From Magnetococcales bacterium HCHbin5 (GTDB taxonomy: Bacteria > Pseudomonadota > Magnetococcia > Magnetococcales > Magnetaquicoccaceae), in NCBI GenBank assembly GCA_002753505.1, contig PEAG01000011.1, positions 1 through 64,000 on the forward strand: 64,000 bases of DNA, written 5' to 3'. A model generated the notes under the pieces. It searched no databases. It was not told the DNA's origin and saw only the letters and a program-made list of their open reading frames with translations. The first letter of the stretch is position 1, and each line of letters starts with the position of its first letter. A program made the translations under genes and the position numbers. This document shows, one piece after another, positions 1-64,000 of the stretch.

Positions 1-135
1 GTAATGCCGGGTGATAATGTCTCCATGACCGTGGAGTTGATTGCCCCCATCGCCATGGAAAAAGGGTTGCGGTTTGCCATCCGCGAAGGTGGGCGTACCG
101 TGGGGGCTGGTGTTGTTTCGGAAGTTATCGCGTGA
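1..135 (+). CDS. tuf: Elongation factor Tu, C-terminal fragment
   Basis: The window opens inside a gene whose last 44 codons are read in frame 1 and end in TGA. The peptide (VMPGDNVSM, then [20 protein letters not shown], ending VSEVIA) is the C-terminal beta-barrel domain 3 of EF-Tu, the GTPase that delivers aminoacyl-tRNA to the ribosome. Its place directly ahead of rpsJ is the usual str-S10 junction. The N-terminal part lies outside the window. Confidence 0.97.
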
Positions 136-195
136 CGGTTGTTGCGTACACAGCCTGACGGAACCATGATCGGAAGGACGCTGGGGCGAATCTGA

Positions 196-504
196 ATGGA
201 AAACCAGAAAATACGTATTCGGTTGAGGGCATTTGATCACCGGATTTTGGATCAGTCTACGGGCGAGATTGTGCAGACCGCTCGTCGTACGGGTGCCGAG
301 ATTCGGGGGCCGATACCATTGCCGACCAAAATCAGTCGGTGGACCGTACTCAGGTCTCCTCATGTGGACAAAAAGTCCCGTGAGCAGTTTGAGATTCGGA
401 CCCATAAACGTGTGATTGACATCATCAATCCCACACCCCAGACGGTGGATGCGCTGATGAAGCTGGATCTGGCCGCTGGTGTGAATGTTGAGATTAAGCT
501 ATAG
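196..504 (+). CDS. rpsJ: 30S ribosomal protein S10 (NusE)
   Basis: This 102-residue protein has the standard S10 length and start ([19 protein letters not shown]). S10 sits in the 30S head and, as NusE, pairs with NusB in transcription antitermination. It is the first gene of the S10 operon, 60 bases after tuf. No strong Shine-Dalgarno sequence is visible immediately before the ATG; the gap to rplC (102 bases) is the longest early spacer and could hold leader structure. Confidence 0.98.
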
Positions 505-606
505 CTTATACCGGGATCGGTTCGGCCTTTGAGTGCTTTTGGCATGGACAAGGTGGCCCACGCTTAAGAGAGCAGTTGGGATTTTGCGGAAGAGAGAGGA
601 TCTGGG

Positions 607-1254
607 ATGCGTGCGGGATTGATAGGCCGAAAGCTGGGTATGACCCGGATTTTTACCGAGGATGGCAAGAGCTGGCCAGTGACGGTTCTTCAGGCTGGTC
701 CTTGTCAGGTGATTGGCCTCAAGAAGGCTGAGACCCATGGCTACAACGCGGTGCAGTTGGGCTATGAGGACATCAAGCCATCGCGGGGGAAAAAGCCGGT
801 CAAGGGGCAATACGCCAAGGCCAATGTGACGCCGAAGCGGGTGATGCGCGAATTTCGGGTCGATGATTGCTCCGACTATGATGTGGGCCAATCATTGACC
901 GTCGATCGCTTTCCTGTCAATCAGGTGGTTGACGTGACGGGGAACAGTGTCGGTAAGGGATTCGCCGGTGTCATGAAGCGGTGGGGATTCCGAGGGGGTA
1001 GGGCGACCCATGGTACCCATCTGACGCACCGCTCGCCGGGTTCGATCGGGCAGTGTCAGACCCCTGGGCGGGTGTATAAAAACAAGAAGATGGCGGGTCA
1101 CATGGGCGATGCCCAGGTGACGGTGCAAAATCTTGTTGTGACTGTGATGGATGCAGAGCGCAATCTTTTGGTCGTCAAGGGCAGTGTCCCTGGTTCGAAG
1201 GGTTCGGTTGTTTTGATCCGGGATGCAGTCAAAAGTGTTGCCAAATCATCTTAA
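607..1254 (+). CDS. rplC: 50S ribosomal protein L3
   Basis: A 215-residue L3. It begins MRAGLIGRKLGMTRIF, as in the family, and carries the conserved central GFAGVMKRWGF and AGHMG segments whose loop reaches towards the peptidyl transferase centre. L3 is an early assembly protein of the 50S subunit. It is followed 12 bases later by rplD, in operon order. Confidence 0.98.
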   Translation: MRAGLIGRKLGMTRIFTEDGKSWPVTVLQAGPCQVIGLKKAETHGYNAVQLGYEDIKPSRGKKPVKGQYAKANVTPKRVMREFRVDDCSDYDVGQSLTVDRFPVNQVVDVTGNSVGKGFAGVMKRWGFRGGRATHGTHLTHRSPGSIGQCQTPGRVYKNKKMAGHMGDAQVTVQNLVVTVMDAERNLLVVKGSVPGSKGSVVLIRDAVKSVAKSS

Positions 1255-1266
1255 GGTTCTGGAATA

Positions 1267-1890
1267 ATGATTGAAATTCCTGTAGTAGATGCGGGCAACC
1301 GGGAGTTGCGCCGGGTTCCCTTGGAAGAGGCCATCTTCGGACGCGAGATTCGGGGTGATCTGTTGGCCCGTTCCGTCAACTATCAGTTGGCCTGTCGTCG
1401 GGGTGGGAATGCCTCCACCAAGCGGCGTTCGGAGGTCTCCGGTGGTGGCAAGAAGCCGTATCGGCAGAAGGGAACCGGTAATGCGCGGCAGGGTACCAAT
1501 CGTGCGCCGCAGTATCGTACGGGTGGTATCGTGTTTGGGCCGATTCCCCACAGCTATGCCCAGAAGTTGCCGAAAAAGGTGCGTCGGTTGGCCTTGCAGG
1601 TGGCGTTGTCGGCCAAGCGGGAGGCGGGTGAGTTGATTATCCTCGAGGCCTTCAACCTGACGGAGGTCAAGACGCAGGCGGCCCGTGCCATTCTGGAGGG
1701 GTTGGGTGTCGGTCGTTCGGGCCTGGTCGTGCTGGCTGAGGCGGATAATACCGTCGAGTTGTCGGTGCGCAATCTGCCTGGGATCGATGTGATGCGGGTG
1801 GAAGGGGTCAATGTCTATGACCTGCTCTCCCATGAGAAGGTCGTCATGACCGAAGCGGCCCTAAGCCGGATACAAGAGAGGCTGGCATGA
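1267..1890 (+). CDS. rplD: 50S ribosomal protein L4
   Basis: A 207-residue L4, with the conserved extended loop (GGGKKPYRQKGTGNARQG) that lines the polypeptide exit tunnel. In E. coli L4 also represses its own operon through the S10 leader; whether that holds here cannot be told. The stop codon overlaps the rplW start as ATGA, indicating translational coupling. Confidence 0.98.
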   Translation: MIEIPVVDAGNRELRRVPLEEAIFGREIRGDLLARSVNYQLACRRGGNASTKRRSEVSGGGKKPYRQKGTGNARQGTNRAPQYRTGGIVFGPIPHSYAQKLPKKVRRLALQVALSAKREAGELIILEAFNLTEVKTQAARAILEGLGVGRSGLVVLAEADNTVELSVRNLPGIDVMRVEGVNVYDLLSHEKVVMTEAALSRIQERLA

Positions 1891-2186
1891 ATAATCTAGG
1901 TGGGCTGTTTCAGGTTTTGTATTCGCCCTGGGTGACGGAGAAGGCGACGCTTTGCATGAGTCAGGGGAACCAGGTCATTTTCAAGGTGGATCCCAACGCC
2001 AACAAGCGGCAGATCAAGGCAGCGGTTGAGAAAATGTTCCAGGTGGATGTTCTGGCCGTGCAGACTGTCAGCATGCAGGGCAAGCAGAAGCGTGTGGGCA
2101 GGGTTGCAGGGCAGCGAAAAGACTGGAAAAAGGCGATTGTGCGGCTGAAGTCCGGTCAGAGCATAGATTTTTATGAGAAAGCTTGA
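1887..2186 (+). CDS. rplW: 50S ribosomal protein L23
   Basis: A 99-residue L23 (VLYSPWVTEKATLCM near the start). L23 sits at the tunnel exit and is the docking site for trigger factor and SRP. The first ten residues are slightly longer than in E. coli, but the ATG overlapping the rplD stop is the natural start. Confidence 0.97.
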   Translation: MNNLGGLFQVLYSPWVTEKATLCMSQGNQVIFKVDPNANKRQIKAAVEKMFQVDVLAVQTVSMQGKQKRVGRVAGQRKDWKKAIVRLKSGQSIDFYEKA

Positions 2187-2265
2187 GGGATTGTCTGACG
2201 CACTTTGATGGGCTGGTCCTCTGGGCCTGTCGAGATCACAGAGTAGAAGGCCGGAGTGGTATTCC

Positions 2266-3087
2266 ATGGCACTGAAAAAATATAAGCCTACTTCCAATGG
2301 CAAGCGGGCGCAGGTTTCTGTCGATTACAAGACGCTCTCCCAGGATGGACCTGAGGAGTCGTTGGTGGCTGGTCTGAACAAGAGTGGCGGCCGTAACAGC
2401 TATGGTCGGATGACGGTTCGTCACCGCGGTGGTGGTCACAAGAGACGGTATCGGTTGGTGGACTTTGACCGGAACAAGTTTGATGTGCCAGCCCGGGTTG
2501 CGACCCTGGAGTATGATCCGAACAGAACGGCGTTTATTGCGCTTTTACACTATGCAGACGGGGAAAAGAGGTATATTCTTGCGCCCCAGCGTGTTCAGGT
2601 TGGAGATGTGCTGGTTGCCGGCAAAAATGCCGAAATCAAGCCCGGCAACGCCTTGCCGTTGCGGATGATCCCGGTGGGTACGGTGGTCCACAATGTGGAG
2701 ATGAAACCGGAGAAGGGGGGGCAGATGGCCCGTTCGGCCGGCAGTCAGGTCCAGTTGATGGGCAAGGAAGGCAAGTATGCGCAGTTGAAGTTGCCCTCCG
2801 GCGAGATGCGTCTTGTGTTGCTGGACTGCATGGCGACGATCGGTCTGGTTTCCAATCCCGACCATGGCAACGTCAAGTTGGGCAAGGCGGGTCGCAAACG
2901 CTGGATGGGATGGCGGCCCAGTGTGCGTGGTGTGGCGATGAACCCGGTGGACCATCCCCATGGGGGTGGTGAGGGACGAACCTCTGGAGGTCGTCATCCG
3001 GTGACACCTTGGGGTGTTCCGACCAAGGGTAAGAAGACGCGGGACAAGGATAAAGAGTCCAGTCGGCTGATCATGCGGCGGCGATGA
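2266..3087 (+). CDS. rplB: 50S ribosomal protein L2
   Basis: A 273-residue L2, matching family length. The conserved C-terminal segment [14 protein letters not shown], including the histidine needed for peptidyl transferase function, is intact. L2 binds domain IV of 23S rRNA and the subunit interface. It follows rplW after 79 bases; ATG preceded by an AGAAGG-type binding site. Confidence 0.98.
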
Positions 3088-3117
3088 TGGGGACCATTAA
3101 GAGACAAGAGGTGAATC

Positions 3118-3393
3118 GTGGCGCGATCCATTAAGAAAGGCCCGTTTTTTGATGATTTTTTGTTGAAGCGGGTCGAGAAGCTCAGAACGGCGGGACGCAA
3201 GGAGTTGGTAAAGACCTGGTCGCGGCGTTCCACCATCATACCGGATTTTGTTGGGTTCACCTTTGGTGTTCATAACGGCAAAAAGTTTATTCCGGTCTTG
3301 GTGACGGAAAATATGGTGGGGCACAAGTTTGGGGAGTTTTCTCCCACACGAACTTTCCATGGTCATGGTGGTGACAAAAAGTCATCCCGGTAG
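3118..3393 (+). CDS. rpsS: 30S ribosomal protein S19
   Basis: A 91-residue S19 starting at GTG (reads [20 protein letters not shown]), preceded by AAGAGGTG. S19 pairs with S13 in the 30S head and contacts the A-site finger of 23S rRNA. The core [13 protein letters not shown] is typical. Confidence 0.98.
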
Positions 3394-3408
3394 CTGAGGT
3401 ATTTTGAG

Positions 3409-3747
3409 ATGGAAGAAGCGGTTGCCAGGCTGCAAAACATGAGAGGCTCTCCCAGCAAGGTGCGATTGTTGTTGGATCAAATTCGCGGGCAGAGGGTGGA
3501 TGCTGCATTGGGGATATTGTTGTATTCCAAGAAGCGCATGGCGCATGCGGTTCGGGAGACCCTGAAGTCAGCGATTGCCAATGCGGAAAACAATTTAAGC
3601 TTGGATGTGGATACTCTGTTTGTTTCGCGGGCGTTTGCAGATAAGGGGACCGTGATGAAACGGTTCCGCCCGAGAGCCCGGGGACGGGCCAGTCGGATTG
3701 TCAAATGGGGATCGCACGTGACGGTTGCGGTGCGACCCAAGGATTAG
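3409..3747 (+). CDS. rplV: 50S ribosomal protein L22
   Basis: A 112-residue L22 with the beta-hairpin that reaches into the exit tunnel (RFRPRARGRASRI), the region altered in some macrolide-resistant bacteria. The length and C-terminus are standard. It lies 15 bases after rpsS. Confidence 0.98.
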   Translation: MEEAVARLQNMRGSPSKVRLLLDQIRGQRVDAALGILLYSKKRMAHAVRETLKSAIANAENNLSLDVDTLFVSRAFADKGTVMKRFRPRARGRASRIVKWGSHVTVAVRPKD

Positions 3748-3804
3748 CCCTGCCACGGTGGCGCGGCCAAATGGTTAGGTAAGTTAAGGATGGAGTTGTA
3801 GCCA

Positions 3805-4449
3805 ATGGGGCATAAGGTACATCCGACCGGATTTCGTCTGGGCATTTCCAAAACCTGGGATACCCGGTGGTACGCTGACAAGGCGTTCGCATCGCTTCTT
3901 CTCGAAGATGTCATGCTGAGATCCTGGATTTTGAAACGGCTTGAGCACGCGAGCGTTTCCAAGGTAGTGATTGAGCGACCGGCCAAGAAGGCCCGCGTCA
4001 ACATTTACTCTGCGCGTCCCGGGATTATTATCGGCAAGAAGGGGGCGGATATTGAAAAGCTGAAGCAGGATCTGGCCAAGGTGGCCAGTACTGAGGTTCA
4101 GATCAATATCATAGAGGTGCGGAAGCCGGAGGCGGAAGCGCAGCTGATCGCCGAGAATGTGGCGCAGCAGTTGGTGCGGCGGGTGGCATTCCGGCGGGCC
4201 ATGAAGCGGGCTGTGACCTCGGCCATGCGGTTGGGGGTGCTGGGGATTCGCATCAACTGTGCGGGACGCCTTGGCGGTGGTGAGATTGCCCGAACCGAAT
4301 GGTATCGGGAGGGGCGGGTTCCCCTGCACACTTTGCGTGCGGATATTGACTATGGCTTTTCCGACGCTTTGACGACCTACGGTTTGATTGGGGTCAAGGT
4401 CTGGGTGTTCAAGGGTGAAGTTAACGAAAGAGACGAGAAGCGGACGTAA
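3805..4449 (+). CDS. rpsC: 30S ribosomal protein S3
   Basis: A 214-residue S3: N-terminal segment [14 protein letters not shown], a KH RNA-binding domain with the GKKG loop (residues about 60-80), and a C-terminal domain ending [20 protein letters not shown]3 forms part of the mRNA entry channel and helicase. It is shorter than E. coli S3 (233) only at the tail. Confidence 0.98.
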
Positions 4450-4492
4450 CTTTAACGGGCCGTTCCATCGAATACTATAAGGTTGGTTCGAT

Positions 4493-4912
4493 ATGTTGCT
4501 GCAACCCAAAAAGACCAAGTTTCGCAAGGCCCACAAAGGGCGGATTCACGGTTTGGCTGGTTCAGGGGCCGAGTTGAGTTTTGGTCAGTTCGGTTTGAAA
4601 GCCATGCGTGCGGGGCGTTTGACGGCCCGCCAGATTGAGTCGGCTCGACGGGCGATGACACGCCACATCAAGCGTGGCGGTCGGATATGGATTCGCATGT
4701 TTCCCAATATACCGGTCTCGTCCAAGCCGGCCGAGGTGCGTCAAGGCAAGGGTAAGGGTAATCCGGAGTTTTGGATTGCCCGGGTCAAGGCTGGGCGCAT
4801 CCTGTATGAGATGGAAGGTGTCTCGGAGGCTTTGGCGCGGGAGGCGATGTTGTTGGCCAGTGCCAAGCTGCCGATACCTACCAAGTTTGTTGACCAGGGA
4901 CGGGGGGCATAA
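4493..4912 (+). CDS. rplP: 50S ribosomal protein L16
   Basis: A 139-residue L16 ([17 protein letters not shown]). It contains the loop with the conserved arginine that is hydroxylated in E. coli ([13 protein letters not shown] region). L16 organises the A-site architecture of the 50S subunit. rpmC starts two bases after the stop. Confidence 0.98.
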
Positions 4913-4914
4913 GG

Positions 4915-5118
4915 ATGAAGATCTCTGAGATCAGGGGGCTCTCTGCGGAAGGGGCCGCCGCCAAGCTGCAGGAGTTGTATCAGGAGTCGTTCAATTTGCG
5001 GTTTCGCAATGCGACTTCGCAGCTGGACAATACGGCGCGGATTCGGCAGGTACGCCGGGAAATTGCACGCATTAAGACCATTGTGGGATCACGGTCAGAC
5101 CAAGGGTTAGGGGCGTAG
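4915..5118 (+). CDS. rpmC: 50S ribosomal protein L29
   Basis: A 67-residue, two-helix L29 ([13 protein letters not shown]; core [16 protein letters not shown]). It sits at the tunnel exit next to L23. The reading frame is packed between rplP and rpsQ with two-base spacers on both sides. Confidence 0.97.
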
Positions 5119-5120
5119 AT

Positions 5121-5360
5121 ATGGCGCAGCGGATTCTGCAGGGGGTTGTCGTCAGCGACAAGATGGATAAGACCATCGTGGTGCAGGTGGAACGTAAGGT
5201 TCAGCATCCTCTCTATGGTAAAATTATGCGGCGTACCAAAAAGTATAAGGCGCATGATGCTGAAAATCAGCACCGGGTTGGGGACGAGGTTCGGATTCGT
5301 GAGTGTCCGCCGATCAGCAAGGATAAGCACTGGACGGTTGTCGTGGAGGAGATCTCATGA
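5121..5360 (+). CDS. rpsQ: 30S ribosomal protein S17
   Basis: A 79-residue S17 with an OB fold ([18 protein letters not shown]). It is a primary 16S rRNA binding protein in the 5' domain. Its stop overlaps the rplN start (ATGA). Confidence 0.98.
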
Positions 5361-5725
5361 TTCAGGTTGAGACAGTTCTGGATGTCGCGGACAACTCGGG
5401 GGCAAAGAAGGTCCAGTGCATCAAGGTGTTGGGTGGCTCCAAGCGGCGTTATGCCCGTGTGGGTGATGTGATCACGGTTTCCGTCAAGGTGGCGATTCCC
5501 CGCGGCAAGGTGAAGAAGGGGGAGGTGGCCCGGGCGGTGGTGGTGCGGACCCGCAAGGAGACGACCCGCGATGATGGCAGCTATATCCGTTTTGACAGTA
5601 ATGCGGCCGTGTTGATCAACAAGGCGGGAGAGCCGATCGGGACGCGCATTTTTGGACCTGTTACACGCGAGTTGCGTGGCAGAAACTACATGAAGATCAT
5701 TTCCTTGGCTCCGGAAGTGCTTTAG
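5357..5725 (+). CDS. rplN: 50S ribosomal protein L14
   Basis: A 122-residue L14, exactly the family length ([18 protein letters not shown]). It lies at the subunit interface and is the binding site of the RsfS silencing factor. It is translationally coupled to rpsQ by a four-base overlap. Confidence 0.98.
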
Positions 5726-5734
5726 GTGACGACG

Positions 5735-6064
5735 ATGAAGGATCAGATCAAGACTAACCTGAAGAAGGGCGACCAAGTGGTTGTCATTACCGGGAAAGAT
5801 CGGGGTAAAAAGGGCCGGATTTTACAGGTGCTGCCGAAAGAGGGTGCGGTGCTGGTAGAGCGGGTCAACATGGTCAAGCGGCACACCAAGCCGCAGAAGG
5901 GTAATGAGGGGGGGATTGTCGAGAAGGAGGCTCCGATCGACATATCCAACGTCATGTACCTGGATGTTGCGAGTGGCAAGGGGGTTCGGCTGGGCAAGAA
6001 GTTTTTGGAGGATGGGCGCAAGGTTCGCGTTATGTGTGGCTCCGGGGAAGTGATCGATCGGTAG
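5735..6064 (+). CDS. rplX: 50S ribosomal protein L24
   Basis: L24 of 109 residues with a KOW motif ([15 protein letters not shown]). I take the ATG ([13 protein letters not shown]) because an AGGTGA sequence lies five bases ahead; a GTG nine bases upstream is possible and would add three residues. L24 starts 50S assembly by binding the 5' end of 23S rRNA. Confidence 0.96.
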
Positions 6065-6106
6065 TCCGTCTGGTGGTTTGGGAATGTTTACTCCAGGGAT
6101 TTTGAT

Positions 6107-6646
6107 ATGGCTAGGCTGAAGGCTGTTTACGAGAATGAGATCGTTGGCAAGCTCAAGGAAGAGTTCGGTTACGCGAACTGCATGCAGGTGCCGAAGATTG
6201 TCAAGGTTGTCATCAACATGGGTGTTGGCGAGGCGGTGGCCGACAAGAACGCCATGAATGGTGCCGTGCAGGATATGACTGCGATCGCCGGGCAGAAGGC
6301 GGTGGTCACGCGGGCCAAGAAATCGATCGCAGGCTTCAAGGTGCGTGAGGGGATGCCGGTTGGCTGTCGGGTGACGTTGCGGCGCACCCGTATGTATGAA
6401 TTTTTGGATCGACTGATCAATGTGGCCCTGCCCCGTGTGCGTGATTTTCGTGGCGTCTCTGGAAAATCGTTCGATGGGCGTGGCAATTATGCCCTGGGCT
6501 TGAAGGAGCAGATCATCTTTCCTGAGATTGATTATGACAAGGTGGATGCGGTGCGTGGGATGGATATTGTGATTGTCACCACGGCCAAAACCGATCGAGA
6601 GGCCAAGGCCCTGTTGCGGGGATTCCGTGTGCCTTTCATGAACTGA
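6107..6646 (+). CDS. rplE: 50S ribosomal protein L5
   Basis: A 179-residue L5, the usual size. Conserved blocks include [13 protein letters not shown] and GCRVTLRR. It binds 5S rRNA and contacts S13 across the subunit bridge. It begins the spc portion together with rplN and rplX. Confidence 0.98.
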
Positions 6647-6671
6647 CTTGATTTAGGGAATTGTCTTTGAC

Positions 6672-6857
6672 ATGGCCAAAAAATCGCTGATTGCCAAGTG
6701 TAAGCGCAAGCCCAAGTTCCAGGTGCGGGCCTATCATCGGTGTGCCCGGTGTTCTCGTCCCCGGGGCTATTTGCGGGATTTTAATATGTGCCGGATCTGT
6801 GTGCGTACATTGGCCTTGCGGGGTGAGATACCGGGGATTGTCAAGGCCTCCTGGTAG
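6672..6857 (+). CDS. rpsN: 30S ribosomal protein S14, short zinc-binding type
   Basis: This S14 is only 61 residues and has two CxxC pairs (CARC and CRIC) that form a zinc ribbon, so it is the short C+ (type Z) form. Most proteobacteria, including E. coli, use the longer cysteine-free form of about 100 residues. It occupies the normal spc position between rplE and rpsH and is probably the only housekeeping copy, although that cannot be shown from this window. Confidence 0.97.
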
Positions 6858-6898
6858 AGGTCGCTGGCTGATTCTGATACATTGGGAGCCTTTTTGAA

Positions 6899-7297
6899 AT
6901 GGGAATGACTGACCCGATCAGCGATATGCTGACCCGTATCCGCAATGCGCAAGCGGTTCGGAAAGATTATGTGGATATACCGACCTCCAAGATCAAACTG
7001 CGGATCGCCGAGATCCTGGTGGAGGAGGGGTATGTGGCGGCTGTGGAGCCTTTGGCGGTGGAGACAGCGCAGGGTCTGTTCCGGGTCACTCTGAAATATC
7101 ATGCCGGACGGGCGGTGATTGAGGAGGTTCAGCGGAAATCCCGGCCTGGCCGGCGGGTTTATGTCGGGCGTGACGAGATTCCGCGGGTCTACCAGGGGTT
7201 GGGTATATCCATTCTTTCCACCAGCAAGGGGTTGCTCTCCAACCGTCGAGCCCGTAAGATGGGCGTTGGCGGCGAGTTGGTCTGCACCGTTTTCTGA
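6899..7297 (+). CDS. rpsH: 30S ribosomal protein S8
   Basis: A 132-residue S8 ([18 protein letters not shown]-terminal [20 protein letters not shown]). It binds the central domain of 16S rRNA and in E. coli is the repressor of the spc operon. The family length is 130-133. Confidence 0.98.
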
Positions 7298-7316
7298 TTC
7301 TAGGGGTTCAAGTATC

Positions 7317-7847
7317 ATGTCCAGGATAGGAAAGAAAATCATAGCGGTCCCCCAGGGGGTGGAGGTCGCCATTGAGAATCAGACGGTGACTGTGAAAGGT
7401 AAGCTGGGAACATTGACGCGGACGTTTCACCCGGGTGTTCATATCGAGCAGGGGGCGTCGGTGTTGACGGTGACGATGCAGAGTCGGGCCGGCACCAAGG
7501 CTTTGTGGGGGTTGTCGCGGACGTTGTTGAGCAACATGGTGGTGGGTGTCTCCAGGGGCTTTTCCAGGGTGCTGGAGATCCAGGGGGTCGGTTATCGGGC
7601 GGCGGTGAGCGATGTGGGGCTGCAGCTGAATCTGGGTTTTTCCCATCCGATTGACTACCCGTTGCCGGAAGGTGTGAAGGCCCAGGTTGAGAGAAATGTG
7701 ATGGTAACCCTCTCGGGCACGGACCCGGAGAAGATTGGTCAGGCATGTGCGGATATTCGGCGGTTCAGGCCACCAGAGCCTTACAAGGGCAAGGGTGTTC
7801 GTAACGCTGGAGAGACGGTCCTGAGAAAAGAAGGTAAGAAGAAGTAA
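7317..7847 (+). CDS. rplF: 50S ribosomal protein L6
   Basis: L6 of 176 residues. The reading frame is open well upstream inside rpsH, but homology begins at [17 protein letters not shown], 20 bases after the rpsH stop. The C-terminal [15 protein letters not shown] is the rRNA-binding signature. L6 has two related domains and lies near the factor-binding site. Confidence 0.97.
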
Positions 7848-7867
7848 CTTGTTCAAGGGGATTTTGG

Positions 7868-8233
7868 ATGGCAAAGAGTCGGCATGCGGCCAGGCGGGTT
7901 CGGGGAGATCGTGTTCGTTACAAGATCGCACGGACATCTGGGGATCGCCTTAGATTGTCGGTGTTTCGCAGTGTGAGTCATATATATGCTCAGATCATAG
8001 ATGATGCGCAGGGACGGACGATTGTGGCGGCTTCCACCCTGGAGGAGGGGATTCGGAGCCAGATTAAGAGTGGCGGCAACAAGGAAGCGGCTATCGTCGT
8101 GGGTCGTTCCATTGCGGAACGGGCGTTGAAGGCCAATATCCGGCAGGTGGTGTTTGACCGGGGTGGCTGCCTGTATCATGGAAGGGTCAAAGCCCTGGCA
8201 GACTCGGCCCGCGAGGGTGGGCTGGAGTTTTAG
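7868..8233 (+). CDS. rplR: 50S ribosomal protein L18
   Basis: A 121-residue L18 with a basic N-terminus ([16 protein letters not shown]), the 5S rRNA-binding part, and the [16 protein letters not shown] block near the C-terminus. It works with L5 and L25 in the central protuberance. Confidence 0.98.
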
Positions 8234-8286
8234 CAGGGTGCGTTGACGCTTTAATTTAGAGTTTTGTTGGCTGACGGGGAGCTTTA

Positions 8287-8823
8287 ATGTCGAAGACACG
8301 CCGCGGGGTGCCTGAAGAGAAGGCAGAGACTTGGCAAAGCGATGATATGATTGAGCGGTTGGTGACCATCAAACGGACTGCCAAGGTGGTCAAGGGTGGA
8401 AGCCGCTTCAGTTTTTCAGCGATTGTTGTCGTCGGGAATGGTCAGGGAGAGGTCGGGTATGGCTTGGGTAAAGCCAAGGAGGTACCCGAGAGTATCCGCA
8501 AAGCGACAGAGAAGGCGCGGAAGTCTCTGGTGGCGATTCCCATCCGGGATGGTCGGACCCTGCATCATGAGATCATCGGCCAATACGGGGCCGGCAATGT
8601 GGTGATGCGGCCGGCGGCCGAGGGTACCGGGATCATTGCCGGGGGCTCCATGCGGCCAATCTTTGAGGCGTTGGGGATACGGGATGTGTTGGCCAAGTCC
8701 ACCGGTACCTCCAATCCGCATAACTTGATCAAGGCTACGTTTATCGCCCTGCAGTCGATTCGGTCGCCGCAGGAGATTGCCGATAAGCGGTCGTTGGCGT
8801 TGGAACATCTGGGTAAAAGGTAG
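8287..8823 (+). CDS. rpsE: 30S ribosomal protein S5
   Basis: A 178-residue S5, with the double-stranded RNA-binding domain (VKGGSRFSFSAIVVVGNGQG) and the C-terminal domain (GVRDV-like GIRDVLAKSTGTSN). The N-terminus is about ten residues longer than in E. coli and acidic. S5 affects decoding accuracy. Confidence 0.98.
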   Translation: MSKTRRGVPEEKAETWQSDDMIERLVTIKRTAKVVKGGSRFSFSAIVVVGNGQGEVGYGLGKAKEVPESIRKATEKARKSLVAIPIRDGRTLHHEIIGQYGAGNVVMRPAAEGTGIIAGGSMRPIFEALGIRDVLAKSTGTSNPHNLIKATFIALQSIRSPQEIADKRSLALEHLGKR

Positions 8824-8829
8824 CAGATC

Positions 8830-9009
8830 ATGGCGAACACAGTGAAGGTGAAGCAGGTGCGTTCGGTGGCTGGGCGGCCTGAGAAACATAGACTCATTGT
8901 GCAGGGGCTTGGTCTGCGGCACATTCACCATGTGCGGGAGCTTGTGGATAGCCCGAATGTGCGTGGCATGGTTCGCAAGGTGCCGCATCTGGTGGAGATT
9001 GTGGACTGA
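8830..9009 (+). CDS. rpmD: 50S ribosomal protein L30
   Basis: A 59-residue L30 lies between rpsE and rplO, six bases after the rpsE stop: MANTVKVKQVRSVAGRP, then GLGLRHIHHVREL, ending VPHLVEIVD. This is the usual length and place for the small ferredoxin-like-fold protein of the 50S subunit. Confidence 0.95.
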   Translation: MANTVKVKQVRSVAGRPEKHRLIVQGLGLRHIHHVRELVDSPNVRGMVRKVPHLVEIVD

Positions 9010-9075
9010 TTGTCGGGTAGATGTGGACGTTAATGTGTTGTATTCGCAAAGAGCAGCCAAAAGGGTCACCCTGAA

Positions 9076-9528
9076 ATGAAACTGAATCAATTGCCTCGGA
9101 GTCCGGCTGGGCGCGTCGCACCCAAGAGAAAGGGACTGGGTATTGCCTCTGGTAATGGCAAGACGGCTGGTCGGGGAACAAAAGGGCAGGCGGCCCGTTC
9201 TGGAGGTTACCACAAGGTAGGGTTTGAAGGGGGTCAGATGCCTTTGCAGCGGCGGTTGCCGAAGCGGGGGTTCCGGAGTCCGTTCAAAGAGTTTTATGCG
9301 TTGGTGCAGGTAGAGGATCTGGAAAAGTTTGAGGCGGGTGTTGAGGTTCGCCTGGAGGATTTGCGGGCCAAGGGTTTGGTGGGTCAACTCAAGGACGGTG
9401 TGAAGCTGTTGGGTGATGGCACCATCTCCAAGGCGTTGACGGTTCATGTCGACAAGTGCAGTCGTTCCGCACAGGAAAAGATTGAGGCGGCTGGTGGGCG
9501 AGTGGTGTTGAGTGGAGCCTCCTCTTGA
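9076..9528 (+). CDS. rplO: 50S ribosomal protein L15
   Basis: A 150-residue L15. The glycine- and arginine-rich N-terminus (GLGIASGNGKTAGRGTKGQ) is the extended rRNA-threading tail; the C-terminal half is globular. It precedes secY by 11 bases as in nearly all bacteria. Confidence 0.98.
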   Translation: MKLNQLPRSPAGRVAPKRKGLGIASGNGKTAGRGTKGQAARSGGYHKVGFEGGQMPLQRRLPKRGFRSPFKEFYALVQVEDLEKFEAGVEVRLEDLRAKGLVGQLKDGVKLLGDGTISKALTVHVDKCSRSAQEKIEAAGGRVVLSGASS

Positions 9529-9539
9529 GGAATCGTTGA

Positions 9540-10871
9540 ATGGCCACTACTGAAACGCCGTCGCCTTTTGCTGGTTTGGCCAATCTGGGTCGCATACCCG
9601 AGCTGCGCAGTCGTCTGTTGTTCACCCTGGGGATGCTGATTGTCTACCGGATCGGGGCCCATGTCCCGACCCCTGGTATCGATCCGCAGGCGTTGGCCGC
9701 CTTTTTTGCGCAGCAGCAGGGGACCTTGCTGGGCATGTTCAACATGTTTTCCGGCGGTGCCTTGTCCCGTTTGACGGTCTTTGCGCTCGGTATCATGCCC
9801 TATATCTCCTCGTCGATCATCCTTCAACTGATGACGGCGGTGGTGCCCAAGTTGGAGGCGATCAAGAAAGAGGGGGAGTCTGGTCGGCGCAAGATCAATC
9901 AGTATACCCGCTATGGCACGGTGTTGCTCTCCATCTTCCAGGGCTTTGGCATTGCGTATGGCCTGGAGTCGATGCAGGCGGGTGGCATGAATGTGGTGAT
10001 CGAGCCTGGTTGGCCGTTCCGCTTGATGACCGTGTTGACCTTGACCAGTGGAACCGCTTTTATCATGTGGGTGGGTGAGCAGATAACGGCGCGTGGCATT
10101 GGCAATGGCATTTCGCTGATCATCTATGCGGGGATTGTGGCAAACCTGCCGGTAGCCCTGGTGCATACCTTGCAATTGGCGCGTACCGGTGATTTGCAGC
10201 CCATGTTTGTGTTGTTGTTGTTGATCATCTCGGTTGCGGTGACGGCGTTCATCATATTCATGGAGCGGGCGCAGCGTCGGATCACGGTGCAGTATGCCAA
10301 GCGGCAGGTGAGCGGTCGCCGCATGGTCGGGGGAGAGAGTACCCACTTGCCGTTGAAGATCAATACGGCTGGGGTGATTCCCCCTATTTTCGCGAGCTCC
10401 ATCATACTGTTTCCGGTGACGATTGCCAATTTTGCGCCGTGGGATGTGTTAAAAACGGCGGCGGCGCATTTATCTCCTGGTAATTTGCTCTATATGGTGG
10501 TATACGCCCTGGCTATTCTCTTTTTCTGCTTTTTTTATACAGCCATTGTATTCAACCCGGAAGAGACGGCGGATAACCTGAGAAAGTATGGTGGGTTTGT
10601 TCCGGGCATCCGGCCGGGTTTCCGGACAGCCGAGTACCTGGATACCATTCTGACCCGTTTGACGTTGGTGGGGGCGGTTTATGTGGCGGGCATCTGTCTT
10701 TTGCCGGAGATTTTGATTGCGAGCTATAATGTTCCATTCTATTTTGGCGGTACCTCAATGTTGATTGTGGTGGGTGTCACGATGGATACGGCCTCGCAGA
10801 TCCAGTCGTTTCTGATCAGCCGTCAGTATGAGGGTTTGATGCAAAAGGCTAAAATTCGCGGTCGTCGGTAG
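9540..10871 (+). CDS. secY: Preprotein translocase subunit SecY
   Basis: A 443-residue inner-membrane protein with ten predicted hydrophobic segments, beginning with [20 protein letters not shown]. It forms the protein-conducting channel with SecE and SecG. Signature segments visible include [14 protein letters not shown] and the cytoplasmic loops with [13 protein letters not shown]. The C-terminal [16 protein letters not shown] is typical. No adk gene follows it, unlike in most alphaproteobacteria. Confidence 0.98.
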
Positions 10872-10892
10872 TGCTCTATTTGGAGAATTGAG

Positions 10893-11009
10893 ATGAAGGT
10901 GCGGGCGTCGGTCAAAACGGTGTGCAAGGATTGTATGACGATCAAACGTCGGGGTATTGTCAGGGTTATTTGTACCAAGCATCCCAAACACAAGCAAAAG
11001 CAGGGCTGA
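10893..11009 (+). CDS. rpmJ: 50S ribosomal protein L36
   Basis: A 38-residue protein starting [20 protein letters not shown], with the zinc-binding C-x2-C, Cys and His ligands (C11, C14, C27, H32), so it is the zinc form of L36. It sits 21 bases after secY and before rpsM, the order known from beta- and gammaproteobacteria. Confidence 0.95.
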
Positions 11010-11099
11010 TCCGTGTGGTTTTGACTTTGCGGGTGTGCAAAGTCAGGAGTTGACCGCGCCGATTCGGACAGAACTTAGGAAGATTTTGGAGGTTGTACA

Positions 11100-11465
11100 G
11101 TGGCTCGAATTGCCGGGGTAAACATTCCCATCAACAAACGGCTTGCAGTTGGCTTGACCTACATTTATGGGATTGGTCGGCATGCGGCTGCCAGTATACT
11201 GAAATCGGCGGATATATCTCCTGAGACCCGGGGCCGAGATCTTTCGGAGGCGGATATTGCCCGTATCCGCAGTATTATCGATAGCGATTTTCAGGTAGAA
11301 GGGGATCTGCGTCGTCAGGTTGCCATGAATACCAAGCGGTTGATGGATTTGGGTTCCTATCGTGGCTTGCGGCATCGTCGGGGGTTGCCGGTGCGTGGAC
11401 AGAGAACTCATACGAATGGGCGTACCCGCAAGGGCCCGCGCCGGTCGATTCCAGGAAAAGGTTGA
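11100..11465 (+). CDS. rpsM: 30S ribosomal protein S13
   Basis: A 121-residue S13 beginning at GTG ([21 protein letters not shown]). It has the basic C-terminal tail ([16 protein letters not shown]) that reaches the P-site tRNAs. The GTG start is supported by the universal MARIAGV N-terminus. Confidence 0.98.
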
Positions 11466-11519
11466 TCCGTTTGCAATTATTCGGTCGGAGTTGATCTGGC
11501 CTGAATGTAAGGAGACAAG

Positions 11520-11915
11520 ATGGCGAAGGTCCAAAAGGTTGCCCGTGGCAAAAAGAAGGAGCGGAAGAGTATTGCGAGCGGCATCGCGCATATTCACTCT
11601 ACGTTTAACAATACGTTGGTCACGATCACTGACACGTTTGGTAATGTGGTATCGTGGGCTTCTGCGGGTGCGCAGGGTTTTAAGGGGTCGCGCAAGTCCA
11701 CTCCTTTTGCGGCCCAGATGGCGGCTGAGGATGCGGGTCGCAAGGCGATGGAGCATGGCATGCGCAACATAGATGTGCGCCTGAAGGGACCAGGTTCCGG
11801 ACGGGAGTCGGCATTGCGTGCCTTGGCAGGTATTGGTTTTAATATTGCGTTTGTGCAGGACGTGACGCCCATCCCTCATAATGGATGCCGTCCACCCAAA
11901 CGTCGTCGAGTTTGA
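11520..11915 (+). CDS. rpsK: 30S ribosomal protein S11
   Basis: A 131-residue S11 with conserved [15 protein letters not shown] and the C-terminal [16 protein letters not shown]11 lies on the platform of the 30S subunit. An AAGGAGAC site precedes the ATG. Confidence 0.98.
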
Positions 11916-11951
11916 ATTCTATTTGTGCTGATTGCGAGGAACGCTGAAACA

Positions 11952-12578
11952 ATGGCTCGTTATTTTGGATCCAAATGCCGTATTTGCCGGCGCGAATCCA
12001 CGAAGCTCTTTTTGAAGGGTGAAAAGTGCTTTTCCGATAAGTGTGCCATCGAGCGCAGAAACTTTGGCCCGGGTGTCCAAGGTCAACGTCGCCGCAAGGT
12101 CTCCGATTATGGCCTGCATTTGCGTGAGAAGCAAAAGATCAAGAAAACTTATGGCGTTTTGGAAAAGCAGTTCCGTAACTATTTTGAAAAAGCGGAGCGG
12201 ATGGGGGGCGTTACCGGTGAAAATTTGCTGGTCCTGCTGGAGCGGCGGCTGGATAACGTCGTGTTTCGCTTAGGTTTTTCTGCTTCCCGTAGCGAGGCGC
12301 GTCAGGTTGTCAGCCACCGGCAGATCCTGGTGAATGATCGTCTGGTCAACATTGGTTCCTATTTGGTCAAGCCGGGCGACAAGGTGGCTGTTGTGCCTGG
12401 GGCCCGTGCCCATGCGCGCATCAAGGGGGCATTGGATGGTGCCATGCGGCGGGGGTTGCCGGGCTGGCTGGATGTGGATCCTGTCGGCATGTCGGGAACT
12501 TTTCGCGCACTGCCGGATCGTTCCGATCTGCCTGCTGATTATAACGAAAACCTGATTGTTGAACTGTACTCTAAGTAG
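11952..12578 (+). CDS. rpsD: 30S ribosomal protein S4, zinc-binding form
   Basis: A 208-residue S4 from MARYFGSKCRICRRE; the frame is open nine codons further upstream but homology starts at MARYFG. Four cysteines in the first 40 residues (CRIC ... CFSDKC) form the zinc knuckle of the C+ type. An S4 domain follows (RLDNVVFRLGFSASRSEARQ). S4 nucleates 30S assembly and in E. coli represses the alpha operon. Its presence here, between rpsK and rpoA, is unlike typical alphaproteobacteria. Confidence 0.97.
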   Translation: MARYFGSKCRICRRESTKLFLKGEKCFSDKCAIERRNFGPGVQGQRRRKVSDYGLHLREKQKIKKTYGVLEKQFRNYFEKAERMGGVTGENLLVLLERRLDNVVFRLGFSASRSEARQVVSHRQILVNDRLVNIGSYLVKPGDKVAVVPGARAHARIKGALDGAMRRGLPGWLDVDPVGMSGTFRALPDRSDLPADYNENLIVELYSK

Positions 12579-12603
12579 AAGTGAGCCAGGTTAGGGGAAG
12601 CGG

Positions 12604-13629
12604 ATGTACAGAAACTGGACCGAATTGATAAAACCGCAGAAGGTTGAGCTTCTGGAACAGCAGAGCGACACCCGGTTGAAGGCAACCTTGGTTGCCGAGC
12701 CGCTGGAGCGGGGTTTTGGTACGACGTTGGGTAATGCGCTCCGGCGTGTTTTGCTCTCCTCCTTGCAGGGGGCGGCGGTTTCGTCGGTGCAGATCGAAGG
12801 CGTTTTGCATGAGTTTTCCAGTATTCCAGGCGTTTTGGAAGATGTGACGGATATTATGCTCAACCTGAAAGGGTTGGCAATTTGGGTCAAAAGTGGCATA
12901 GGACCCAAGCGGATGCATTTGCGGGCCGAAGGCGAGTGTGTGGTGACGGCGGCTTCCATCGATTGTGGTCAGGATGTGGAGATCTTGAATCCGGACCACC
13001 ACATTGCGACGCTGAACAAGAGTGGCAAGCTGGACATGGTGCTCAACGTGACCACCGGCAAGGGTTATGTGCCGTCGGTGCAAAAGTCGGAGGATGAGGC
13101 TGCCACCATCGGCGAAATTTTTCTGGATTGCAGCTACAATCCGGTCAAACGGGTGGCCTACAAGGTGGAGAACGCCCGTGTCGGTCAACAGACCGACTAT
13201 GACAAGCTGATCATGGAGATAGAGACCAACGGCGTCATTTCGCCGGAGGATGCCTTGGCGTTGGCTGCCAAGATTTTGCAGGACCAACTGAGTCTGTTTA
13301 TCAACTTTGACGATGTGCCGATCGGGGAGATCCTGGAGGAGTCGCAGTTTCCCAAATGGAATCCGAATCTGTTTCGCAAGGTGGATGAGTTGGAGCTTTC
13401 GGTGCGCTCTGCCAATTGTCTCAAGAATGACGAGATTGTCTATATCGGCGATCTGGTTCAGAAGACGGAGGCAGAGATGCTCAAGACACCCAATTTTGGT
13501 CGCAAATCCTTGAATGAGATCAAGGAAGTATTGGAGGAGATGGACCTCAGTCTGGGCATGAACCTGGATGGCTGGCCTCCAGAAAACATTGATGAGCTGG
13601 CCAAACAGTTTGAAGACGAGCATTTCTAG
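12604..13629 (+). CDS. rpoA: RNA polymerase alpha subunit
   Basis: A 341-residue alpha subunit. The N-terminal domain for dimerisation and beta/beta' assembly includes [20 protein letters not shown]. The C-terminal domain, which binds UP elements and activators, includes the [20 protein letters not shown] block. The length is slightly above the E. coli protein (329). It lies between rpsD and rplQ. Confidence 0.98.
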
Positions 13630-13641
13630 GGGATTTGTGGC

Positions 13642-14013
13642 ATGAGACATCAGAGACATGGTAGCAAGATGGGCCGTAGCGGCAGCCATTTTGAGGCGAT
13701 GATTAGCAACATGTTGGTGAGCCTGTTCCGTTACGAGCGGATTGAGACCACGACCCCAAAGGCCAAAGAGTTGCGCAGCGTTGCCGACCAAATGGTGACC
13801 TTGGGCAAGCGGGGCGATCTGCATGCCCGCCGACAGGCCTTGAGTATTCTGCAAGACAAGGAGGTTGTGCATAAGCTGTTTACCGACATCGCGGAGCGTA
13901 ATCGTACCCGTCCGGGTGGTTATACCCGGGTGTTGAAGACCCGCAATCGCTACGGGGATTGTGCGCCGATGTCCTTGATTGAGTTGGTTGAGAGAGTCGA
14001 AAAGGCCGGTTAA
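13642..14013 (+). CDS. rplQ: 50S ribosomal protein L17
   Basis: A 123-residue L17 (MRHQRHGSKMGRSGSHFEAM; GGYTRVLKTRNRYGDCAPM). It is the last gene of the long ribosomal gene run and is followed by a strong hairpin. Confidence 0.98.
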   Translation: MRHQRHGSKMGRSGSHFEAMISNMLVSLFRYERIETTTPKAKELRSVADQMVTLGKRGDLHARRQALSILQDKEVVHKLFTDIAERNRTRPGGYTRVLKTRNRYGDCAPMSLIELVERVEKAG

Positions 14014-14023
14014 CTCCTTGGTT

Positions 14024-14056
14024 CCAGGCCCCTGGCTGCCATCTGCAGGGGCCTGG
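14024..14056 (+). terminator. Hairpin after rplQ, likely end of the ribosomal operon
   Basis: A perfect 11-base-pair inverted repeat (CCAGGCCCCTG ... CAGGGGCCTGG) with an 11-base loop starts ten bases after the rplQ stop. There is no run of T after it, so it may act as a 3' stabiliser or need Rho, but its place supports an operon end. Confidence 0.7.
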
Positions 14057-14194
14057 GGTTAGGTGGGCATCGTTGTTGTGGCAGTGAGCGCGGGCGCGGT
14101 AGAGAAAAGTCGGTAGTTCTGTGATATCGTTGTTGGGGCCGTCGTGGGGTGTCTATCCTTTACTTGTGGTTCTCATTTGGCTTAAGGCCCAAAG

Positions 14195-15403
14195 ATGCGT
14201 TCTACTATTGCCAGATCGGTTGTTTTATCTGCTTTTGTTTCTGTTTTTTGTCATCTCCTTCCTGTTGAACCCTTGGCTGCTGTTGACGCCGTTGGTGTTG
14301 CCGCTGAATCTTCCAACAGACATTACTCTTCCGGCTTGAATTTGCGCGCAGAACAGTACCTGAGTACGGTCAGTCTGGGTGAGGTGCCCTGGCGGCGGCG
14401 TTGGTACCCCTATGCCCCAGGGGACGAGGTGTTGGATGGGGGGGAGTTACGCCATCTGGTGCAGGGGCAGGAGTGGGAAACGCTGGTAGAGTTGGCTCGA
14501 CTTTATGATTTGGGGTTCAATGCGCTGCGGGATGCCAACCCGACGGTCAACGTTTGGCTTCCTGAGCCCGGTGCGGTGCTTAAGGTCTCTTTCCGCAACG
14601 TCCTGCCCCGTTCGACGGCGCGCATTGTGGTTAATTTGCCAGAGATGCGGGTCTATCACAAGCGTCGGGACGGTTTCATGGATACCTACCCCATCGGAAT
14701 CGGGCGCGAGGGTTTGCTCACTCCGGTGGGTTCAGCGACGGTGGTTCGCAAGACGGCCTATCCCTCCTGGTATGTACCGGAATCCATTCGTAAAGAGAAC
14801 CGCTCCCTGCCACGGGTGATTCCTTCCGGCCCGGACAACCCACTGGGTACCCATGCCATTTATCTTTCCATTCCGGGCTATCTTATGCATGGCACCCAAA
14901 AGCCTTATGGGGTGGGTCGGCGGGTCAGTCACGGTTGTATGCGTCTTTATCCTGAGGATATTGTCCGCTTTTTTGCAGAAGTGGCCGTGCATGATTCGGT
15001 GCAGATTGTCAATCAGTCGGTCAAAGCGGGTTGGCAGGGGGAGCAGTTGTTGTTGCAAGTGCATGATGTGCTTTCCATCAAGGCGAGGTCTTCGTTGCTG
15101 TCCAAGGCCAAAACGGTTGTGGCCGAAGCCTTGGCGCGCCGGCCTTTCCCGGATAGTGAGGTGGTTTTGGATTGGAAAAGGCTGGAGCAGACGGTTCAGC
15201 AGATGCGGGGTGTGCCTGTCGTCATTGGTCATGTTTGGCATCCGCCCCCATTTGAGTATGTGGGCGTCGGTTGGGCCTGGGAAAAAAAATTGAGCAGCTA
15301 TATAAGCAGAACCAAGTCGAGTAGACCTGCCAGTGCGGATCCAGCTGCCACTGTTCAACCGTCTGAGGGGGTTAACGGTCCTCCCGTCTCTGCACCGATG
15401 TAG
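14195..15403 (+). CDS. L,D-transpeptidase (YkuD family) with LysM-like domain
   Basis: This 402-residue exported protein has a hydrophobic signal region (residues about 5-32), a LysM-like peptidoglycan-binding segment (about 85-132) and a YkuD catalytic domain (about 140-280). The active-site motif HGT ... GRRVSHGCMRL is intact, with the catalytic cysteine at about residue 248. Such enzymes of the ErfK/YbiS type make 3-3 crosslinks or attach outer-membrane lipoproteins to peptidoglycan in the periplasm. Notably, a small Lpp-like coiled-coil lipoprotein lies just downstream on the other strand, which would suit a lipoprotein-anchoring role, though that link is inference. The 120-residue tail after the catalytic domain is not recognised. 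Confidence 0.9.
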   Translation: MRSTIARSVVLSAFVSVFCHLLPVEPLAAVDAVGVAAESSNRHYSSGLNLRAEQYLSTVSLGEVPWRRRWYPYAPGDEVLDGGELRHLVQGQEWETLVELARLYDLGFNALRDANPTVNVWLPEPGAVLKVSFRNVLPRSTARIVVNLPEMRVYHKRRDGFMDTYPIGIGREGLLTPVGSATVVRKTAYPSWYVPESIRKENRSLPRVIPSGPDNPLGTHAIYLSIPGYLMHGTQKPYGVGRRVSHGCMRLYPEDIVRFFAEVAVHDSVQIVNQSVKAGWQGEQLLLQVHDVLSIKARSSLLSKAKTVVAEALARRPFPDSEVVLDWKRLEQTVQQMRGVPVVIGHVWHPPPFEYVGVGWAWEKKLSSYISRTKSSRPASADPAATVQPSEGVNGPPVSAPM

Positions 15404-15617
15404 CAGCGGCCTGACCGTTCGGGCTTGACTGTCAGTTGGCTCTCCTGCCGCAGCCAGACAATCTTTTTTCCAACATGGCTTTGTTTGTCGTGGTCCAACA
15501 GTTCCAGCGGGGAGTTGAGGCCCCGTGTGGGGGTTTGTCGGGGTAGCTGACGGGGAGTGTGCGGAAAAGCCCCTACCGGATCCTGGAGGGGGAGGGAGAG
15601 CATTCAGAGGGGGCGGG

Positions 15618-15651
15618 CATTGGGAGGAGGTCCAAACCACTCCCCCCAATG
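15618..15651 (-). terminator. Hairpin downstream of the small lipoprotein gene
   Basis: CATTGGG-A-GGAG pairs with CTCC-C-CCCAATG with one mismatch in the stem. It lies 32 bases beyond the stop of the minus-strand lipoprotein gene and could end that transcript. No T run is present, so the assignment is tentative. The rest of the 15.4-15.68 kb spacer shows nothing recognisable. Confidence 0.45.
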
Positions 15652-15682
15652 CACCTGTTTGGCCAACAGCTTGACCGGTTTA

Positions 15683-15910
15683 CTACTTTTTCAGACCCTT
15701 GCGGAAATGCTTTTTCAAGCGGGCATTTTCCTCTTTGGCTTTTGCAGCTTCCTGCGCAGCGGCATCGGCTTTGGCATTCGCGGCGGCCAACTGCTTGGCG
15801 AGCTGCTCTTGCTGACTGTCGACCTTGGCTTGCGGCTGCGACGCACAACCACTCATCACGCCCAACAAACCAGCGAGGATGACCACGGGAAAAATTTTAG
15901 CCTTAGACAT
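15683..15910 (-). CDS. Small Lpp-like coiled-coil lipoprotein
   Basis: A 75-residue protein with a lipoprotein signal (hydrophobic ILAGLLGVMSGC, cysteine at residue 21) followed by an alanine- and glutamine-rich heptad-like helix (QEQLAKQLAAANAKADAAAQ) and a basic end HFRKGLKK. Size, lipobox and helix resemble Lpp/Alr-type outer-membrane lipoproteins; the C-terminal lysines could be attachment points to peptidoglycan, but this is inference. The start is set by AGGAG eight bases ahead of the ATG; an in-frame upstream ATG lacks such a site. Transcribed away from its neighbours, with its own extended -10 promoter. Confidence 0.8.
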   Translation of the reverse strand: MSKAKIFPVVILAGLLGVMSGCASQPQAKVDSQQEQLAKQLAAANAKADAAAQEAAKAKEENARLKKHFRKGLKK

Positions 15911-15978
15911 TGTTTGACTCCTGACCCAAGAAAGTTCTCTTTTAGCTCCTAGCATCTGCTCAAGCTTCTAAACCCGGG

Positions 15979-15987
15979 ATTATAGCA
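15979..15987 (-). promoter_or_regulatory. Extended -10 promoter for the lipoprotein gene
   Basis: On the minus strand TGCTATAAT (an extended -10 with perfect TATAAT) lies about 70 bases upstream of the lipoprotein start. No good -35 hexamer is present at 17 bases, which fits an extended -10 promoter. Confidence 0.6.
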
Positions 15988-16111
15988 AAAGAATCGGGTG
16001 TATTTCCATCAAAAAAGCTTGGCGTTTGCCAAATTGTATAAAATTGTTTAATGCAATGGGTGTGCCGAAGATTGTTGGCAGGGTGAGCTTCTGTTAAAAG
16101 TATTTGATAAA

Positions 16112-16642
16112 TCAGCGAAAAATACCAAGCAGTTTGCGGCGGCTGACGGAGAGGGATAAATGATCGCTGACGGACCGTTTGGGTGGTGACAGGGGTTTTT
16201 TTCCCAGGGCGAGGGCAACAGCCTCCTCAACCGAGTGGATTCCCAACACGGACGGCAGCAAGGTTTCCACCCAATGGTGTCCCAATTCCGGTTCCCATGC
16301 CGTGAGTACGGGGACCAGGGTGTCGGCAAATTCCAGAATAACCCCCTGGCCGGCGGCCACCCGCCCCTGGGCGTCGGCGGTCAAGGGAAAGGCGTGGCGT
16401 ATGGGGGGCTTTTGTTGGGTTGAGCTGTTCCAGTAGATGCGCTCTACCGCCCATGGGGTCACCATCAAGGCACGAACGGGTATGCCGTCACTGTCCGGTA
16501 TATCCATCTGAATCCGAATGGATAATCGACGGTTCAGGGTCGGATCGTCCGGATCTCGGCTTTGCAGAATGCGCTCTGCTGCCACCTTGAGTGCGACAGG
16601 GTCGGGCCAACGCCAGTCCCAGTGGGGTGGGTTCTCGCTCAT
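16112..16642 (-). CDS. Possible HybE/HupJ-like [NiFe]-hydrogenase chaperone
   Basis: A 176-residue soluble protein whose start codon shares one base with the ThiS-ThiG stop (TGATG), so the two are probably cotranslated. It resembles the HybE/HupJ family in layout: a central RALMVTPWAVERIYW segment like the MVTPW block of that family, a C-terminal helix (HSVEEAVALALG), and the final SRRKLLGIFR, similar to the SRRxxLxGR ending of many members. HybE-type proteins help the Tat-exported small subunit of uptake hydrogenases mature. No hydrogenase gene is in the window, so the call is by weak pattern only; it could be an unrelated conserved protein. Confidence 0.45.
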   Translation of the reverse strand: MSENPPHWDWRWPDPVALKVAAERILQSRDPDDPTLNRRLSIRIQMDIPDSDGIPVRALMVTPWAVERIYWNSSTQQKPPIRHAFPLTADAQGRVAAGQGVILEFADTLVPVLTAWEPELGHHWVETLLPSVLGIHSVEEAVALALGKKPLSPPKRSVSDHLSLSVSRRKLLGIFR

Positions 16643-17631
16643 CAGAGCAACAGCCCATCCAGGGGGCTGGAGGCGGTGGCATACAGCTTTTTGGGAATGC
16701 GACCGGCCAGAAAGGCATCCCGGCCAGATTCCACCGCTTTTTTCATGGCACGTGCCATGCGGATCGGATCTTTTGCCCCTGCGATGGCGGTATTCATCAG
16801 GACACCGTCACATCCCAACTCCATGGCCAGGGCGGCATCCGAGGCGGTGCCCACCCCGGCATCCACCAGCACGGGGATGGAGGCCTGTTCGATAATGATG
16901 CGCAACGTATAGGGGTTGCGAATGCCCAATCCCGAACCGATGGGGGCGGCCAGTGGCATGACTGCGACACAGCCCATCTCTTCAAAGAGTTTGCACAGAT
17001 AGGGATCATCGGTGGTGTATACCATCACCTTGAACCCCTCCTTGATCAATATTTCTGCGGCTTTAAGCGTTTCAGGGTTGTTGGGCCATAAATATTTATT
17101 GTCGGAGAGAACTTCCAGCTTGACCATCTCCCAACCGCCGGCTTCCCGTGCCAGACGCAAGGTGCGCACGGCCTCGTCGGCGGTGTAGCAACCCGCTGTG
17201 TTGGGCAGATAGGTATACTGTTTGGGGTCCAGGTAATCTGTCAAAAGTGTGGCGGTCGGGTCACTGATATTGACACGCCGGACGGCGACGGTGACAATTT
17301 CGGCCCCCGAGGCGGCGACGGCCTCGGCGGTCTCGGTAAAATCCTTGTATTTGCCCGTTCCCACCAACAGACGGCTGTTGAACGATTTGCCGGCAATGAT
17401 CAGGGGATCGGCGGGGTTGTTGGAGCCACCACCAATAAAATGGACCACCTCGAGCCGATCCCCATCGGACAATTCGGTTTCGGCAAAGCGCGTCCGCTGG
17501 GCAACCTGGAGATTATGTTCAACCGCCACCCGGGTTGGATCCAATTTGAGCTGTTCAAGCAGCTGGCTGATGGTGCTGTTTTGCGGCACCGCCATGGGTT
17601 CGCCGTTAATGATAATCTGGATGGTGTTCAT
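16642..17631 (-). CDS. thiG: ThiS-ThiG fusion: sulfur carrier and thiazole synthase
   Basis: A 329-residue fusion. Residues 1-69 are ThiS, a ubiquitin-like sulfur carrier ending FIGGG; residues about 75-329 are ThiG, which joins ThiS thiocarboxylate sulfur, 1-deoxy-xylulose 5-phosphate and dehydroglycine into thiamin thiazole phosphate. The ThiG lysine for the Schiff base lies in MVKLEVLSD, and the phosphate-binding end ([20 protein letters not shown]) is intact. Free ThiS needs an exposed C-terminal Gly-Gly, so the fusion presumably is cut after the glycines or works by a different route. ThiE is encoded 33 kb away. No TPP riboswitch was recognised upstream. Confidence 0.93.
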
Positions 17632-17934
17632 CTGTTACCCCAAATGACGCGGTAGTGGGAAAGTGGGAGGCAGAGCAGGCGGGCTGTGAGCCCTCTTCCA
17701 GCCGTACTCTGTTTTATCTACCGGAGTCGGGCAACCCAGTCAACCCATACCGGTTGAGCGGCCCGTCCATTTTATGGATCTGCCGCCATTGAGCAATGAG
17801 AGAAAATGGCTTAGTCTGTCGCAGGTGTGGAAGGGATTTTACAATTGTTGCTGCGCCTCTCGCCAACAGCCTTCGGCGGCTGTCTGGGGGTTGGATGTCA
17901 GGTCATCATTGAGAGAGGGAGTGGGGTCATATTC
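17632..17934. other. Divergent spacer between thiS-thiG and the decarboxylase gene
   Basis: About 300 bases separate two divergently transcribed genes, so promoters for both should lie here. I see no thiamin riboswitch core and no clear sigma-70 hexamers. A weak dyad, TCAACC-6-GGTTGA, lies near 17738-17755. The frame of the downstream gene is open through part of the spacer, but nothing supports an earlier start. Confidence 0.4.
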
Positions 17935-18888
17935 ATGAGACAGTTCAGTGAAAGGCGCGTGCTGGTGACGGGTGGGGCGGGATTTCTGGGATCCCATCTG
18001 TGTGAGCGGTTGCTGCGGGATGGGTGCGATGTGTTGTGTGTCGACAATTTTTTTTCCGGCACCAAAGAGAATATTTTACACCTCATGGACAATCACCACT
18101 TTGAGTTGATGCGGCATGATGTCACCTTTCCGCTGTTTGTGGAGGTGGATGAAATTTATAACCTGGCCTGTCCGGCCTCTCCCATTCACTACCAGTTTGA
18201 CCCGGTGCAGACCACCAAGACCAGCGTCCATGGTGCCATCAACATGCTGGGGTTGGCCAAGCGGGTGAAGGCCAAAATTTTTCAGGCCTCCACCAGCGAG
18301 GTGTATGGCGACCCTGTCGTACATCCCCAACAGGAGGGTTATTGGGGTAACGTCAATCCCATCGGCCCACGTTCCTGTTATGATGAGGGCAAACGGTGTG
18401 CGGAGACCCTCTTTTTTGATTATCGCCGCCAGCACAATTTGCGCATCAAGGTGGCGCGCATTTTTAACACCTATGGACCCAATATGCACCCCAATGATGG
18501 GCGGGTGGTCTCCAATTTTATTGTTCAGGCCCTGCGCAACGAGCCGATTACGGTCTATGGCAGCGGCGCGCAGACCCGCTCTTTCTGTTACGTCGATGAT
18601 CTGATAGAGGGCTTTATCCGTCTGATGGACTCCCCGGATACGTTTACCGGTCCGGTCAACCTGGGCAACACCGGTGAGTATCCGGTGCTGTTTTTGGCGG
18701 AAAAAATTGTCGAGTTGACCGGATCCAAATCACCGATTGTGCTGAAGCCCTTGCCGACGGATGATCCCAAGCAGCGGCAACCGGACATCTCCCTGGCCCG
18801 TTCAGAGTTGGGTTGGGAGCCGCAAGTGGTGTTGGAAGAGGGACTGCAGAAGACGATCCGTTATTTTGAACGGACACTGGAGCGATAA
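17935..18888 (+). CDS. UDP-glucuronate decarboxylase (UDP-xylose synthase)
   Basis: A 317-residue short-chain dehydrogenase of the extended NDP-sugar type. The NAD-binding [10 protein letters not shown] is at residues 11-20, and the catalytic YxxxK reads YDEGK in [13 protein letters not shown]. The [18 protein letters not shown] and DDPKQRQPD blocks are those of UDP-xylose synthases, which turn UDP-glucuronate into UDP-xylose for surface polysaccharide. I start at [14 protein letters not shown]; the upstream in-frame extension has no homologous content. It stands alone, with htpG about 100 bases downstream. Confidence 0.9.
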
Positions 18889-18904
18889 TTTTTCTTGCCT
18901 GCCC

Positions 18905-18934
18905 CTTGCGTATACCGGATCCAGATCCCATATA
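18905..18934 (+). promoter_or_regulatory. Heat-shock (RpoH-type) promoter ahead of htpG
   Basis: CTTGCGT, 14 bases, then TCCCATATA closely match the sigma-32 consensus (CTTGAAA and CCCCATNTA). The site ends about 58 bases before the htpG start. HtpG is a known heat-shock gene, so the placement fits; the match is by eye. Confidence 0.55.
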
Positions 18935-18991
18935 GGAGCGGGGGGGGGATCTGTCAACGGCTTGTTTTTTTTGTGGAGGTGGATGGCAATC

Positions 18992-20962
18992 ATGAGTGAT
19001 GCAGCACAGAAGGAAACCCGGGCCTTTCAAACTGAAGTTCGGCAATTACTGGATCTGATGATCCACTCCTTGTACAGCAACAAGGAGATTTTTTTGCGGG
19101 AATTGATTTCCAATGCCTCGGATGCAGCGGACAAGTTGCGCTTTGCCGCGTTGTCCAATGATGGACTCTATGAGGGCAACCCCAACCTGGAAATTCGGGT
19201 TCTGTTTGACAAGGATGCCCAAACGATCACTGTGGTGGATAACGGTATTGGCATGAACCGGGAAGAGGTCATGACCAATATTGGCACGATTGCCCGCTCC
19301 GGTACCAAGGAGTTTTTGCAATCCCTCTCGGATGAACAGTCCAAGGATGCCAATCTGATCGGTCAGTTCGGGGTGGGATTTTATTCGGCTTTTGTGGTGG
19401 CGGACCATGTGACGGTACTCTCCCGCCGGGCAGGGGACGCGGTGGAGCAGGGTGTCCGCTGGGAGTCGGCCGGTGACGGGGAGTATAGCCTGGAGACGGT
19501 GGAAAAGGCCGAACATGGCACCGAGGTCATTTTGCACTTGCGCGAGGATGAGAAAGAGTTTCTGGACAACTGGCGGTTGCGTTCCGTCATCCGCAAATTT
19601 TCCGATCATGTCTCCTGGCCCATCATGATGCCGGTGGAGTCCCATGACGCCGATGCGGAGACTGATGAGGCGGATGAGAGCGAAGAGGGGGGAGATGCCT
19701 CCGAGGCGGCGAAGACAGAGGAAGAGTCGGCTGCGACGGCGGCAGTTGCCGAGGTCAAATGGGAGAAGGTGAACAAGGCCTCTGCCCTTTGGACCCGCCC
19801 CAAGGCAGAGATCACGGCAGAGGAGTATGCCGAGTTTTACAAACATATTGCGCATGATTTTGAAGAGCCTCTGGTCCATATTCATGCCCGTCTGGAGGGC
19901 AAGTATGACTATACCCTGCTGCTCTATCTGCCCAAGCGGGCCCCGTTTGATCTGTGGGATCGGGATCGCAAGCATGGTGTCAAGCTCTATGTACGTCGGG
20001 TCTTTATCATGGAGGGGGCGGAGGAGTTGATGCCCCGCTATTTGCGTTTTGTGCGGGGATTGATCGATACCTCTGATTTGCCGCTCAACGTTTCCCGGGA
20101 AATTTTGCAGAAAAACCAGATTGTGGAGGCGATTCGCAAGGGTGCGGTCGGCAAGGTGCTGGGTCTGCTGGAGGAGTTGGCGGAGAAAGAGCAGGAACAA
20201 TATCAGACTTTCTGGAAAATCTTTGGCAAGGTACTCAAAGAGGGGATTATCGAGGATTTTACCAACAAGGCCCGTGTTGCCAAGTTGTTGCGCTTTTCCA
20301 CCACCCATACCGATGCCGAAGAGCAGACCGTTTCGCTGGCTGACTATGTTGCCCGCATGAAACCGGAGCAGGAGAAGATCTACTATGTGACCGGTGAGAC
20401 CCACGTGGCGGCCCGCAAGAGCCCCCACCTGGAAATTTTCCGCAAAAAAGGGATCGAGGTGTTGTTGCTGTCGGATCGGGTGGATGAGTGGTTTGTCTCC
20501 CACCTGCACGACTTTGACGGCAAGTCTCTGCAGTCGGTGACCAAGGGGGATCTGGATCTGGGCAAGTTGGATGATGACACCCAGAAAAAAGAGCGGGAAG
20601 AGACCGAAAACCGGTTCAAGGATCTGGTCACCCGGATCAAGGACTCCTTGGGAGAGACCGTCAAAGAGGTTCGCACAACCCATCGTCTGGTGGACTCCCC
20701 CTCCTGCCTGGTGGGAGGGGAGTACGATATGAGTGCCACCATGGAGCGCATTCTCAAGGATGCCGGCCAGGAGATTCCCGGTGCCAAGCGTATCCTGGAG
20801 GTCAATCCGGAGCATCCTTTGGTGGCGCGGTTGCAGGGAGAGGCGGAAGGGGTTCGCTTTGATGATCTGTGCCACATTCTCTACAATCAGGCCCTGTTGT
20901 GTGAGGGGGGGCAGATTGAGGATCCGGCGGATTTTGTTCGCCGTCTCAACAACCTGCTGTAA
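18992..20962 (+). CDS. htpG: Chaperone HtpG (bacterial Hsp90)
   Basis: A 656-residue Hsp90. The GHKL ATPase domain (residues 1-220) carries [17 protein letters not shown] and [11 protein letters not shown]; the middle and C-terminal dimerisation domains follow. Between the ATPase and middle domains lies an extra acidic linker of about 35 residues, rich in Asp, Glu and Ala (after [10 protein letters not shown]), where E. coli HtpG has only a few residues. Two ATGs nine bases apart are possible; [13 protein letters not shown] fits family alignments better, the earlier one sits very near the GGAGG site. A heat-shock-type promoter precedes it and a strong hairpin follows. Confidence 0.96.
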
Positions 20963-20977
20963 ATACGGTACCTGCAA

Positions 20978-21010
20978 GGCGGGGAGGCGACGGTTTGTTG
21001 CCTCCCCGCC
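20978..21010 (+). terminator. Hairpin after htpG
   Basis: A 14-base-pair stem (GGCGGGGAGGCGAC with GTTGCCTCCCCGCC, one G-T pair) and a five-base loop begin 16 bases after the htpG stop. No T run follows, but the stem is very stable. Confidence 0.7.
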
Positions 21011-21054
21011 GTTGGCCAATCGCCGGATAACCATGGGATGGATGGGGTGACAGG

Positions 21055-21309
21055 GTGGCAAATGAATCGGTAGAGGATGTGGAAGCGGAGCAGTTGCGCC
21101 TGTTGATCGAGCGCATCGAGCGTCTGGAGGAGGAGAAGGCTGTACTGGCGGATCATGTGCGGGAGGTGTATGCAGAGGCCAAAACCACTGGTTTTGATCC
21201 AAAGATTATCCGCAAGGTGATCCGTCTGCGCAAGATGGATCCCCACGATGTGGATGCAGAGGAGACCTTGATCCAGGTCTACAAAAAGGCGTTGGGCATG
21301 ATGCCGTAG
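21055..21309 (+). CDS. GapR-like nucleoid protein (DUF2312)
   Basis: An 84-residue helical protein starting at GTG. The core ERIERLEEEKAVLADHVREV, then YAEAKTTGFDPKIIRKVIRLR and the ending ALGMMP, are diagnostic of DUF2312, the GapR family. GapR of Caulobacter binds overtwisted AT-rich DNA ahead of polymerases and helps type II topoisomerases. The family is mostly alphaproteobacterial, which bears on the lineage of this genome. It lies alone between the htpG hairpin and the carbon-uptake operon. Confidence 0.9.
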   Translation: MANESVEDVEAEQLRLLIERIERLEEEKAVLADHVREVYAEAKTTGFDPKIIRKVIRLRKMDPHDVDAEETLIQVYKKALGMMP

Positions 21310-21403
21310 GGAGTGTGGTTACCAAGATTTGCCGCAGGTTGGCCGCAACACACGGTCCGATTCGCGGCCTGCGCCGTTTAAAGGAGTGGTTGACCAGCCA
21401 TTC

Positions 21404-22864
21404 ATGATAAAACCACTGACCTGGATGCTCTTGCTGCCCCTGTTGGGGGCGATCGTGATTGGCCTGCTGCCAAACCGGTATGCGGCATACAGTCGTGCCG
21501 TTGCGCTGCTCTGTGCGGGGCTGGTTTTGTTGCTGGCCTGGGGGTTGTTGGCGACCTTTGATCCCACTACTGCCGCGTTGCAGTTTGTGGAACGGGAGCT
21601 GTGGCCGATGCAGGCCGGTTCCTATCTGCTTGCTGTTGATGGTTTTTCCCTTCCCATGCTCCTGCTGGCCACGCTGTTGGCCTTCGTTGCCCTGCTGGCC
21701 TCGGCCTCCATCCGCGATCAACCGCAAGGATTTTACCTGTTCATGCTGCTGCTGGAACTGGGCATGCTGGGCGTTTTTATGGCCCAGGATTGGTCCCTGT
21801 TCTATATTTTCTGGGAATTTACCCTGATTCCGCTTTTTTTTCTGCTCAACCGCTGGGGCGGCCTGCGCCGTCAACATGCGGCCCTCAACTTTGTCCTCTA
21901 TACCATGGGGGGCTCGGTCTTTTTGTTGATCAGCCTGTTGCTGGGGTTTGACGCTGCGCAGGCCAACAGCTTTGCCATGGCAGAGATGGCCGCCGGTCTG
22001 CATGCCGCGTCGGACAAGACGCAAATCATTATTTTTCTCGGCTTTTTGCTTGGGTTTGGGGTCAAAATGCCCATTGTGCCGCTGCATGGTTGGCTTCCCC
22101 TGGCCCATGTAGAGGCTCCCACTCCGGTGAGCATTTTGCTCTCCGGGGTGTTGCTGAAGATGGGTTCCTATGGCTTGATTCGAGCGGCGGCTCTGTTGCC
22201 GAAAGCCACGCTGCTGTTGCAGGGCAGCTTGATGGTGTTGGCCCTGATTGCGGTCATCTATGGGGCTGTGCTGGCCTGGCGTCAAACCGATCTGAAGGCG
22301 ATGGTGGCCTACTCTTCCATCAGCCATATGGGTGTGGTGTTGCTCGGCATCGCCTCCCTGAACAGCATCGGTTTGCTGGGAGCCGTCACCCAGATGGTGG
22401 CCCATGGTTTGTCGGCGGCCCTGCTGTTTTTGCTGGTGGGGTTGCTCTATCAGCGTACCCACAGCCGGGAGGTGGGTGACTATGGCTCCCTGTTGCCGAC
22501 AACGCCCCGTTTCGCCCTGCTGATTGCCTCTGCTTTTGTGGCCACCATCGGGATGCCGGGTACCATCGGTTTTATCGCCGAATGGCATGTGATGATCGGA
22601 GCCTTTCAGCAGTGGGGCTGGCTGGTGCTGTTTCTCAGCCTGGGCATGCTCATCAGTGCGGCCTATTCTGTTCGTACCGTCGGTCAGTTGTGTACCGGTC
22701 CGGCCCACGCCCAACCGTTGGCCGATCTTGGTCGGCTGGAGAGCCTGACCGGGGGGCTGCTGATCGCCTGGACGGTGCTGTTGGGGCTGGTGACGGCTCC
22801 GTTGTTGCAGTTGATGAGCGGTTCTGTCGGCCAGTTTGTTCTCCTGTTCGGGAGGCATCCCTGA
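21404..22864 (+). CDS. NuoM-like antiporter subunit 1 of the DAB cluster
   Basis: A 486-residue membrane protein with about 14 hydrophobic segments, of the NuoM/MrpD proton-translocating family. The charged residues of the family are present: Glu in FWEFTLIPL (TM5), Lys in GVKMPIVPLHGWLP (TM7), Lys in GVLLKMGSYG (TM8) and Glu in FIAEWHVM (TM12). It is therefore a plausible active proton channel. The start is the ATG of MIKPLTWMLLLPL, with AAGGAG 17 bases ahead; longer in-frame starts add non-hydrophobic residues. Its stop overlaps the dabA start by one base (TGATG), so it belongs with the DUF2309 transporter and not with a complex I operon. Confidence 0.88.
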   Translation: MIKPLTWMLLLPLLGAIVIGLLPNRYAAYSRAVALLCAGLVLLLAWGLLATFDPTTAALQFVERELWPMQAGSYLLAVDGFSLPMLLLATLLAFVALLASASIRDQPQGFYLFMLLLELGMLGVFMAQDWSLFYIFWEFTLIPLFFLLNRWGGLRRQHAALNFVLYTMGGSVFLLISLLLGFDAAQANSFAMAEMAAGLHAASDKTQIIIFLGFLLGFGVKMPIVPLHGWLPLAHVEAPTPVSILLSGVLLKMGSYGLIRAAALLPKATLLLQGSLMVLALIAVIYGAVLAWRQTDLKAMVAYSSISHMGVVLLGIASLNSIGLLGAVTQMVAHGLSAALLFLLVGLLYQRTHSREVGDYGSLLPTTPRFALLIASAFVATIGMPGTIGFIAEWHVMIGAFQQWGWLVLFLSLGMLISAAYSVRTVGQLCTGPAHAQPLADLGRLESLTGGLLIAWTVLLGLVTAPLLQLMSGSVGQFVLLFGRHP

Positions 22865-25800
22865 TGCAGCCGGAGCCGCTCACCGACCGGGTTCCCATGC
22901 GTCAGCAACTGTTGGCGTGGCTGGGCCATCTGGAACACCATTTACCCGGCCAGGCTCCCCTGGGTGATTTTATTCACCATAATACCCTGCATGGTTTTCA
23001 ACAGCTGCCTTTTGCGGAGGCGTTGCAGCAGGCCCGGCGGATAACAGGTCTGGCGGGCTACTGGCCCGTCGAGCAGTTTCGGGCCAGCTTTGCACAAGGA
23101 CGGATCGACTGGTCGGACCTGGAAGCGGAGTTGCGCCTGTGCCCGGATCTGCAGGTGGATGAGGTGGTGGCGACGCCGCCACGGGGGCCACTGCGTCGCC
23201 TGGATCTCTACCGAATCCTGCTGTTGCATGATCTGGCACCGCTGGAGGCGTGCCAACTGCGTTGGCAACAACAGGAACATGGGGCCTTGAGCCGCTTGCA
23301 GGCAGATCTGGCCCCGGAGATTCGTCAGCATTGGCGTACTGCAGTGGGGAGCGGGGAGGCTGCCGCCTTGACTGCGCTCTGGCAGCTCTGTTTGGCACCG
23401 TTTGACCTCTACCCGGGCCGTCACCACCCGGAAGCCCATTTGGAGGATCTGCTGGGCTATTTTTCGCCCGAATCGGTGCAAGGTTCCGAACTGGACAAGC
23501 AGCTTTTCGCCACCCTGGTGCGGGATGAGGCCAGTACCCTGATGGATCGGCTGCTGTTGCGGCTGGGACCGGAATTGACCCTGAGCCATGTGTTGGCCCT
23601 GCTGACCGGGGAGGATATTTTTGATTCGGTGCGGCCGTTGTTGGTTCGCCATGTGGCCGCCTATCTGGATCAAGGCATGGCGGCCTGGCCCTATCCCGAC
23701 CGTGAGAAGGGATTTTTTGCCGCCTGGCGCAGCAAGGCCATGGCCGACTGGTCTTTTGTGCCGGAAGAGTTGACCCAGTGGCGCGAGGAGATCCGCACGC
23801 TGAGCGATGATCCCGTTGACAGCGTGATGACCCTGCTCGGTCGGCTGGGGTTGCCGGAAAAACAGTGGACCGCCTACCTGGAGCGGTTGGCACTGCGGCT
23901 GCCGGGTTGGTCGGGTATGGTCGCATGGCGGGCGCACCATCCGGGTTATGAGGGGCTCTGCCCGGAGCGGGTGCAGATGATGGATTATCTGGCAATCAGC
24001 CTGGTGCTGGAACGTCTCTATGCCCTGCGACTGTGTCGGCGGCATTGGCAGTTGGAACCCCGTCTGGAGCTGTTGCAGGGCTATTTTGCCAGACACAGCG
24101 GTGAATTTCTGGTACGCTGGTCGCTGTATAACGAGCCGTTGCCGGAATATATGGCCTCTTATGCCGAGGGTCTGCTGGGGCAATCGGCTGAACATCCGCC
24201 CAAAGAGGAGGCGTGGTACGCCCTGGCGCGCATGTTGCGGATTGGTCGTCATGGCCTGGGTGGTGGGCAGGTGCGCTCCGCCTCCACCCACGCCTGGCCC
24301 CTTTTCTTGTTGGCCCAGCATCTGGGGATGACCCCTGCCGAGTGGGCACGCCTGAGTCGGCAGGAGGTGGAGGTTTGGCTGGACTGTTTGCAGCGTCTGA
24401 CTCCGGACCGGGCCAGTCAACTGTGGCTGTACGCCTATGAACGCCATTACCGCAACCAGATTTTTAATGCCCTGCTGCAAAACGAGGGGCGCGGGCGGTG
24501 GCTCAAGCGGCATGAGCCGCCCGCCGGCCAGCTGATTTTTTGCATGGACGAACGGGAGGAGGGGATTCGCCGTCATCTGGAAGAGGCGGATCCGCAGCTC
24601 GAAACCCTGGGCGCAGCCGGCTTTTTTGGCGTACCCATCTACTGGCAGGGGCTGGCGGATCGGCGACCTGCTCCCCTCTGTCCGGTCGTGGTGACCCCGC
24701 TCCATCAGGTGCGCGAAGAGCCTCTGGGTGCGGTTGCAGGGGAGCAGGGGGCTCGGACAGGCCATCCGCAGCGGCAAAAACTTTATCAAAAGATGATGGA
24801 AAAGCTGGATCAGGGAACCCGTTTGGGGCTGCTCAGCCCGTTGTGGGTGGTGCTGGCCGCGCCGGGTGCGCTGCTGGTGCTGATTGGCAAACTGTTGGCT
24901 CCCCGGCGCACCGGGCGTTGGTTGACCCGGTTGCGGGGCTGGTTTAACCGGCCCGTGGCGGTCCGGTTGACCTTGAACGCCCCTGCGGATGCCCCTCCGG
25001 CGGTTGTGGGTCAGCCACGTCTCGGTTTTACCGATCAGGAACAGGCCGAGCGGGTGGCCAATTTTTTGCGGTCCATCGGTCTGACCGACCAGTTTGCACC
25101 GCTGGTGGTGCTGGTGGGGCATGGCTCCAGCAGTCAGAACAATCCCCACCGGGCCGCTTATAATTGTGGTGCCTGCAGCGGTCGCCATGGGGGGCCCAAT
25201 GCCCGGGTCTTTGCCGCCATGGCCAATCGACCGGCTGTTCGGGCCCTGTTGAGTCAGCGGGGTATCCGGATTCCGGCGGAGAGTTGGTTTTTGGGGGCGG
25301 AACACAACACCGCCAGTGAAGCGATCCACTGGTTTGATCTGGCCGCATTGCCGCCCCATGGCCAGATCCCGTTGGCGCGTCTGCAACAGGCGTTGACACG
25401 GGCCTGTGCTGGTTCAGCCCAGGAGCGCAGTCGTCGCCTGGCCTCGGCCCCCCGGCATCCCACACCGCTGCAGGCCTTGAACCATGTGATGGGGCGCAGC
25501 CATGATTTCAGTCAGAGCCGCCCGGAGTTGGGCCATGTCACCAACGCCGTGGCCCTGATCGGACGGCGGGCAGTGGCCCAGGGGCTCTTTCTGGATCGGC
25601 GCATGTTTCTGATCTCTTATGATCCGAGCCAGGATCCGGAGGGTACCATTGTGGAAAACATATTGCTGGCCGCTGGCCCCGTCGGGGCCGGCATCAGCCT
25701 GGAGTACTATTTTTCCACCGTCAACAATGCGGGGTTTGGTTCAGGCAGCAAAGTGACCCATAACGTGACCGGGTTTTTGGGGGTGATGGAGGGCACCGAT

Positions 25801-26142
25801 TCGGATCTGCGTACCGGTCTGCCCAAGCAGATGATAGAGATCCACGAAGCCATGCGACTGCTGGTGATTGTCGAACAGAGTCCACAGCTGCTCAGTCGCA
25901 TTCACGCCCGGCAGGAGGCGGTGCGGGAGTTGGTGGATAATGGTTGGATTGTGTTGGCGGCCAAAGAGCCTGAGGTGGCCCGAGTCCACCTGTTCAGGCC
26001 GGGAGTCGGCTGGCAACTGTGGTCGGAGCCGGTGCAGTCGCTGGCGACTGTCGCTACTTCGGCGGCCTGGTATCAGGGGCGCGATGGCCCGCTGCCACCG
26101 GTTTTTATTGCGCCAGAGGCGGAGGCGGCCACGCATGGTTGA
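22864..26142 (+). CDS. dabA: DabA: DUF2309 subunit of the DAB inorganic-carbon pump
   Basis: A large cytoplasmic-face protein of 1092 residues (DUF2309/UPF0753). It begins with FIHHNTLHGFQ, a family hallmark. The beta-carbonic-anhydrase-like zinc site is complete: Cys560 and Asp562 in FCMDER, His753 in VGHGSSS, and Cys768 in YNCGACSG. DAB complexes couple the proton or cation gradient to one-way hydration of CO2 to bicarbonate, raising internal inorganic carbon for autotrophic fixation. The family is usually about 800-1000 residues, so this is a long member. It lies between two antiporter-type genes, with overlaps on both sides (one and eight bases). Confidence 0.95.
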   Translation: MQPEPLTDRVPMRQQLLAWLGHLEHHLPGQAPLGDFIHHNTLHGFQQLPFAEALQQARRITGLAGYWPVEQFRASFAQGRIDWSDLEAELRLCPDLQVDEVVATPPRGPLRRLDLYRILLLHDLAPLEACQLRWQQQEHGALSRLQADLAPEIRQHWRTAVGSGEAAALTALWQLCLAPFDLYPGRHHPEAHLEDLLGYFSPESVQGSELDKQLFATLVRDEASTLMDRLLLRLGPELTLSHVLALLTGEDIFDSVRPLLVRHVAAYLDQGMAAWPYPDREKGFFAAWRSKAMADWSFVPEELTQWREEIRTLSDDPVDSVMTLLGRLGLPEKQWTAYLERLALRLPGWSGMVAWRAHHPGYEGLCPERVQMMDYLAISLVLERLYALRLCRRHWQLEPRLELLQGYFARHSGEFLVRWSLYNEPLPEYMASYAEGLLGQSAEHPPKEEAWYALARMLRIGRHGLGGGQVRSASTHAWPLFLLAQHLGMTPAEWARLSRQEVEVWLDCLQRLTPDRASQLWLYAYERHYRNQIFNALLQNEGRGRWLKRHEPPAGQLIFCMDEREEGIRRHLEEADPQLETLGAAGFFGVPIYWQGLADRRPAPLCPVVVTPLHQVREEPLGAVAGEQGARTGHPQRQKLYQKMMEKLDQGTRLGLLSPLWVVLAAPGALLVLIGKLLAPRRTGRWLTRLRGWFNRPVAVRLTLNAPADAPPAVVGQPRLGFTDQEQAERVANFLRSIGLTDQFAPLVVLVGHGSSSQNNPHRAAYNCGACSGRHGGPNARVFAAMANRPAVRALLSQRGIRIPAESWFLGAEHNTASEAIHWFDLAALPPHGQIPLARLQQALTRACAGSAQERSRRLASAPRHPTPLQALNHVMGRSHDFSQSRPELGHVTNAVALIGRRAVAQGLFLDRRMFLISYDPSQDPEGTIVENILLAAGPVGAGISLEYYFSTVNNAGFGSGSKVTHNVTGFLGVMEGTDSDLRTGLPKQMIEIHEAMRLLVIVEQSPQLLSRIHARQEAVRELVDNGWIVLAAKEPEVARVHLFRPGVGWQLWSEPVQSLATVATSAAWYQGRDGPLPPVFIAPEAEAATHG

Positions 26143-27682
26143 CGCAAGCTGGATCGGTTTGGTTCCCCTGTTGCCGGCTTTGTCGGCCGGCTGGATTGGC
26201 ATCGCCCTGTTGGGCGGCTGGCAGCAAGGAGAGCGGGGAGAGCGGGTTACCGCCCGGGTGGCCTTGTGGGGGGTGGGGTTGGCATTGGGGTTGTTGCTGC
26301 TGTTGGATCTCGATGCCCTGTTGCTGGCGCGGACACCGGGCAGTATTGCGCTTTTTCCCTGGATGGATACCGTCGGTTATCGGGTGATGGTCAGCTTTAT
26401 CCTGGACCCGCTCGGATTGGCACTCTCGACTCTGGCGGCTCTGCTCTGTTGGTTGACCGTGCGTTTTGCCGTCTGCTATCTGCATCGTGAGGCGGCTTTC
26501 CAACGATTTTTTGCTTCGTTAAGCCTGTTTGCATCGGGGCTGCTGCTTTTTTTGTTGGCAGGCAACGCGGTGTTGGCGTTTGTGGGCTGGGAACTGATGG
26601 GGTTGACCTCCTACCTGTTGATTGGCTACGCCAATGAACGGTCCCAGGCGACTGGCAACGCCACCCGGGTTTTGCTGACCAATCGGATCGGGGATGCCGG
26701 GTTTCTGGCGGGCATTTTGTTCTCTTACGTCTGGTTGGGGGGGGGCGAGTGGGGCGATATTGCCGGCGGATTTGCCCTGCTCAGCTCTCTGCAACTGGGT
26801 ATATTGGCCGGGGGATTTGTGCTGGCGGCTCTGGTCAAGTCGGCGCAGTTTCCCTTTGCGGCCTGGGTCGGGCGCGCCCTGGAGGGACCGACCCCCTCCA
26901 GTGCCGCTTTTTATGGTGCCCTGATGATTCATGCCGGGGTTTTTTTGCTGCTGCGTCTGCAAGATCTGATTGCCCAATCCCCGTTTCTGATGGTCGTGCT
27001 CTGCCTGTTGGGCCTGCTCACTGTTCTCTATGGCCTGTTGGTGGGTCTGGTGCAGACCGATGTCAAGAGCGGCTTGATCGCTGCCGGGCAAACCCAGGTG
27101 GGCTGGATGTTTCTGGCCTGCGGTTTGGGTTGGTTTGACTGGGCGGCCTGGCACCTGGCGGCCCATGCCGGCTGGCGTCTCTATCAGGTGTTGAATGCGC
27201 CATCTTACATGCACCTGTTGCCGGGCCCCACCCGCCCGGTCTGGGTTGCGCTGCATCGGCGACAGGGGTTGTATGCCGCCGCCATCGCACGCTTCTGGTT
27301 GGACCCCCTGACGGATGTGCTGATCACCCGTCCCACCCAGAACCTGGCACGAGACCTACAGAGCCTTGACGATAACCTGGTCAACCGGTTGCTGGGCAAT
27401 GGTGCCATGGAGCGCATTCTGTTTGGGCAACTCCATGCCAGCCGTCCGACGGAAAAACCGGGCCACCGGCAGGTGCAAGGGGTTGGTCTGTTTGGTGCCC
27501 TTTTGGAGGCCCTCGCCAATCGGTTGCAGTGGCTGGAGCAGCTTGTCTTGCGGATGGGCGGCGAAGGCTCTGTGCGGAGCGTGGCCCAACTGGGCGACTA
27601 TTTGTTGCGGATTGATCGTCTGTTCAGCGAACCGCGTTACCTGGTGTTGATGATCCTGATAACCTTTGTTGTGGCATTGTAG
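26135..27682 (+). CDS. dabB: DabB: NuoL/NdhF-like membrane partner of DabA
   Basis: A 515-residue polytopic protein of the NuoL/MrpA type that overlaps dabA by eight bases. It keeps Glu in FVGWELMGLTSYLLIG and Lys in VKSAQFPFAAWV, with the EGPTPSSAAFYGA block of NuoL. It lacks the long C-terminal lateral helix of NuoL and ends with a hydrophobic segment (LVLMILITFVVAL). DabB is the cation-translocating half of DAB pumps; its pairing with DabA is the defining gene arrangement. Confidence 0.93.
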   Translation: MVDASWIGLVPLLPALSAGWIGIALLGGWQQGERGERVTARVALWGVGLALGLLLLLDLDALLLARTPGSIALFPWMDTVGYRVMVSFILDPLGLALSTLAALLCWLTVRFAVCYLHREAAFQRFFASLSLFASGLLLFLLAGNAVLAFVGWELMGLTSYLLIGYANERSQATGNATRVLLTNRIGDAGFLAGILFSYVWLGGGEWGDIAGGFALLSSLQLGILAGGFVLAALVKSAQFPFAAWVGRALEGPTPSSAAFYGALMIHAGVFLLLRLQDLIAQSPFLMVVLCLLGLLTVLYGLLVGLVQTDVKSGLIAAGQTQVGWMFLACGLGWFDWAAWHLAAHAGWRLYQVLNAPSYMHLLPGPTRPVWVALHRRQGLYAAAIARFWLDPLTDVLITRPTQNLARDLQSLDDNLVNRLLGNGAMERILFGQLHASRPTEKPGHRQVQGVGLFGALLEALANRLQWLEQLVLRMGGEGSVRSVAQLGDYLLRIDRLFSEPRYLVLMILITFVVAL

Positions 27683-27689
27683 GGATGCA

Positions 27690-29228
27690 ATGATTGCTGA
27701 GATCCCATGGACAGATCAGAGCCCCTGGCCCGTGCTGGCTCTGTTGCAGTGGTTTCCTCTGGGGGCGGCGGTGTTGGTCTCACGCATTCGGGGGGACCGC
27801 GCAGCGTTTGGGGTATCCATGCTGTTGGCGACCCTGGAGGGGGTTGGTGCGCTTTATCTCTATCTGCTGTTTGACCCCGCCCGGTCCGACTTTCAACTGG
27901 CTGAACGGCTTACGCTCTGGGGACCGCTGGCTTACCATGCGGCGGCGGATGGGATGACGGTGCTGTTCATGTTGCTGACCGCTTTGCTCTCTCTGTTGGC
28001 GATTCCGTATGGTTGGGTCAGGCCCTTTCGGCCGCAAAACCGGTTTTTGACCATTCTGTTTATCGGGGAGGCGGCCTTGATGAGCCAGTTTGCCACCCTG
28101 GATCTGCTCTGGTTTGTGCTGTTTTCGGTGGTGCAGGTGGGGCTGGCTGGTTATTTGATGCATTTGTGGTCAGCTTCGCCGGAGGAGGCCACCTCGCTGA
28201 GCCGTTTTTTTGAGTTTATGGGGGTGGGATTCTTGTTGTTGGTGTTGGGCATGCTGATTTTGGGGTGGGCCCACTATGATGCGACGGGGGTGTGGCGTTT
28301 TGATCTGCTGTCGTTGATGGAAAATCCCCTGCCTGTACATTTTCAAACCAGTGTTTTTTTTCTGCTTTTTTATGGATTAGGCATTCGCATCCCGCTGTTT
28401 CCGCTCCATGGCTGGTTGCCCATGGTGGCGGAACGGGGGACGGTGGTGTTGGCACTGGTTTTTTTGTTGGGGGTCAAGAGCGGTTTTTATGGCATGTTGC
28501 GTTTTCTGTTTCCGTTGGTGCCGGTTCCGGTTCACCGCTGGCAGCTGGTGGTGGTGGTGATTGCGACGATTGGCATTTTTTATGCGGCGTGGCTCGCCAT
28601 GATGCAACAAAATTTGCGTCGCATGATGGCTTATGCGGTGATCAGTCATACCGATATTTTGTTGATTGGCCTGTTCAGTTTGCAGGCCCATGCTTTTCAG
28701 GGGACGCTGTTGTTGATCGGCAATTTCGGGTTGGCGGTGGCGACCCTTTTTTTCATGATCGGGCTGATCAACCGGCGAACCCAGACGGTTATGCTCTCCA
28801 GGCTGGGGGGATTGTTCAGTCGATTGCCGTTGATTGGCGTGGCCTTTTTTGTCGCCGGTTTGGCCATCATCGGCATGCCCGGCACCCCTGGGTTTGATGC
28901 GACCCACCTGTTGATGGAGGCTGCCATGCGCCGTTTTGGGGCCCTGATCACCATTGCAGCGGCCCTGGGCAATGTGGCTTCGGCGGCATTTTTGTTGTGG
29001 TCTTTTCAGCGTGTTTTTATCGCTTCACCCGGGGATGTTTCCCATTCCGTGCAATCAGTGGGTCGCTCTCATCGGTTGGAGCTGTTTTTGGCTGTCACCC
29101 TGATTGGGGTGCAATTGACTGCCGGTTTTTATTCCGAGCCGTGGCTGCGTCTGGTGGAGCGGACCGCGCAGGGGATGGCGGCTCCGTACGCGCTTTATGG
29201 AGAAGAGTTGCAACGGGGGCATGAGTGA
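27690..29228 (+). CDS. NuoM-like subunit 2 of the DAB cluster, key charges lost
   Basis: A 512-residue membrane protein of the NuoM/NuoL superfamily, seven bases after dabB. Three of the charged residues used for proton transfer are changed: the TM5 Glu aligns with Val147 (FVLFSVVQVGL), the TM7 Lys is Arg233 (GIRIPLFPLHGWLP) and the TM12 Glu falls in FDATHLLM with no Glu. The TM8 Lys (GVKSGFYG) remains. It may be a structural or modified channel subunit. The frame starts at MIAEIPWTD with AGGG five bases ahead. Alternatives are a divergent HyfB- or MrpD-like protein. Confidence 0.82.
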   Translation: MIAEIPWTDQSPWPVLALLQWFPLGAAVLVSRIRGDRAAFGVSMLLATLEGVGALYLYLLFDPARSDFQLAERLTLWGPLAYHAAADGMTVLFMLLTALLSLLAIPYGWVRPFRPQNRFLTILFIGEAALMSQFATLDLLWFVLFSVVQVGLAGYLMHLWSASPEEATSLSRFFEFMGVGFLLLVLGMLILGWAHYDATGVWRFDLLSLMENPLPVHFQTSVFFLLFYGLGIRIPLFPLHGWLPMVAERGTVVLALVFLLGVKSGFYGMLRFLFPLVPVPVHRWQLVVVVIATIGIFYAAWLAMMQQNLRRMMAYAVISHTDILLIGLFSLQAHAFQGTLLLIGNFGLAVATLFFMIGLINRRTQTVMLSRLGGLFSRLPLIGVAFFVAGLAIIGMPGTPGFDATHLLMEAAMRRFGALITIAAALGNVASAAFLLWSFQRVFIASPGDVSHSVQSVGRSHRLELFLAVTLIGVQLTAGFYSEPWLRLVERTAQGMAAPYALYGEELQRGHE

Positions 29229-30754
29229 TGGCGGTGTTATCGGTACCGTTGGCCTCTTTGCCCCTGTTGAGTCTGCTGATCGGGTTGCCGTTGGTTGGGG
29301 CGGTATTGCTTGGCCTGTTGCCTGCCCGGCAGGCCCGTTCGTTTGCGTTGGGGGTGGGGCTGGTTGAGGCTGTTTTGGCCTGTGGGGTGGTTTGGGGTAT
29401 CAACCCGGAGCAGGCGGGTTTTCAATGGCTGGAACAGGGGCGTTGGATACCGACGTTGCATCTCCAGTATCTGTTGGGTGTGGATGGTTTGTCGGCACTT
29501 TTTCTGCCGCTTTCCGCCTTGTTGTTTGTGGGGTTGGTGTTGGCCTCCACCGGGGTGCAACGGTTGCCGCGGCTCTATTTTGCCCTGCTGTTGGCGTTGG
29601 AAGGGATCACCATCGGTATTTTTTCCGCCTTGGATCTGCTGCTCTTTTTCCTGTTTTGGGAGTTGACCCTGATTCCCCTCTATTTTCTGGTCAGCTTGTG
29701 GGGGATTGGCCCGCAACGCCGTTTTGCCGCTACCCAGTACACGTTGTGGATGTTGGGTGGAGGTGTATTGTTATTGTTTGGTTTTTTGCTGGTTGCGACC
29801 GGCCATGGGGATTGGCCTGCCGCGACGGATGGTTTCCGGGCACCGGCTGCGCTGTTGTTTGATCTGCCCACCCTGTTGGCGACGCCGTTGCCGCCGGAGC
29901 GGCAGTGGCCTGTTTTTTTGTTGCTGTTGATGGGATTTGCGGTCAAGACACCGGTGGTTCCGCTTCACATCTGGCTGCCAACGGTGGCGATGGAGGGGCC
30001 GGTGGTGGTGGTGGCGATGATGACCGGGCTCAAGTTGGGGGCGTATGGTTTAATCCGTTTTGCGTTGCCGTTGGCACCGCAGGTGGCGCAGGAGTGGTAT
30101 GGGGTGTTGGTGGGATTGGGGGTGGTGGGCATTTTTTATGGGGGGTTGCTGGCGTTGGTGCAGAGCAATCTGCGGCGGTTGTTGGCCTTTGCCAGCATCA
30201 GTCATGTGGGGTTTGTGTTGTTGGGACTGTCCACCTTCACGGTGCAGGGTGTGCAGGGGGCACTGTTGCAACTGCTTAATTTTACGCTGATTGCCAGTGG
30301 ATTGTTCCTGTTGGCCGGTTTTATCCGTCAGCGGACCGATTCGACCGAGTTGGTCCATTTGGGTGGTTTGGTACATTCCATGCCGAAGGCCAGCCGATTT
30401 TTTCTCTTTTTTGGTTTGGCGGGGATGGGGATGCCGTTGACGGCTGGTTTCCCGGCTGAGCAGCTCATTTTATTGGGGAGTCTCTCGGCCTACAAGGGGG
30501 CGGCCTTGGCGGCGATTGGTGGGCAAATTCTGGGGGCGGGTTATTTTTTTCACTATTATCGTCGGGCCTTTTTGGGGCCGGCGCGGCATCGGTTGGTGGT
30601 GCAGGCGGTGGATTTGTTGCCACGGGAGTGGGCCATCATGGTTTTATTGGCAATTCCGGTCCTGGTGGTGGGGATTTATCCCGGTTGGATTTTGCATTTT
30701 ACCCAACTGCCTGTGGTGCGGTGGGTGGCGCAGTTTCCGGGGGTTGCACCGTAG
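29228..30754 (+). CDS. NuoM-like antiporter subunit 3 of the DAB cluster
   Basis: A 508-residue NuoM-type protein, last of the five-gene operon, starting in the stop of the preceding gene (TGATG). The charged set is intact: Glu in FWELTLIPLYFL, Lys in FAVKTPVVPLHIWLP, Lys in TGLKLGAYGLIRF and Glu in FPAEQLILLG. Compared with subunit 1 the segment after HIWLP is altered (the usual AHxEAPTPxS is replaced by VAMEGPVVVV). It probably adds a second working proton path to the pump. A perfect 41-base palindrome lies 30 bases after its stop and may end the transcript. Confidence 0.85.
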   Translation: MAVLSVPLASLPLLSLLIGLPLVGAVLLGLLPARQARSFALGVGLVEAVLACGVVWGINPEQAGFQWLEQGRWIPTLHLQYLLGVDGLSALFLPLSALLFVGLVLASTGVQRLPRLYFALLLALEGITIGIFSALDLLLFFLFWELTLIPLYFLVSLWGIGPQRRFAATQYTLWMLGGGVLLLFGFLLVATGHGDWPAATDGFRAPAALLFDLPTLLATPLPPERQWPVFLLLLMGFAVKTPVVPLHIWLPTVAMEGPVVVVAMMTGLKLGAYGLIRFALPLAPQVAQEWYGVLVGLGVVGIFYGGLLALVQSNLRRLLAFASISHVGFVLLGLSTFTVQGVQGALLQLLNFTLIASGLFLLAGFIRQRTDSTELVHLGGLVHSMPKASRFFLFFGLAGMGMPLTAGFPAEQLILLGSLSAYKGAALAAIGGQILGAGYFFHYYRRAFLGPARHRLVVQAVDLLPREWAIMVLLAIPVLVVGIYPGWILHFTQLPVVRWVAQFPGVAP

Positions 30755-30784
30755 CACTGTCGCAGTTGCATGTTTTTAAACAAC

Positions 30785-30825
30785 TGCACCCCACTGGGGA
30801 CCGTCACGGTCCCCAGTGGGGTGCA
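30785..30825. repeat. Perfect 41-bp palindrome in a repeat fragment
   Basis: TGCACCCCACTGGGGACCGT, a central C, then the exact complement. It belongs to a partial copy (about 30777-30877) of the composite repeat described next, running from TTAAAC to GCCCATTTT, and lies just behind the carbon-uptake operon, where it could terminate or protect the transcript. Confidence 0.9.
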
Positions 30826-30881
30826 GGGGCAAAGCCCCTGCATGCAAGGGTGCGTTTTCCCAAAAGCCCATTTTCAAACTA

Positions 30882-31351
30882 TTGCAGGGGTCTGGGGACC
30901 GTCACGGTCCCCAGTGGGGTGCAGGGGCAAAGCCCCTGCATGCAAGGGCGCGCTTTCCCAAAAGCCCATTTGCGCAGCAAATGGGCGCAGCGCGCCCAAA
31001 ACGCCCCGCAGGGGCACTGCTGGAGGGCGGCAGCCCGACTGAGAGCGGGCAAAAGGTTACTTGGCTTGGAAAAAAACCGATCCTGGCCTTGTGTCAAACA
31101 AGAAGCGTAATACAATAAAGCGTAGTACAATAAAGCGTAATATCCGAACGTTCTGCTTTCTTATCCAAACATTTTCCGTAACATAACCGTGCGAGTCGGG
31201 CTGCCGCCCTCCCAAGGTCGCCCCTGCGGGGCGGTTTTGTGCGCGTTGCGCCCATTTTCTGCGAAAATGGGCTTGGGGAAAACGCGCCGTTCAGCAGGGG
31301 CTTTGCCCCTGCACCCCACTGGGGACCGTGACGGTCCCCAGGCCCCTGCAA
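30882..31351. repeat. Composite hairpin repeat, copy 1
   Basis: A 470-bp element bounded by TTGCAGGGG and its inverse CCCCTGCAA, next to TTTAAC-like flanks. Two arms of about 170 bp are inverted repeats of each other, around a centre of about 140 bp. Each arm is a chain of hairpins: GGGGACCGTCACGGTCCCC; GCAGGGGC-AAA-GCCCCTGC; GCCCATTTGC-GCA-GCAAATGGGC set inside a GGGCGCGC/GCGCGCCC outer stem; GCCCC-GCA-GGGGC; and GGGC-GGCA-GCCC. The centre has two direct copies of ACAATAAAGCGTA. No convincing gene is inside; open frames across it are by-products of the GC-rich repeats. With the preceding fragment it fills the whole 663-base gap. Confidence 0.93.
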
Positions 31352-31417
31352 TTGTTTAACAGATTAACAAAATATGGGCAGCGCATCCGGAACCTTTCAT
31401 GGAAAACCAGCCGAGGG

Positions 31418-32023
31418 TCACGGATTTTCCGCTCCCCTGGTTGCAAAGGCCAGCCAATCCAACTGCACCTCTTCAACCCGTGCATCAGAACGGGTTTCCA
31501 ACAGCAGAGTAAACCCCTGGGGCGTCACCTCGATCGGTCGTGCCTGAAAACGCACCTTTTCCCCCGGCAGATCGATCAACGTGATGCCCAACACGATTTT
31601 GGGAACGACAGGAAAAGGCGGCTCAAAAAGAATCGATTGGCGATATTGACGAATCCGCGCAAACAGATCGGTCAACTTCCAACCTGCATCTCCCTTTTTG
31701 ACCACCACCGTGCCACTCTGCAACCGAGGTATCTCACCCGTCACCCGGGCAAGCTCCGCCACGCGCCCCTCCAGGGCAACCAATTGCTGACCCGGCTCTG
31801 CCGACGGCTTGTTGGCATTAGCCTGTTGTTCCAACAATTCCAATCGCTGGGCCAACAAGGGAACACGATCATCCTGTAACCAACGACGCCAAACAGAGGG
31901 AGAGTCCGCGGAGGAGGGGGAGGGTGCCTGCACAGAAAGGACAGACTCCATCCCATCCCAGGGCTGCTTCGCAACAACAACGGCTATAACGGCCAAAAAC
32001 AGAATAATAAAGAGTGCTTTCAT
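31418..32023 (-). CDS. Membrane-anchored H-type lectin-like protein
   Basis: A 201-residue protein with one N-terminal hydrophobic segment (MKALFIILFLAVIAVVVA), a short coiled region (about 50-90) and a C-terminal domain of about 85 residues. This last part (SILFEPPFPVVPKIVLGI, then TPQGFTLLLETR, then VQLDWLAFA) has the spacing of the H-type lectin fold, known from discoidin and snail agglutinins. The likely role is sugar or glycan binding outside the inner membrane; this is by pattern. It overlaps the upstream methyltransferase-like gene by ATGA, so the two are coexpressed. Confidence 0.65.
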   Translation of the reverse strand: MKALFIILFLAVIAVVVAKQPWDGMESVLSVQAPSPSSADSPSVWRRWLQDDRVPLLAQRLELLEQQANANKPSAEPGQQLVALEGRVAELARVTGEIPRLQSGTVVVKKGDAGWKLTDLFARIRQYRQSILFEPPFPVVPKIVLGITLIDLPGEKVRFQARPIEVTPQGFTLLLETRSDARVEEVQLDWLAFATRGAENP

Positions 32024-32862
32024 GCCTGCTGCCTGCCTGTATACCGAACAAAACGATGTTTCCACTGTTGCCAAACGCTCTGTTTCAACGGTACGATCCG
32101 CTCCAGAAAGTCGACAAAATCCAGCGGTGGTTGATGGTCAGCCCAAGGGGCTGCCTGGGGAGGCCCCAACCTCCCGGCTGTGTCAAGAGCCTTTTCCCGG
32201 CAACAAAAAAGTATCTCATTGTGGGAAGGGGGTGGAACCGGCAGCCGCAACAGGGTGCCAGGAAAGCTTTGACCAATGGTGGCAAGAACCTGCCGGTAAG
32301 CCCTGCCCTCTGCCCGATTGACATTCAACGCCAACACCCCATCTTCGGCAAGGAGGGGCTCCAGCTGTCGAAAAAAATCGTCATGATAAAGCGAAGGGGC
32401 CATGCCATCATGGTCAAAGGCATCCAGGATGATCAGGTCATACGAAGGTGACTTTGCCTGGATGGCCTGCACAAAATCGCCCCCATCCGCACAATGGAGA
32501 GTCAAGCGTTCTGTATGCGGCAAGAAAAAAAATTGTCGGGCAATGGCAGCCATCTCCGGATTGGCATCTACGACCTCCAGTCGGCAGTTGGGGAAATAGT
32601 GCAGAAAAAATTTGGCCAAAGAACCTCCCCCCAGACCAATCATCAAGATATGCCTGGGATGACCATTAAAGAGCAGTGCAGCCAGCATGTGTTGGGTGTA
32701 GGGCAGCACCAGCCATAACGGATGCTCCAGTGCCATACGGCTTTGAATCATCTGATTGTCAAAATATAATGAGCGATATCCCTTTTCATCGACAACCATC
32801 AGAGTCCGTGCTTGCCACTCGTGGCGAAACAGGATGGATTGGCTGGAAATGGTGCTTGTCAT
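32020..32862 (-). CDS. Spermidine-synthase-like (SpeE fold) enzyme
   Basis: A 280-residue protein with the class I methyltransferase/aminopropyltransferase fold. Visible blocks: YTQHMLAALLFNGHPRHILM, the glycine motif IGLGGGSLAKFF, VVDANPEM, and DLIILDAFDHDGM. These match the SpeE superfamily members that often lack full spermidine-synthase specificity. The real substrate is unknown; polyamine synthesis is possible. It is the first gene of a two-gene unit with the lectin-like protein. Confidence 0.75.
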   Translation of the reverse strand: MTSTISSQSILFRHEWQARTLMVVDEKGYRSLYFDNQMIQSRMALEHPLWLVLPYTQHMLAALLFNGHPRHILMIGLGGGSLAKFFLHYFPNCRLEVVDANPEMAAIARQFFFLPHTERLTLHCADGGDFVQAIQAKSPSYDLIILDAFDHDGMAPSLYHDDFFRQLEPLLAEDGVLALNVNRAEGRAYRQVLATIGQSFPGTLLRLPVPPPSHNEILFCCREKALDTAGRLGPPQAAPWADHQPPLDFVDFLERIVPLKQSVWQQWKHRFVRYTGRQQA

Positions 32863-33002
32863 GGGTTGATTCCTTCTGCTTTTTTTGTCAACGGGACAAA
32901 ACCCGCAAGGGATTTATCGACTTTTTTGTTTTTTGGCGTTATCATGGGTCGGTTGTGGGTTTGGCTCATCATCCGCATTTACCACATTTTTTGGAGCAAA
33001 CG

Positions 33003-33503
33003 ATGGCAAATAAAGGAAATAAAGAGCGTAAGGACAGAAAAGACCGCCAAAATGCAAAACAGAAAACGGCGGAAGAGGTCAAGGCGCAAGCCGATATGAA
33101 GGTGAAAAGCAGCAAAAAATCCCCCAAGCAGGACAAGGATTCCCAGGATAAACGCCTGCAACTCCTGGAAGAGCAGGTGAAATCGTTGAGAAAGCGCATC
33201 GACCTGCAGTTGCGGCAACTCTCTGACCGCAATGCGGCTCTGTTGCGGCGTACCAACGAATATATGCGGACCTCTTCCGATCGTCACGTGGGCATGATCC
33301 ACCGAACAGAGAGCCAGATGAAACAGTTGTCGGACCGCAATGCCGCTCTGCTGAGAAAGACGGATTCGCAACTGCAACAACTGTCAGACCGCAACGCCGC
33401 CTTGTTGCGCAAAACGGGTGAACAACTGGAACAGTTGTCCGACAGGAACGCCGCGCTGTTGCGCAAGCTGAACGCAGCCATCGATCCGAAGAGCAAGACC
33501 TGA
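33003..33503 (+). CDS. Protein of five tandem 18-residue helical repeats
   Basis: A 166-residue protein, not recognised. Residues 1-50 are extremely lysine-rich (KERKDRKDRQNAKQK). Residues 51-68 form a short helix, and residues 69-158 are five consecutive 18-residue units of the type QLxQLSDRNAALLRKTxx; the second unit is degenerate (YMRTSSDRHVGMIHRTES). Eighteen residues equal five helix turns, so the repeats should form one long amphipathic helix or coiled coil. There is no signal peptide. The start is the ATG of MANKGNKERK, with TTGGAG eleven bases ahead. DNA or polyphosphate binding by the basic head is a guess. Confidence 0.75.
   Translation: MANKGNKERKDRKDRQNAKQKTAEEVKAQADMKVKSSKKSPKQDKDSQDKRLQLLEEQVKSLRKRIDLQLRQLSDRNAALLRRTNEYMRTSSDRHVGMIHRTESQMKQLSDRNAALLRKTDSQLQQLSDRNAALLRKTGEQLEQLSDRNAALLRKLNAAIDPKSKT
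33207..33476 (+). repeat. Five in-frame 54-bp tandem repeats
   Basis: The DNA encoding the five 18-residue units. Units 1, 3, 4 and 5 share long stretches such as CGCAA(T/C)GC(G/C)GC around the DRNAALL codons, but synonymous sites differ, so the expansion is not very recent. Confidence 0.85.
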
Positions 33504-33531
33504 GCGGGATTGCAGGAGAGGGCTGGAATGT

Positions 33532-33556
33532 CTGGGGGGCACACGCCGCCCCCCAG
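33532..33556 (+). terminator. Hairpin after the tandem-repeat gene
   Basis: CTGGGGGGC and GCCCCCCAG form a perfect nine-base-pair stem with a seven-base loop, 28 bases after the stop. No T run. The following 165 bases up to the next gene show nothing. Confidence 0.55.
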
Positions 33557-33721
33557 CCTTGGTCGTCCACCGGCCACGCTACGGACGATGGCGGTCCTTG
33601 CGCCACAAACGCACCGCCGCCGCCCCCGATCGGACGGTCACTCACCCCCCCCCGGCAGGCTCTTTGGAGCGTGCTACGGGCGTCAGCTTTCGGTAGATGG
33701 CCCTGCTGCTGGTTCCCCGGG

Positions 33722-34537
33722 CTATTCAACCGGCCTGCGCAGGCTTCGGGTCTGCCACTCCAGAGCTTCCCTTTCATCAAACTGCTTGCCGTGTCGCTGG
33801 ATATACTCCATGTAGCTGCCCTGTTCCGGGTTGCTGGGGAACATGTCAAACTTTCTCGGAACTCTGCGGATGGCCTCCAGCAATTTTTCCAGAGTCGGCA
33901 ACCAACTGGTTGTGATGGCCTCCATATAGGTGGCTTTGATCTCCGGGTCGTCGAGCGCGAGCCCCTTCTTGGTGATGATATCCACCACCTCCTCCCGCTT
34001 CTGTTGGAGCGTATCGCGATAGACTTTCGCTCCTCGCGCAATACCAACCAGGAGGAGGATGACCGCCAGCCACAACCCTAAAAATTTGGCCCATTCTTCC
34101 AAGGTTCTGCCGGTATCCATGGGGGGGGCTGCCTTGACCCAGGAGCCGTCTGGCCGTTGCCGGAACCCTTTTTCCCACCGTTGCCGAATGGGATGATCCT
34201 TGGGCAGGGCGGCGATGTGTTCCGGCAACCCCCCCCGCTTGCTGGCCTTGGCGGATGATTTGACATCGGAAATGGAAACCTTCTGGACTTCCTTTTTTTT
34301 TCCGGACAGCTCGTCTTCCTCTTTTTTCTTGCGGACAGCCTCAAGCTCTTGCTGCGTCTTGGCCTTTTGCTGTTCAGCCAGCTCCTTTTCCAGTTCCCGG
34401 ATCTCTCCAAAAGAGAGTTCCTCAATCTTACCTTCGTCGACTTCAGGCGCGCTTTTGCCGGTCGATTTGTTTTGAGATGCGACAGCGGGTTTTCCCTGCG
34501 AGGGAAGAGAAGAACCGCCTGGAAGTGAACTTGCCAT
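33722..34537 (-). CDS. Single-pass membrane protein with charged coiled coil, unknown
   Basis: A 271-residue protein not recognised. Residues 1-30 are Ser/Gln/Lys-rich, 35-90 are a highly charged helix (REL EKELAEQQKAKTQQ), 95-145 a polar linker (LPKDHPIRQRWEKGF), then one membrane segment (FLGLWLAVILLLVGIARG, about 148-166) and a helical domain ending MEYIQRHGKQFDEREALEW. No signal peptide, so the N-terminal coil is probably cytoplasmic. The ATG chosen has GGAG nine bases ahead; a TTG five codons earlier is less likely. Confidence 0.7.
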   Translation of the reverse strand: MASSLPGGSSLPSQGKPAVASQNKSTGKSAPEVDEGKIEELSFGEIRELEKELAEQQKAKTQQELEAVRKKKEEDELSGKKKEVQKVSISDVKSSAKASKRGGLPEHIAALPKDHPIRQRWEKGFRQRPDGSWVKAAPPMDTGRTLEEWAKFLGLWLAVILLLVGIARGAKVYRDTLQQKREEVVDIITKKGLALDDPEIKATYMEAITTSWLPTLEKLLEAIRRVPRKFDMFPSNPEQGSYMEYIQRHGKQFDEREALEWQTRSLRRPVE

Positions 34538-34980
34538 TATGCCGAACTCCAAGGAAAATGATGATTCCTGGCCGATAACGTGGGGTTTGATGCTCGAGTG
34601 AATGTCACGGTCCGAATTGTACTTGCTAAAAATCCATTAAAAAACACCCATTGCCATGCTAACCGATCCATACTGCATCTGTCCAGTGATTTTGCGCATT
34701 CCAACCGATCCATTGTGCGGGCCAACGCTTTGTCGCGATGCGGTGTTCAGGGGATGAAAAAGGGTGGAGAGGTATCGGATCCTTGCTGCGCCATTTACTG
34801 GAGAGAGGAGATTTTTTTAATGACAGGAGGCGCGGTGATCTATATGATCCTGCAATATCTCTCCGGGTGTCCTGGCAGGGTTGGGTGGGGCTGCGCCGAC
34901 AATGGGGCAACATTTTTTTGTAGGAACAAACAAAACATGATGCAGACAAACTTGAACCATTGCGACGGGCTTCAGCAACC
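34538..34980. other. Divergent 443-base spacer with a direct repeat
   Basis: The spacer lies between divergent genes. AACCGATCCAT occurs twice (34661-34671 and 34703-34713), exactly 42 bases apart, i.e. four DNA turns on one face, which would suit paired binding of a regulator. An open frame crosses the region on the plus strand but lacks a binding site and protein-like composition. Confidence 0.45.
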
Positions 34981-35487
34981 ATGAGATGCAAGATTGCGGA
35001 CATCATTGAGCGCAACGTCGTGACCATTGATCAGTTTCGGACCGTTTCCGAAAGTGTGGGCATCATGGTGGACCGTGGGGTTGGTTCGATTGTGGTGACC
35101 GGCAAAGGGCGGGTGGTGGGTTATTTCACCGAACGGGATCTGCTGACCCGGGTGGTGGGTAAAAAGCGCAATCCCGAAACCACCCTGATGCGGGATGTGA
35201 TGACCAGCGATCTGGTCAAGGTACCCCTTGACGCCTCCTGCCGTTACTGCATGGATCGCATGCGGGAAAAGGATATTCGTCACCTGTTGGTTTACCAGGA
35301 TAGTCTGTTTGTAGGGGTCATCTCCCTGCGTTCGCTGGCGAACCGGATGACCCAGGGGCGCAGCGGCAAGGATCTGATGGTCAATGTTGTCGGGGGAACG
35401 GTGTTGATCGTCATATTGAGTGTGATTGGCCTGCTGGCCTACCTTTTCCCGGACATGCTGGCTATTGTGCAACGCCTCTCTCCATGA
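34981..35487 (+). CDS. Twin CBS-domain protein with C-terminal membrane segment
   Basis: A 168-residue protein: two CBS motifs form a Bateman module (residues about 5-60, with VGYFTERDLLTRVVG, and 70-125, with VGVISLRSLANRM), followed by one hydrophobic helix (TVLIVILSVIGLLAYLFP). CBS pairs sense adenine nucleotides or S-adenosyl compounds. The membrane tail tethers the sensor, which is unusual for a stand-alone CBS protein. I start at the ATG giving MRCKIADIIERNVVTI; an earlier in-frame start adds seven residues. Confidence 0.85.
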   Translation: MRCKIADIIERNVVTIDQFRTVSESVGIMVDRGVGSIVVTGKGRVVGYFTERDLLTRVVGKKRNPETTLMRDVMTSDLVKVPLDASCRYCMDRMREKDIRHLLVYQDSLFVGVISLRSLANRMTQGRSGKDLMVNVVGGTVLIVILSVIGLLAYLFPDMLAIVQRLSP

Positions 35488-35503
35488 CCGTTCTCACCCG
35501 ACA

Positions 35504-35974
35504 TCAACACTGAACCCATGGCAAGCCACGGAAACGCCAGCCGTTGACACTGCTCCGGTGGTGCTGTTCGTCCCGGTCGCCCTCAAAGCCCTCCAATACA
35601 TGATAGACACGCTGAAAACCGGCCTGTATCAGGGCGTTGCCGGCGTCGATGGAGCGGTGCCCGGACCGGCAAATCAGGATGATGGGCTGCGCAGCTTGGG
35701 CAATATGGGATATCTCTTTGATAAAGTTTGGATTCAACTCAAAATCCGGTGCATCCTGCCAGGGGATGTTGATGGCTCCTTTGGGATTTCCCACAAAAAA
35801 ATGTTCAATCTCTGAGCGAATATCAATAAAGGCCACCCTCTTGTCTTGCAGCATGGCAAAGGCCTCCTCTGGCAGGAGTTGTTGCAGCTCGGGGTGCATG
35901 GGGCTGTGTGGTGCAGAGGGGAGTACATGTGCGGTACTCTGAATCTCTGGACGTGGGCACGCTCTCTGTGTCAT
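35504..35974 (-). CDS. Rhodanese-domain sulfurtransferase
   Basis: A 156-residue protein with one rhodanese domain (residues about 30-135). The active-site loop is CRSGHRS, with the catalytic cysteine that carries persulfide sulfur; VAFIDIRSEIEHFFVGNPKGAI-type N-terminal features fit. It is likely cytoplasmic. The start has GGAGG four bases ahead; a later ATG (MHPELQQLL) would give the bare domain. Confidence 0.85.
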   Translation of the reverse strand: MTQRACPRPEIQSTAHVLPSAPHSPMHPELQQLLPEEAFAMLQDKRVAFIDIRSEIEHFFVGNPKGAINIPWQDAPDFELNPNFIKEISHIAQAAQPIILICRSGHRSIDAGNALIQAGFQRVYHVLEGFEGDRDEQHHRSSVNGWRFRGLPWVQC

Positions 35975-36190
35975 TTTGCCTCCAACGGTGATATGGTTGT
36001 CTGGACAGGTGGCTCGATTGGGTGGTTGTGTGCGGAGTGCCTGACGACTCCCGCGTGTGAGCGACTGCGGTGCTGTCCTTTGGGGCTGCGCGGCCAATCA
36101 AAATTGTCTGCTGGGTTCACTCTACTCCAAAATCAGGCTTGAGTTAAGTGGTGGTGATCATGTGTTGCATTTATCGTGTTTTGATGACCG

Positions 36191-36853
36191 ATGAACGGGT
36201 TTAAGCCGGGGCAAAGGGTGCGCCGCCTGGCCCAGGTGGCCTCTTTCGCCTGGTGGCGGCGCAATAAAAAGTCAGCCCTCTCCTCTGACTCCCAAGGGCG
36301 TTTTTTTGGGCGCAGCAAGTCGTTTGCGCAAAAGGTGGATATCAATCCCCCATCCAGAAGCACACCATTGGAGGGTGCGGTTGCCCGCCGCGGAGCCATT
36401 CTCGATTACAAGTGGGGGCTCTTGGGGCGGGAGTTGCTGATGGGTCTGGTGGAAAAGGCCATCCTGTTGGTGGTGGGCAGCTTTATTCTGCTGAAAAACG
36501 GTTTGGGGTTTGTGCGGGATCTCTGGCTCAGTGGTCGGGAGCTGGTGGTCAGACGTTTCGTGCCGGATACCTTCTCGTTTGCGACCTTTGAACGAGAGGT
36601 GTTGGAGGGCCGCATGCAGCAGGCCTGCCAGGTGTTGGAAAAACAGCCAAACCGGGGGCAGGTGGGGGGCAGGGATCCGGCTGCGGTGATGGCTTCGCTG
36701 CAATCCTATGGCTTGCGAGAGGAGGTTGAACGCGCCAAAATTTCCTTTTTGGACACCGAAGAGGAGGATCTGCCGGAAGATGTTTTGGAAGATCAGGCCG
36801 GTGCCCTGCGCTCCCGACTCGCTGCAGCCGCCCAGGAGGAGATCAAGCGATGA
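36191..36853 (+). CDS. Unknown membrane protein paired with a kinase gene
   Basis: A 220-residue protein, unrecognised. The first 65 residues are basic and polar, then one or two hydrophobic stretches (ELLMGLVEKAILLVVGSFILL, about 80-100) and a charged C-terminal half ending in acidic residues (LDTEEEDLPEDVLED). Its end overlaps the kinase-FGE start by ATGA, so the two are made together; it may anchor or receive signals for that kinase. Confidence 0.7.
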   Translation: MNGFKPGQRVRRLAQVASFAWWRRNKKSALSSDSQGRFFGRSKSFAQKVDINPPSRSTPLEGAVARRGAILDYKWGLLGRELLMGLVEKAILLVVGSFILLKNGLGFVRDLWLSGRELVVRRFVPDTFSFATFEREVLEGRMQQACQVLEKQPNRGQVGGRDPAAVMASLQSYGLREEVERAKISFLDTEEEDLPEDVLEDQAGALRSRLAAAAQEEIKR

Positions 36854-39003
36854 GCGGGGAAGGGTTTACCGATGCATTGCCCCCGGGAACAAAACTGCTC
36901 TGGTTTGATGTGATCAAGGTGTTGGGAAAGGGAGGGTTTGGTATCACCTACCTGGGCAAGGACAATAATCAGGGTCAACGGGTTGCCATCAAGGAGTATT
37001 TTCCTACCGCCTATGCCTCGCGGGGTTCCCATCTTGAGGTGACCCCCAACTCGCCTGCCGATGCCAAAACCTTTGACTGGGGGTTGGACCGGTTTCTGAA
37101 AGAGGCGCAAATTCTGGCGCAGTTCCAGCACCCGTGCATTGTCCGGGTGATCAGCTTTTTTCGCAGCGGTAACACCGCCTATATGGTGATGGAATATGTG
37201 GAGGGGGAGGGGCTGGACAGCCTGTTAAGGCGCAGCAAGGTGCTGGATGAGGCCTCTCTCAAAAAACTATTGCCTCTGTTGCTGGATGGGTTGGAGGTGT
37301 TGCACCGGGCCGATTATATTCACCGGGACATCAAGCCCCCCAATATTTTTATCAGAAAACAGAATGGGATGCCGGTTATCCTTGATTTTGGCTCGGCCCG
37401 GCAGTCGATGGCCGGGCGCGGGGGGCAGATGACCAGCCTGCTCAGCATGGGATACTCTCCCTTCGAGCAGTATGATTCCACCGGCAATCGCCAGGGCCCC
37501 TGGTCCGATATTTATGCTTTGGGGGGGGTGTTGTATCGTGCCGTCACCGGTCACAAACCCATGGAGGCCAGCATCCGGGTTGCAGCCCGTTTGCGCAATG
37601 CGCCGGATCCGCTGCCGTCGGCAGAGCAGATGGGCAAAGGTCAATACAGCCCGGAATTTTTGCGGGCGATAGACCGGGCGTTGATGGTGATGGAGAAGGA
37701 GCGTCCCCAGTCTGTTCGGGAGTGGCGACCCCTGTTGCTGGGCGCGCAGGAAGAGACGACTGTGACCACCACCTTTATGGCCCAGCAGGGGGAGGAGACG
37801 GGGACGCTGCAGACGGCCGGCAACAAAACCAATTGGCGCAACTTTATCTCTTCCCTGAATGCCTTTTCCAGCCGCTTGCCGGCCCAGGAGGGGTTGATCA
37901 GTGCCTTGCCGGATCTGGTCGCGCCCAAACCGGGGGATATGCAGCGCATCACCCCGCAGGAGGTTCGATCCGCTCCTGCCACGGCTACAACGACCGGGGA
38001 GGTGTCTGCTGCCTCGACCACCAATACAACAGGGTTGTCGAGCGGGGTCAGTGATACCAGGACAACGGTCAAAAGGGGAAGCCGGACCGTACTCGGCAAA
38101 GAGGATGCCGAGCGGATTGCCACGCTGCTGCGGGATGATTTCAAGCCCTTTGTTCCGGAGCCCCCCCCTCCGATGGAAACAGCACCACCCCAGCGGTTGC
38201 CCGGCACCCTGTGGGAAGAGCCTGCCACCAAAATGGCCTTTATCTGGGTGCCGGGGGGTGTTTTTGCCATGGGGGCCTCTCTGGCTGATGCCAGTCGCAA
38301 GGAGGATGAGGGGCCGGAACATGAGGTGGAGCTGGATGGGTTCTGGATCGCCAAATATCCGGTCACCTGGGGGTTGTGGCGGCGGATCATGGGGGATTAT
38401 CCTCCTGGCTTGTACATGCACTCCCGGGCAAACCACCCTGTGGAGCGCGTCTCCTGGTTGGATGTGCATAAATTTATCGACAAAATGGGCCGCATGACCG
38501 GCAGTCGGGATGTTTTCCGCTTGCCCACCGAGGCGGAGTGGGAGTATGCCGCCCGGGCCGGGGCCTATGCCCTGCCCTTGCTGGAAAAGTCCAGTTGGCA
38601 ATTCGGGACGGAAAAGCTGGCGGATCACGCCTGGTTCAGGGGAAACGCGCGTGGGCAATCCCATCCGGTCGGGGAGATGAAGGCCAATCCCTGGGGGATC
38701 CACGACATGTTGGGCAATGTTTGGGAGTGGGTGAGTGATCGTTATCAGGCGAATTATTATGAAATAAGCCCGCGGCTGAATCCCCAGGGGCCTCCGGCCC
38801 CTGCTTCGGGGTCGGAGCAGCCAGGCAAGTCACCATCGCCCGTCAGCCGGTTTGCCAGGGTGACTCCCCCTCGGGAGATGCGGGTGGCGCGGGGAGGGGG
38901 ATTCAACAGCATACCCCAGGAGTGTTGGCCGACCAGTCGGTTGCGGATGGCAGAGAGTGCCAGCGCGGTCACGGTGGGGTTTCGCCTGGTGCGTCAGGAT
39001 TGA
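36850..39003 (+). CDS. Ser/Thr protein kinase fused to an FGE-sulfatase domain
   Basis: A 717-residue fusion. Residues about 15-290 are a Hanks-type kinase: glycine loop GKGGFGITYLG, lysine in VAIKEYF, catalytic HRDIKPPN and DFGSARQ. After a Ser/Thr/Pro-rich linker (about 300-440), residues 450-717 are a formylglycine-generating-enzyme-like (SUMF1) domain with FIWVPGGVFAMG, HEVELDGFWIAKYPVTW, LPTEAEWEYAARAG, NVWEWVSD and GFRLVRQD. No membrane segment, so the protein is cytoplasmic and may use the FGE-like part for binding. Similar kinase-FGE proteins occur in other bacteria. A hydrophobic partner gene overlaps its start. Confidence 0.9.
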   Translation: MSGEGFTDALPPGTKLLWFDVIKVLGKGGFGITYLGKDNNQGQRVAIKEYFPTAYASRGSHLEVTPNSPADAKTFDWGLDRFLKEAQILAQFQHPCIVRVISFFRSGNTAYMVMEYVEGEGLDSLLRRSKVLDEASLKKLLPLLLDGLEVLHRADYIHRDIKPPNIFIRKQNGMPVILDFGSARQSMAGRGGQMTSLLSMGYSPFEQYDSTGNRQGPWSDIYALGGVLYRAVTGHKPMEASIRVAARLRNAPDPLPSAEQMGKGQYSPEFLRAIDRALMVMEKERPQSVREWRPLLLGAQEETTVTTTFMAQQGEETGTLQTAGNKTNWRNFISSLNAFSSRLPAQEGLISALPDLVAPKPGDMQRITPQEVRSAPATATTTGEVSAASTTNTTGLSSGVSDTRTTVKRGSRTVLGKEDAERIATLLRDDFKPFVPEPPPPMETAPPQRLPGTLWEEPATKMAFIWVPGGVFAMGASLADASRKEDEGPEHEVELDGFWIAKYPVTWGLWRRIMGDYPPGLYMHSRANHPVERVSWLDVHKFIDKMGRMTGSRDVFRLPTEAEWEYAARAGAYALPLLEKSSWQFGTEKLADHAWFRGNARGQSHPVGEMKANPWGIHDMLGNVWEWVSDRYQANYYEISPRLNPQGPPAPASGSEQPGKSPSPVSRFARVTPPREMRVARGGGFNSIPQECWPTSRLRMAESASAVTVGFRLVRQD

Positions 39004-39016
39004 GGTTTAGCGTACC

Positions 39017-40174
39017 GTGCCCACTCTTATTGTGATTGACGGCTTGGAACAGTCCGTTGCCGAACCGGGATGGATGCCGGTGTTGGATCGATTGGCGGCG
39101 ACCGGTCGCAGCGGCCGGTTGCAGTTTGGCCGTGATCCCTGGTTTGAGCTGTTCGGTCATGCGGCACCCGAGTGGAGCGGTGCGGAACCGGATTTGCCGC
39201 TGGGGTATGCGGTGGCACTGGGTCTGACCGATCTGGCGGCAGCGGGTTGGCCGGATCCGGCCTTGAGTTGGTGCTGTTTGGGCTTTACCCATCTGTACAA
39301 AAAGCAGGATGATCTGATTTTTTTGTCCGCTGAGCGTACCGGGCAGAGTCGGGCGGTCTGTTGGGCCCTGGTGGAGGCTCTGTTGCCTGATATGGAGGCG
39401 GCGGGTTGGCGGTTGTATCCCCCTTCCCGGCAGGGTCCGTATGGAGTGCCGGTTTTTTTTCACGCCCCGGATCCGGGAAACCTGCTTCAGGCGCATACCC
39501 TGCCGATGGAGGCTCTGGAGGGAAAATCTTTTCGCAAACATGCCCCGACCGGGCCCTACGCCCGCGACCTGTTGTCATTATTGACGGTTGGCCAGCTGAT
39601 TCTGGCCCGCCATCCGATCAATCTGGAGCGGCAGCGGGCGGGGCGGGTGGCGTTGAATACCCCCTGGATATGGGGAATGGGGTCTGGGGTCGCCTGTGCG
39701 CCGCCCGTTGCGCCTGCCCGGCGGGGCTGTTGCTGGAGCTCCCATCCGGTCTGGGCCGGTTTGGCCCGGGGCAGTGGCCTGACGGTGGAGCCGTTGGATG
39801 AAGAGGCCGATTTTACCCCCTTGGTTGCCGCCCTTCATAAGGCTGCTGGCAGTGGGTGGGCTGTGTTGCACCTTTCCCAACCGGCACTGTTGGCGCGCCA
39901 TGGTCTGTTGGCGCAACGTCAGCACTGTTTGCAACGGATCAATGATCAACTGTTGGAGCCGTTAAGTCGCCAGTTGGCTTCGACAAAGGAGACGCTAATG
40001 ATCACCTCGACCTTTTCCCTTGTCCCGGAGGATTCGTCTGCCTTCCGCTCGTTTCCCTGGGTGCTGGCCTCCGGTGCGGCTCTGGGCCGCAGCCGACGCT
40101 TTTGGCAGCGGGGCCGCCTGGGGGTCGGGCCGGTGTTGGGTCCCGAGCAGGTTTGGTCCCTGTGTGAGATATGA
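39017..40174 (+). CDS. iPGM-superfamily protein (RpfE/COG4255-like)
   Basis: A 385-residue protein starting at GTG (MPTLIVIDGLEQSV). The block VALNTPWIWGMGSG resembles the ALNxxWxWGxG segment of archaeal-type phosphoglycerate mutase relatives (alkaline phosphatase superfamily). Length and position directly ahead of recJ match the RpfE-type conserved proteins of proteobacteria. The metal ligands of real mutases are not all evident, so enzymatic activity is unsure. Its stop overlaps the recJ start (ATGA). Confidence 0.55.
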   Translation: MPTLIVIDGLEQSVAEPGWMPVLDRLAATGRSGRLQFGRDPWFELFGHAAPEWSGAEPDLPLGYAVALGLTDLAAAGWPDPALSWCCLGFTHLYKKQDDLIFLSAERTGQSRAVCWALVEALLPDMEAAGWRLYPPSRQGPYGVPVFFHAPDPGNLLQAHTLPMEALEGKSFRKHAPTGPYARDLLSLLTVGQLILARHPINLERQRAGRVALNTPWIWGMGSGVACAPPVAPARRGCCWSSHPVWAGLARGSGLTVEPLDEEADFTPLVAALHKAAGSGWAVLHLSQPALLARHGLLAQRQHCLQRINDQLLEPLSRQLASTKETLMITSTFSLVPEDSSAFRSFPWVLASGAALGRSRRFWQRGRLGVGPVLGPEQVWSLCEI

Positions 40175-41946
40175 GGGTGGATTCGCACCTCTCTTTTATG
40201 GGCAGACGGTGGCAGTTGCGGGCAACGGCAACGGCAACCCATCGGCAACTGGCTGAAAAATTTGCGTTGAATCCCCTGTTTGCCACCATTCTGGCGGATC
40301 GCGGGCTGGAAGATGAGGCGGCGGTGGAGGCTTTTTTGCAGCCTCGCCTGCAGCAGTTGCTGGACCCGTTGTCCTTGCTGGATATGGACAAGGCGGTGGA
40401 ACGGTTGATCCGGGCGGTGGAGGCGGGGGAGTCCATCGCGGTGTTTGGGGATTATGATGTGGACGGTGTCACCTCATCTGCCTTGCTGATCCGTTATTTC
40501 CGGGCGTTGGGGATGGAGTTGCGGGTCTATATTCCCGACCGGATGACCGAGGGGTATGGTCCCAATGTGCAGGCCATGCGCATCCTGGCCCAGGAGGGGG
40601 TGCGGGTGGTGATCACGGTGGATTGTGGTGCCACTGCCGTCGAGGCTTTGGAGGCGGCGCGCCAGGTGGGGTTGGAGGTGATTGTCACCGATCATCACCA
40701 GATGCGCGGTGCGTTGCCCGCTGCGCTTGCCATCATCAATCCCAATCGACCGGATGAAACCTTTCCCTACAAGAACATGGCCGGGGTGGGGGTGGCCTTT
40801 TATCTGCTGATGGCGTTGAATCGGGGTTTGCGGCAGCGGCACTGGTTTGCGGATGGGCGACCGGAGCCGCAACTGAAACAGTGGTTGGATCTGGTGGCGA
40901 TCGGGACCATTGCCGATGTGGCGGGATTGACCGGCTTGAACCGTATTCTGGTGGCCCATGGCCTGCGGGGGAGCAGCGACCCCACCCAGGTGGGGTTGCA
41001 GGCATTGAAAGAGTCTGCCCGTCTGATGGGAACGCTGCGGGCGGGCCAGGTGGCTTTCCAACTGGGCCCGCGGATCAATGCCGGTGGACGCTTGAACCGG
41101 GGCATGTTGGGGGTGGAGTTGTTGACGACAGAGGATGCGGAGCGGGCGCGGATGCTGGCGGAGGAGCTGGAAGGCTATAACCGGGACCGCCAACTGCTGG
41201 AGGAGCGCATGTTGCGGCAGGCCCTGGAACAGGTGGCAAACGCGGGGGCAGCCGGAGAGCGGTTTGGTTGGGTTGTGGCGGCCGAGGGGTGGCATCCCGG
41301 GGTGATCGGCGTGGTGGCCTCCCGGTTGGCAGAGCGGCTTTATCGGCCTGTGATCGTGATCGCCCTGGATGGTCATGGCAAGGGCAAGGGGTCCGGGCGG
41401 TCCATTCCGGGGGTGAATCTGTTGGCTGCGGTGGAGGCGGCTGCGCCGTTGTTGACCGCTTTTGGTGGCCATCGGGCGGCGGCCGGCCTGAGCCTGGAGC
41501 TGCAAAATCTGGAGCCGTTTACCGATGTTTTCAATCGCGCCATTGGCGAGCAACTGGTGCCGGGCCTGTTGGATCCGGTACTCCATTTTGACGGGGCATT
41601 GCCTTTGACCGCGATCAGCCGCAGCCTGGTGGGCCATTTTGATCGTTTGAACCCCTTTGGGCAGGGTAATCCGGAGCCGGTGGTGGTGCTGGAAAATGTG
41701 CGGGTGGTGGAGGCGCGTCTGCTGAAAGATCGTCATGTCAAATGTTTCCTGGCCGATACCCAGGATAATGTACTGGATGCCATTGCCTTTCAGGCCTGGC
41801 CGGGTCCGCTGGGTGAGGGGTTGCGGTTGGGGGTTGGTCGTCTGGATGTGGCTGGAACCTGTTCGATCAACAGTTTTCGGGATCGGGAGAGTGTGCAGAT
41901 GATCATCAAGGATGCCCGACCCGTTCAGGGAAGCTCCCGCCTATAG
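40171..41946 (+). CDS. recJ: Single-stranded-DNA-specific exonuclease RecJ
   Basis: A 591-residue RecJ of the DHH phosphoesterase family. Metal-binding motifs seen: FGDYDVDGVTSSA (motif I), VDCGA (II), VTDHHQMRG (III, the DHH), GTIADVA (IV). The DHHA1 domain carries GGHRAAAGLS. RecJ degrades 5'-to-3' single strands in RecFOR repair and mismatch repair. The length is the E. coli one (577) plus a short N-terminal extension. Confidence 0.97.
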   Translation: MRVDSHLSFMGRRWQLRATATATHRQLAEKFALNPLFATILADRGLEDEAAVEAFLQPRLQQLLDPLSLLDMDKAVERLIRAVEAGESIAVFGDYDVDGVTSSALLIRYFRALGMELRVYIPDRMTEGYGPNVQAMRILAQEGVRVVITVDCGATAVEALEAARQVGLEVIVTDHHQMRGALPAALAIINPNRPDETFPYKNMAGVGVAFYLLMALNRGLRQRHWFADGRPEPQLKQWLDLVAIGTIADVAGLTGLNRILVAHGLRGSSDPTQVGLQALKESARLMGTLRAGQVAFQLGPRINAGGRLNRGMLGVELLTTEDAERARMLAEELEGYNRDRQLLEERMLRQALEQVANAGAAGERFGWVVAAEGWHPGVIGVVASRLAERLYRPVIVIALDGHGKGKGSGRSIPGVNLLAAVEAAAPLLTAFGGHRAAAGLSLELQNLEPFTDVFNRAIGEQLVPGLLDPVLHFDGALPLTAISRSLVGHFDRLNPFGQGNPEPVVVLENVRVVEARLLKDRHVKCFLADTQDNVLDAIAFQAWPGPLGEGLRLGVGRLDVAGTCSINSFRDRESVQMIIKDARPVQGSSRL

Positions 41947-42022
41947 GCGGTGGGCAACAGGATGGCGATCTGTTTTCAGACCCCTGCAATGGGTTGAAAA
42001 AATTTAATGGTAAGGAGTGAAA

Positions 42023-42448
42023 ATGCGCGAACAACCGGACTATTACTATGATCAGTCCTCGGTGATACCCGTGCGCCGCCAGGGAGATTCCTTCAAGGTG
42101 TTGATGATCTCCTCGCGGAAGGGCAAGCGGTGGATCTTTCCCAAGGGCATTATTGAATCGGATCTTTCGCCGGCCGACTCTGCCGCCAAAGAGGCTTTGG
42201 AAGAGGCAGGGGTGGCGGGGGTGGTATTGCCTGAAATGTTGGGGCGGTATCGGTATTATAAATGGGGCGATTACTGCGACGTTCAGGTCTTTGTCCTGCG
42301 GGTGACGGAGGTTTTGGATGTTTGGCTGGAAGATTTTCGCCAGCGGGCCTGGCTGGATTGGGAGGATGCCATGGGACGGGTTGAGGAGACGGAGTTGCAG
42401 GCCCTGTTGCAGAGCCTGCCTGACCACCTGGAGCAGTATGAATCATGA
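42023..42448 (+). CDS. Nudix hydrolase
   Basis: A 141-residue Nudix protein; the box reads PKGIIE ... SAAKEALEEAGV, with Lys in place of the usual Arg and no Glu at the first box position. The layout (WIFPKG) is like dinucleoside or diphosphoinositol polyphosphate hydrolases. An AAGGAG site lies six bases ahead of the ATG. The last bases overlap the MurL start. Confidence 0.88.
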   Translation: MREQPDYYYDQSSVIPVRRQGDSFKVLMISSRKGKRWIFPKGIIESDLSPADSAAKEALEEAGVAGVVLPEMLGRYRYYKWGDYCDVQVFVLRVTEVLDVWLEDFRQRAWLDWEDAMGRVEETELQALLQSLPDHLEQYES

Positions 42449-43824
42449 TGGATCAGCCCGCAAACCGGTCGGGACAAGCCGATTATCAGCGGTTTGAATT
42501 TTTGCACTTTGACAGTCAGGGTCATACGGCACGTTTTTATTATCAGTTGTCTGGCGATCGGGTGGCACCGATCCGTTTCGAGGAGCGATTGGAGTGGCCG
42601 CTGGAGCTGCCCGCCCCGGACCAGGGGGATCCGGCTGTCTATCGATGCCTGGGCAATATTCATCGCATGCTGGGCATCTCCTACTATAAAAGCTGTTGCC
42701 CCGCTGAAATCATTCTCCATGGGGAACCGTTGAGCCCCCCGGAGGCCGATTTTTGGGAGCAGGTTTATACCTTTGGTTTGGGGGAATTTTTTTATCGCAA
42801 CGACCTGGATCCCCGTGGGCGGGTACGCTTTCCCCGCCGGGGTTCCGAGCGGCCTCCGCTGGTCTGCCGCAGGCCGGCGACGGAGCGGGTGTTGTTGCTG
42901 ATCGGGGGAGGCAAGGATTCGGCGGTCTCCTATGAGATGATTCGGGCCTCCGGGGTGCCGGTGGATCTGTTTTCGTTGGGATCGGCTCCCTGGATTCAGC
43001 GGTTGGCGGCGGCTTTTGGGGCTCCGCATCGGGTGGTGGGGCGGCAGTTGGACCCCCAACTGTTTCAATTGAACCGGGCGGGGGCTTATAACGGTCATAT
43101 TCCCATCTCTGCCTGTATTGCTTTTATTGGTGTGCTGGTGGCCATGGTTGGGGGGTATTCGGCGGTGGTGGCCTCCAACGAGCGCACCGCCTCCTATGGC
43201 AATTTGAACTGGCATGGGATGGAGATCAATCACCAGTGGAGCAAAGGGTTGGGGTTTGAGCAGGCGTTTCAGGCTTTGCAGCGGGCGCAGTTGGTGGAGG
43301 GTCCGGACTATTTCAGTCTGTTGCGGCCTTTGAGCGAGTTGGCCATTTGTGGACTGTTTGCCCGGCGTGGTCGTTATTTTGCGGATTTTACCTCTTGCAA
43401 TACCAATTTTCAACTGGGGGATACCCGGCAGACGCCCCGCTGGTGTGGTCGCTGTCCCAAATGTATTTTTGTCTATGTGATGTTGGCTCCCCATCTGGAA
43501 CCGGCACCGTTGCAGGCCATTTTTGGGGCGGATCTGTTGGCTGATGCGGCCAATCTGCCCATGTTGGAGGCGTTGATCGGTTTGAGTGGTCACAAGCCGT
43601 TCGAGTGTGTGGGCAGCCCGGAGGAGGTGTTGGCGGCTCTGTCCGAGTTGGTGCGGCAGGGGCGGTTGCAGTTGACGCCGGTCTATCCTCTGTATGAGGC
43701 GGCGTTGGCGAAGCCGGGGGTCGACATCGGGGGGTTGTGGGAGGCTCAGTTGTTGGCTGGGCCGGAGTCGGCCTTTTCCCCGGTCTGGAGGGCGCGTTTT
43801 GATGCCTATTTGCGATCTTGTTAA
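42445..43824 (+). CDS. murL: MurL-type UDP-MurNAc-L-Ala-L-Glu epimerase
   Basis: A 459-residue cytoplasmic protein with a PP-loop-type ATP motif (LLLIGGGKDSAVSYEM, about residues 150-165), a SNERTASYGNLNW block and a CxxC pair (WCGRCPKC). These and its pairing with a MurD-like ligase fit MurL, which epimerises the terminal L-Glu of UDP-MurNAc-L-Ala-L-Glu to D-Glu using ATP. The pathway was described in Xanthomonas and replaces glutamate racemase (MurI). The assignment rests on family pattern and neighbourhood; it overlaps the NUDIX stop (ATGA) and the next gene by 23 bases. Confidence 0.85.
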   Translation: MMDQPANRSGQADYQRFEFLHFDSQGHTARFYYQLSGDRVAPIRFEERLEWPLELPAPDQGDPAVYRCLGNIHRMLGISYYKSCCPAEIILHGEPLSPPEADFWEQVYTFGLGEFFYRNDLDPRGRVRFPRRGSERPPLVCRRPATERVLLLIGGGKDSAVSYEMIRASGVPVDLFSLGSAPWIQRLAAAFGAPHRVVGRQLDPQLFQLNRAGAYNGHIPISACIAFIGVLVAMVGGYSAVVASNERTASYGNLNWHGMEINHQWSKGLGFEQAFQALQRAQLVEGPDYFSLLRPLSELAICGLFARRGRYFADFTSCNTNFQLGDTRQTPRWCGRCPKCIFVYVMLAPHLEPAPLQAIFGADLLADAANLPMLEALIGLSGHKPFECVGSPEEVLAALSELVRQGRLQLTPVYPLYEAALAKPGVDIGGLWEAQLLAGPESAFSPVWRARFDAYLRSC

Positions 43825-45154
43825 TCGTCGTGTGGGTATTCTGGGGATGGGTGTGGAGGGGAGTGCGCTGCTGACGGCGTTGCGTCGGGCGGGGCATGAT
43901 CTGCCGGTGCATCTGTTTACCGAGCGCGATTTTGTGCCGGTGGCGGCGCAGGGGCCGGTGGTTTGTTGGCAGGGGGAGGGTTGGGCGCAGGGGTTGGCGG
44001 CGGTGGATGTTTTGGTGCGTTCTCCGGGTTTTGCTCCCACCCATCCGGTGCGTCTGTTGGCGGATGATCTGGGTTTGCCCCAGACCACGCCCACCAATTT
44101 GTACATGGAGGCGGTACGGCAGGCCGGTTTGCCTGTTGTGGGCATTACCGGCAGCAAGGGGAAGAGTACCACCAGCACCCTGTTGTATCAAACCCTGCGG
44201 GAGGCGGGTTTGTCGGTGCAGTTGTTGGGCAATATCGGGGTGGCGGCGTTGGATCATCTGGAGTGGGTGTTGGCGCAGCGGGCGATTACGGTGTTCGAGT
44301 TGTCCAGTTATCAATGTGCAGATTTGACGGTGGGGCCATCGATTGCGGTTTTGTTGAATCTGTTTCCCGAGCATATGGATTGGCATGGTTCGGTGGAGGC
44401 CTATTATCGGGCCAAGTTGCGGATTGCCACCACCCAGAGGCCGGGGGATCTGTTGCGCATTGACCATCGTTCGGTTGCCTGGATGGAGCGGTGTCGACCG
44501 GTTTTGGTTGAGGAGCAGATTCATCTTCCATCGGCTTTTCATTTTGCCGATGGTTGGTTTTGCCGGGGTGCGGAGCGGCTGTTCAGTGATGGTCGGATGC
44601 GTTTGCCGGGGCAGCATAATCGGGAAAACAGTTGTGCGGTTCTGGCGGTGGTGGAGTTGTTTGGTATTGGTCATGAGCCGTTGCAGCGGGTATTGGAGCG
44701 GTTTGAGGGGTTGCCTTATCGGTTGGCGGACCTGGGGTATCATGGGGGTATTCGGTGGATCAATGATGCCATTTCCACCGCACCGGAGGCGACGGTGGTG
44801 GCGTTGCAGGCGTTTGGTGCCGAGGTTGCGACCTTGATTGCGGGTGGGAAGGATCGGGGGTTTGATTATACGCCGTTGGTGGAGGTATTGGCTGGTTCTG
44901 CGGTATGTCATTTGATTGTGTTGCCGGAGACGGGTGCGGTTATTGCGGCGTTGGTACGGCAGCGGGGGTTGCCGCATATTGTGGTGAGTGAGGTGGCCAA
45001 TCTGGCTGCAGCGGTGCAGCGGGCGGTGGAGGTGACGCCGGTGGGGCGGATCGTTCTTTTTTCCCCGGGGGCTCCCAGTTACAATCAGTTTGCCAATTTT
45101 GAGGAGCGTGGCAGGGCGTTGGCGGCCTTGATCGGGCCGGCTGATCTGGTCTGA
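43802..45154 (+). CDS. murD: MurD2: L-glutamate-adding Mur ligase
   Basis: A 450-residue MurD-family ligase with ATP loop GITGSKGKSTTSTL, the ELSSYQ block, and NLFPEHMDWHGS. The C-terminal domain ends NQFANFEERG, typical for MurD. Next to MurL, it is likely the MurD2 form that ligates L-Glu rather than D-Glu to UDP-MurNAc-L-Ala. The start lies inside murL, at ATG of MPICDLVNRRVGILGMG; longer in-frame starts are non-homologous. A full hairpin element starts 14 bases after its stop. Confidence 0.85.
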   Translation: MPICDLVNRRVGILGMGVEGSALLTALRRAGHDLPVHLFTERDFVPVAAQGPVVCWQGEGWAQGLAAVDVLVRSPGFAPTHPVRLLADDLGLPQTTPTNLYMEAVRQAGLPVVGITGSKGKSTTSTLLYQTLREAGLSVQLLGNIGVAALDHLEWVLAQRAITVFELSSYQCADLTVGPSIAVLLNLFPEHMDWHGSVEAYYRAKLRIATTQRPGDLLRIDHRSVAWMERCRPVLVEEQIHLPSAFHFADGWFCRGAERLFSDGRMRLPGQHNRENSCAVLAVVELFGIGHEPLQRVLERFEGLPYRLADLGYHGGIRWINDAISTAPEATVVALQAFGAEVATLIAGGKDRGFDYTPLVEVLAGSAVCHLIVLPETGAVIAALVRQRGLPHIVVSEVANLAAAVQRAVEVTPVGRIVLFSPGAPSYNQFANFEERGRALAALIGPADLV

Positions 45155-45167
45155 TCTTTTAAAACAA

Positions 45168-45609
45168 TTGCAGGGGTCCGGGGACCGTCACGGTCCCCGG
45201 TGGGGTGCAGGGGCAAAGCCCCTGCATGTAACGGGCGCGCTTTCTCGTAAGCCCATTTGCGCAGCAAATGGGCGCAGCGCGCCCAAAACGCCCCGCAGGG
45301 GCACTCCTGGAGGGCGGCAGCCCGACCGAGAGCTGGCCAAATTGGGTGTGGCTTGGAGAAAAAACACTCCTGGCCTTGTGTCAGATAAAAAACGGAATAT
45401 CCGAACCTTCTGCTTTCTTATCCAGGCATTGTCCATAACATAACCGTGCGCGTCGGGCTGCCGCCCTCCCAAGGTCGCCCCTGCGGGGCGGTTTTGTGCG
45501 CGTTGCGCAAATTTTCTGCGAAAATTTGCTTTGGGAAAACGCGCAGTTCATGCAGGGGCTTTGCCCCTGCACCCCACCGGGGAGCGTGACGCTCCCCGGA
45601 CCCCTGCAA
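45168..45609. repeat. Composite hairpin repeat, copy 2
   Basis: A 442-bp copy in the same orientation as copy 1. The left arm has the GCCCATTTGC/GCAAATGGGC hairpin and outer GGGCGCGC stem; the right arm has GCAAATTTTC/GAAAATTTGC and outer TGCGCG/CGCGCA. The outermost right hairpin is GGGGAGCGTGACGCTCCCC instead of GGGGACCGT...: both halves changed together. The centre has no direct repeats. It occupies the whole gap between murD2 and the radical SAM gene. Confidence 0.93.
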
Positions 45610-45613
45610 TTGT

Positions 45614-47143
45614 TCAACAGGAGTGGGCGGCATGGCGGGCCTGACGGGTGGGCAGGGCCTGTTTTGGTCGCTGCGGAATCGGTTTGCCCATACCTGGCCG
45701 ACCGCGCAAACAGTCAGGAGCCTCCCGCAACGCACCGGCCTGAAAATCCTGCTCCAGGGCGGCCAACACCACCGCCTGATCCCATCCCAACCCCACCGTC
45801 AACCCCTGATACAACCAGTCAAATTGATGCCGCAAGGCAATTTCATGGGTGCGACCGATGGCAGCAAACAACCAGTCGCTCAAGGCAAGAAATTGATAAA
45901 AGGGCTGCGTTTGTTGAAAGAGCAGCCGCCGCACATGGCCAAAACGGCCCGAATTGCCCAACAGATCCCAATAACGGGCCAACCGCTTCAACCGCCGCAG
46001 GGTGGCAAAATCAAGCAAATCATTGCACAGCAGATCGTAAGGCGGGTCCGGATTGTAGACCATGCCAAAAGACTCCGTATGCCGCTGGATGGGGGCCCCG
46101 CGCAACCGCTTCAAAATGCCAATCTGAATTTCATGGGGGTCGATGGCCGCCAATTGATCAAACCCGGCGGCAAAACTGGCCAAACTCTCACCGGGCAGGC
46201 CGACAATAAGATCGGTGTGCATATGCACGCCGGTATGCGCCCCAAGCCAACGGATATTTTCCAGGCTCCTGCCCTGATTTTGCCGCCGCTGTATCCGACT
46301 CTGAACCGTCGGGTTGAGACTCTGAATGCCAATTTCAAACTGCAACACACCCGGCGGAAACCGCTGAACAAGGCTTTTCAAACCATCTGGCAAGCGGTCC
46401 GGCACCATTTCCAGGTGCAGAAACAGCCCCAACGCCACCCGGCGCAAAAAAAATTCCAGAATGGCGATCCCGTCGGCAATATTCAGGTTGAAGGTGCGAT
46501 CGACAAACTTGAAATGGCGCACCCCCCGCTCCAACAGCCGCTGCATCGCCGACAAAAACAGCTCCAGGGGGAATACTCTGACCTTGGCATCCAGAGCCGA
46601 AAGACAAAAGGCACATTGATAGGGACAACCCCTGGACCGCTCCACATAGACCAATCGATGGGCTATATCCTGGGGCAGATACTCTTCATAGGGCAAAACC
46701 AGGCGGGAGAGATCAACGGGAGGAGCCTGGTGAATTTTTTCCGCCGGTCGCTGTCCGGCCAGCAGCGCGCGACAAAGTTGATAAAACAGCTCCTCCCCCT
46801 CGCCACAAATCACATAATCGGCTACCTGCACAATGGCCTGCTGTTCGGTTTCAAAAGAGACCTCCGGCCCGCCCAGCACAATGGTCAGTTCCGGCTGGAT
46901 GGCCTTCAACAGCCGAACCAGCCGGGTGGATCCCTCCACGTTCCAGATATAGACGCCGACAGCCACAATGCGGGGTTGGTGCTTGAGGATAACTTCCGCC
47001 ATCTCTTCCGCCACGTCGCTGCACTCAAACTCCACCAGCGTGGCCCGCGGGCGCAGCTCCGCCAGGTTGGCCAACAGACAGCGCAGCCCAAAGGCGGTAT
47101 GGTGGTAACGGGCGTTGAGAGTGGTCAAAACAATTTCGGGCAT
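45614..47143 (-). CDS. B12-binding radical SAM protein with DUF4080 tail
   Basis: A 509-residue protein: B12-binding-like domain (residues about 1-135, with IVAVGVYIWN and LGGPEVSFE), radical SAM domain with the iron-sulfur motif GCPYQCAFC (about 178-186), and a C-terminal DUF4080-like part. Such proteins often do methylations or rearrangements using cobalamin; substrate unknown. The coding region ends at the edge of the repeat element and its stop codon lies inside the element's TTGTTCAAC-type flank. Confidence 0.88.
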   Translation of the reverse strand: MPEIVLTTLNARYHHTAFGLRCLLANLAELRPRATLVEFECSDVAEEMAEVILKHQPRIVAVGVYIWNVEGSTRLVRLLKAIQPELTIVLGGPEVSFETEQQAIVQVADYVICGEGEELFYQLCRALLAGQRPAEKIHQAPPVDLSRLVLPYEEYLPQDIAHRLVYVERSRGCPYQCAFCLSALDAKVRVFPLELFLSAMQRLLERGVRHFKFVDRTFNLNIADGIAILEFFLRRVALGLFLHLEMVPDRLPDGLKSLVQRFPPGVLQFEIGIQSLNPTVQSRIQRRQNQGRSLENIRWLGAHTGVHMHTDLIVGLPGESLASFAAGFDQLAAIDPHEIQIGILKRLRGAPIQRHTESFGMVYNPDPPYDLLCNDLLDFATLRRLKRLARYWDLLGNSGRFGHVRRLLFQQTQPFYQFLALSDWLFAAIGRTHEIALRHQFDWLYQGLTVGLGWDQAVVLAALEQDFQAGALREAPDCLRGRPGMGKPIPQRPKQALPTRQARHAAHSC

Positions 47144-47289
47144 GGAGAGGGAGATCCTTGAAATAATTTTTTAAACGACAACAACAGAACCCCGACAAAG
47201 GGATGATATTCCTGGACCAATCCTGCTGATCATTGTACTATCGCCGCTCCATTGTTTGCTCTTGACGAGATACGGCGGCAACCTGTGTA

Positions 47290-48120
47290 ATGTCCACCCT
47301 TCAATCCGACCTTGCCCTGATGGAAGAGGCGGCCCTGCTGGCCGGATCCTGCATCATGGATTATTACCGACCCGGCACGCAAGTCGCCGCCCATGTCCAC
47401 ATCAAAGACAAAAGCCGCAACAACCCCCTCACCAAAGCCGACCTGGAAGCCAACCAACTGCTGCGACAGCGACTGCTGACACATCGCCCCGATTACGGCT
47501 GGCTCTCCGAAGAAAACCTGGACAACTCGGAGCGGTTGCAACGGCAACGGGTCTGGATCGTCGATCCCATGGATGGCACCAAAGAGTTTCTCAAAGGTTT
47601 GCCACAATTTGCCGTCTCCATCGGCCTGATCGAAAACCACCACCCCGTCGCCGCCTGTGTCTATAACCCGGCCACCCGCGAACTTTTTTCGGCCATCCAC
47701 GGGGGCGGCAGCCGATTGAATGGCCACCGGATCCAAACTTCCCAACAAACAGAGCTGCAGGGAGCCTCCTGCCTCGCCAGCCATTCCGAAACCAAACGGG
47801 GCGAGTGGGAACAGTTCAGACCCCAACTGATCTTGACCCCCATGGGCTCAATCGCCTACAAGCTGGCGTTGGTGGCCGCCGGAAGGTTTGACATGACCTT
47901 TACCCTGACCCCAAAAAATGAGTGGGACTACTGCGCCGGTGCCCTGCTGCTGCGGGAAGCCAACGGTCAAATCAGCCACAAGGATGGCCAGCACTGTATC
48001 TTCAATCAAAAAAACCCCAAGGTACTCTCGGTACTGGCCAGCAATGGCAAATTGCACGCCGCCCTTCTGGACTATCTCCAACACACCCCCCTGTCACCCG
48101 ATAGACAAGCGGTTGCCTGA
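47290..48120 (+). CDS. cysQ: 3'(2'),5'-bisphosphate nucleotidase CysQ
   Basis: A 276-residue inositol-monophosphatase-family protein. Metal-binding blocks SEEN and WIVDPMDGTKEFLKG are clear, and the substrate part YNPATRELFSAIHGGGS fits CysQ. CysQ removes 3'-phosphoadenosine 5'-phosphate from sulfate assimilation and coenzyme A transfer. It is spaced 65 bases from the next gene. Confidence 0.93.
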   Translation: MSTLQSDLALMEEAALLAGSCIMDYYRPGTQVAAHVHIKDKSRNNPLTKADLEANQLLRQRLLTHRPDYGWLSEENLDNSERLQRQRVWIVDPMDGTKEFLKGLPQFAVSIGLIENHHPVAACVYNPATRELFSAIHGGGSRLNGHRIQTSQQTELQGASCLASHSETKRGEWEQFRPQLILTPMGSIAYKLALVAAGRFDMTFTLTPKNEWDYCAGALLLREANGQISHKDGQHCIFNQKNPKVLSVLASNGKLHAALLDYLQHTPLSPDRQAVA

Positions 48121-48185
48121 AGCGGTTGAAAAATGATAACACTATGTCACGAACCCAATGTATCGCTCTTGGACGGGAAAAAGCT

Positions 48186-49184
48186 ATGAATCATTATGAC
48201 GTCTATGGTATTGGTCACGCCCTTGTGGACATGGAAATACATGTAACCGATCGCTTTTTGACAGAGGCCGGACTGCAGAAAGGCAGCATGTCCCTGGTGG
48301 ACGCAGATTTTCAACAACGGCTCCTGCAACAGGTGGCAGACTTGCCCCAGCACCGCTCCTGTGGCGGTTCCTCGGCCAATACCTTGATCGGTCTGGCCCA
48401 GTTTGGTGGCCGCGGATTCCACGCCTGCAAGGTGGCCGACGATGAAGCCGGTCACTTTTTTGCCCAGGATATGCGACTCCACGGGGTGGAAAATGGCCTG
48501 AATCAACCCCGCACCCCCGGTACGACCGGGCGTTGCCTGGTCTTTATCACCCCGGACGCCGAACGGACCCTCTGTACCCACCTGGGCATCTCCGAAACCT
48601 TTTCCACCGAACAGATTGCAGAACCGATCCTGGCTCAGGCAGAATATCTCTACATTGAAGGCTACCTGGTCTCCTCCCCATCCGGTCAGACGGCCACTTT
48701 GGAGGCGGCCCGGATGGCACGCAAACAGGGGATCAAAACCGCCCTCACCTTTTCGGATACCAGCATGGTCACCTATTTTCGCCCGGGACTGGATGCCATT
48801 ATCGGCGACGGGCTGGATTTGTTGTTTTGTAACGAAAGTGAAGCCATGGTGTACACGGCTGCCTCAACACTGGAGCAGGCCAAAGAGCAGCTGACCCGGA
48901 TCGCCAAAATGGTCGGCTTGACCCTGGGCTCGCAGGGGGCCGCCATCTACAACGGTGAACGCTGGATCGATATTCCAGGCGTGCCGGTACAGGCCATCGA
49001 CAGCAATGGTGCAGGAGATCTGTTCGCCGGAGCCTTTCTCTTCGGCATCACCCACGGTTACGCGCTGGCCAAGGCCGGCCAACTGGCCTGTCGTGCCGCC
49101 GCCACCCTGGTCACCCAGGCGGGCGCGCGTCTGCAAGCCGGTCAAGCCCAGACCATCTTAAACCATCAGGAGCCCCAGGAATGA
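48186..49184 (+). CDS. PfkB-family carbohydrate/nucleoside kinase
   Basis: A 332-residue ribokinase-fold protein. The N-terminal YDVYGIGHALVDME and SCGGSSANTLIGLAQ blocks and the anion hole DSNGAGDLFAGAFLFG are those of adenosine-kinase-like PfkB members. The substrate is most likely adenosine or a ribonucleoside, not proven. I use the ATG of MNHYDVYG; two earlier in-frame ATGs lack homology. It overlaps the PilZ gene by ATGA. Confidence 0.88.
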   Translation: MNHYDVYGIGHALVDMEIHVTDRFLTEAGLQKGSMSLVDADFQQRLLQQVADLPQHRSCGGSSANTLIGLAQFGGRGFHACKVADDEAGHFFAQDMRLHGVENGLNQPRTPGTTGRCLVFITPDAERTLCTHLGISETFSTEQIAEPILAQAEYLYIEGYLVSSPSGQTATLEAARMARKQGIKTALTFSDTSMVTYFRPGLDAIIGDGLDLLFCNESEAMVYTAASTLEQAKEQLTRIAKMVGLTLGSQGAAIYNGERWIDIPGVPVQAIDSNGAGDLFAGAFLFGITHGYALAKAGQLACRAAATLVTQAGARLQAGQAQTILNHQEPQE

Positions 49185-49555
49185 CCGCCACTCCCAGCGA
49201 ACCACAACTCCCAAACCGACGTCACTTTTCCCGGGTCGATTTTCAGCATGCCCTCACACTTGTCGACGACTCGGATCAAGCGTATGACGGTGCCTTTGAT
49301 GACATCAGTTTGAAGGGAATGCTGTTCTGGAGCGACCCGTTGCCCGAAAAGGGAACCGAGCTCAGCGGGGCCTTGCGACTTGGTGACATTGTCATCCAGA
49401 TCAAAGGTGCCGTTGTGCAATCTCATCTGGAACGGGGAGCAGCCATCCTGTTTTCGGGGATGGATGTGGAGAGCTTTGGCCACCTGCGTCGTCTCGTCTC
49501 CCTCAACATGGGAGACTCAGAGACCATAGACAAAGAGTTTTTCTCTTCCCTATGA
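49181..49555 (+). CDS. PilZ-domain protein
   Basis: A 124-residue single-domain PilZ. The c-di-GMP binding residues are plausible: RRHFSR near the N-terminus (RxxxR) and DISLKG (D/NxSxxG). Cyclic di-GMP sensing, with effects on motility or adhesion, is the usual role. It overlaps genes on both sides (ATGA). Confidence 0.88.
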   Translation: MTATPSEPQLPNRRHFSRVDFQHALTLVDDSDQAYDGAFDDISLKGMLFWSDPLPEKGTELSGALRLGDIVIQIKGAVVQSHLERGAAILFSGMDVESFGHLRRLVSLNMGDSETIDKEFFSSL

Positions 49556-50277
49556 GGCGGGTTCAGACCATCCGCGGACTGTTGCCCATCCTGGATGCCG
49601 ATTGGTTGGAGCATGGGGAGTGGATGCCAACGGACGGCCTGCGCCACTTGCACACGGAGCCGGAAAGCCTGGTTCAGACCGTGGTCCGGCATCTGGGGCG
49701 CAGCACGGTCTCTGCCGTGCAACTGCGCTGCAAGGATACTCCACAACGCTGCGCCGCCTTTGTGGCTTTATGGGTGGATGCCCTGCGCCGCCACTGTCCG
49801 CAGATAACGATTATCATCAATGATCATGTTGAGTTGGCTGTTCAATTGGCTGCCGACGGCGTTCATGTCGGGCAGGAGGACATGCCGGTGGCCCGCTGTC
49901 GTCAGTTGTTGGGAGCGGACAAACTGGTGGGTCTCTCCACCCACAACCTGGCGGAGGTCAGAGCCGCCAATCAGGCTGAAGTGGACTATATCGGCTTTGG
50001 TCCCCTGTTTGCCACTCAGACCAAGCCGGATGCCCAGGCGGCACAAGGTCTGGAGCAATTGGCCGCGATTTGCCAGCTGGCGACCCGACCGGTGGTTGCC
50101 ATCGGCGGCATCCAAGCAACGGACATGGCACAGGTCGCCGCCACCGGCGCGACGGCGGCCGCCATGATCAGCGGTTTGTGGGGCAGGAAAGAGAACCGGG
50201 AGGGGTGGCAACAACGTCTGCAAGAGGCAGAAGAGGGCTGGCACGCTGGTCACCGTTCAGGCAGATACCAAGTCTGA
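49552..50277 (+). CDS. thiE: Thiamin phosphate synthase ThiE
   Basis: A 241-residue TIM-barrel enzyme with QLRCKD, NDHVELAVQLAADGVHVGQED, STHNLAE, YIGFGPLFATQTK and AIGGIQATD, all ThiE markers. It condenses hydroxymethylpyrimidine pyrophosphate with thiazole phosphate. The N-terminus is about 30 residues longer than E. coli ThiE. The gene is separate from the ThiS-ThiG fusion. Confidence 0.93.
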   Translation: MRRVQTIRGLLPILDADWLEHGEWMPTDGLRHLHTEPESLVQTVVRHLGRSTVSAVQLRCKDTPQRCAAFVALWVDALRRHCPQITIIINDHVELAVQLAADGVHVGQEDMPVARCRQLLGADKLVGLSTHNLAEVRAANQAEVDYIGFGPLFATQTKPDAQAAQGLEQLAAICQLATRPVVAIGGIQATDMAQVAATGATAAAMISGLWGRKENREGWQQRLQEAEEGWHAGHRSGRYQV

Positions 50278-50340
50278 CAAGCGAGCAGCGTCACGGGCAC
50301 AAAACATACACAAGAAGGTCAGGGGAGGGTTGGGGAGGAT

Positions 50341-50793
50341 TCAAGACTCCTCGATCATCTCTTCATCTTCGGCAAGGTTGACCTTTTCCCGTCGTTCCGC
50401 CCTGGTCTTGCAACCGATGCAGAGGTCGGTGACAGGACGGGCCTCCAACCGTTTCAGGCCAATCTCGACCCCACACTCTTCGCAATAGCCATACTCATCC
50501 GCCTCGATGATGGCAATGGTGCGGTCAATCTTGGCAATCAGTTTTCTTTCCCGGTCGCGGGTTCTGAGTTCAAAATTACGATCGGTCTCCAATGCAGCCC
50601 GATCCGTCGGATCGGCGAAGATCGCTTTCTCCTCTGTCATGGCGGCCAAGGTCTTGTCGGCATCATCCACCAACTGCCGCCGCCACTCCAGCAAAAGACG
50701 GCAAAAAAAGGCACGCTGCTGGGGCGACATATAGGTCTCTTCCTCAGAAGGCGTATATCCCTCAGGCAGCTCCATATCAGCAATTTTATTCAT
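50341..50793 (-). CDS. dksA: RNA polymerase-binding transcription factor DksA
   Basis: A 150-residue DksA: coiled-coil (residues 30-105, with ADPTDRAALETDRNFELR, including the acidic tip DPTDRA) and a four-cysteine zinc finger CEECG ... LCIGC. With ppGpp it adjusts rRNA and amino acid promoters during the stringent response. MNKIADMELPEGY is the start; an upstream in-frame start is less likely. Confidence 0.96.
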   Translation of the reverse strand: MNKIADMELPEGYTPSEEETYMSPQQRAFFCRLLLEWRRQLVDDADKTLAAMTEEKAIFADPTDRAALETDRNFELRTRDRERKLIAKIDRTIAIIEADEYGYCEECGVEIGLKRLEARPVTDLCIGCKTRAERREKVNLAEDEEMIEES

Positions 50794-50923
50794 GCATGAC
50801 CCCTTTAACACACACAGTCGGCACCCAACAAAAGAGCCATATTCTATAAAAAAAATGTGTCTGTGTCAAACCATTTAAAAACCGCCGCACACGGCTGGGC
50901 ACAACCTTTCTTTGTGGTTGATT

Positions 50924-52357
50924 TTAAACGCTGTTTTGCGGCGGAAAAATTTTGCCGGGATTCAGGATACCCTGGGGGTCAAAGGCCGCTTTGATGCGTT
51001 GTTGCAGCTGCAGGGCGGTGGCATCCACTTCCCACGGCAGAAAGGTCTGTTTTTGAATGCCGATTCCATGTTCTCCCGAGAGGGATCCCCCCAGATCCAG
51101 CACCAGTCGAAAAATGCGGGCGAGGGCTGCCGGTACCGCCGCCATGACTGCGGCATCGGCGGGATCCACCAACAGATTGACATGGATGTTGCCGTTGCCG
51201 GCGTGGCCAAAGTTGACGATGGGAATCTGGCTGCTCTGGGAGATGGCTGCCACGCCCTCCATCAACTCCGGCAGGCGGGAGACCGGCACCACCACATCCT
51301 CATTGATGCGTTTGGGAGCCAGTTTTTTCAACACAGGCGAGAGGGCGTAACGGGCTGCCCACAAGGTGGCTGCCTCTTCGGCCCCGGCATGTGCCAGCTC
51401 CACGCAGTCGAACGGGGCCAGACGGGCGAGCATCTCTGCCACCATGGTCTCCATGGAGGCTGCGCTGCCCGACAGCTCCACCAGCAGCATGGCTGCCCCG
51501 GTCGGGGGGAGGGAGACCGCGCCCTCCTGCCGCAGCAGGTTGAGCGCAGACTCATCCAGAAATTCGATGGCGGTGGGCGATTCACCGGCGGCCATCAAGG
51601 CGCACACCCCCTGGGTTGCGACGGCGACCGACGGGAAGATGGCCCGCAACAGATGGTGAGCCTCTGGCAGCGGGGCCAGCTTCAGGGTGGCCTGGGTGAT
51701 GACCGCCAGGCTCCCCTCGGAGCCGATCAGCAATCGGGTCAAGTCATACCCCACCACCCCCTTGGTGGTACGACCGCCGGTGCGGAACAGAGAGCCGTCT
51801 GCCAGCAGGGCCTCCAGCCCCAACACCCAATCCCGGGTGACACCGTAGCGGACCGCGTTGGCTCCGGCGGCACACATGGCCAGGTTGCCTCCCACCGAAC
51901 AACTGCGGGAGGAGGAGGGGGCCGGGGGCCAAAAGAGACCGTACGGTTTTAACCGGGCCTGCAAATCGGCATGCACGACCCCCGGCTCCACCACCGCCAA
52001 CCGGTCTGCAACCGACACTTCCAGAATGCGATCAAGCCGCTGCAGGGAGAGAACGACCCCCCCCTGTACGGCCAAGGCACCGCCCACATTGCCGGTGCCT
52101 GCGCCTCTGGGTATGACCGGGATGGCTGCCTCCTGGCACAGGCGCAAGGTCGTCTCCACCTGTTGACGATTGGAAGCCAACACCACCGCCCAGGGGGGGT
52201 GGCAGGAGCCGGTATTATCCCAACCGTACGCCTGCCGTTCCACCGCCGATGACAGTACACAATCGGTGCCCAACGCCCGGCGCAACCGCTCCAGCACGGC
52301 TGGAAAATGGTCAGGGGGTTGTGGTACCGGGGGCCGCGACAGGGGAGATGGATTCAT
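50924..52357 (-). CDS. FAD-linked 2-hydroxyacid oxidase, GlcD family
   Basis: A 477-residue VAO/PCMH-type flavoprotein: FAD-binding VIPRGAGTGNVGG and the SCSVGGNLAMCAAGANAV block; C-terminal FGHAGNGNIHVN and SGEHGIGIQK. It is a glycolate- or D-lactate-dehydrogenase-like enzyme feeding electrons to the quinone pool or cytochrome; the exact acid is not told by sequence. The start lies 47 bases inside the end of the upstream BON gene. Confidence 0.88.
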   Translation of the reverse strand: MNPSPLSRPPVPQPPDHFPAVLERLRRALGTDCVLSSAVERQAYGWDNTGSCHPPWAVVLASNRQQVETTLRLCQEAAIPVIPRGAGTGNVGGALAVQGGVVLSLQRLDRILEVSVADRLAVVEPGVVHADLQARLKPYGLFWPPAPSSSRSCSVGGNLAMCAAGANAVRYGVTRDWVLGLEALLADGSLFRTGGRTTKGVVGYDLTRLLIGSEGSLAVITQATLKLAPLPEAHHLLRAIFPSVAVATQGVCALMAAGESPTAIEFLDESALNLLRQEGAVSLPPTGAAMLLVELSGSAASMETMVAEMLARLAPFDCVELAHAGAEEAATLWAARYALSPVLKKLAPKRINEDVVVPVSRLPELMEGVAAISQSSQIPIVNFGHAGNGNIHVNLLVDPADAAVMAAVPAALARIFRLVLDLGGSLSGEHGIGIQKQTFLPWEVDATALQLQQRIKAAFDPQGILNPGKIFPPQNSV

Positions 52358-53078
52358 GTACGGTTCCTGAGGTTTTGGAAAAATCGGGGGAAGCTACACC
52401 GCTGTTGCCCTCATATCCTGCACTTGCAGGGGCGGGGGTCGTGCCGGGGGCCACTGCCGGGGCCGTCTCCGCCGCTCTGCCGGGCTGCTCTGTGCTGCCA
52501 ACAGGGGGGCGAATGTCGATAAAAGAGACCACCTCTCGCACATCGGGCACCCTTTGGGCGATGTAGATGGCCCGACTGCGCTCCTGTTCCGTTCTGGCCT
52601 CGCCCGTCAAATAGACAACCCCCTTGGTTGTTTTGACATGGACATCCAGGCTGTGAACATCCTGATCCACCATCATCTGGGCCTTGACCTTGCTGGTGAT
52701 CAGGGCGTCGTTGGCCAACTCGCTGGGGCTGACATATTGGACCTTGAGTTCGGAGCGTACCTCTGTCACGCCGCGGGTCTCCCGGGCAATCCGAATCGCC
52801 TCATCCACCTCCTCCTGATTGATGGCGGAGCCGGTCAACAACACCTTGCCGTTGTAAACGGAGACCGCCACATTGCCAATTCTCACCTGGTCGCTCTGGA
52901 CAAAACGGCTGCGAATTTTCATGGCTACCCAGGAATCTTCCATCTGGCTGGTCAAGTCCCGTCTTTCCCCCACCACGCTGGTGGTGGCGGCCATGCCCCC
53001 GCCCACCACGACCGGAATACAACCCGATAGGGAAGCAAGCAGCAACAAAGAGCCCATCTGCCGTTGTATCATTTTCAT
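52311..53078 (-). CDS. BON-domain lipoprotein (YraP/DolP-like)
   Basis: A 255-residue outer-membrane lipoprotein: signal LLLLASLSGC, two BON domains (about 45-115 and 120-190, with VYNGKVLLTGSA and TKGVVYLTGEA), then a Pro/Ala/Thr-rich tail. YraP (DolP) of E. coli protects the outer membrane and activates NlpD. It belongs with yraN, rsmI and LpoA-like genes, as in the E. coli yraL-yraP cluster. AGGA four bases ahead of the ATG. Confidence 0.88.
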   Translation of the reverse strand: MKMIQRQMGSLLLLASLSGCIPVVVGGGMAATTSVVGERRDLTSQMEDSWVAMKIRSRFVQSDQVRIGNVAVSVYNGKVLLTGSAINQEEVDEAIRIARETRGVTEVRSELKVQYVSPSELANDALITSKVKAQMMVDQDVHSLDVHVKTTKGVVYLTGEARTEQERSRAIYIAQRVPDVREVVSFIDIRPPVGSTEQPGRAAETAPAVAPGTTPAPASAGYEGNSGVASPDFSKTSGTVHESISPVAAPGTTTP

Positions 53079-53126
53079 CTGTTCCTATCTCCCACCCTGA
53101 GTCCAAAGATATTTTTGTTCAAGTCG

Positions 53127-53498
53127 TCACCAGCCGGGGCGAAAAGCATCGGTGATCAGCTCCACGCGCCAGCATGGCCCGGTTTTCCATACCAATACTG
53201 CATCAAAACGACACGGAGACGCCTCATAACCGGGATGTCGCTGCAAATAGGCGGTGGCCAGCCGGATCAAACGCTGCTGTTTGCGGTGATGAATGGCGTC
53301 ACCCGGAAACAGTTCACCGACACCCTGGCGGGATTTTACCTCACAGAAGACCAAGGTATCCCCCTGCATGGCCACCAGATCCATCTCACCCAGCGCGGTA
53401 CGCAGATTGCGCTCCAGGATGCGATAACCCAATTTATGCAAATAACGTTCCGCAACCTGCTCGCCCTGGCTGCCCAGCTGTTTGCGTGCGTCGCTCAT
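53127..53498 (-). CDS. yraN: UPF0102 protein YraN
   Basis: A 123-residue protein (GEQVAERYLHKLGYRILERN; GEMDLVA; LVFCEVKSR) of the YraN family, related to Holliday-junction resolvase folds; function unknown. Its start overlaps the rsmI stop (ATGA), which decides it against a much longer in-frame upstream option. Confidence 0.92.
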   Translation of the reverse strand: MSDARKQLGSQGEQVAERYLHKLGYRILERNLRTALGEMDLVAMQGDTLVFCEVKSRQGVGELFPGDAIHHRKQQRLIRLATAYLQRHPGYEASPCRFDAVLVWKTGPCWRVELITDAFRPGW

Positions 53499-54403
53499 GC
53501 TGGTTCCTGATTGGTGCTGTCCGGCTCCAGGCCGTTCACAGCTGCTCCATCCTGTTCTGCAGCCCTGTTTTTTTGCGCCAGTGCCATTTTGTAGAGGGTG
53601 GAGCGGGAGAGGCCGGTTTTTTGGGCCATCTCCCGGGTGGTGGCGCGCATCCCTTTGCCCTCGGCCAACATCTGTTCCAGCAGGCCATCCGGGCAGGCGG
53701 CCGGGATTGTGGTGGGATCGCCGCCTTCGAGTACCAGCACAATTTCGCCCCTGGGGGGGTGGTTTTGAAACCATGTTGCCAATTCACTGACGCTGCCCCG
53801 GTGCCAGCTCTCGAACAGTTTGGTCAACTCTCTGGCCACCAGGGCTGGCCGCTGGCCGCTGCCGGTCTGTTGCAATGCCAGCAGGGTGGCCACCAGCCGC
53901 AGCGGGGATTCAAACAGGACCACTGTGCGGGTTTCGGCGGCGATTTCGGCCAACCGCGTGGCCCGCAGCCGCCCTTTTCGCGGCAAAAATCCCTCAAAGA
54001 CAAAGCGGTCCAGGGCAAAACCGGAACCCGACAGTGCGGTGACGACGGCCGATGCGCCGGGGAGAACCTCCAGGGGAATGCCTTGCCGGGCCACCGCCTG
54101 GACCAGGGGACGGCCCGGGTCGCTGATTCCCGGGGTGCCGGCGTCGGTGACCAGTGCCATGCGGGCCCCTGTACTCAACGCCTCCAGGATGCCGGGCAGG
54201 CGGTTGGCTGCATTGTGGTCGGTAAAGCTGGTCATGGGGGTGGTGATGTCGTAGTGGGCACACAGGATATGGGTGTGGCGGGTATCTTCTGCCAGAATCC
54301 GATCCACCGATTGCAAAATGCGGACAGCTCGAAATGTCATATCATCCAGGTTGCCGATCGGGGTCGGAACAATGTACAATCTGCCAACGGTCACTGTTTT
54401 CAC
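53495..54403 (-). CDS. rsmI: 16S rRNA C1402 2'-O-ribose methyltransferase RsmI
   Basis: About 302 residues with the SAM-tetrapyrrole methylase fold: LYIVPTPIGNLDDMTFRA, AEDTRHT, TDAGTPGISDPG, PRKGRLRATRL, and a winged tail. It 2'-O-methylates C1402 in the decoding centre. The start is uncertain: three in-frame GTG codons (54409, 54403, 54394) lie in front of the first homologous residues, and I choose the middle one. Only 21 bases separate it from the divergent LpoA-like gene. Confidence 0.93.
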   Translation of the reverse strand: MKTVTVGRLYIVPTPIGNLDDMTFRAVRILQSVDRILAEDTRHTHILCAHYDITTPMTSFTDHNAANRLPGILEALSTGARMALVTDAGTPGISDPGRPLVQAVARQGIPLEVLPGASAVVTALSGSGFALDRFVFEGFLPRKGRLRATRLAEIAAETRTVVLFESPLRLVATLLALQQTGSGQRPALVARELTKLFESWHRGSVSELATWFQNHPPRGEIVLVLEGGDPTTIPAACPDGLLEQMLAEGKGMRATTREMAQKTGLSRSTLYKMALAQKNRAAEQDGAAVNGLEPDSTNQEPA

Positions 54404-54424
54404 TTCCACTCGTATTGGAAAGAT

Positions 54425-56218
54425 ATGGCTCAATATGCCCCCACTGACGGGAAAGATACCCCTTTCTCGCCCCGAATGCCATCCTCCACCCTGCAACCGC
54501 GTGTTTTGTCGCCGCGGTTGGCTCTTTCCCTGCTCCTGGTGACGGGTCTGCTTTGGGGTTGTGCCGGGCAGAGGCCCATGCATCCTCCGGCCAAGGTGCG
54601 TTCGTCGGCTCCGGCCGACTCCGCAAAATCGTCGCCCCGTGTGATGACCATACCGGTGCCGGGCACTCCTGTTTCTCCCCCCTCCCAGGCCGGGGCGCAA
54701 CAGGGAGAGACGCCGGCCGATGCCGCTTTGCTGCGGGGCAAGCTTTTGTATGGCCAGGGTATGTTCCGGGAGGCTTGGCACGAGTGGAGCCCGGTGGCCC
54801 AGTTTGCCGACCCTTCCACAAAGGCCGTCCATGCGGAGACCGCCTGGCAATTTTTGTTTGAGTCCTATTTCAAGCAGGGGGATCGTGACAACACCCCCCA
54901 TTTTTTGCAGGAGATTGGCGGCATAGAGCCAACGGCGGGGCAGAGCGCGATTTTCAAGGCACTGCTCGAGCAGCAGACCCGGGAGCGGTTGCAGCAACTG
55001 CTTCAGTTGCAGCCGGCGGGTTCGGCTTTGGCTCCCATTTTTCTTGCGGCTCTCAATCCGACTGCGGCGGCGACCGGAGCGGGATTGGCTGCGACGGCAC
55101 CGGGGGTTCCGACCCTTGAGGGGGTACAACCGGCACCTCCCTCTGCTGCCTCTGCGGCTTGGCCGGCTGCTGCTGCGCCCACCGGTCCGCCGCTCAAGGT
55201 GGGGTTGTTGTTGCCGCTCAGTGGCAAGTGGACCGGCATGGGGGAGCATTTGCGGCGTGCTGCCAAGAAGGCGTTAGCCGATTATCCCTCCGTTCCGATT
55301 CAGTTGTTGATTGCGGATAGCGGTGATTCGGCGGCCACCAGTCTGGTTGCCATCAACGAGTTGGTGGCGCAGACGGTGGATGTGGTGATTGGTCCTGTGT
55401 TTTATGCGACGGTTCAGCCGGCTGTTGAGGTGGCGGCGGCGCATCATATTCCCATCATCACCTTCAACCCGCAGCGGGATACGGATACCCCTGTTCCCGG
55501 AGCCTATTCCAATGCCTTTCAGCCGGAGCAGGAGTCCAAGATCATGGCCCGCTATGCGGTGTTGGAAAAACGCTACCACCGGATTGCCATTCTGGCACCA
55601 GAGTCCGAATATGGGCGGGGTGTTGCAAAGACCTTTAGTGATGCGGTTCAGGCTGCGGGTGGCACCATCGTCCGGGTGACCCATTTTCCCCCGGATACCA
55701 CCGACTTTTCCTCCTGGTTGAAGGCGTTGGGCACCCAGTTTGACGCCCTGTTCATACCGGCTGCCGCCAAGCAGGTGCGGTTGATCGCGCCCCAGGCGGC
55801 CTTTTTCCGGGTTGGTAGTTCCGATGTGGCTCTGTTGGGCACCTCGCTTTGGAACAGTCCCGAGCTTTTGACGGAGGGGACGGACTATTTGAATGGTGCC
55901 ATGTTTTGCGACATTGACCCGGCGGTCAAGGAGCAGTTTCGGCAATCGTTTCGTCAGGCGTGGGAGGAGGATCCCACCACCTTGGCCACGTTGGCCTATG
56001 ACGGGGTGGCGGTCATTGCCCAGTTGATGCAGTTGCAGCAGCAGGGGGGGGGCAATTGGCGTGATGCTTTGACGCGGACGGCTGGTTTCCAGGGGGCCAG
56101 TGGTCCAGTGCGGTTTTTGGAGAAGGGTCAAAGTCGGCGCATGTACCATCTTTTCCAGGTTGGTAACGGCAAAATTCAGATTGCGCAGCCGGTTCAGGAT
56201 GCGCTCAATATCCCGTGA
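54425..56218 (+). CDS. LpoA-like penicillin-binding-protein activator
   Basis: A 597-residue protein with a lipoprotein-type signal (hydrophobic LALSLLLVTGLLWGC), a helical TPR-like N-terminal part (about 90-180), a Pro/Ala-rich linker, and a periplasmic-binding-protein fold (KVGLLLPLSGKWTGMGE to about 590). This architecture is that of LpoA/YraM, which activates PBP1a in E. coli. Divergent rsmI and nearby yraN and BON genes confirm the context. The in-frame region upstream is open for 1.2 kb but is antisense to rsmI and yraN; ATG 54425 with GGAAAG close ahead is the start. Confidence 0.88.
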   Translation: MAQYAPTDGKDTPFSPRMPSSTLQPRVLSPRLALSLLLVTGLLWGCAGQRPMHPPAKVRSSAPADSAKSSPRVMTIPVPGTPVSPPSQAGAQQGETPADAALLRGKLLYGQGMFREAWHEWSPVAQFADPSTKAVHAETAWQFLFESYFKQGDRDNTPHFLQEIGGIEPTAGQSAIFKALLEQQTRERLQQLLQLQPAGSALAPIFLAALNPTAAATGAGLAATAPGVPTLEGVQPAPPSAASAAWPAAAAPTGPPLKVGLLLPLSGKWTGMGEHLRRAAKKALADYPSVPIQLLIADSGDSAATSLVAINELVAQTVDVVIGPVFYATVQPAVEVAAAHHIPIITFNPQRDTDTPVPGAYSNAFQPEQESKIMARYAVLEKRYHRIAILAPESEYGRGVAKTFSDAVQAAGGTIVRVTHFPPDTTDFSSWLKALGTQFDALFIPAAAKQVRLIAPQAAFFRVGSSDVALLGTSLWNSPELLTEGTDYLNGAMFCDIDPAVKEQFRQSFRQAWEEDPTTLATLAYDGVAVIAQLMQLQQQGGGNWRDALTRTAGFQGASGPVRFLEKGQSRRMYHLFQVGNGKIQIAQPVQDALNIP

Positions 56219-56249
56219 GTTGTTTTTTTGCGTTATATCAATATAGCGT

Positions 56250-56278
56250 TTGCAGTGGATTACGGTTTGTGCTATGGT
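56250..56278 (+). promoter_or_regulatory. Sigma-70 promoter for the Mms6-like gene
   Basis: TTGCAG, 17 bases, then TATGGT, ending 78 bases before the start codon. A near-palindrome (CGTTATATC/AATATAGCG, 56231-56248) sits just upstream of the -35 and could bind a regulator. AAGGAGAG follows as the ribosome site. Confidence 0.65.
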
Positions 56279-56356
56279 CGGGGCTGTCTCCCTGGTTGGG
56301 CGGGTGGGCCTTTTGGTTTCAAGGGTTTGAATGTGTTTGTTAAGGAGAGTTAGGAC

Positions 56357-56758
56357 ATGGCGATTACCCAGAGCTTTGCGGTTGAGTTGCTGGCTGGCGA
56401 GACGTTGAAGGTTGCCGGGCCGGGTTTGGTTGAGTTCAGTGCCCCTGAGATTGTTCCGGCGAAGATGGGTGCGGTCATGGGTGCCAAGGGCGGAGCGGCC
56501 GGGGCTGCGGCGACCCAGATGCAGGTTGGGGCTGGTACCGGTCAGGCTGTCATCAGCACGGCGACGGATCCCAATATGCTGGTGACGGCGACGGGTTCCA
56601 AGGCGGCGGCCGGGACCATTTGGAATGGCAAGGGGTTGAGCCTGGGGTTGGGGCTGGGGTTGGGGGCCTGGGGTCCGGTTTTGCTGGCGACAGCCATTAC
56701 TGTCGGTGGTTATGTCTATTGGAAGAAAAAGCAGTCTGCCAAGGTTTGGCCCTTTTGA
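56357..56758 (+). CDS. Mms6/MamD-like magnetosome membrane protein
   Basis: A 133-residue Gly/Ala-rich protein. Residues 86-107 carry GTIWNGKGLSLGLGLGLGAW then GP, nearly the same as the Leu-Gly-repeat segment of Mms6, with a membrane helix (about 95-122). The first 85 residues are low-complexity Gly/Ala/Thr/Val, as in MamD/Mms7. Known Mms6 ends in an acidic, iron-binding tail; here the tail after the helix is basic and short (WKKKQSAKVWPF), so it cannot bind iron in the same way. A role in the magnetite crystal membrane is inference. It has its own promoter and stands alone, with repeat elements behind it. Confidence 0.8.
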   Translation: MAITQSFAVELLAGETLKVAGPGLVEFSAPEIVPAKMGAVMGAKGGAAGAAATQMQVGAGTGQAVISTATDPNMLVTATGSKAAAGTIWNGKGLSLGLGLGLGAWGPVLLATAITVGGYVYWKKKQSAKVWPF

Positions 56759-56798
56759 TTTCAGGATGTTAACGTGATCGCGTTGCCCTTCTGAGCGA

Positions 56799-56957
56799 TT
56801 GCAGGGCTTCGGGGACCGTCACGGTCCCCTGCATGAACTGCGCGTTTTCTCAAAGCACATTTTCGCAGAAAATGTGCGCAACGCGCACAGAACCGCCCCG
56901 CAGGGGCGACCTTGGGAGGGCGGCAGCCCGACTCGCACGGTTATGTCACGGAAAAAC
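56799..56957. repeat. Partial copy of the composite repeat, type B arm
   Basis: A 159-base arm (TTGCAGGG ... ACTCGCACGGTTATGTCACGG). It lacks the GTGCAGGGGC/GCCCCTGC hairpin that full copies have between the first palindrome and the GCATGAACT segment, so it is an internal deletion product, and it ends without centre or right arm. It is nearly identical over the rest to the left arm of copy 3. Confidence 0.88.
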
Positions 56958-56982
56958 ATGATTGCGGTCTTCCTGTAAACGA

Positions 56983-57448
56983 TTGCAGGGGTCCGGGGAC
57001 CGTCACGGTCCCCGGCGGGGTGCAGGGGCGGAGCCCCTGCATGAACTGCGCGTTTTCTCAAAGCACATTTTCGCAGAAAATGTGCGCAACGCGCACAGAA
57101 CCGCCCCGCAGGGGCGACCTTGGGAGGGCGGCAGCCCGACTCGCACGGTTATGTCACGGAAAATGTTTGGATAAGAAAGCAGAACGTCCGGATATTACGC
57201 TTTATTTGCGCTTTATTTACGCTTTTTGTTTGATATAAGGCCAGGATCGGTTTTTTTCCCAAGCCAAGTTGACCTTTTGCCCGCTCTCAGTCGGGCTGCC
57301 GCCCTCCAGCAGTGCCCCTGCGGGGCGTTTTGGGCGCGCTGCGCCCATTTGCTGCGCAAATGGGCTTCTGTGAAAGCGCGCCCGTTACATGCAGGGGCTT
57401 TGCCCCTGCACCCCACCGGGGACCGTGACGGTCCCCGGACCCCTGCAA
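56983..57448. repeat. Composite hairpin repeat, copy 3 (inverted)
   Basis: A 466-bp copy turned round relative to copies 1 and 2. The left arm has GCACATTTTC/GAAAATGTGC and outer TGCGCG stem; the right arm has GCCCATTTGC/GCAAATGGGC and outer GGGCGCGC. The centre carries two TTTATTTxCGCT-type direct repeats. Between the Mms6-like gene and the actin-like gene there is nothing else. Confidence 0.93.
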
Positions 57449-57494
57449 TCGTTTAACGGCACAGAGCGGGGCGTGCGGGCGTTGAGTTTTTGGG

Positions 57495-58601
57495 TTATGA
57501 CTTCAACGACTTGATCAAACAACCCTGGGCCACACAGCTCAAAGGATCACTGGCATAACGCACCGTCGAAAGAGCCAACGGCCACTCCTCCTGCTGTACC
57601 TGCTCACGCACCAGATCCAAAAATCCACCCGCCAACGAGGTGCCACCCGAGATGATCATCGGAATACTGTCCGGGAACCCCAAATCCAGATCACGACGAT
57701 CCAACTCCTTGACCGCACTCTTCACCACAAAATGGATCAGATTGGTGTAATAATAACCCAACGCCTCCCGAACCTTGCGCTCCTTTTTCCGGCCACTGTC
57801 AAACCGGTTGATGTCAAAATCCTTCTCCTTGATGGCAACAACCCGATTGGGAATGGTCCCAACCGCCATCGCCACATTGTCATCAATCCAATCCCCACCA
57901 CGATTCAAGGCAAACTCCAACACCGGAATCGATTTGTAAACCACCGCCACATTGGTCAACCCCGCACCAAATGACATGCTGATACCACTGAAATCCGTAT
58001 CCGCACACTCGGCATAAATGATGGCCACCGCCTCATTGAGCGGCTCCGGCGTATAACCGATCTCACTGATAATCCGACCAATGATGTTCTGATGATACAG
58101 CACATTGGAACGGGTGTTGATGGGATCAGCCGGAACAGAATAGACACACTTGCCCGGCCGCCCACCGGTCGCCTCCCCCCCGATCAGCTCCCGAATCATG
58201 GTGGCCAACACATCCGCAGAGTTGATGTCCTCCGGACTGATCATCCCCTTCTGCATGGAACGATTGATCCGATAGCCAAAAATGTTGGCAAAATTGTAGG
58301 CATCATTGGAAAGAATAAAGATGCTGTCATCAATCCGGGCATGACTGATCTTGGACAGATCCATCTCTCCCAAATCGGTCTTGTCCACCGTGAGAAAAAC
58401 ATTTCTCAACGTGGTGATATCCACCTTGCTGGCCTGATTGAGAGAAGCACACACCAGATTCATGGTGCCCACATCCAACCCCACATTCACCCTCTGCCCC
58501 TTCTCCGCTGCCACCGCCTCCGTTGCCACAGCGGGTGCAACACTCCTGAGGGGAGCGACGACAGCCTCTTCGTCATCCTCATCATCAAACGGTTCACTCA
58601 T
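57495..58601 (-). CDS. Actin-like ATPase of uncharacterised family
   Basis: A 368-residue actin/Hsp70-fold protein, distantly related to MreB/MamK but not a member. Phosphate-1 motif GLDVGTMNLV (41-50); phosphate-2 motif SFGAGLTN (210-217), where the usual Asp is Ser; adenosine motif ISGGTSLAGG (317-326). There is an acidic N-terminal tail (EPFDDEDDEEA) and a GGDWID block seen in other uncharacterised actin-like proteins. It may polymerise; filament formation is inference. It begins with GGAG eight bases ahead of ATG. A small membrane protein and two FimV-like genes follow in the same direction upstream. Confidence 0.78.
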   Translation of the reverse strand: MSEPFDDEDDEEAVVAPLRSVAPAVATEAVAAEKGQRVNVGLDVGTMNLVCASLNQASKVDITTLRNVFLTVDKTDLGEMDLSKISHARIDDSIFILSNDAYNFANIFGYRINRSMQKGMISPEDINSADVLATMIRELIGGEATGGRPGKCVYSVPADPINTRSNVLYHQNIIGRIISEIGYTPEPLNEAVAIIYAECADTDFSGISMSFGAGLTNVAVVYKSIPVLEFALNRGGDWIDDNVAMAVGTIPNRVVAIKEKDFDINRFDSGRKKERKVREALGYYYTNLIHFVVKSAVKELDRRDLDLGFPDSIPMIISGGTSLAGGFLDLVREQVQQEEWPLALSTVRYASDPLSCVAQGCLIKSLKS

Positions 58602-58716
58602 CACACACTCTCCAAACGGTCATGGACCACTGGCTCGCCAGCAATCCGGTTAAGCCATCAGGGCAACTCGGACCACATCCACGACGAACATGAAACCCCA
58701 GTCACCCATTCGTCAC

Positions 58717-59127
58717 CTACCTCCCCTGCATGGAGGAGAGTTTTTTGGCCACATCACCCACACTGCGATCTACCGTGCGCTTTTTCTGGGGGGCCGAGGT
58801 GCTGGTCGAGGTATCCACCTGCATGGTCGGAATAAAAGGCGTCGGCTCCGACTCCGGCTTGGCCACCGCAACGGCCTGGTTGCCAGCCAACTCTACCGGT
58901 TGCGGCGTATCCAAACGGCGTTGGATCTCCTCCATGCCCTGGCGAACCTCCGTCATCGCCTGCAACAGAGCCGCCATCCGCCGCTCCTGACTCTCCAACG
59001 GAATCAACACCCCCACCAGCAGAATGGCCGCCAGAATGGCCGGAAAATAGTCTGAAATACCCTCATACCAGAACAAAGCCACCCCAGCCATCAGCCCCAA
59101 CAGGATTCCCCTGATAAAATTTTTCAT
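58717..59127 (-). CDS. Small membrane protein with cytoplasmic coil
   Basis: A 136-residue protein with two hydrophobic helices (residues about 4-20 and 28-45), then a coiled coil (SQERRMAALLQAMTEVRQGM) and a Pro/Thr-rich linker. Topology prediction puts the tail in the cytoplasm. The end SVGDVAKKLSSMQGR resembles the end of the adjacent FimV-like protein. No family recognised; the shared ending and gene order suggest an adapter for the actin-like protein. Confidence 0.72.
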   Translation of the reverse strand: MKNFIRGILLGLMAGVALFWYEGISDYFPAILAAILLVGVLIPLESQERRMAALLQAMTEVRQGMEEIQRRLDTPQPVELAGNQAVAVAKPESEPTPFIPTMQVDTSTSTSAPQKKRTVDRSVGDVAKKLSSMQGR

Positions 59128-59164
59128 CTGTCATCCAACCGTAAGAGAAATTTTCACCCCACGC

Positions 59165-61117
59165 CTACTCCTTATGACCGCTCATGGAACGCAACTTGTT
59201 GGCGGCCTCGGAAATATCCCCCTCGACAATACGCTTCTGCATGGCGGGCGCAACCCCCTCCAACTTTTGGTTGTGAACCACAGGGACAAACTCCCTGCCA
59301 AAAGAGGGCTCATTCTCCTGCAACGCCTTTCTCAACAGTTGCGGATCCTGCCGGGCCGTCGCGGAGAGCAAAGCCTGCAAATTTTTCCAATGGTCGGTCT
59401 TGTTCCAGCGACGCCCCAGCCAGGAGAACAACAAACCCACCAAAACCACCAGACCAACCACACCACCACCCAACCAAAGCAGCTCCGTTTGCCCCCACTG
59501 GAAAGCCGCCGGTTTGGGCGGTTCCGACGGCGCAGCCGCCGTACCGCTCGCCTTGGCCTGCTCCAACTCGTTGATCCGCTCACGCAGAAAATCCCACTCT
59601 TTCCTGGCCTGCTCCAGGGTGGAGATGCGCTGTTCCAGACGATCCTGCTGGGCCTGATTGTTCTCCAATACCCGGGTAATCACCTGTAGCTGCGCCAGAA
59701 TGGCCTTCAACTCCTCGTTTTCCCCCTTCGGCAACCCTTCAGCCGCTGCCTTGGCAGCAACAGGAGGAGCGGCGACAACAGCCGCTGGGGGGGGCTCTTT
59801 GGCAGCAGAACTTACCTCAGGCAGGTCGACCTGTGTCATGGCTGCGGGAGGTGACGGCAACGGCTGCTCGGCTGGGGGCATTGCCTCCCTGGTGGGAGCC
59901 GCAGCAACCAGCGTTGCGGTCGGCTGTGGCATATCCTGCTGTTCACGTATCGGTTTTTTCCATGCCAACCCGTGGCTGAGGCGCAACTGCCTCGCCTCCT
60001 GAATATCCACCTGGGAAATCTCTTCCGCACTGGGAATCACCAACAGGGTTCCAATTCTTAACCCATTCATGTTGTTGCGGATAAACTGATCGGGATTGTG
60101 CTTCCACAGCGCAACCACCGCCTGGAAAAAAGAGGACTCCCCCTTGTAAAGGTGCAGCTTTTGCGCGATTTCAGAGAGGGTTTCCCCTTCCCGGATCGGG
60201 CCATACAGCCTGCCCTGGCCGACATGTTCCGGGCCGGTCGTTGATGGAGTGCCATCAGCCGCAGCAGACCGCTTGGGGCTCTCTTTGCCCGCATCTGCCT
60301 TCCCGCCCTTTGCAGCTGTCTTTTTCTGCGCTGCAGGAGAAGAGGCATCTCCCTCCCCCTCTTTCGCAGCCGTCTTTTTTTGCGCCGCAGGAGAGGAGGG
60401 TTCTCCCTTACCCTCTTTCGGTACCGACAGCTGCTCAACCACGGATTTTTCTACCGCAACGGTTTCACTCTGCGGTGTGGCCGCCTTGGTCGCAGCTGCC
60501 GGGGCTGTCTTTTTGGAGTCGCCGGAGCTGCCTGTCAACGCATGGATGGCCTTGCCAGCCATGGCAAAAAAAGGAATTTTTTCAAGGGTTGATGGATCAA
60601 TCGGTTTGCCCTCTTCGACAACAGGAGCAGATGCGTCAATATCTGGCTGCTTGACCGGAGCCAGGTCAGGTTTGGTCGCTTCCCCACCCTTTTTGGACGC
60701 CGCCGCTTTTTTGGGTTGCGTCGGATTGGCAGTGGCTGCAGCGGAACGCAGCCGGAAAAACGGGAAAAAGGTGTGCTGATTGGAAGCCACCCGCAGCAGG
60801 ATAAAAAAATCATCCTCCTGAATGGGGGCGTTGCTCTGCAACCAGACGACAGGTCCCTCCGGCTGCTCCTTGACCTGAGCCGTCAGTTTTTCCACAACGG
60901 CCGAATGAGGCAAATTGAGCAGGGTGTAGTCAGAGGTGGAGCCGATGGCTACTGAAGTGATTGACTCATTGGTGCCCAACTTGATCGGAGCCGTTGCCTG
61001 GAAAGGTTGCCCAGGTTTGCTCAACAGCTGCAACTCTCCCAGGGAAAAAGCGTGCGCAACACCGGACATCCCCCCTGCCAGCACCACACAACAAACAAGC
61101 AACATACGCAACGTCAT
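59165..61117 (-). CDS. FimV/HubP-like LysM membrane protein 1
   Basis: A 650-residue single-pass protein. Signal peptide (cut after VAHA, residue 23), FimV N-terminal domain (FSLGELQLLSKPGQPF, about 24-130), low-complexity Ala/Lys region, a LysM of the FimV type (ALWKHNPDQFIRNNMNGLRI, about 300-355), a coiled coil, one membrane helix (WLGGGVVGLVVLVGLLF) and an 82-residue cytoplasmic tail ending ISEAANKLRSMSGHKE. FimV/HubP proteins bind peptidoglycan and organise poles. The usual C-terminal FimV TPR is absent. ATG chosen, GTG or TTG just ahead possible. Confidence 0.85.
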   Translation of the reverse strand: MTLRMLLVCCVVLAGGMSGVAHAFSLGELQLLSKPGQPFQATAPIKLGTNESITSVAIGSTSDYTLLNLPHSAVVEKLTAQVKEQPEGPVVWLQSNAPIQEDDFFILLRVASNQHTFFPFFRLRSAAATANPTQPKKAAASKKGGEATKPDLAPVKQPDIDASAPVVEEGKPIDPSTLEKIPFFAMAGKAIHALTGSSGDSKKTAPAAATKAATPQSETVAVEKSVVEQLSVPKEGKGEPSSPAAQKKTAAKEGEGDASSPAAQKKTAAKGGKADAGKESPKRSAAADGTPSTTGPEHVGQGRLYGPIREGETLSEIAQKLHLYKGESSFFQAVVALWKHNPDQFIRNNMNGLRIGTLLVIPSAEEISQVDIQEARQLRLSHGLAWKKPIREQQDMPQPTATLVAAAPTREAMPPAEQPLPSPPAAMTQVDLPEVSSAAKEPPPAAVVAAPPVAAKAAAEGLPKGENEELKAILAQLQVITRVLENNQAQQDRLEQRISTLEQARKEWDFLRERINELEQAKASGTAAAPSEPPKPAAFQWGQTELLWLGGGVVGLVVLVGLLFSWLGRRWNKTDHWKNLQALLSATARQDPQLLRKALQENEPSFGREFVPVVHNQKLEGVAPAMQKRIVEGDISEAANKLRSMSGHKE

Positions 61118-61208
61118 CACCAATCTGCCTCTTTATCTCTTTTTTAAGTTGAATCCAGGAAAAAAACCGTTGCCAGCCTGACCCCCCATTGCATCGGCGC
61201 GCATGCAA

Positions 61209-62615
61209 TCAGGGCGTCGATTTTTCAGCCGTTTTGTTCGCCGCCGAACCCTCGGAGCGACCTTTTGTTAAAAAATTCCACTCCTTCATGGCACGCTCCA
61301 GCATGGAGACACGTTTTTCCAATTGATCCCGCTGTTCCTGGTTTTTTTCCAGATTGGCAACCCGCTTCTCCAACTGCTCCTGCCGATCATGGTGATTTTC
61401 CAACACCCGGGTGATGACTTGCAGTTGAACCAATATCGCCTTTAACGCCCCGCTCTCCACCTTGACCTGTTCCCTGGGTGTCTCTGCGTCATCGGTCTTG
61501 GTTGGTTCCGGGGCTGAATCCGCTTTCTCCTTTTTGGCCAGCTCCCCGGCGGGCTCTTTGTTGGGCTCCTTTGCCGGTTCTGCAACGGGTTTTTCGGCAT
61601 CTTTCACCGCTTCTGCAACGGGTTTTGCCGGCTCTGCAACAGGCTTCTCAGGTTTTTTTACAGGTTCTTTCACTGGCTCTGCGACGGGTTTTACGGACTC
61701 TTTTGCCGGCTCCTGAATGGAGGCATGGAGAGGTTCCAGGGAAGATTCCTGGACTACTGGCTGCGCAGTCCGGGGGGGTTGGGCCTCTTTGACGGGCTCC
61801 TGCGCGGCGACCACGGCCTCTGGAATGGGCAGCATGGGCATGGCAGCCAGTCGCATCTTGGGTGGTTTTTTCCACTCCGCTGCGTGGGCCTCGGATGTTG
61901 TTTCGGCAAGCTGCCTGCCCAGGCGGGCCACCTCTTCAGGGGAAGGAATGACCAGGAGCCCCCCTGTCTTGAGTCCGTTCATGTTGTTGCGAATAAAGTG
62001 TTTTGGATTGCGTTGCCAGATGGCCACCTCCATCTGGGTGATGGTGAGATCATTCTCCTTCAGAAAATGGTACGCAATCCCCCGCAACCCCTCACGCGGA
62101 CGCACGGGGCCATAGGTCAGTTTTTTGGCCGCAGCCGGTGCGGTTTTTGGTGCCTCCCGGAGTGGCTCCGGCGGGCTTGTGGCAGGCTGGGGGCTGGGGG
62201 CTGGGGTTTGGTTGTTGCTCGCTTGCGCAAGGGGCTGAACGTGAAAAAAAGGAAAATAGGTATGATGATTGGAAGAGACCCGCAGGAGAATGTGAAAATC
62301 CTGTTCCTGAATCGGTTTGCCGGAGTGCAATGCAACCTGCAGGTGGTCGTTTTCTTCTTGCAGTTTTACCGTGATGTCATTCACGACCGCTTTCCGCGAC
62401 AGGTTGAGAAGCTGATAATCGGGATCCCCCCCCATATCCACGGTGACAATCTTTTCACCCGGCTCCACCGTGATGGGGGCGGTAGCCCGGAACGGTTCCC
62501 CTGCCTTGCTGAGACGCTGCAGCTCCCCCAGCACAAACGCCTCTGCGGTCTGTGGCAAACCACTCGTCAGCAACAGAGTGCAGAGGACGAGTGGTCCATG
62601 GAAAAATTTAGTCAC
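61209..62615 (-). CDS. FimV/HubP-like LysM protein 2, secreted
   Basis: A 468-residue paralogue: signal peptide, FimV N-terminal domain (FVLGELQRLSKAGEPF), FimV-type LysM (AIWQRNPKHFIRNNMNGLKT), a long Pro/Val/Glu/Lys repeat region (KPVAEPAK-type) and a coiled coil at the end. Unlike protein 1 it has no later membrane helix, so it is presumably free in the periplasm or wall. The GTG start follows AAGAGGT by six bases and gives a clean signal; earlier in-frame ATGs lack a site. About 90 bases from protein 1. Confidence 0.82.
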   Translation of the reverse strand: MTKFFHGPLVLCTLLLTSGLPQTAEAFVLGELQRLSKAGEPFRATAPITVEPGEKIVTVDMGGDPDYQLLNLSRKAVVNDITVKLQEENDHLQVALHSGKPIQEQDFHILLRVSSNHHTYFPFFHVQPLAQASNNQTPAPSPQPATSPPEPLREAPKTAPAAAKKLTYGPVRPREGLRGIAYHFLKENDLTITQMEVAIWQRNPKHFIRNNMNGLKTGGLLVIPSPEEVARLGRQLAETTSEAHAAEWKKPPKMRLAAMPMLPIPEAVVAAQEPVKEAQPPRTAQPVVQESSLEPLHASIQEPAKESVKPVAEPVKEPVKKPEKPVAEPAKPVAEAVKDAEKPVAEPAKEPNKEPAGELAKKEKADSAPEPTKTDDAETPREQVKVESGALKAILVQLQVITRVLENHHDRQEQLEKRVANLEKNQEQRDQLEKRVSMLERAMKEWNFLTKGRSEGSAANKTAEKSTP

Positions 62616-62775
62616 CAGCGAACCTCTTGCCATATAAAGTAAACCAATTATGCAACAAAATTTTTTCTGAGTTTCATTACCCTGCTGAAAAAGCGTGACC
62701 ATCATACAGAAGAAACATAATTAAAGAAACTCTTCTCCATGATCAACAGAAAAAACGGCCAAATGACGTGGTGGA

Positions 62776-64000
62776 TCACCGTTTTTTTGCTCTGGCCCGG
62801 GCTGCAAATGCCGTCAATGCGGCGAAATCTATTTTCCCGGAGCCCAACAGAGGCATGGTCTCTATGGTCAAAATGGTTTTGGGCAGATAAATTTCCCCCA
62901 GGCCCTGGGCGCGCAGGTGAGACAGCAGGGTGGCCCGTTCCGGCTGGGGGTGATCGGTGATCAGCAGGAGTTGTTCTCCTGTCTGTCCGCTGTTGTCGGG
63001 TTGAGAGAGTGCCACCGCCCCATGGCGATGCTCCGGCCAGGCCAGGGCTGCCAGTTGCTCCACCCGGGCCAGGGAGATCATCTCGCCGCCCACTTTGGCA
63101 AACCGTTTTGCCCGGCCCAGGATATGGATAAACCCCTGCGGGTCCACCCGAACGATGTCACCGGTGGCATACCAGCCCGGACCCTGTGGGGTGGTTGGGG
63201 GGTGGTAGTGGCCGGTTCCATCCGGCAGCAGATAGCCCAGCATGATGTTGGGCCCCTGCACCATGAGTTGGGCCCCATCGGCAATGCCCGGCACGGCTTC
63301 CAACCGGTGGGATATACCCGGCAGCAACCGGCCCACGCTGCCAAACCGGCAGGAGAGCGGGGTGTTGACTGCCAGGACGGGGCTGGTTTCGGTGCTGCCA
63401 TACCCCTCCAGAATGCGGATGCCAAACCGTTCCATCCAGAGGCGATGGGTTTCGGCGCGCAGCGGTTCTGCGCCGGCCACCACATAGCGCACCCAGAGAA
63501 AGTCGCAGGGGTCGGCGGTACGGGCATAACCGGCCAGGAATGTGTCGGTAGCCGCCAACAGGGTGGTGCGCTGGTTGTAGATCACCTCTGGAATCCCGTG
63601 GTAGTCCAGTGGCGAGGGCAGGCTGTGGGAGCGCATGCCGGCCAGCAGGGGCAGCAGGGTGCCCACGGTCAGACCAAAGGCATGGAACATGGGCAATACA
63701 TTGAGCAGTCTGTCCTCGGGATGGATCCAGAGCCGGGCCCGCATCTGGATGCCGTTGGCCAGCAGATTATCGTGGGAGAGTGCGACCCCTTTGGGTTCTC
63801 CCTCGGAGCCGGAGGTGAAGAGGAGGACGGCGGGCTCGCCCGGTCGGGCATCGGGTGTGAGATGGCGATACCTTTTTTCGGGCCACCAGGCCCACACCCC
63901 GCCCCACAGCAGCTGCCAGAATGTCAACCCGCCGCGTATATCCTCCAGGAAGCGTACTGTTCGTTCTTGTTGCAATACGGTGATCAGTGGGGCGAGTCCT
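62776..64000 (-). CDS. Acyl-CoA/acyl-ACP synthetase (Aas-like), C-terminal part
   Basis: An AMP-forming synthetase whose N-terminus lies beyond the window. Motifs: LLFTSGSEGEPKGVALSH (AMP loop), GYGSTETSPV, YATGDIVRVD and LGSGKIDF. The layout is that of the synthetase half of Aas, the acyl-ACP synthetase/lysophospholipid acyltransferase. The frame remains open to the window edge, so the gene is incomplete. Confidence 0.88.
   Translation of the reverse strand, partial: GLAPLITVLQQERTVRFLEDIRGGLTFWQLLWGGVWAWWPEKRYRHLTPDARPGEPAVLLFTSGSEGEPKGVALSHDNLLANGIQMRARLWIHPEDRLLNVLPMFHAFGLTVGTLLPLLAGMRSHSLPSPLDYHGIPEVIYNQRTTLLAATDTFLAGYARTADPCDFLWVRYVVAGAEPLRAETHRLWMERFGIRILEGYGSTETSPVLAVNTPLSCRFGSVGRLLPGISHRLEAVPGIADGAQLMVQGPNIMLGYLLPDGTGHYHPPTTPQGPGWYATGDIVRVDPQGFIHILGRAKRFAKVGGEMISLARVEQLAALAWPEHRHGAVALSQPDNSGQTGEQLLLITDHPQPERATLLSHLRAQGLGEIYLPKTILTIETMPLLGSGKIDFAALTAFAARARAKKR

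Follow-up and report, generated by a model that had tools for sequence, protein, structure and literature searches.

The window analyzed here comprises 64,000 nucleotides of Magnetococcales bacterium HCHbin5. At positions 56357..56758 (+) it contains a gene for a basic-tailed Leu-Gly membrane protein of 133 amino acids, which we assign to a “WPF” subfamily of the Mms6/MamD family. The reading frame starts with ATG, 9 nt downstream of the ribosome binding site AAGGAG (56342..56347, +) seen in the sequence, of which AAGG is conserved 5' of the orthologues. Four parts of the protein, all encoded on the same strand, can be distinguished: an N-terminal GPG module (residues 11–27, LLAGETLKVAGPGLVEF; 56387..56437), a variable Ala/Gly-rich linker (residues 28–85; 56438..56611) with 44% Ala plus Gly across residues 29–85, a core of GTIWNGKG, Leu-Gly repeat and hydrophobic helix (residues 86–121; 56612..56719) with the hydropathy peaking at residues 98–116, and a basic aromatic tail WKKKQSAKVWPF (residues 122–133; 56720..56755). 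The C-terminal sequence reads ...GTIWNGKGLSLGLGLGLGAWGPVLLATAITVGGYVYWKKKQSAKVWPF*, and the tail KKKQSAKVWPF contains no acidic residue. An AlphaFold model built from four sequences had a mean pLDDT of 31, too low for use, and a PDB search for a relative of the subfamily gave only weak, composition-type matches (E at least 0.02).

Four consecutive [LIM]G units occur in one of the 382 window reading frames of at least 60 amino acids, namely in this one. Pairwise comparison of the four orthologues of the genus yielded dN/dS values of 0.06–0.13 at dS values of 0.7–1.7, and the window gene is under purifying selection. Together with its conservation in four species of the genus this indicates that 56357–56758 is not a chance reading frame. 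It is confirmed as a real gene whose product has the Leu-Gly helix of Mms6/MamD and is rich in Lys at its end.

The gene follows an LpoA/LppC-like lipoprotein gene (54380..56218, +) after a gap of 138 nt; this conserved 5' neighbour in the genus is regarded as context, not as mechanism. An earlier note on this DNA had credited the gene with its own promoter, which is borne out by a −35-like hexamer TTGCAG (56250..56255, +; TTTGCA[AG] conserved in four species) and, after a 17-nt spacer, a −10-like hexamer TATGGT preceded by TGTGC (56273..56278, +; TGTG[CT]TA[CT] conserved in four species). These predicted motifs keep a fixed spacing in four species of the genus while most of the remaining intergenic region has diverged. 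An automatic consensus scan (9 of 12 matches) did not report TTGCAG–17 nt–TATGGT. The motif was also sought 5' of eight other host genes, mostly magnetosome genes, and not found, so that a promoter common to other magnetosome-type genes of the genome was rejected for the genes examined.

The host genome (Magnetococcales, 4.19 Mb, 200 contigs, 99% complete) was searched by profile. The main mam cluster, which the earlier note had advised looking for elsewhere in the assembly, is present on contig C153, apart from the window contig (mamH, E, K, M, O, A, Q, B, D). MamD (281 bits), MamB (397), MamM (403), MamK (522) and MamH (595) score over their cut-offs there; MamA, MamO, MamQ and MamE are best named by their own models yet stay below the cut-offs. 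Contig C186 carries a further mamK and a MamB-like gene, and it also encodes a 216-residue Mms6-like protein with an acidic tail (...LKNRTGSSELEEATS). The genome thus holds mamA, B, E, K, M, O and others, as expected of a magnetotactic host, and the absence of mamA, mamB and mamK that would have spoken against a magnetosome assignment does not apply. On the window contig itself the Mms6 and MamB profiles match nothing else, in agreement with the earlier reading that no other magnetosome gene is recognizable there. Dispersed GACCGTCACGGTCCC repeats are common to the window, C153 and C186, which argues against contamination. The GC-rich repeat blocks with these palindromes lie at 56812–57180, 57280–57460, 30797–31330 and 45181–45480 of the window, and many copies occur on C153 and C186. 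We further observed a second MamB over the cut-off (374 bits) at G000:C1:26882–27733 with no other magnetosome genes recognized nearby; apparently isolated MamB copies of this kind are also found in G001 and G005. Two ParA-like ATPases that share 50% identity adjoin a Leu-Gly gene in the host cluster on C153 (L073:7163–8044) and the isolated basic-tailed gene of G028:C35 (L044:10922–11803).

To the NCBIfam models the window protein is a relative of Mms6/MamD type, as had been supposed from the sequence: MamD is matched with E=6e-15, Mms6 with 6e-12 and MamG with 2e-6, while a Pfam scan gave no match. These matches are confined to the linker and the Leu-Gly/helix part. Against the equivalog cut-offs the protein reaches 46 of 200 bits for Mms6 (NF040917), 55 of 100 bits for MamD/Mms7 (NF040916), where only profile positions 209–301 are aligned, and 28 of 100 bits for MamG (NF040985). 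It is consequently not Mms6 proper, the acidic magnetite-interacting C-terminal tail being absent as well, nor MamD proper, whose N-terminal repeats it does not have, nor MamG proper. It does possess the features of the broad Mms6/MamD Leu-Gly superfamily, i.e. GTIW.G.G ahead of a Leu-Gly repeat that leads into a hydrophobic helix close to the C-terminus, and those by which we define the WPF subfamily in the present analysis: a GPG module, a Leu-Gly core and a basic tail ending W[PS][FL]. The window gene is regarded as an unnamed variant within the known Mms6/MamD kind, accessory, of magnetosome type and under selection.

To delimit this subfamily 60 relatives were searched first, and then 48 Magnetococcales genomes with a profile of 21 sequences; 23 of the 48 genomes carry a member. 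The N-terminal motif L..GE.....GPG.[VL].F is invariant or nearly so, as is the Leu-Gly core with its hydrophobic helix, and L11, E15, G21, P22, G23 and F27 are invariant across the 21 sequences. All 26 distinct members have a tail with a net charge of +3 to +5 that ends W-[PS]-[FL], usually W-P-F and in a few cases W-P-L or W-S-F. Among the other Leu-Gly proteins (101 compared, including the 26 WPF members) the tail charge ranges from −18 to +3, and those reaching +3, mostly from family f13, consist of short MKRKA-like ends. The earlier note had rightly seen a basic, Lys-rich end instead of an acidic C-terminus. Its description as a short replacement does not hold, since the basic W-P-F ending is conserved across the subfamily and is no truncation. 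Longer members of approximately 256–270 amino acids (G033, G037, G041) show the same core and tail behind a different N-terminus, indicating that the tail travels with the core. The nearest relatives outside the genus are 46–57% identical over nearly the whole length, including the tail. In approximately 350 genomes of the phylum outside Magnetococcales only one weak match (G122) was found, restricted to the Leu-Gly part. The subfamily profile matches at least twice in each carrier genome and at most once in 23 of the 25 non-carriers; the gene thus accompanies an enlarged set of Leu-Gly proteins, which is an association and not a test as the genomes are phylogenetically non-independent. Ca. 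Magnetaquicoccaceae, which are reported to lack mms6 (PMC6783814), offer a parallel to the non-carrier genomes. Our literature search returned no searchable paper naming or describing the subfamily; the IT-1 paper lists hypothetical genes, an “HP similar to Mms6” and MamD-like genes in the MC-1 and IT-1 clusters, with locus numbers that we could not match to sequences (PMC3934378).

Of the 23 carrier genomes, 18 have a copy whose contig also bears other magnetosome-family genes, which is not the case in the genus of the window. It lies directly 3' of mamB in five genomes of family f8 (G024, G033, G037, G041, G043), beside mmsF in four of f13 (G039, G045, G046, G047), and beside mamH in the mms6–mmsF region of G027 and G038; the contigs of the other f13 copies carry MamD-type genes. 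A further observation concerns Leu-Gly proteins of approximately 250 amino acids with a bare MKRKA-type basic tail (L050:8547–9314 and f13 equivalents), with an mmsF-like gene lying between their genes and the W-P-F gene. In the genus of the window the gene is found outside the cluster, 3' of the lpoA-like gene, in G000, G001, G002 and G005. G003 and G004 possess the lpoA-like gene without a WPF gene, and their sole Leu-Gly gene is MamD-like. The gene described as lone and divergent is therefore isolated in this genus, but belongs to a conserved Magnetococcales subfamily that mostly resides among magnetosome genes.

The cytoskeleton-like surroundings remarked on before are real in so far as the actin-like gene at 57495–58604 (−) is a volactin homologue (Pfam Volactin, PF25216, 1e-72) with two FimV/HubP-like genes near it, all three on the strand opposite to the window gene. 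Volactin of this type is a bacterial homologue of an archaeal actin. Given this adjacency one might suppose that the window gene works with the actin-like and FimV-like genes as a cytoskeletal module, an idea to which the distribution of volactin leaves practically no credence: it occurs in 15 of the 48 Magnetococcales genomes, of which only G000 and G001 carry a WPF gene, and in no WPF carrier outside the genus; in G001 both genes lie on one contig approximately 22 kb apart, and a search of G002 and G005 gave no volactin match. The cytoskeletal neighbourhood is probably accidental.

The product of the window gene is, in our view, likely to be an accessory protein of the magnetosome membrane, from a basic-tailed Mms6/MamD subfamily specific to Magnetococcales; its tail would take the place of the acidic mineral-binding part, and the protein would complement Mms6 and MamD. 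The proposal builds on the observed family core, the conserved tail, the location of relatives among magnetosome genes, purifying selection and promoter conservation; localization, topology and the partner of the tail are what we infer from these. The Leu-Gly helix would insert the protein into the magnetosome membrane, as for Mms6, and the GPG module with the flexible Ala/Gly linker could form a soluble part at the position of the conditional-sorting domain of Mms6. In AMB-1 the Leu-Gly region is required for membrane localization of Mms6 and the N-terminal domain for conditional sorting; the topology of Mms6 is in dispute (PMC11332177). The short Lys/Arg tail ending W-P-F may interact with something negatively charged. 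In a lumenal orientation this would most likely be the mineral surface or the acidic Mms6/MamD tails, in a cytosolic one phospholipid headgroups. In selected scaffolds, lysine and histidine were reported to be key residues for the interaction with magnetite (Rawlings 2015, reviewed in PMC7604359), and bare iron oxide takes up cationic peptides by electrostatic adsorption (PMC8146918). The tail would therefore most likely bind mineral, acidic partner tails or membrane phosphates. A basic-tailed protein might then complement the acidic Mms6/MamD and not replace them, and in the genus of the window the gene could use its own promoter at the lpoA-like locus and act in trans. With respect to sorting, MamF-like proteins sort MamD and Mms5, both with Gly-rich C-terminal helices, but Mms6 and MamG of M. 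gryphiswaldense are independent of MamF-like proteins despite similar helices (PMC11628618), which counts against the proposed role. The same applies to the position of the gene outside the cluster in this genus, to the promoter motif not being common to the other genes examined and to the dispute over Mms6 topology.

Other explanations have to be weighed against this one. One is that the protein is a true orthologue of Mms6 and uses its C-terminus in the same manner to bind iron and shape crystals; the shared GTIW..GKG-LGLGLGLG-helix and the Mms6 profile match at 6e-12 speak for it. We judge this very unlikely given the gap between 46 bits and the cut-off of 200, the tail free of acidic residues and the separate acidic-tailed Mms6-like protein encoded on C186 of the same genome. 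Moreover, replacement of the acidic residues of Mms6 by Lys in AMB-1 abolished its function in shape control (PMC5069546), so that a natural basic-tailed protein should not do the job of Mms6. Of the earlier suggestion of a crystal-shaping or membrane protein, the probable accessory magnetosome-membrane protein is thus what remains, and Mms6-style shaping appears doubtful.

The relocated gene may instead have been recruited to a cell-envelope role outside the magnetosome together with its LpoA-like neighbour. The synteny in all four carrier species of the genus, the shared strand with the gap of 138 nt and the far-away cluster fit such a recruitment, but it seems unlikely to us in view of the conserved own promoter, a core, N-module and tail unchanged relative to the cluster-encoded copies, and the lack of the gene at the same locus where the sole Leu-Gly gene is MamD-like. 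A more serious variant, a sub-model that overlaps with the accessory role and is not exclusive of it, takes the basic tail as a mere topology anchor according to the positive-inside rule, with the tail in the cytosol and the GPG module in the lumen, acting on mineral or other proteins. A Lys/Arg cluster directly after the sole hydrophobic helix in all members and the concentration of the most invariant non-core residues in the GPG module make this quite possible, although we would not put it at even chances: acidic Mms6-type tails likewise start with K/R after the helix, leaving the orientation undecided by this cluster, and the conserved terminal W-P-F suggests more than an anchor.

The GPG module is also present in small proteins of magnetosome clusters with other membrane helices. 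One class combines it with an N-P-W helix and an F-S-F-F tail, and another of approximately 104 amino acids is encoded directly before mamD in f13. Pfam gave no significant match for ten such proteins, and no relationship of the module to the MamD repeats could be detected (hhalign probability 0.7%, with column-shuffled controls scoring higher). The host has a second isolated GPG gene behind asd (G000:C145:20724–21068; L074:9925–10266; MPKVEVVKMLMAGEKATIAGPGLVKF...AKKKYPKLVW), which has an N-P-W helix in place of the Leu-Gly repeat and a similar copy in G001:C1. Proteins of approximately 97–120 amino acids with the module and a C-terminal membrane helix were observed in magnetosome clusters, in f13 immediately ahead of mamD (L046:11884–12198, L051:3130–3492, L056:6447–6740, L059:12036–12368), and Pfam/NCBIfam scans of two of them found no match. 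It is tempting, if rather speculative, to see in the module the mark of a new Magnetococcales magnetosome protein family. Its classes would be proteins with a W-P-F tail and a Leu-Gly core, proteins with an F-S-F-F tail and an N-P-W helix, those of approximately 104 residues encoded beside mamD, and those with a non-basic tail. On this view the module would serve all of them in sorting or mineral contact, and the basic-tailed proteins would be the electrostatic counterpart of Mms6, so that acidic and basic surface proteins would act in pairs to determine crystal shape.

Crystal control is currently modelled on the acidic tails of Mms6 and MamD, and the tail of the WPF subfamily is oppositely charged with a constant aromatic ending. 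Its presence in nearly half of the examined Magnetococcales genomes, apparently including cultivated M. marinus MC-1, provides a natural contrast to the acidic tails, which bears on the partner of the tail, its membrane face and its pairing with Mms6. Magnetosome gene sets read from the cluster alone can miss such members.

Among known systems Mms6 resembles the window protein in its small size, Ala/Gly-rich N-part, GTIW.GKG–Leu-Gly repeat and hydrophobic helix near the C-terminus. It differs in the acidic tail, which is basic and ends W-P-F here, in lacking the N-terminal GPG module, and in its location in the magnetosome cluster. MamD/Mms7 is the best profile match and shares the C-terminal core, but the window protein has 133 residues versus 318 profile positions, a basic tail and no MamD N-terminal repeats. 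MamG, likewise a short Leu-Gly protein, matches the core in part and is set apart by the low score of 28/100 bits. Examples from the same subfamily are two unnamed cluster proteins, G027 C1:2903569–2903976 with 136 amino acids, from what is presumably Magnetococcus marinus MC-1, and G034 C4:52648–53028. Both have the GPG module, linker, Leu-Gly-type core (the repeat being partly worn in the G027 protein) and basic tail ending W-[PS]-F; they are, however, encoded among magnetosome genes and 26–40% identical to the window protein. With regard to position, the mam-like islet of Magnetospirillum magneticum AMB-1 is a precedent, since a mamD-like gene lies there apart from the main magnetosome island, but the islet comprises seven mam-like genes and transposases (PMC2818848), whereas in the window a single gene is held by selection beside a housekeeping locus.
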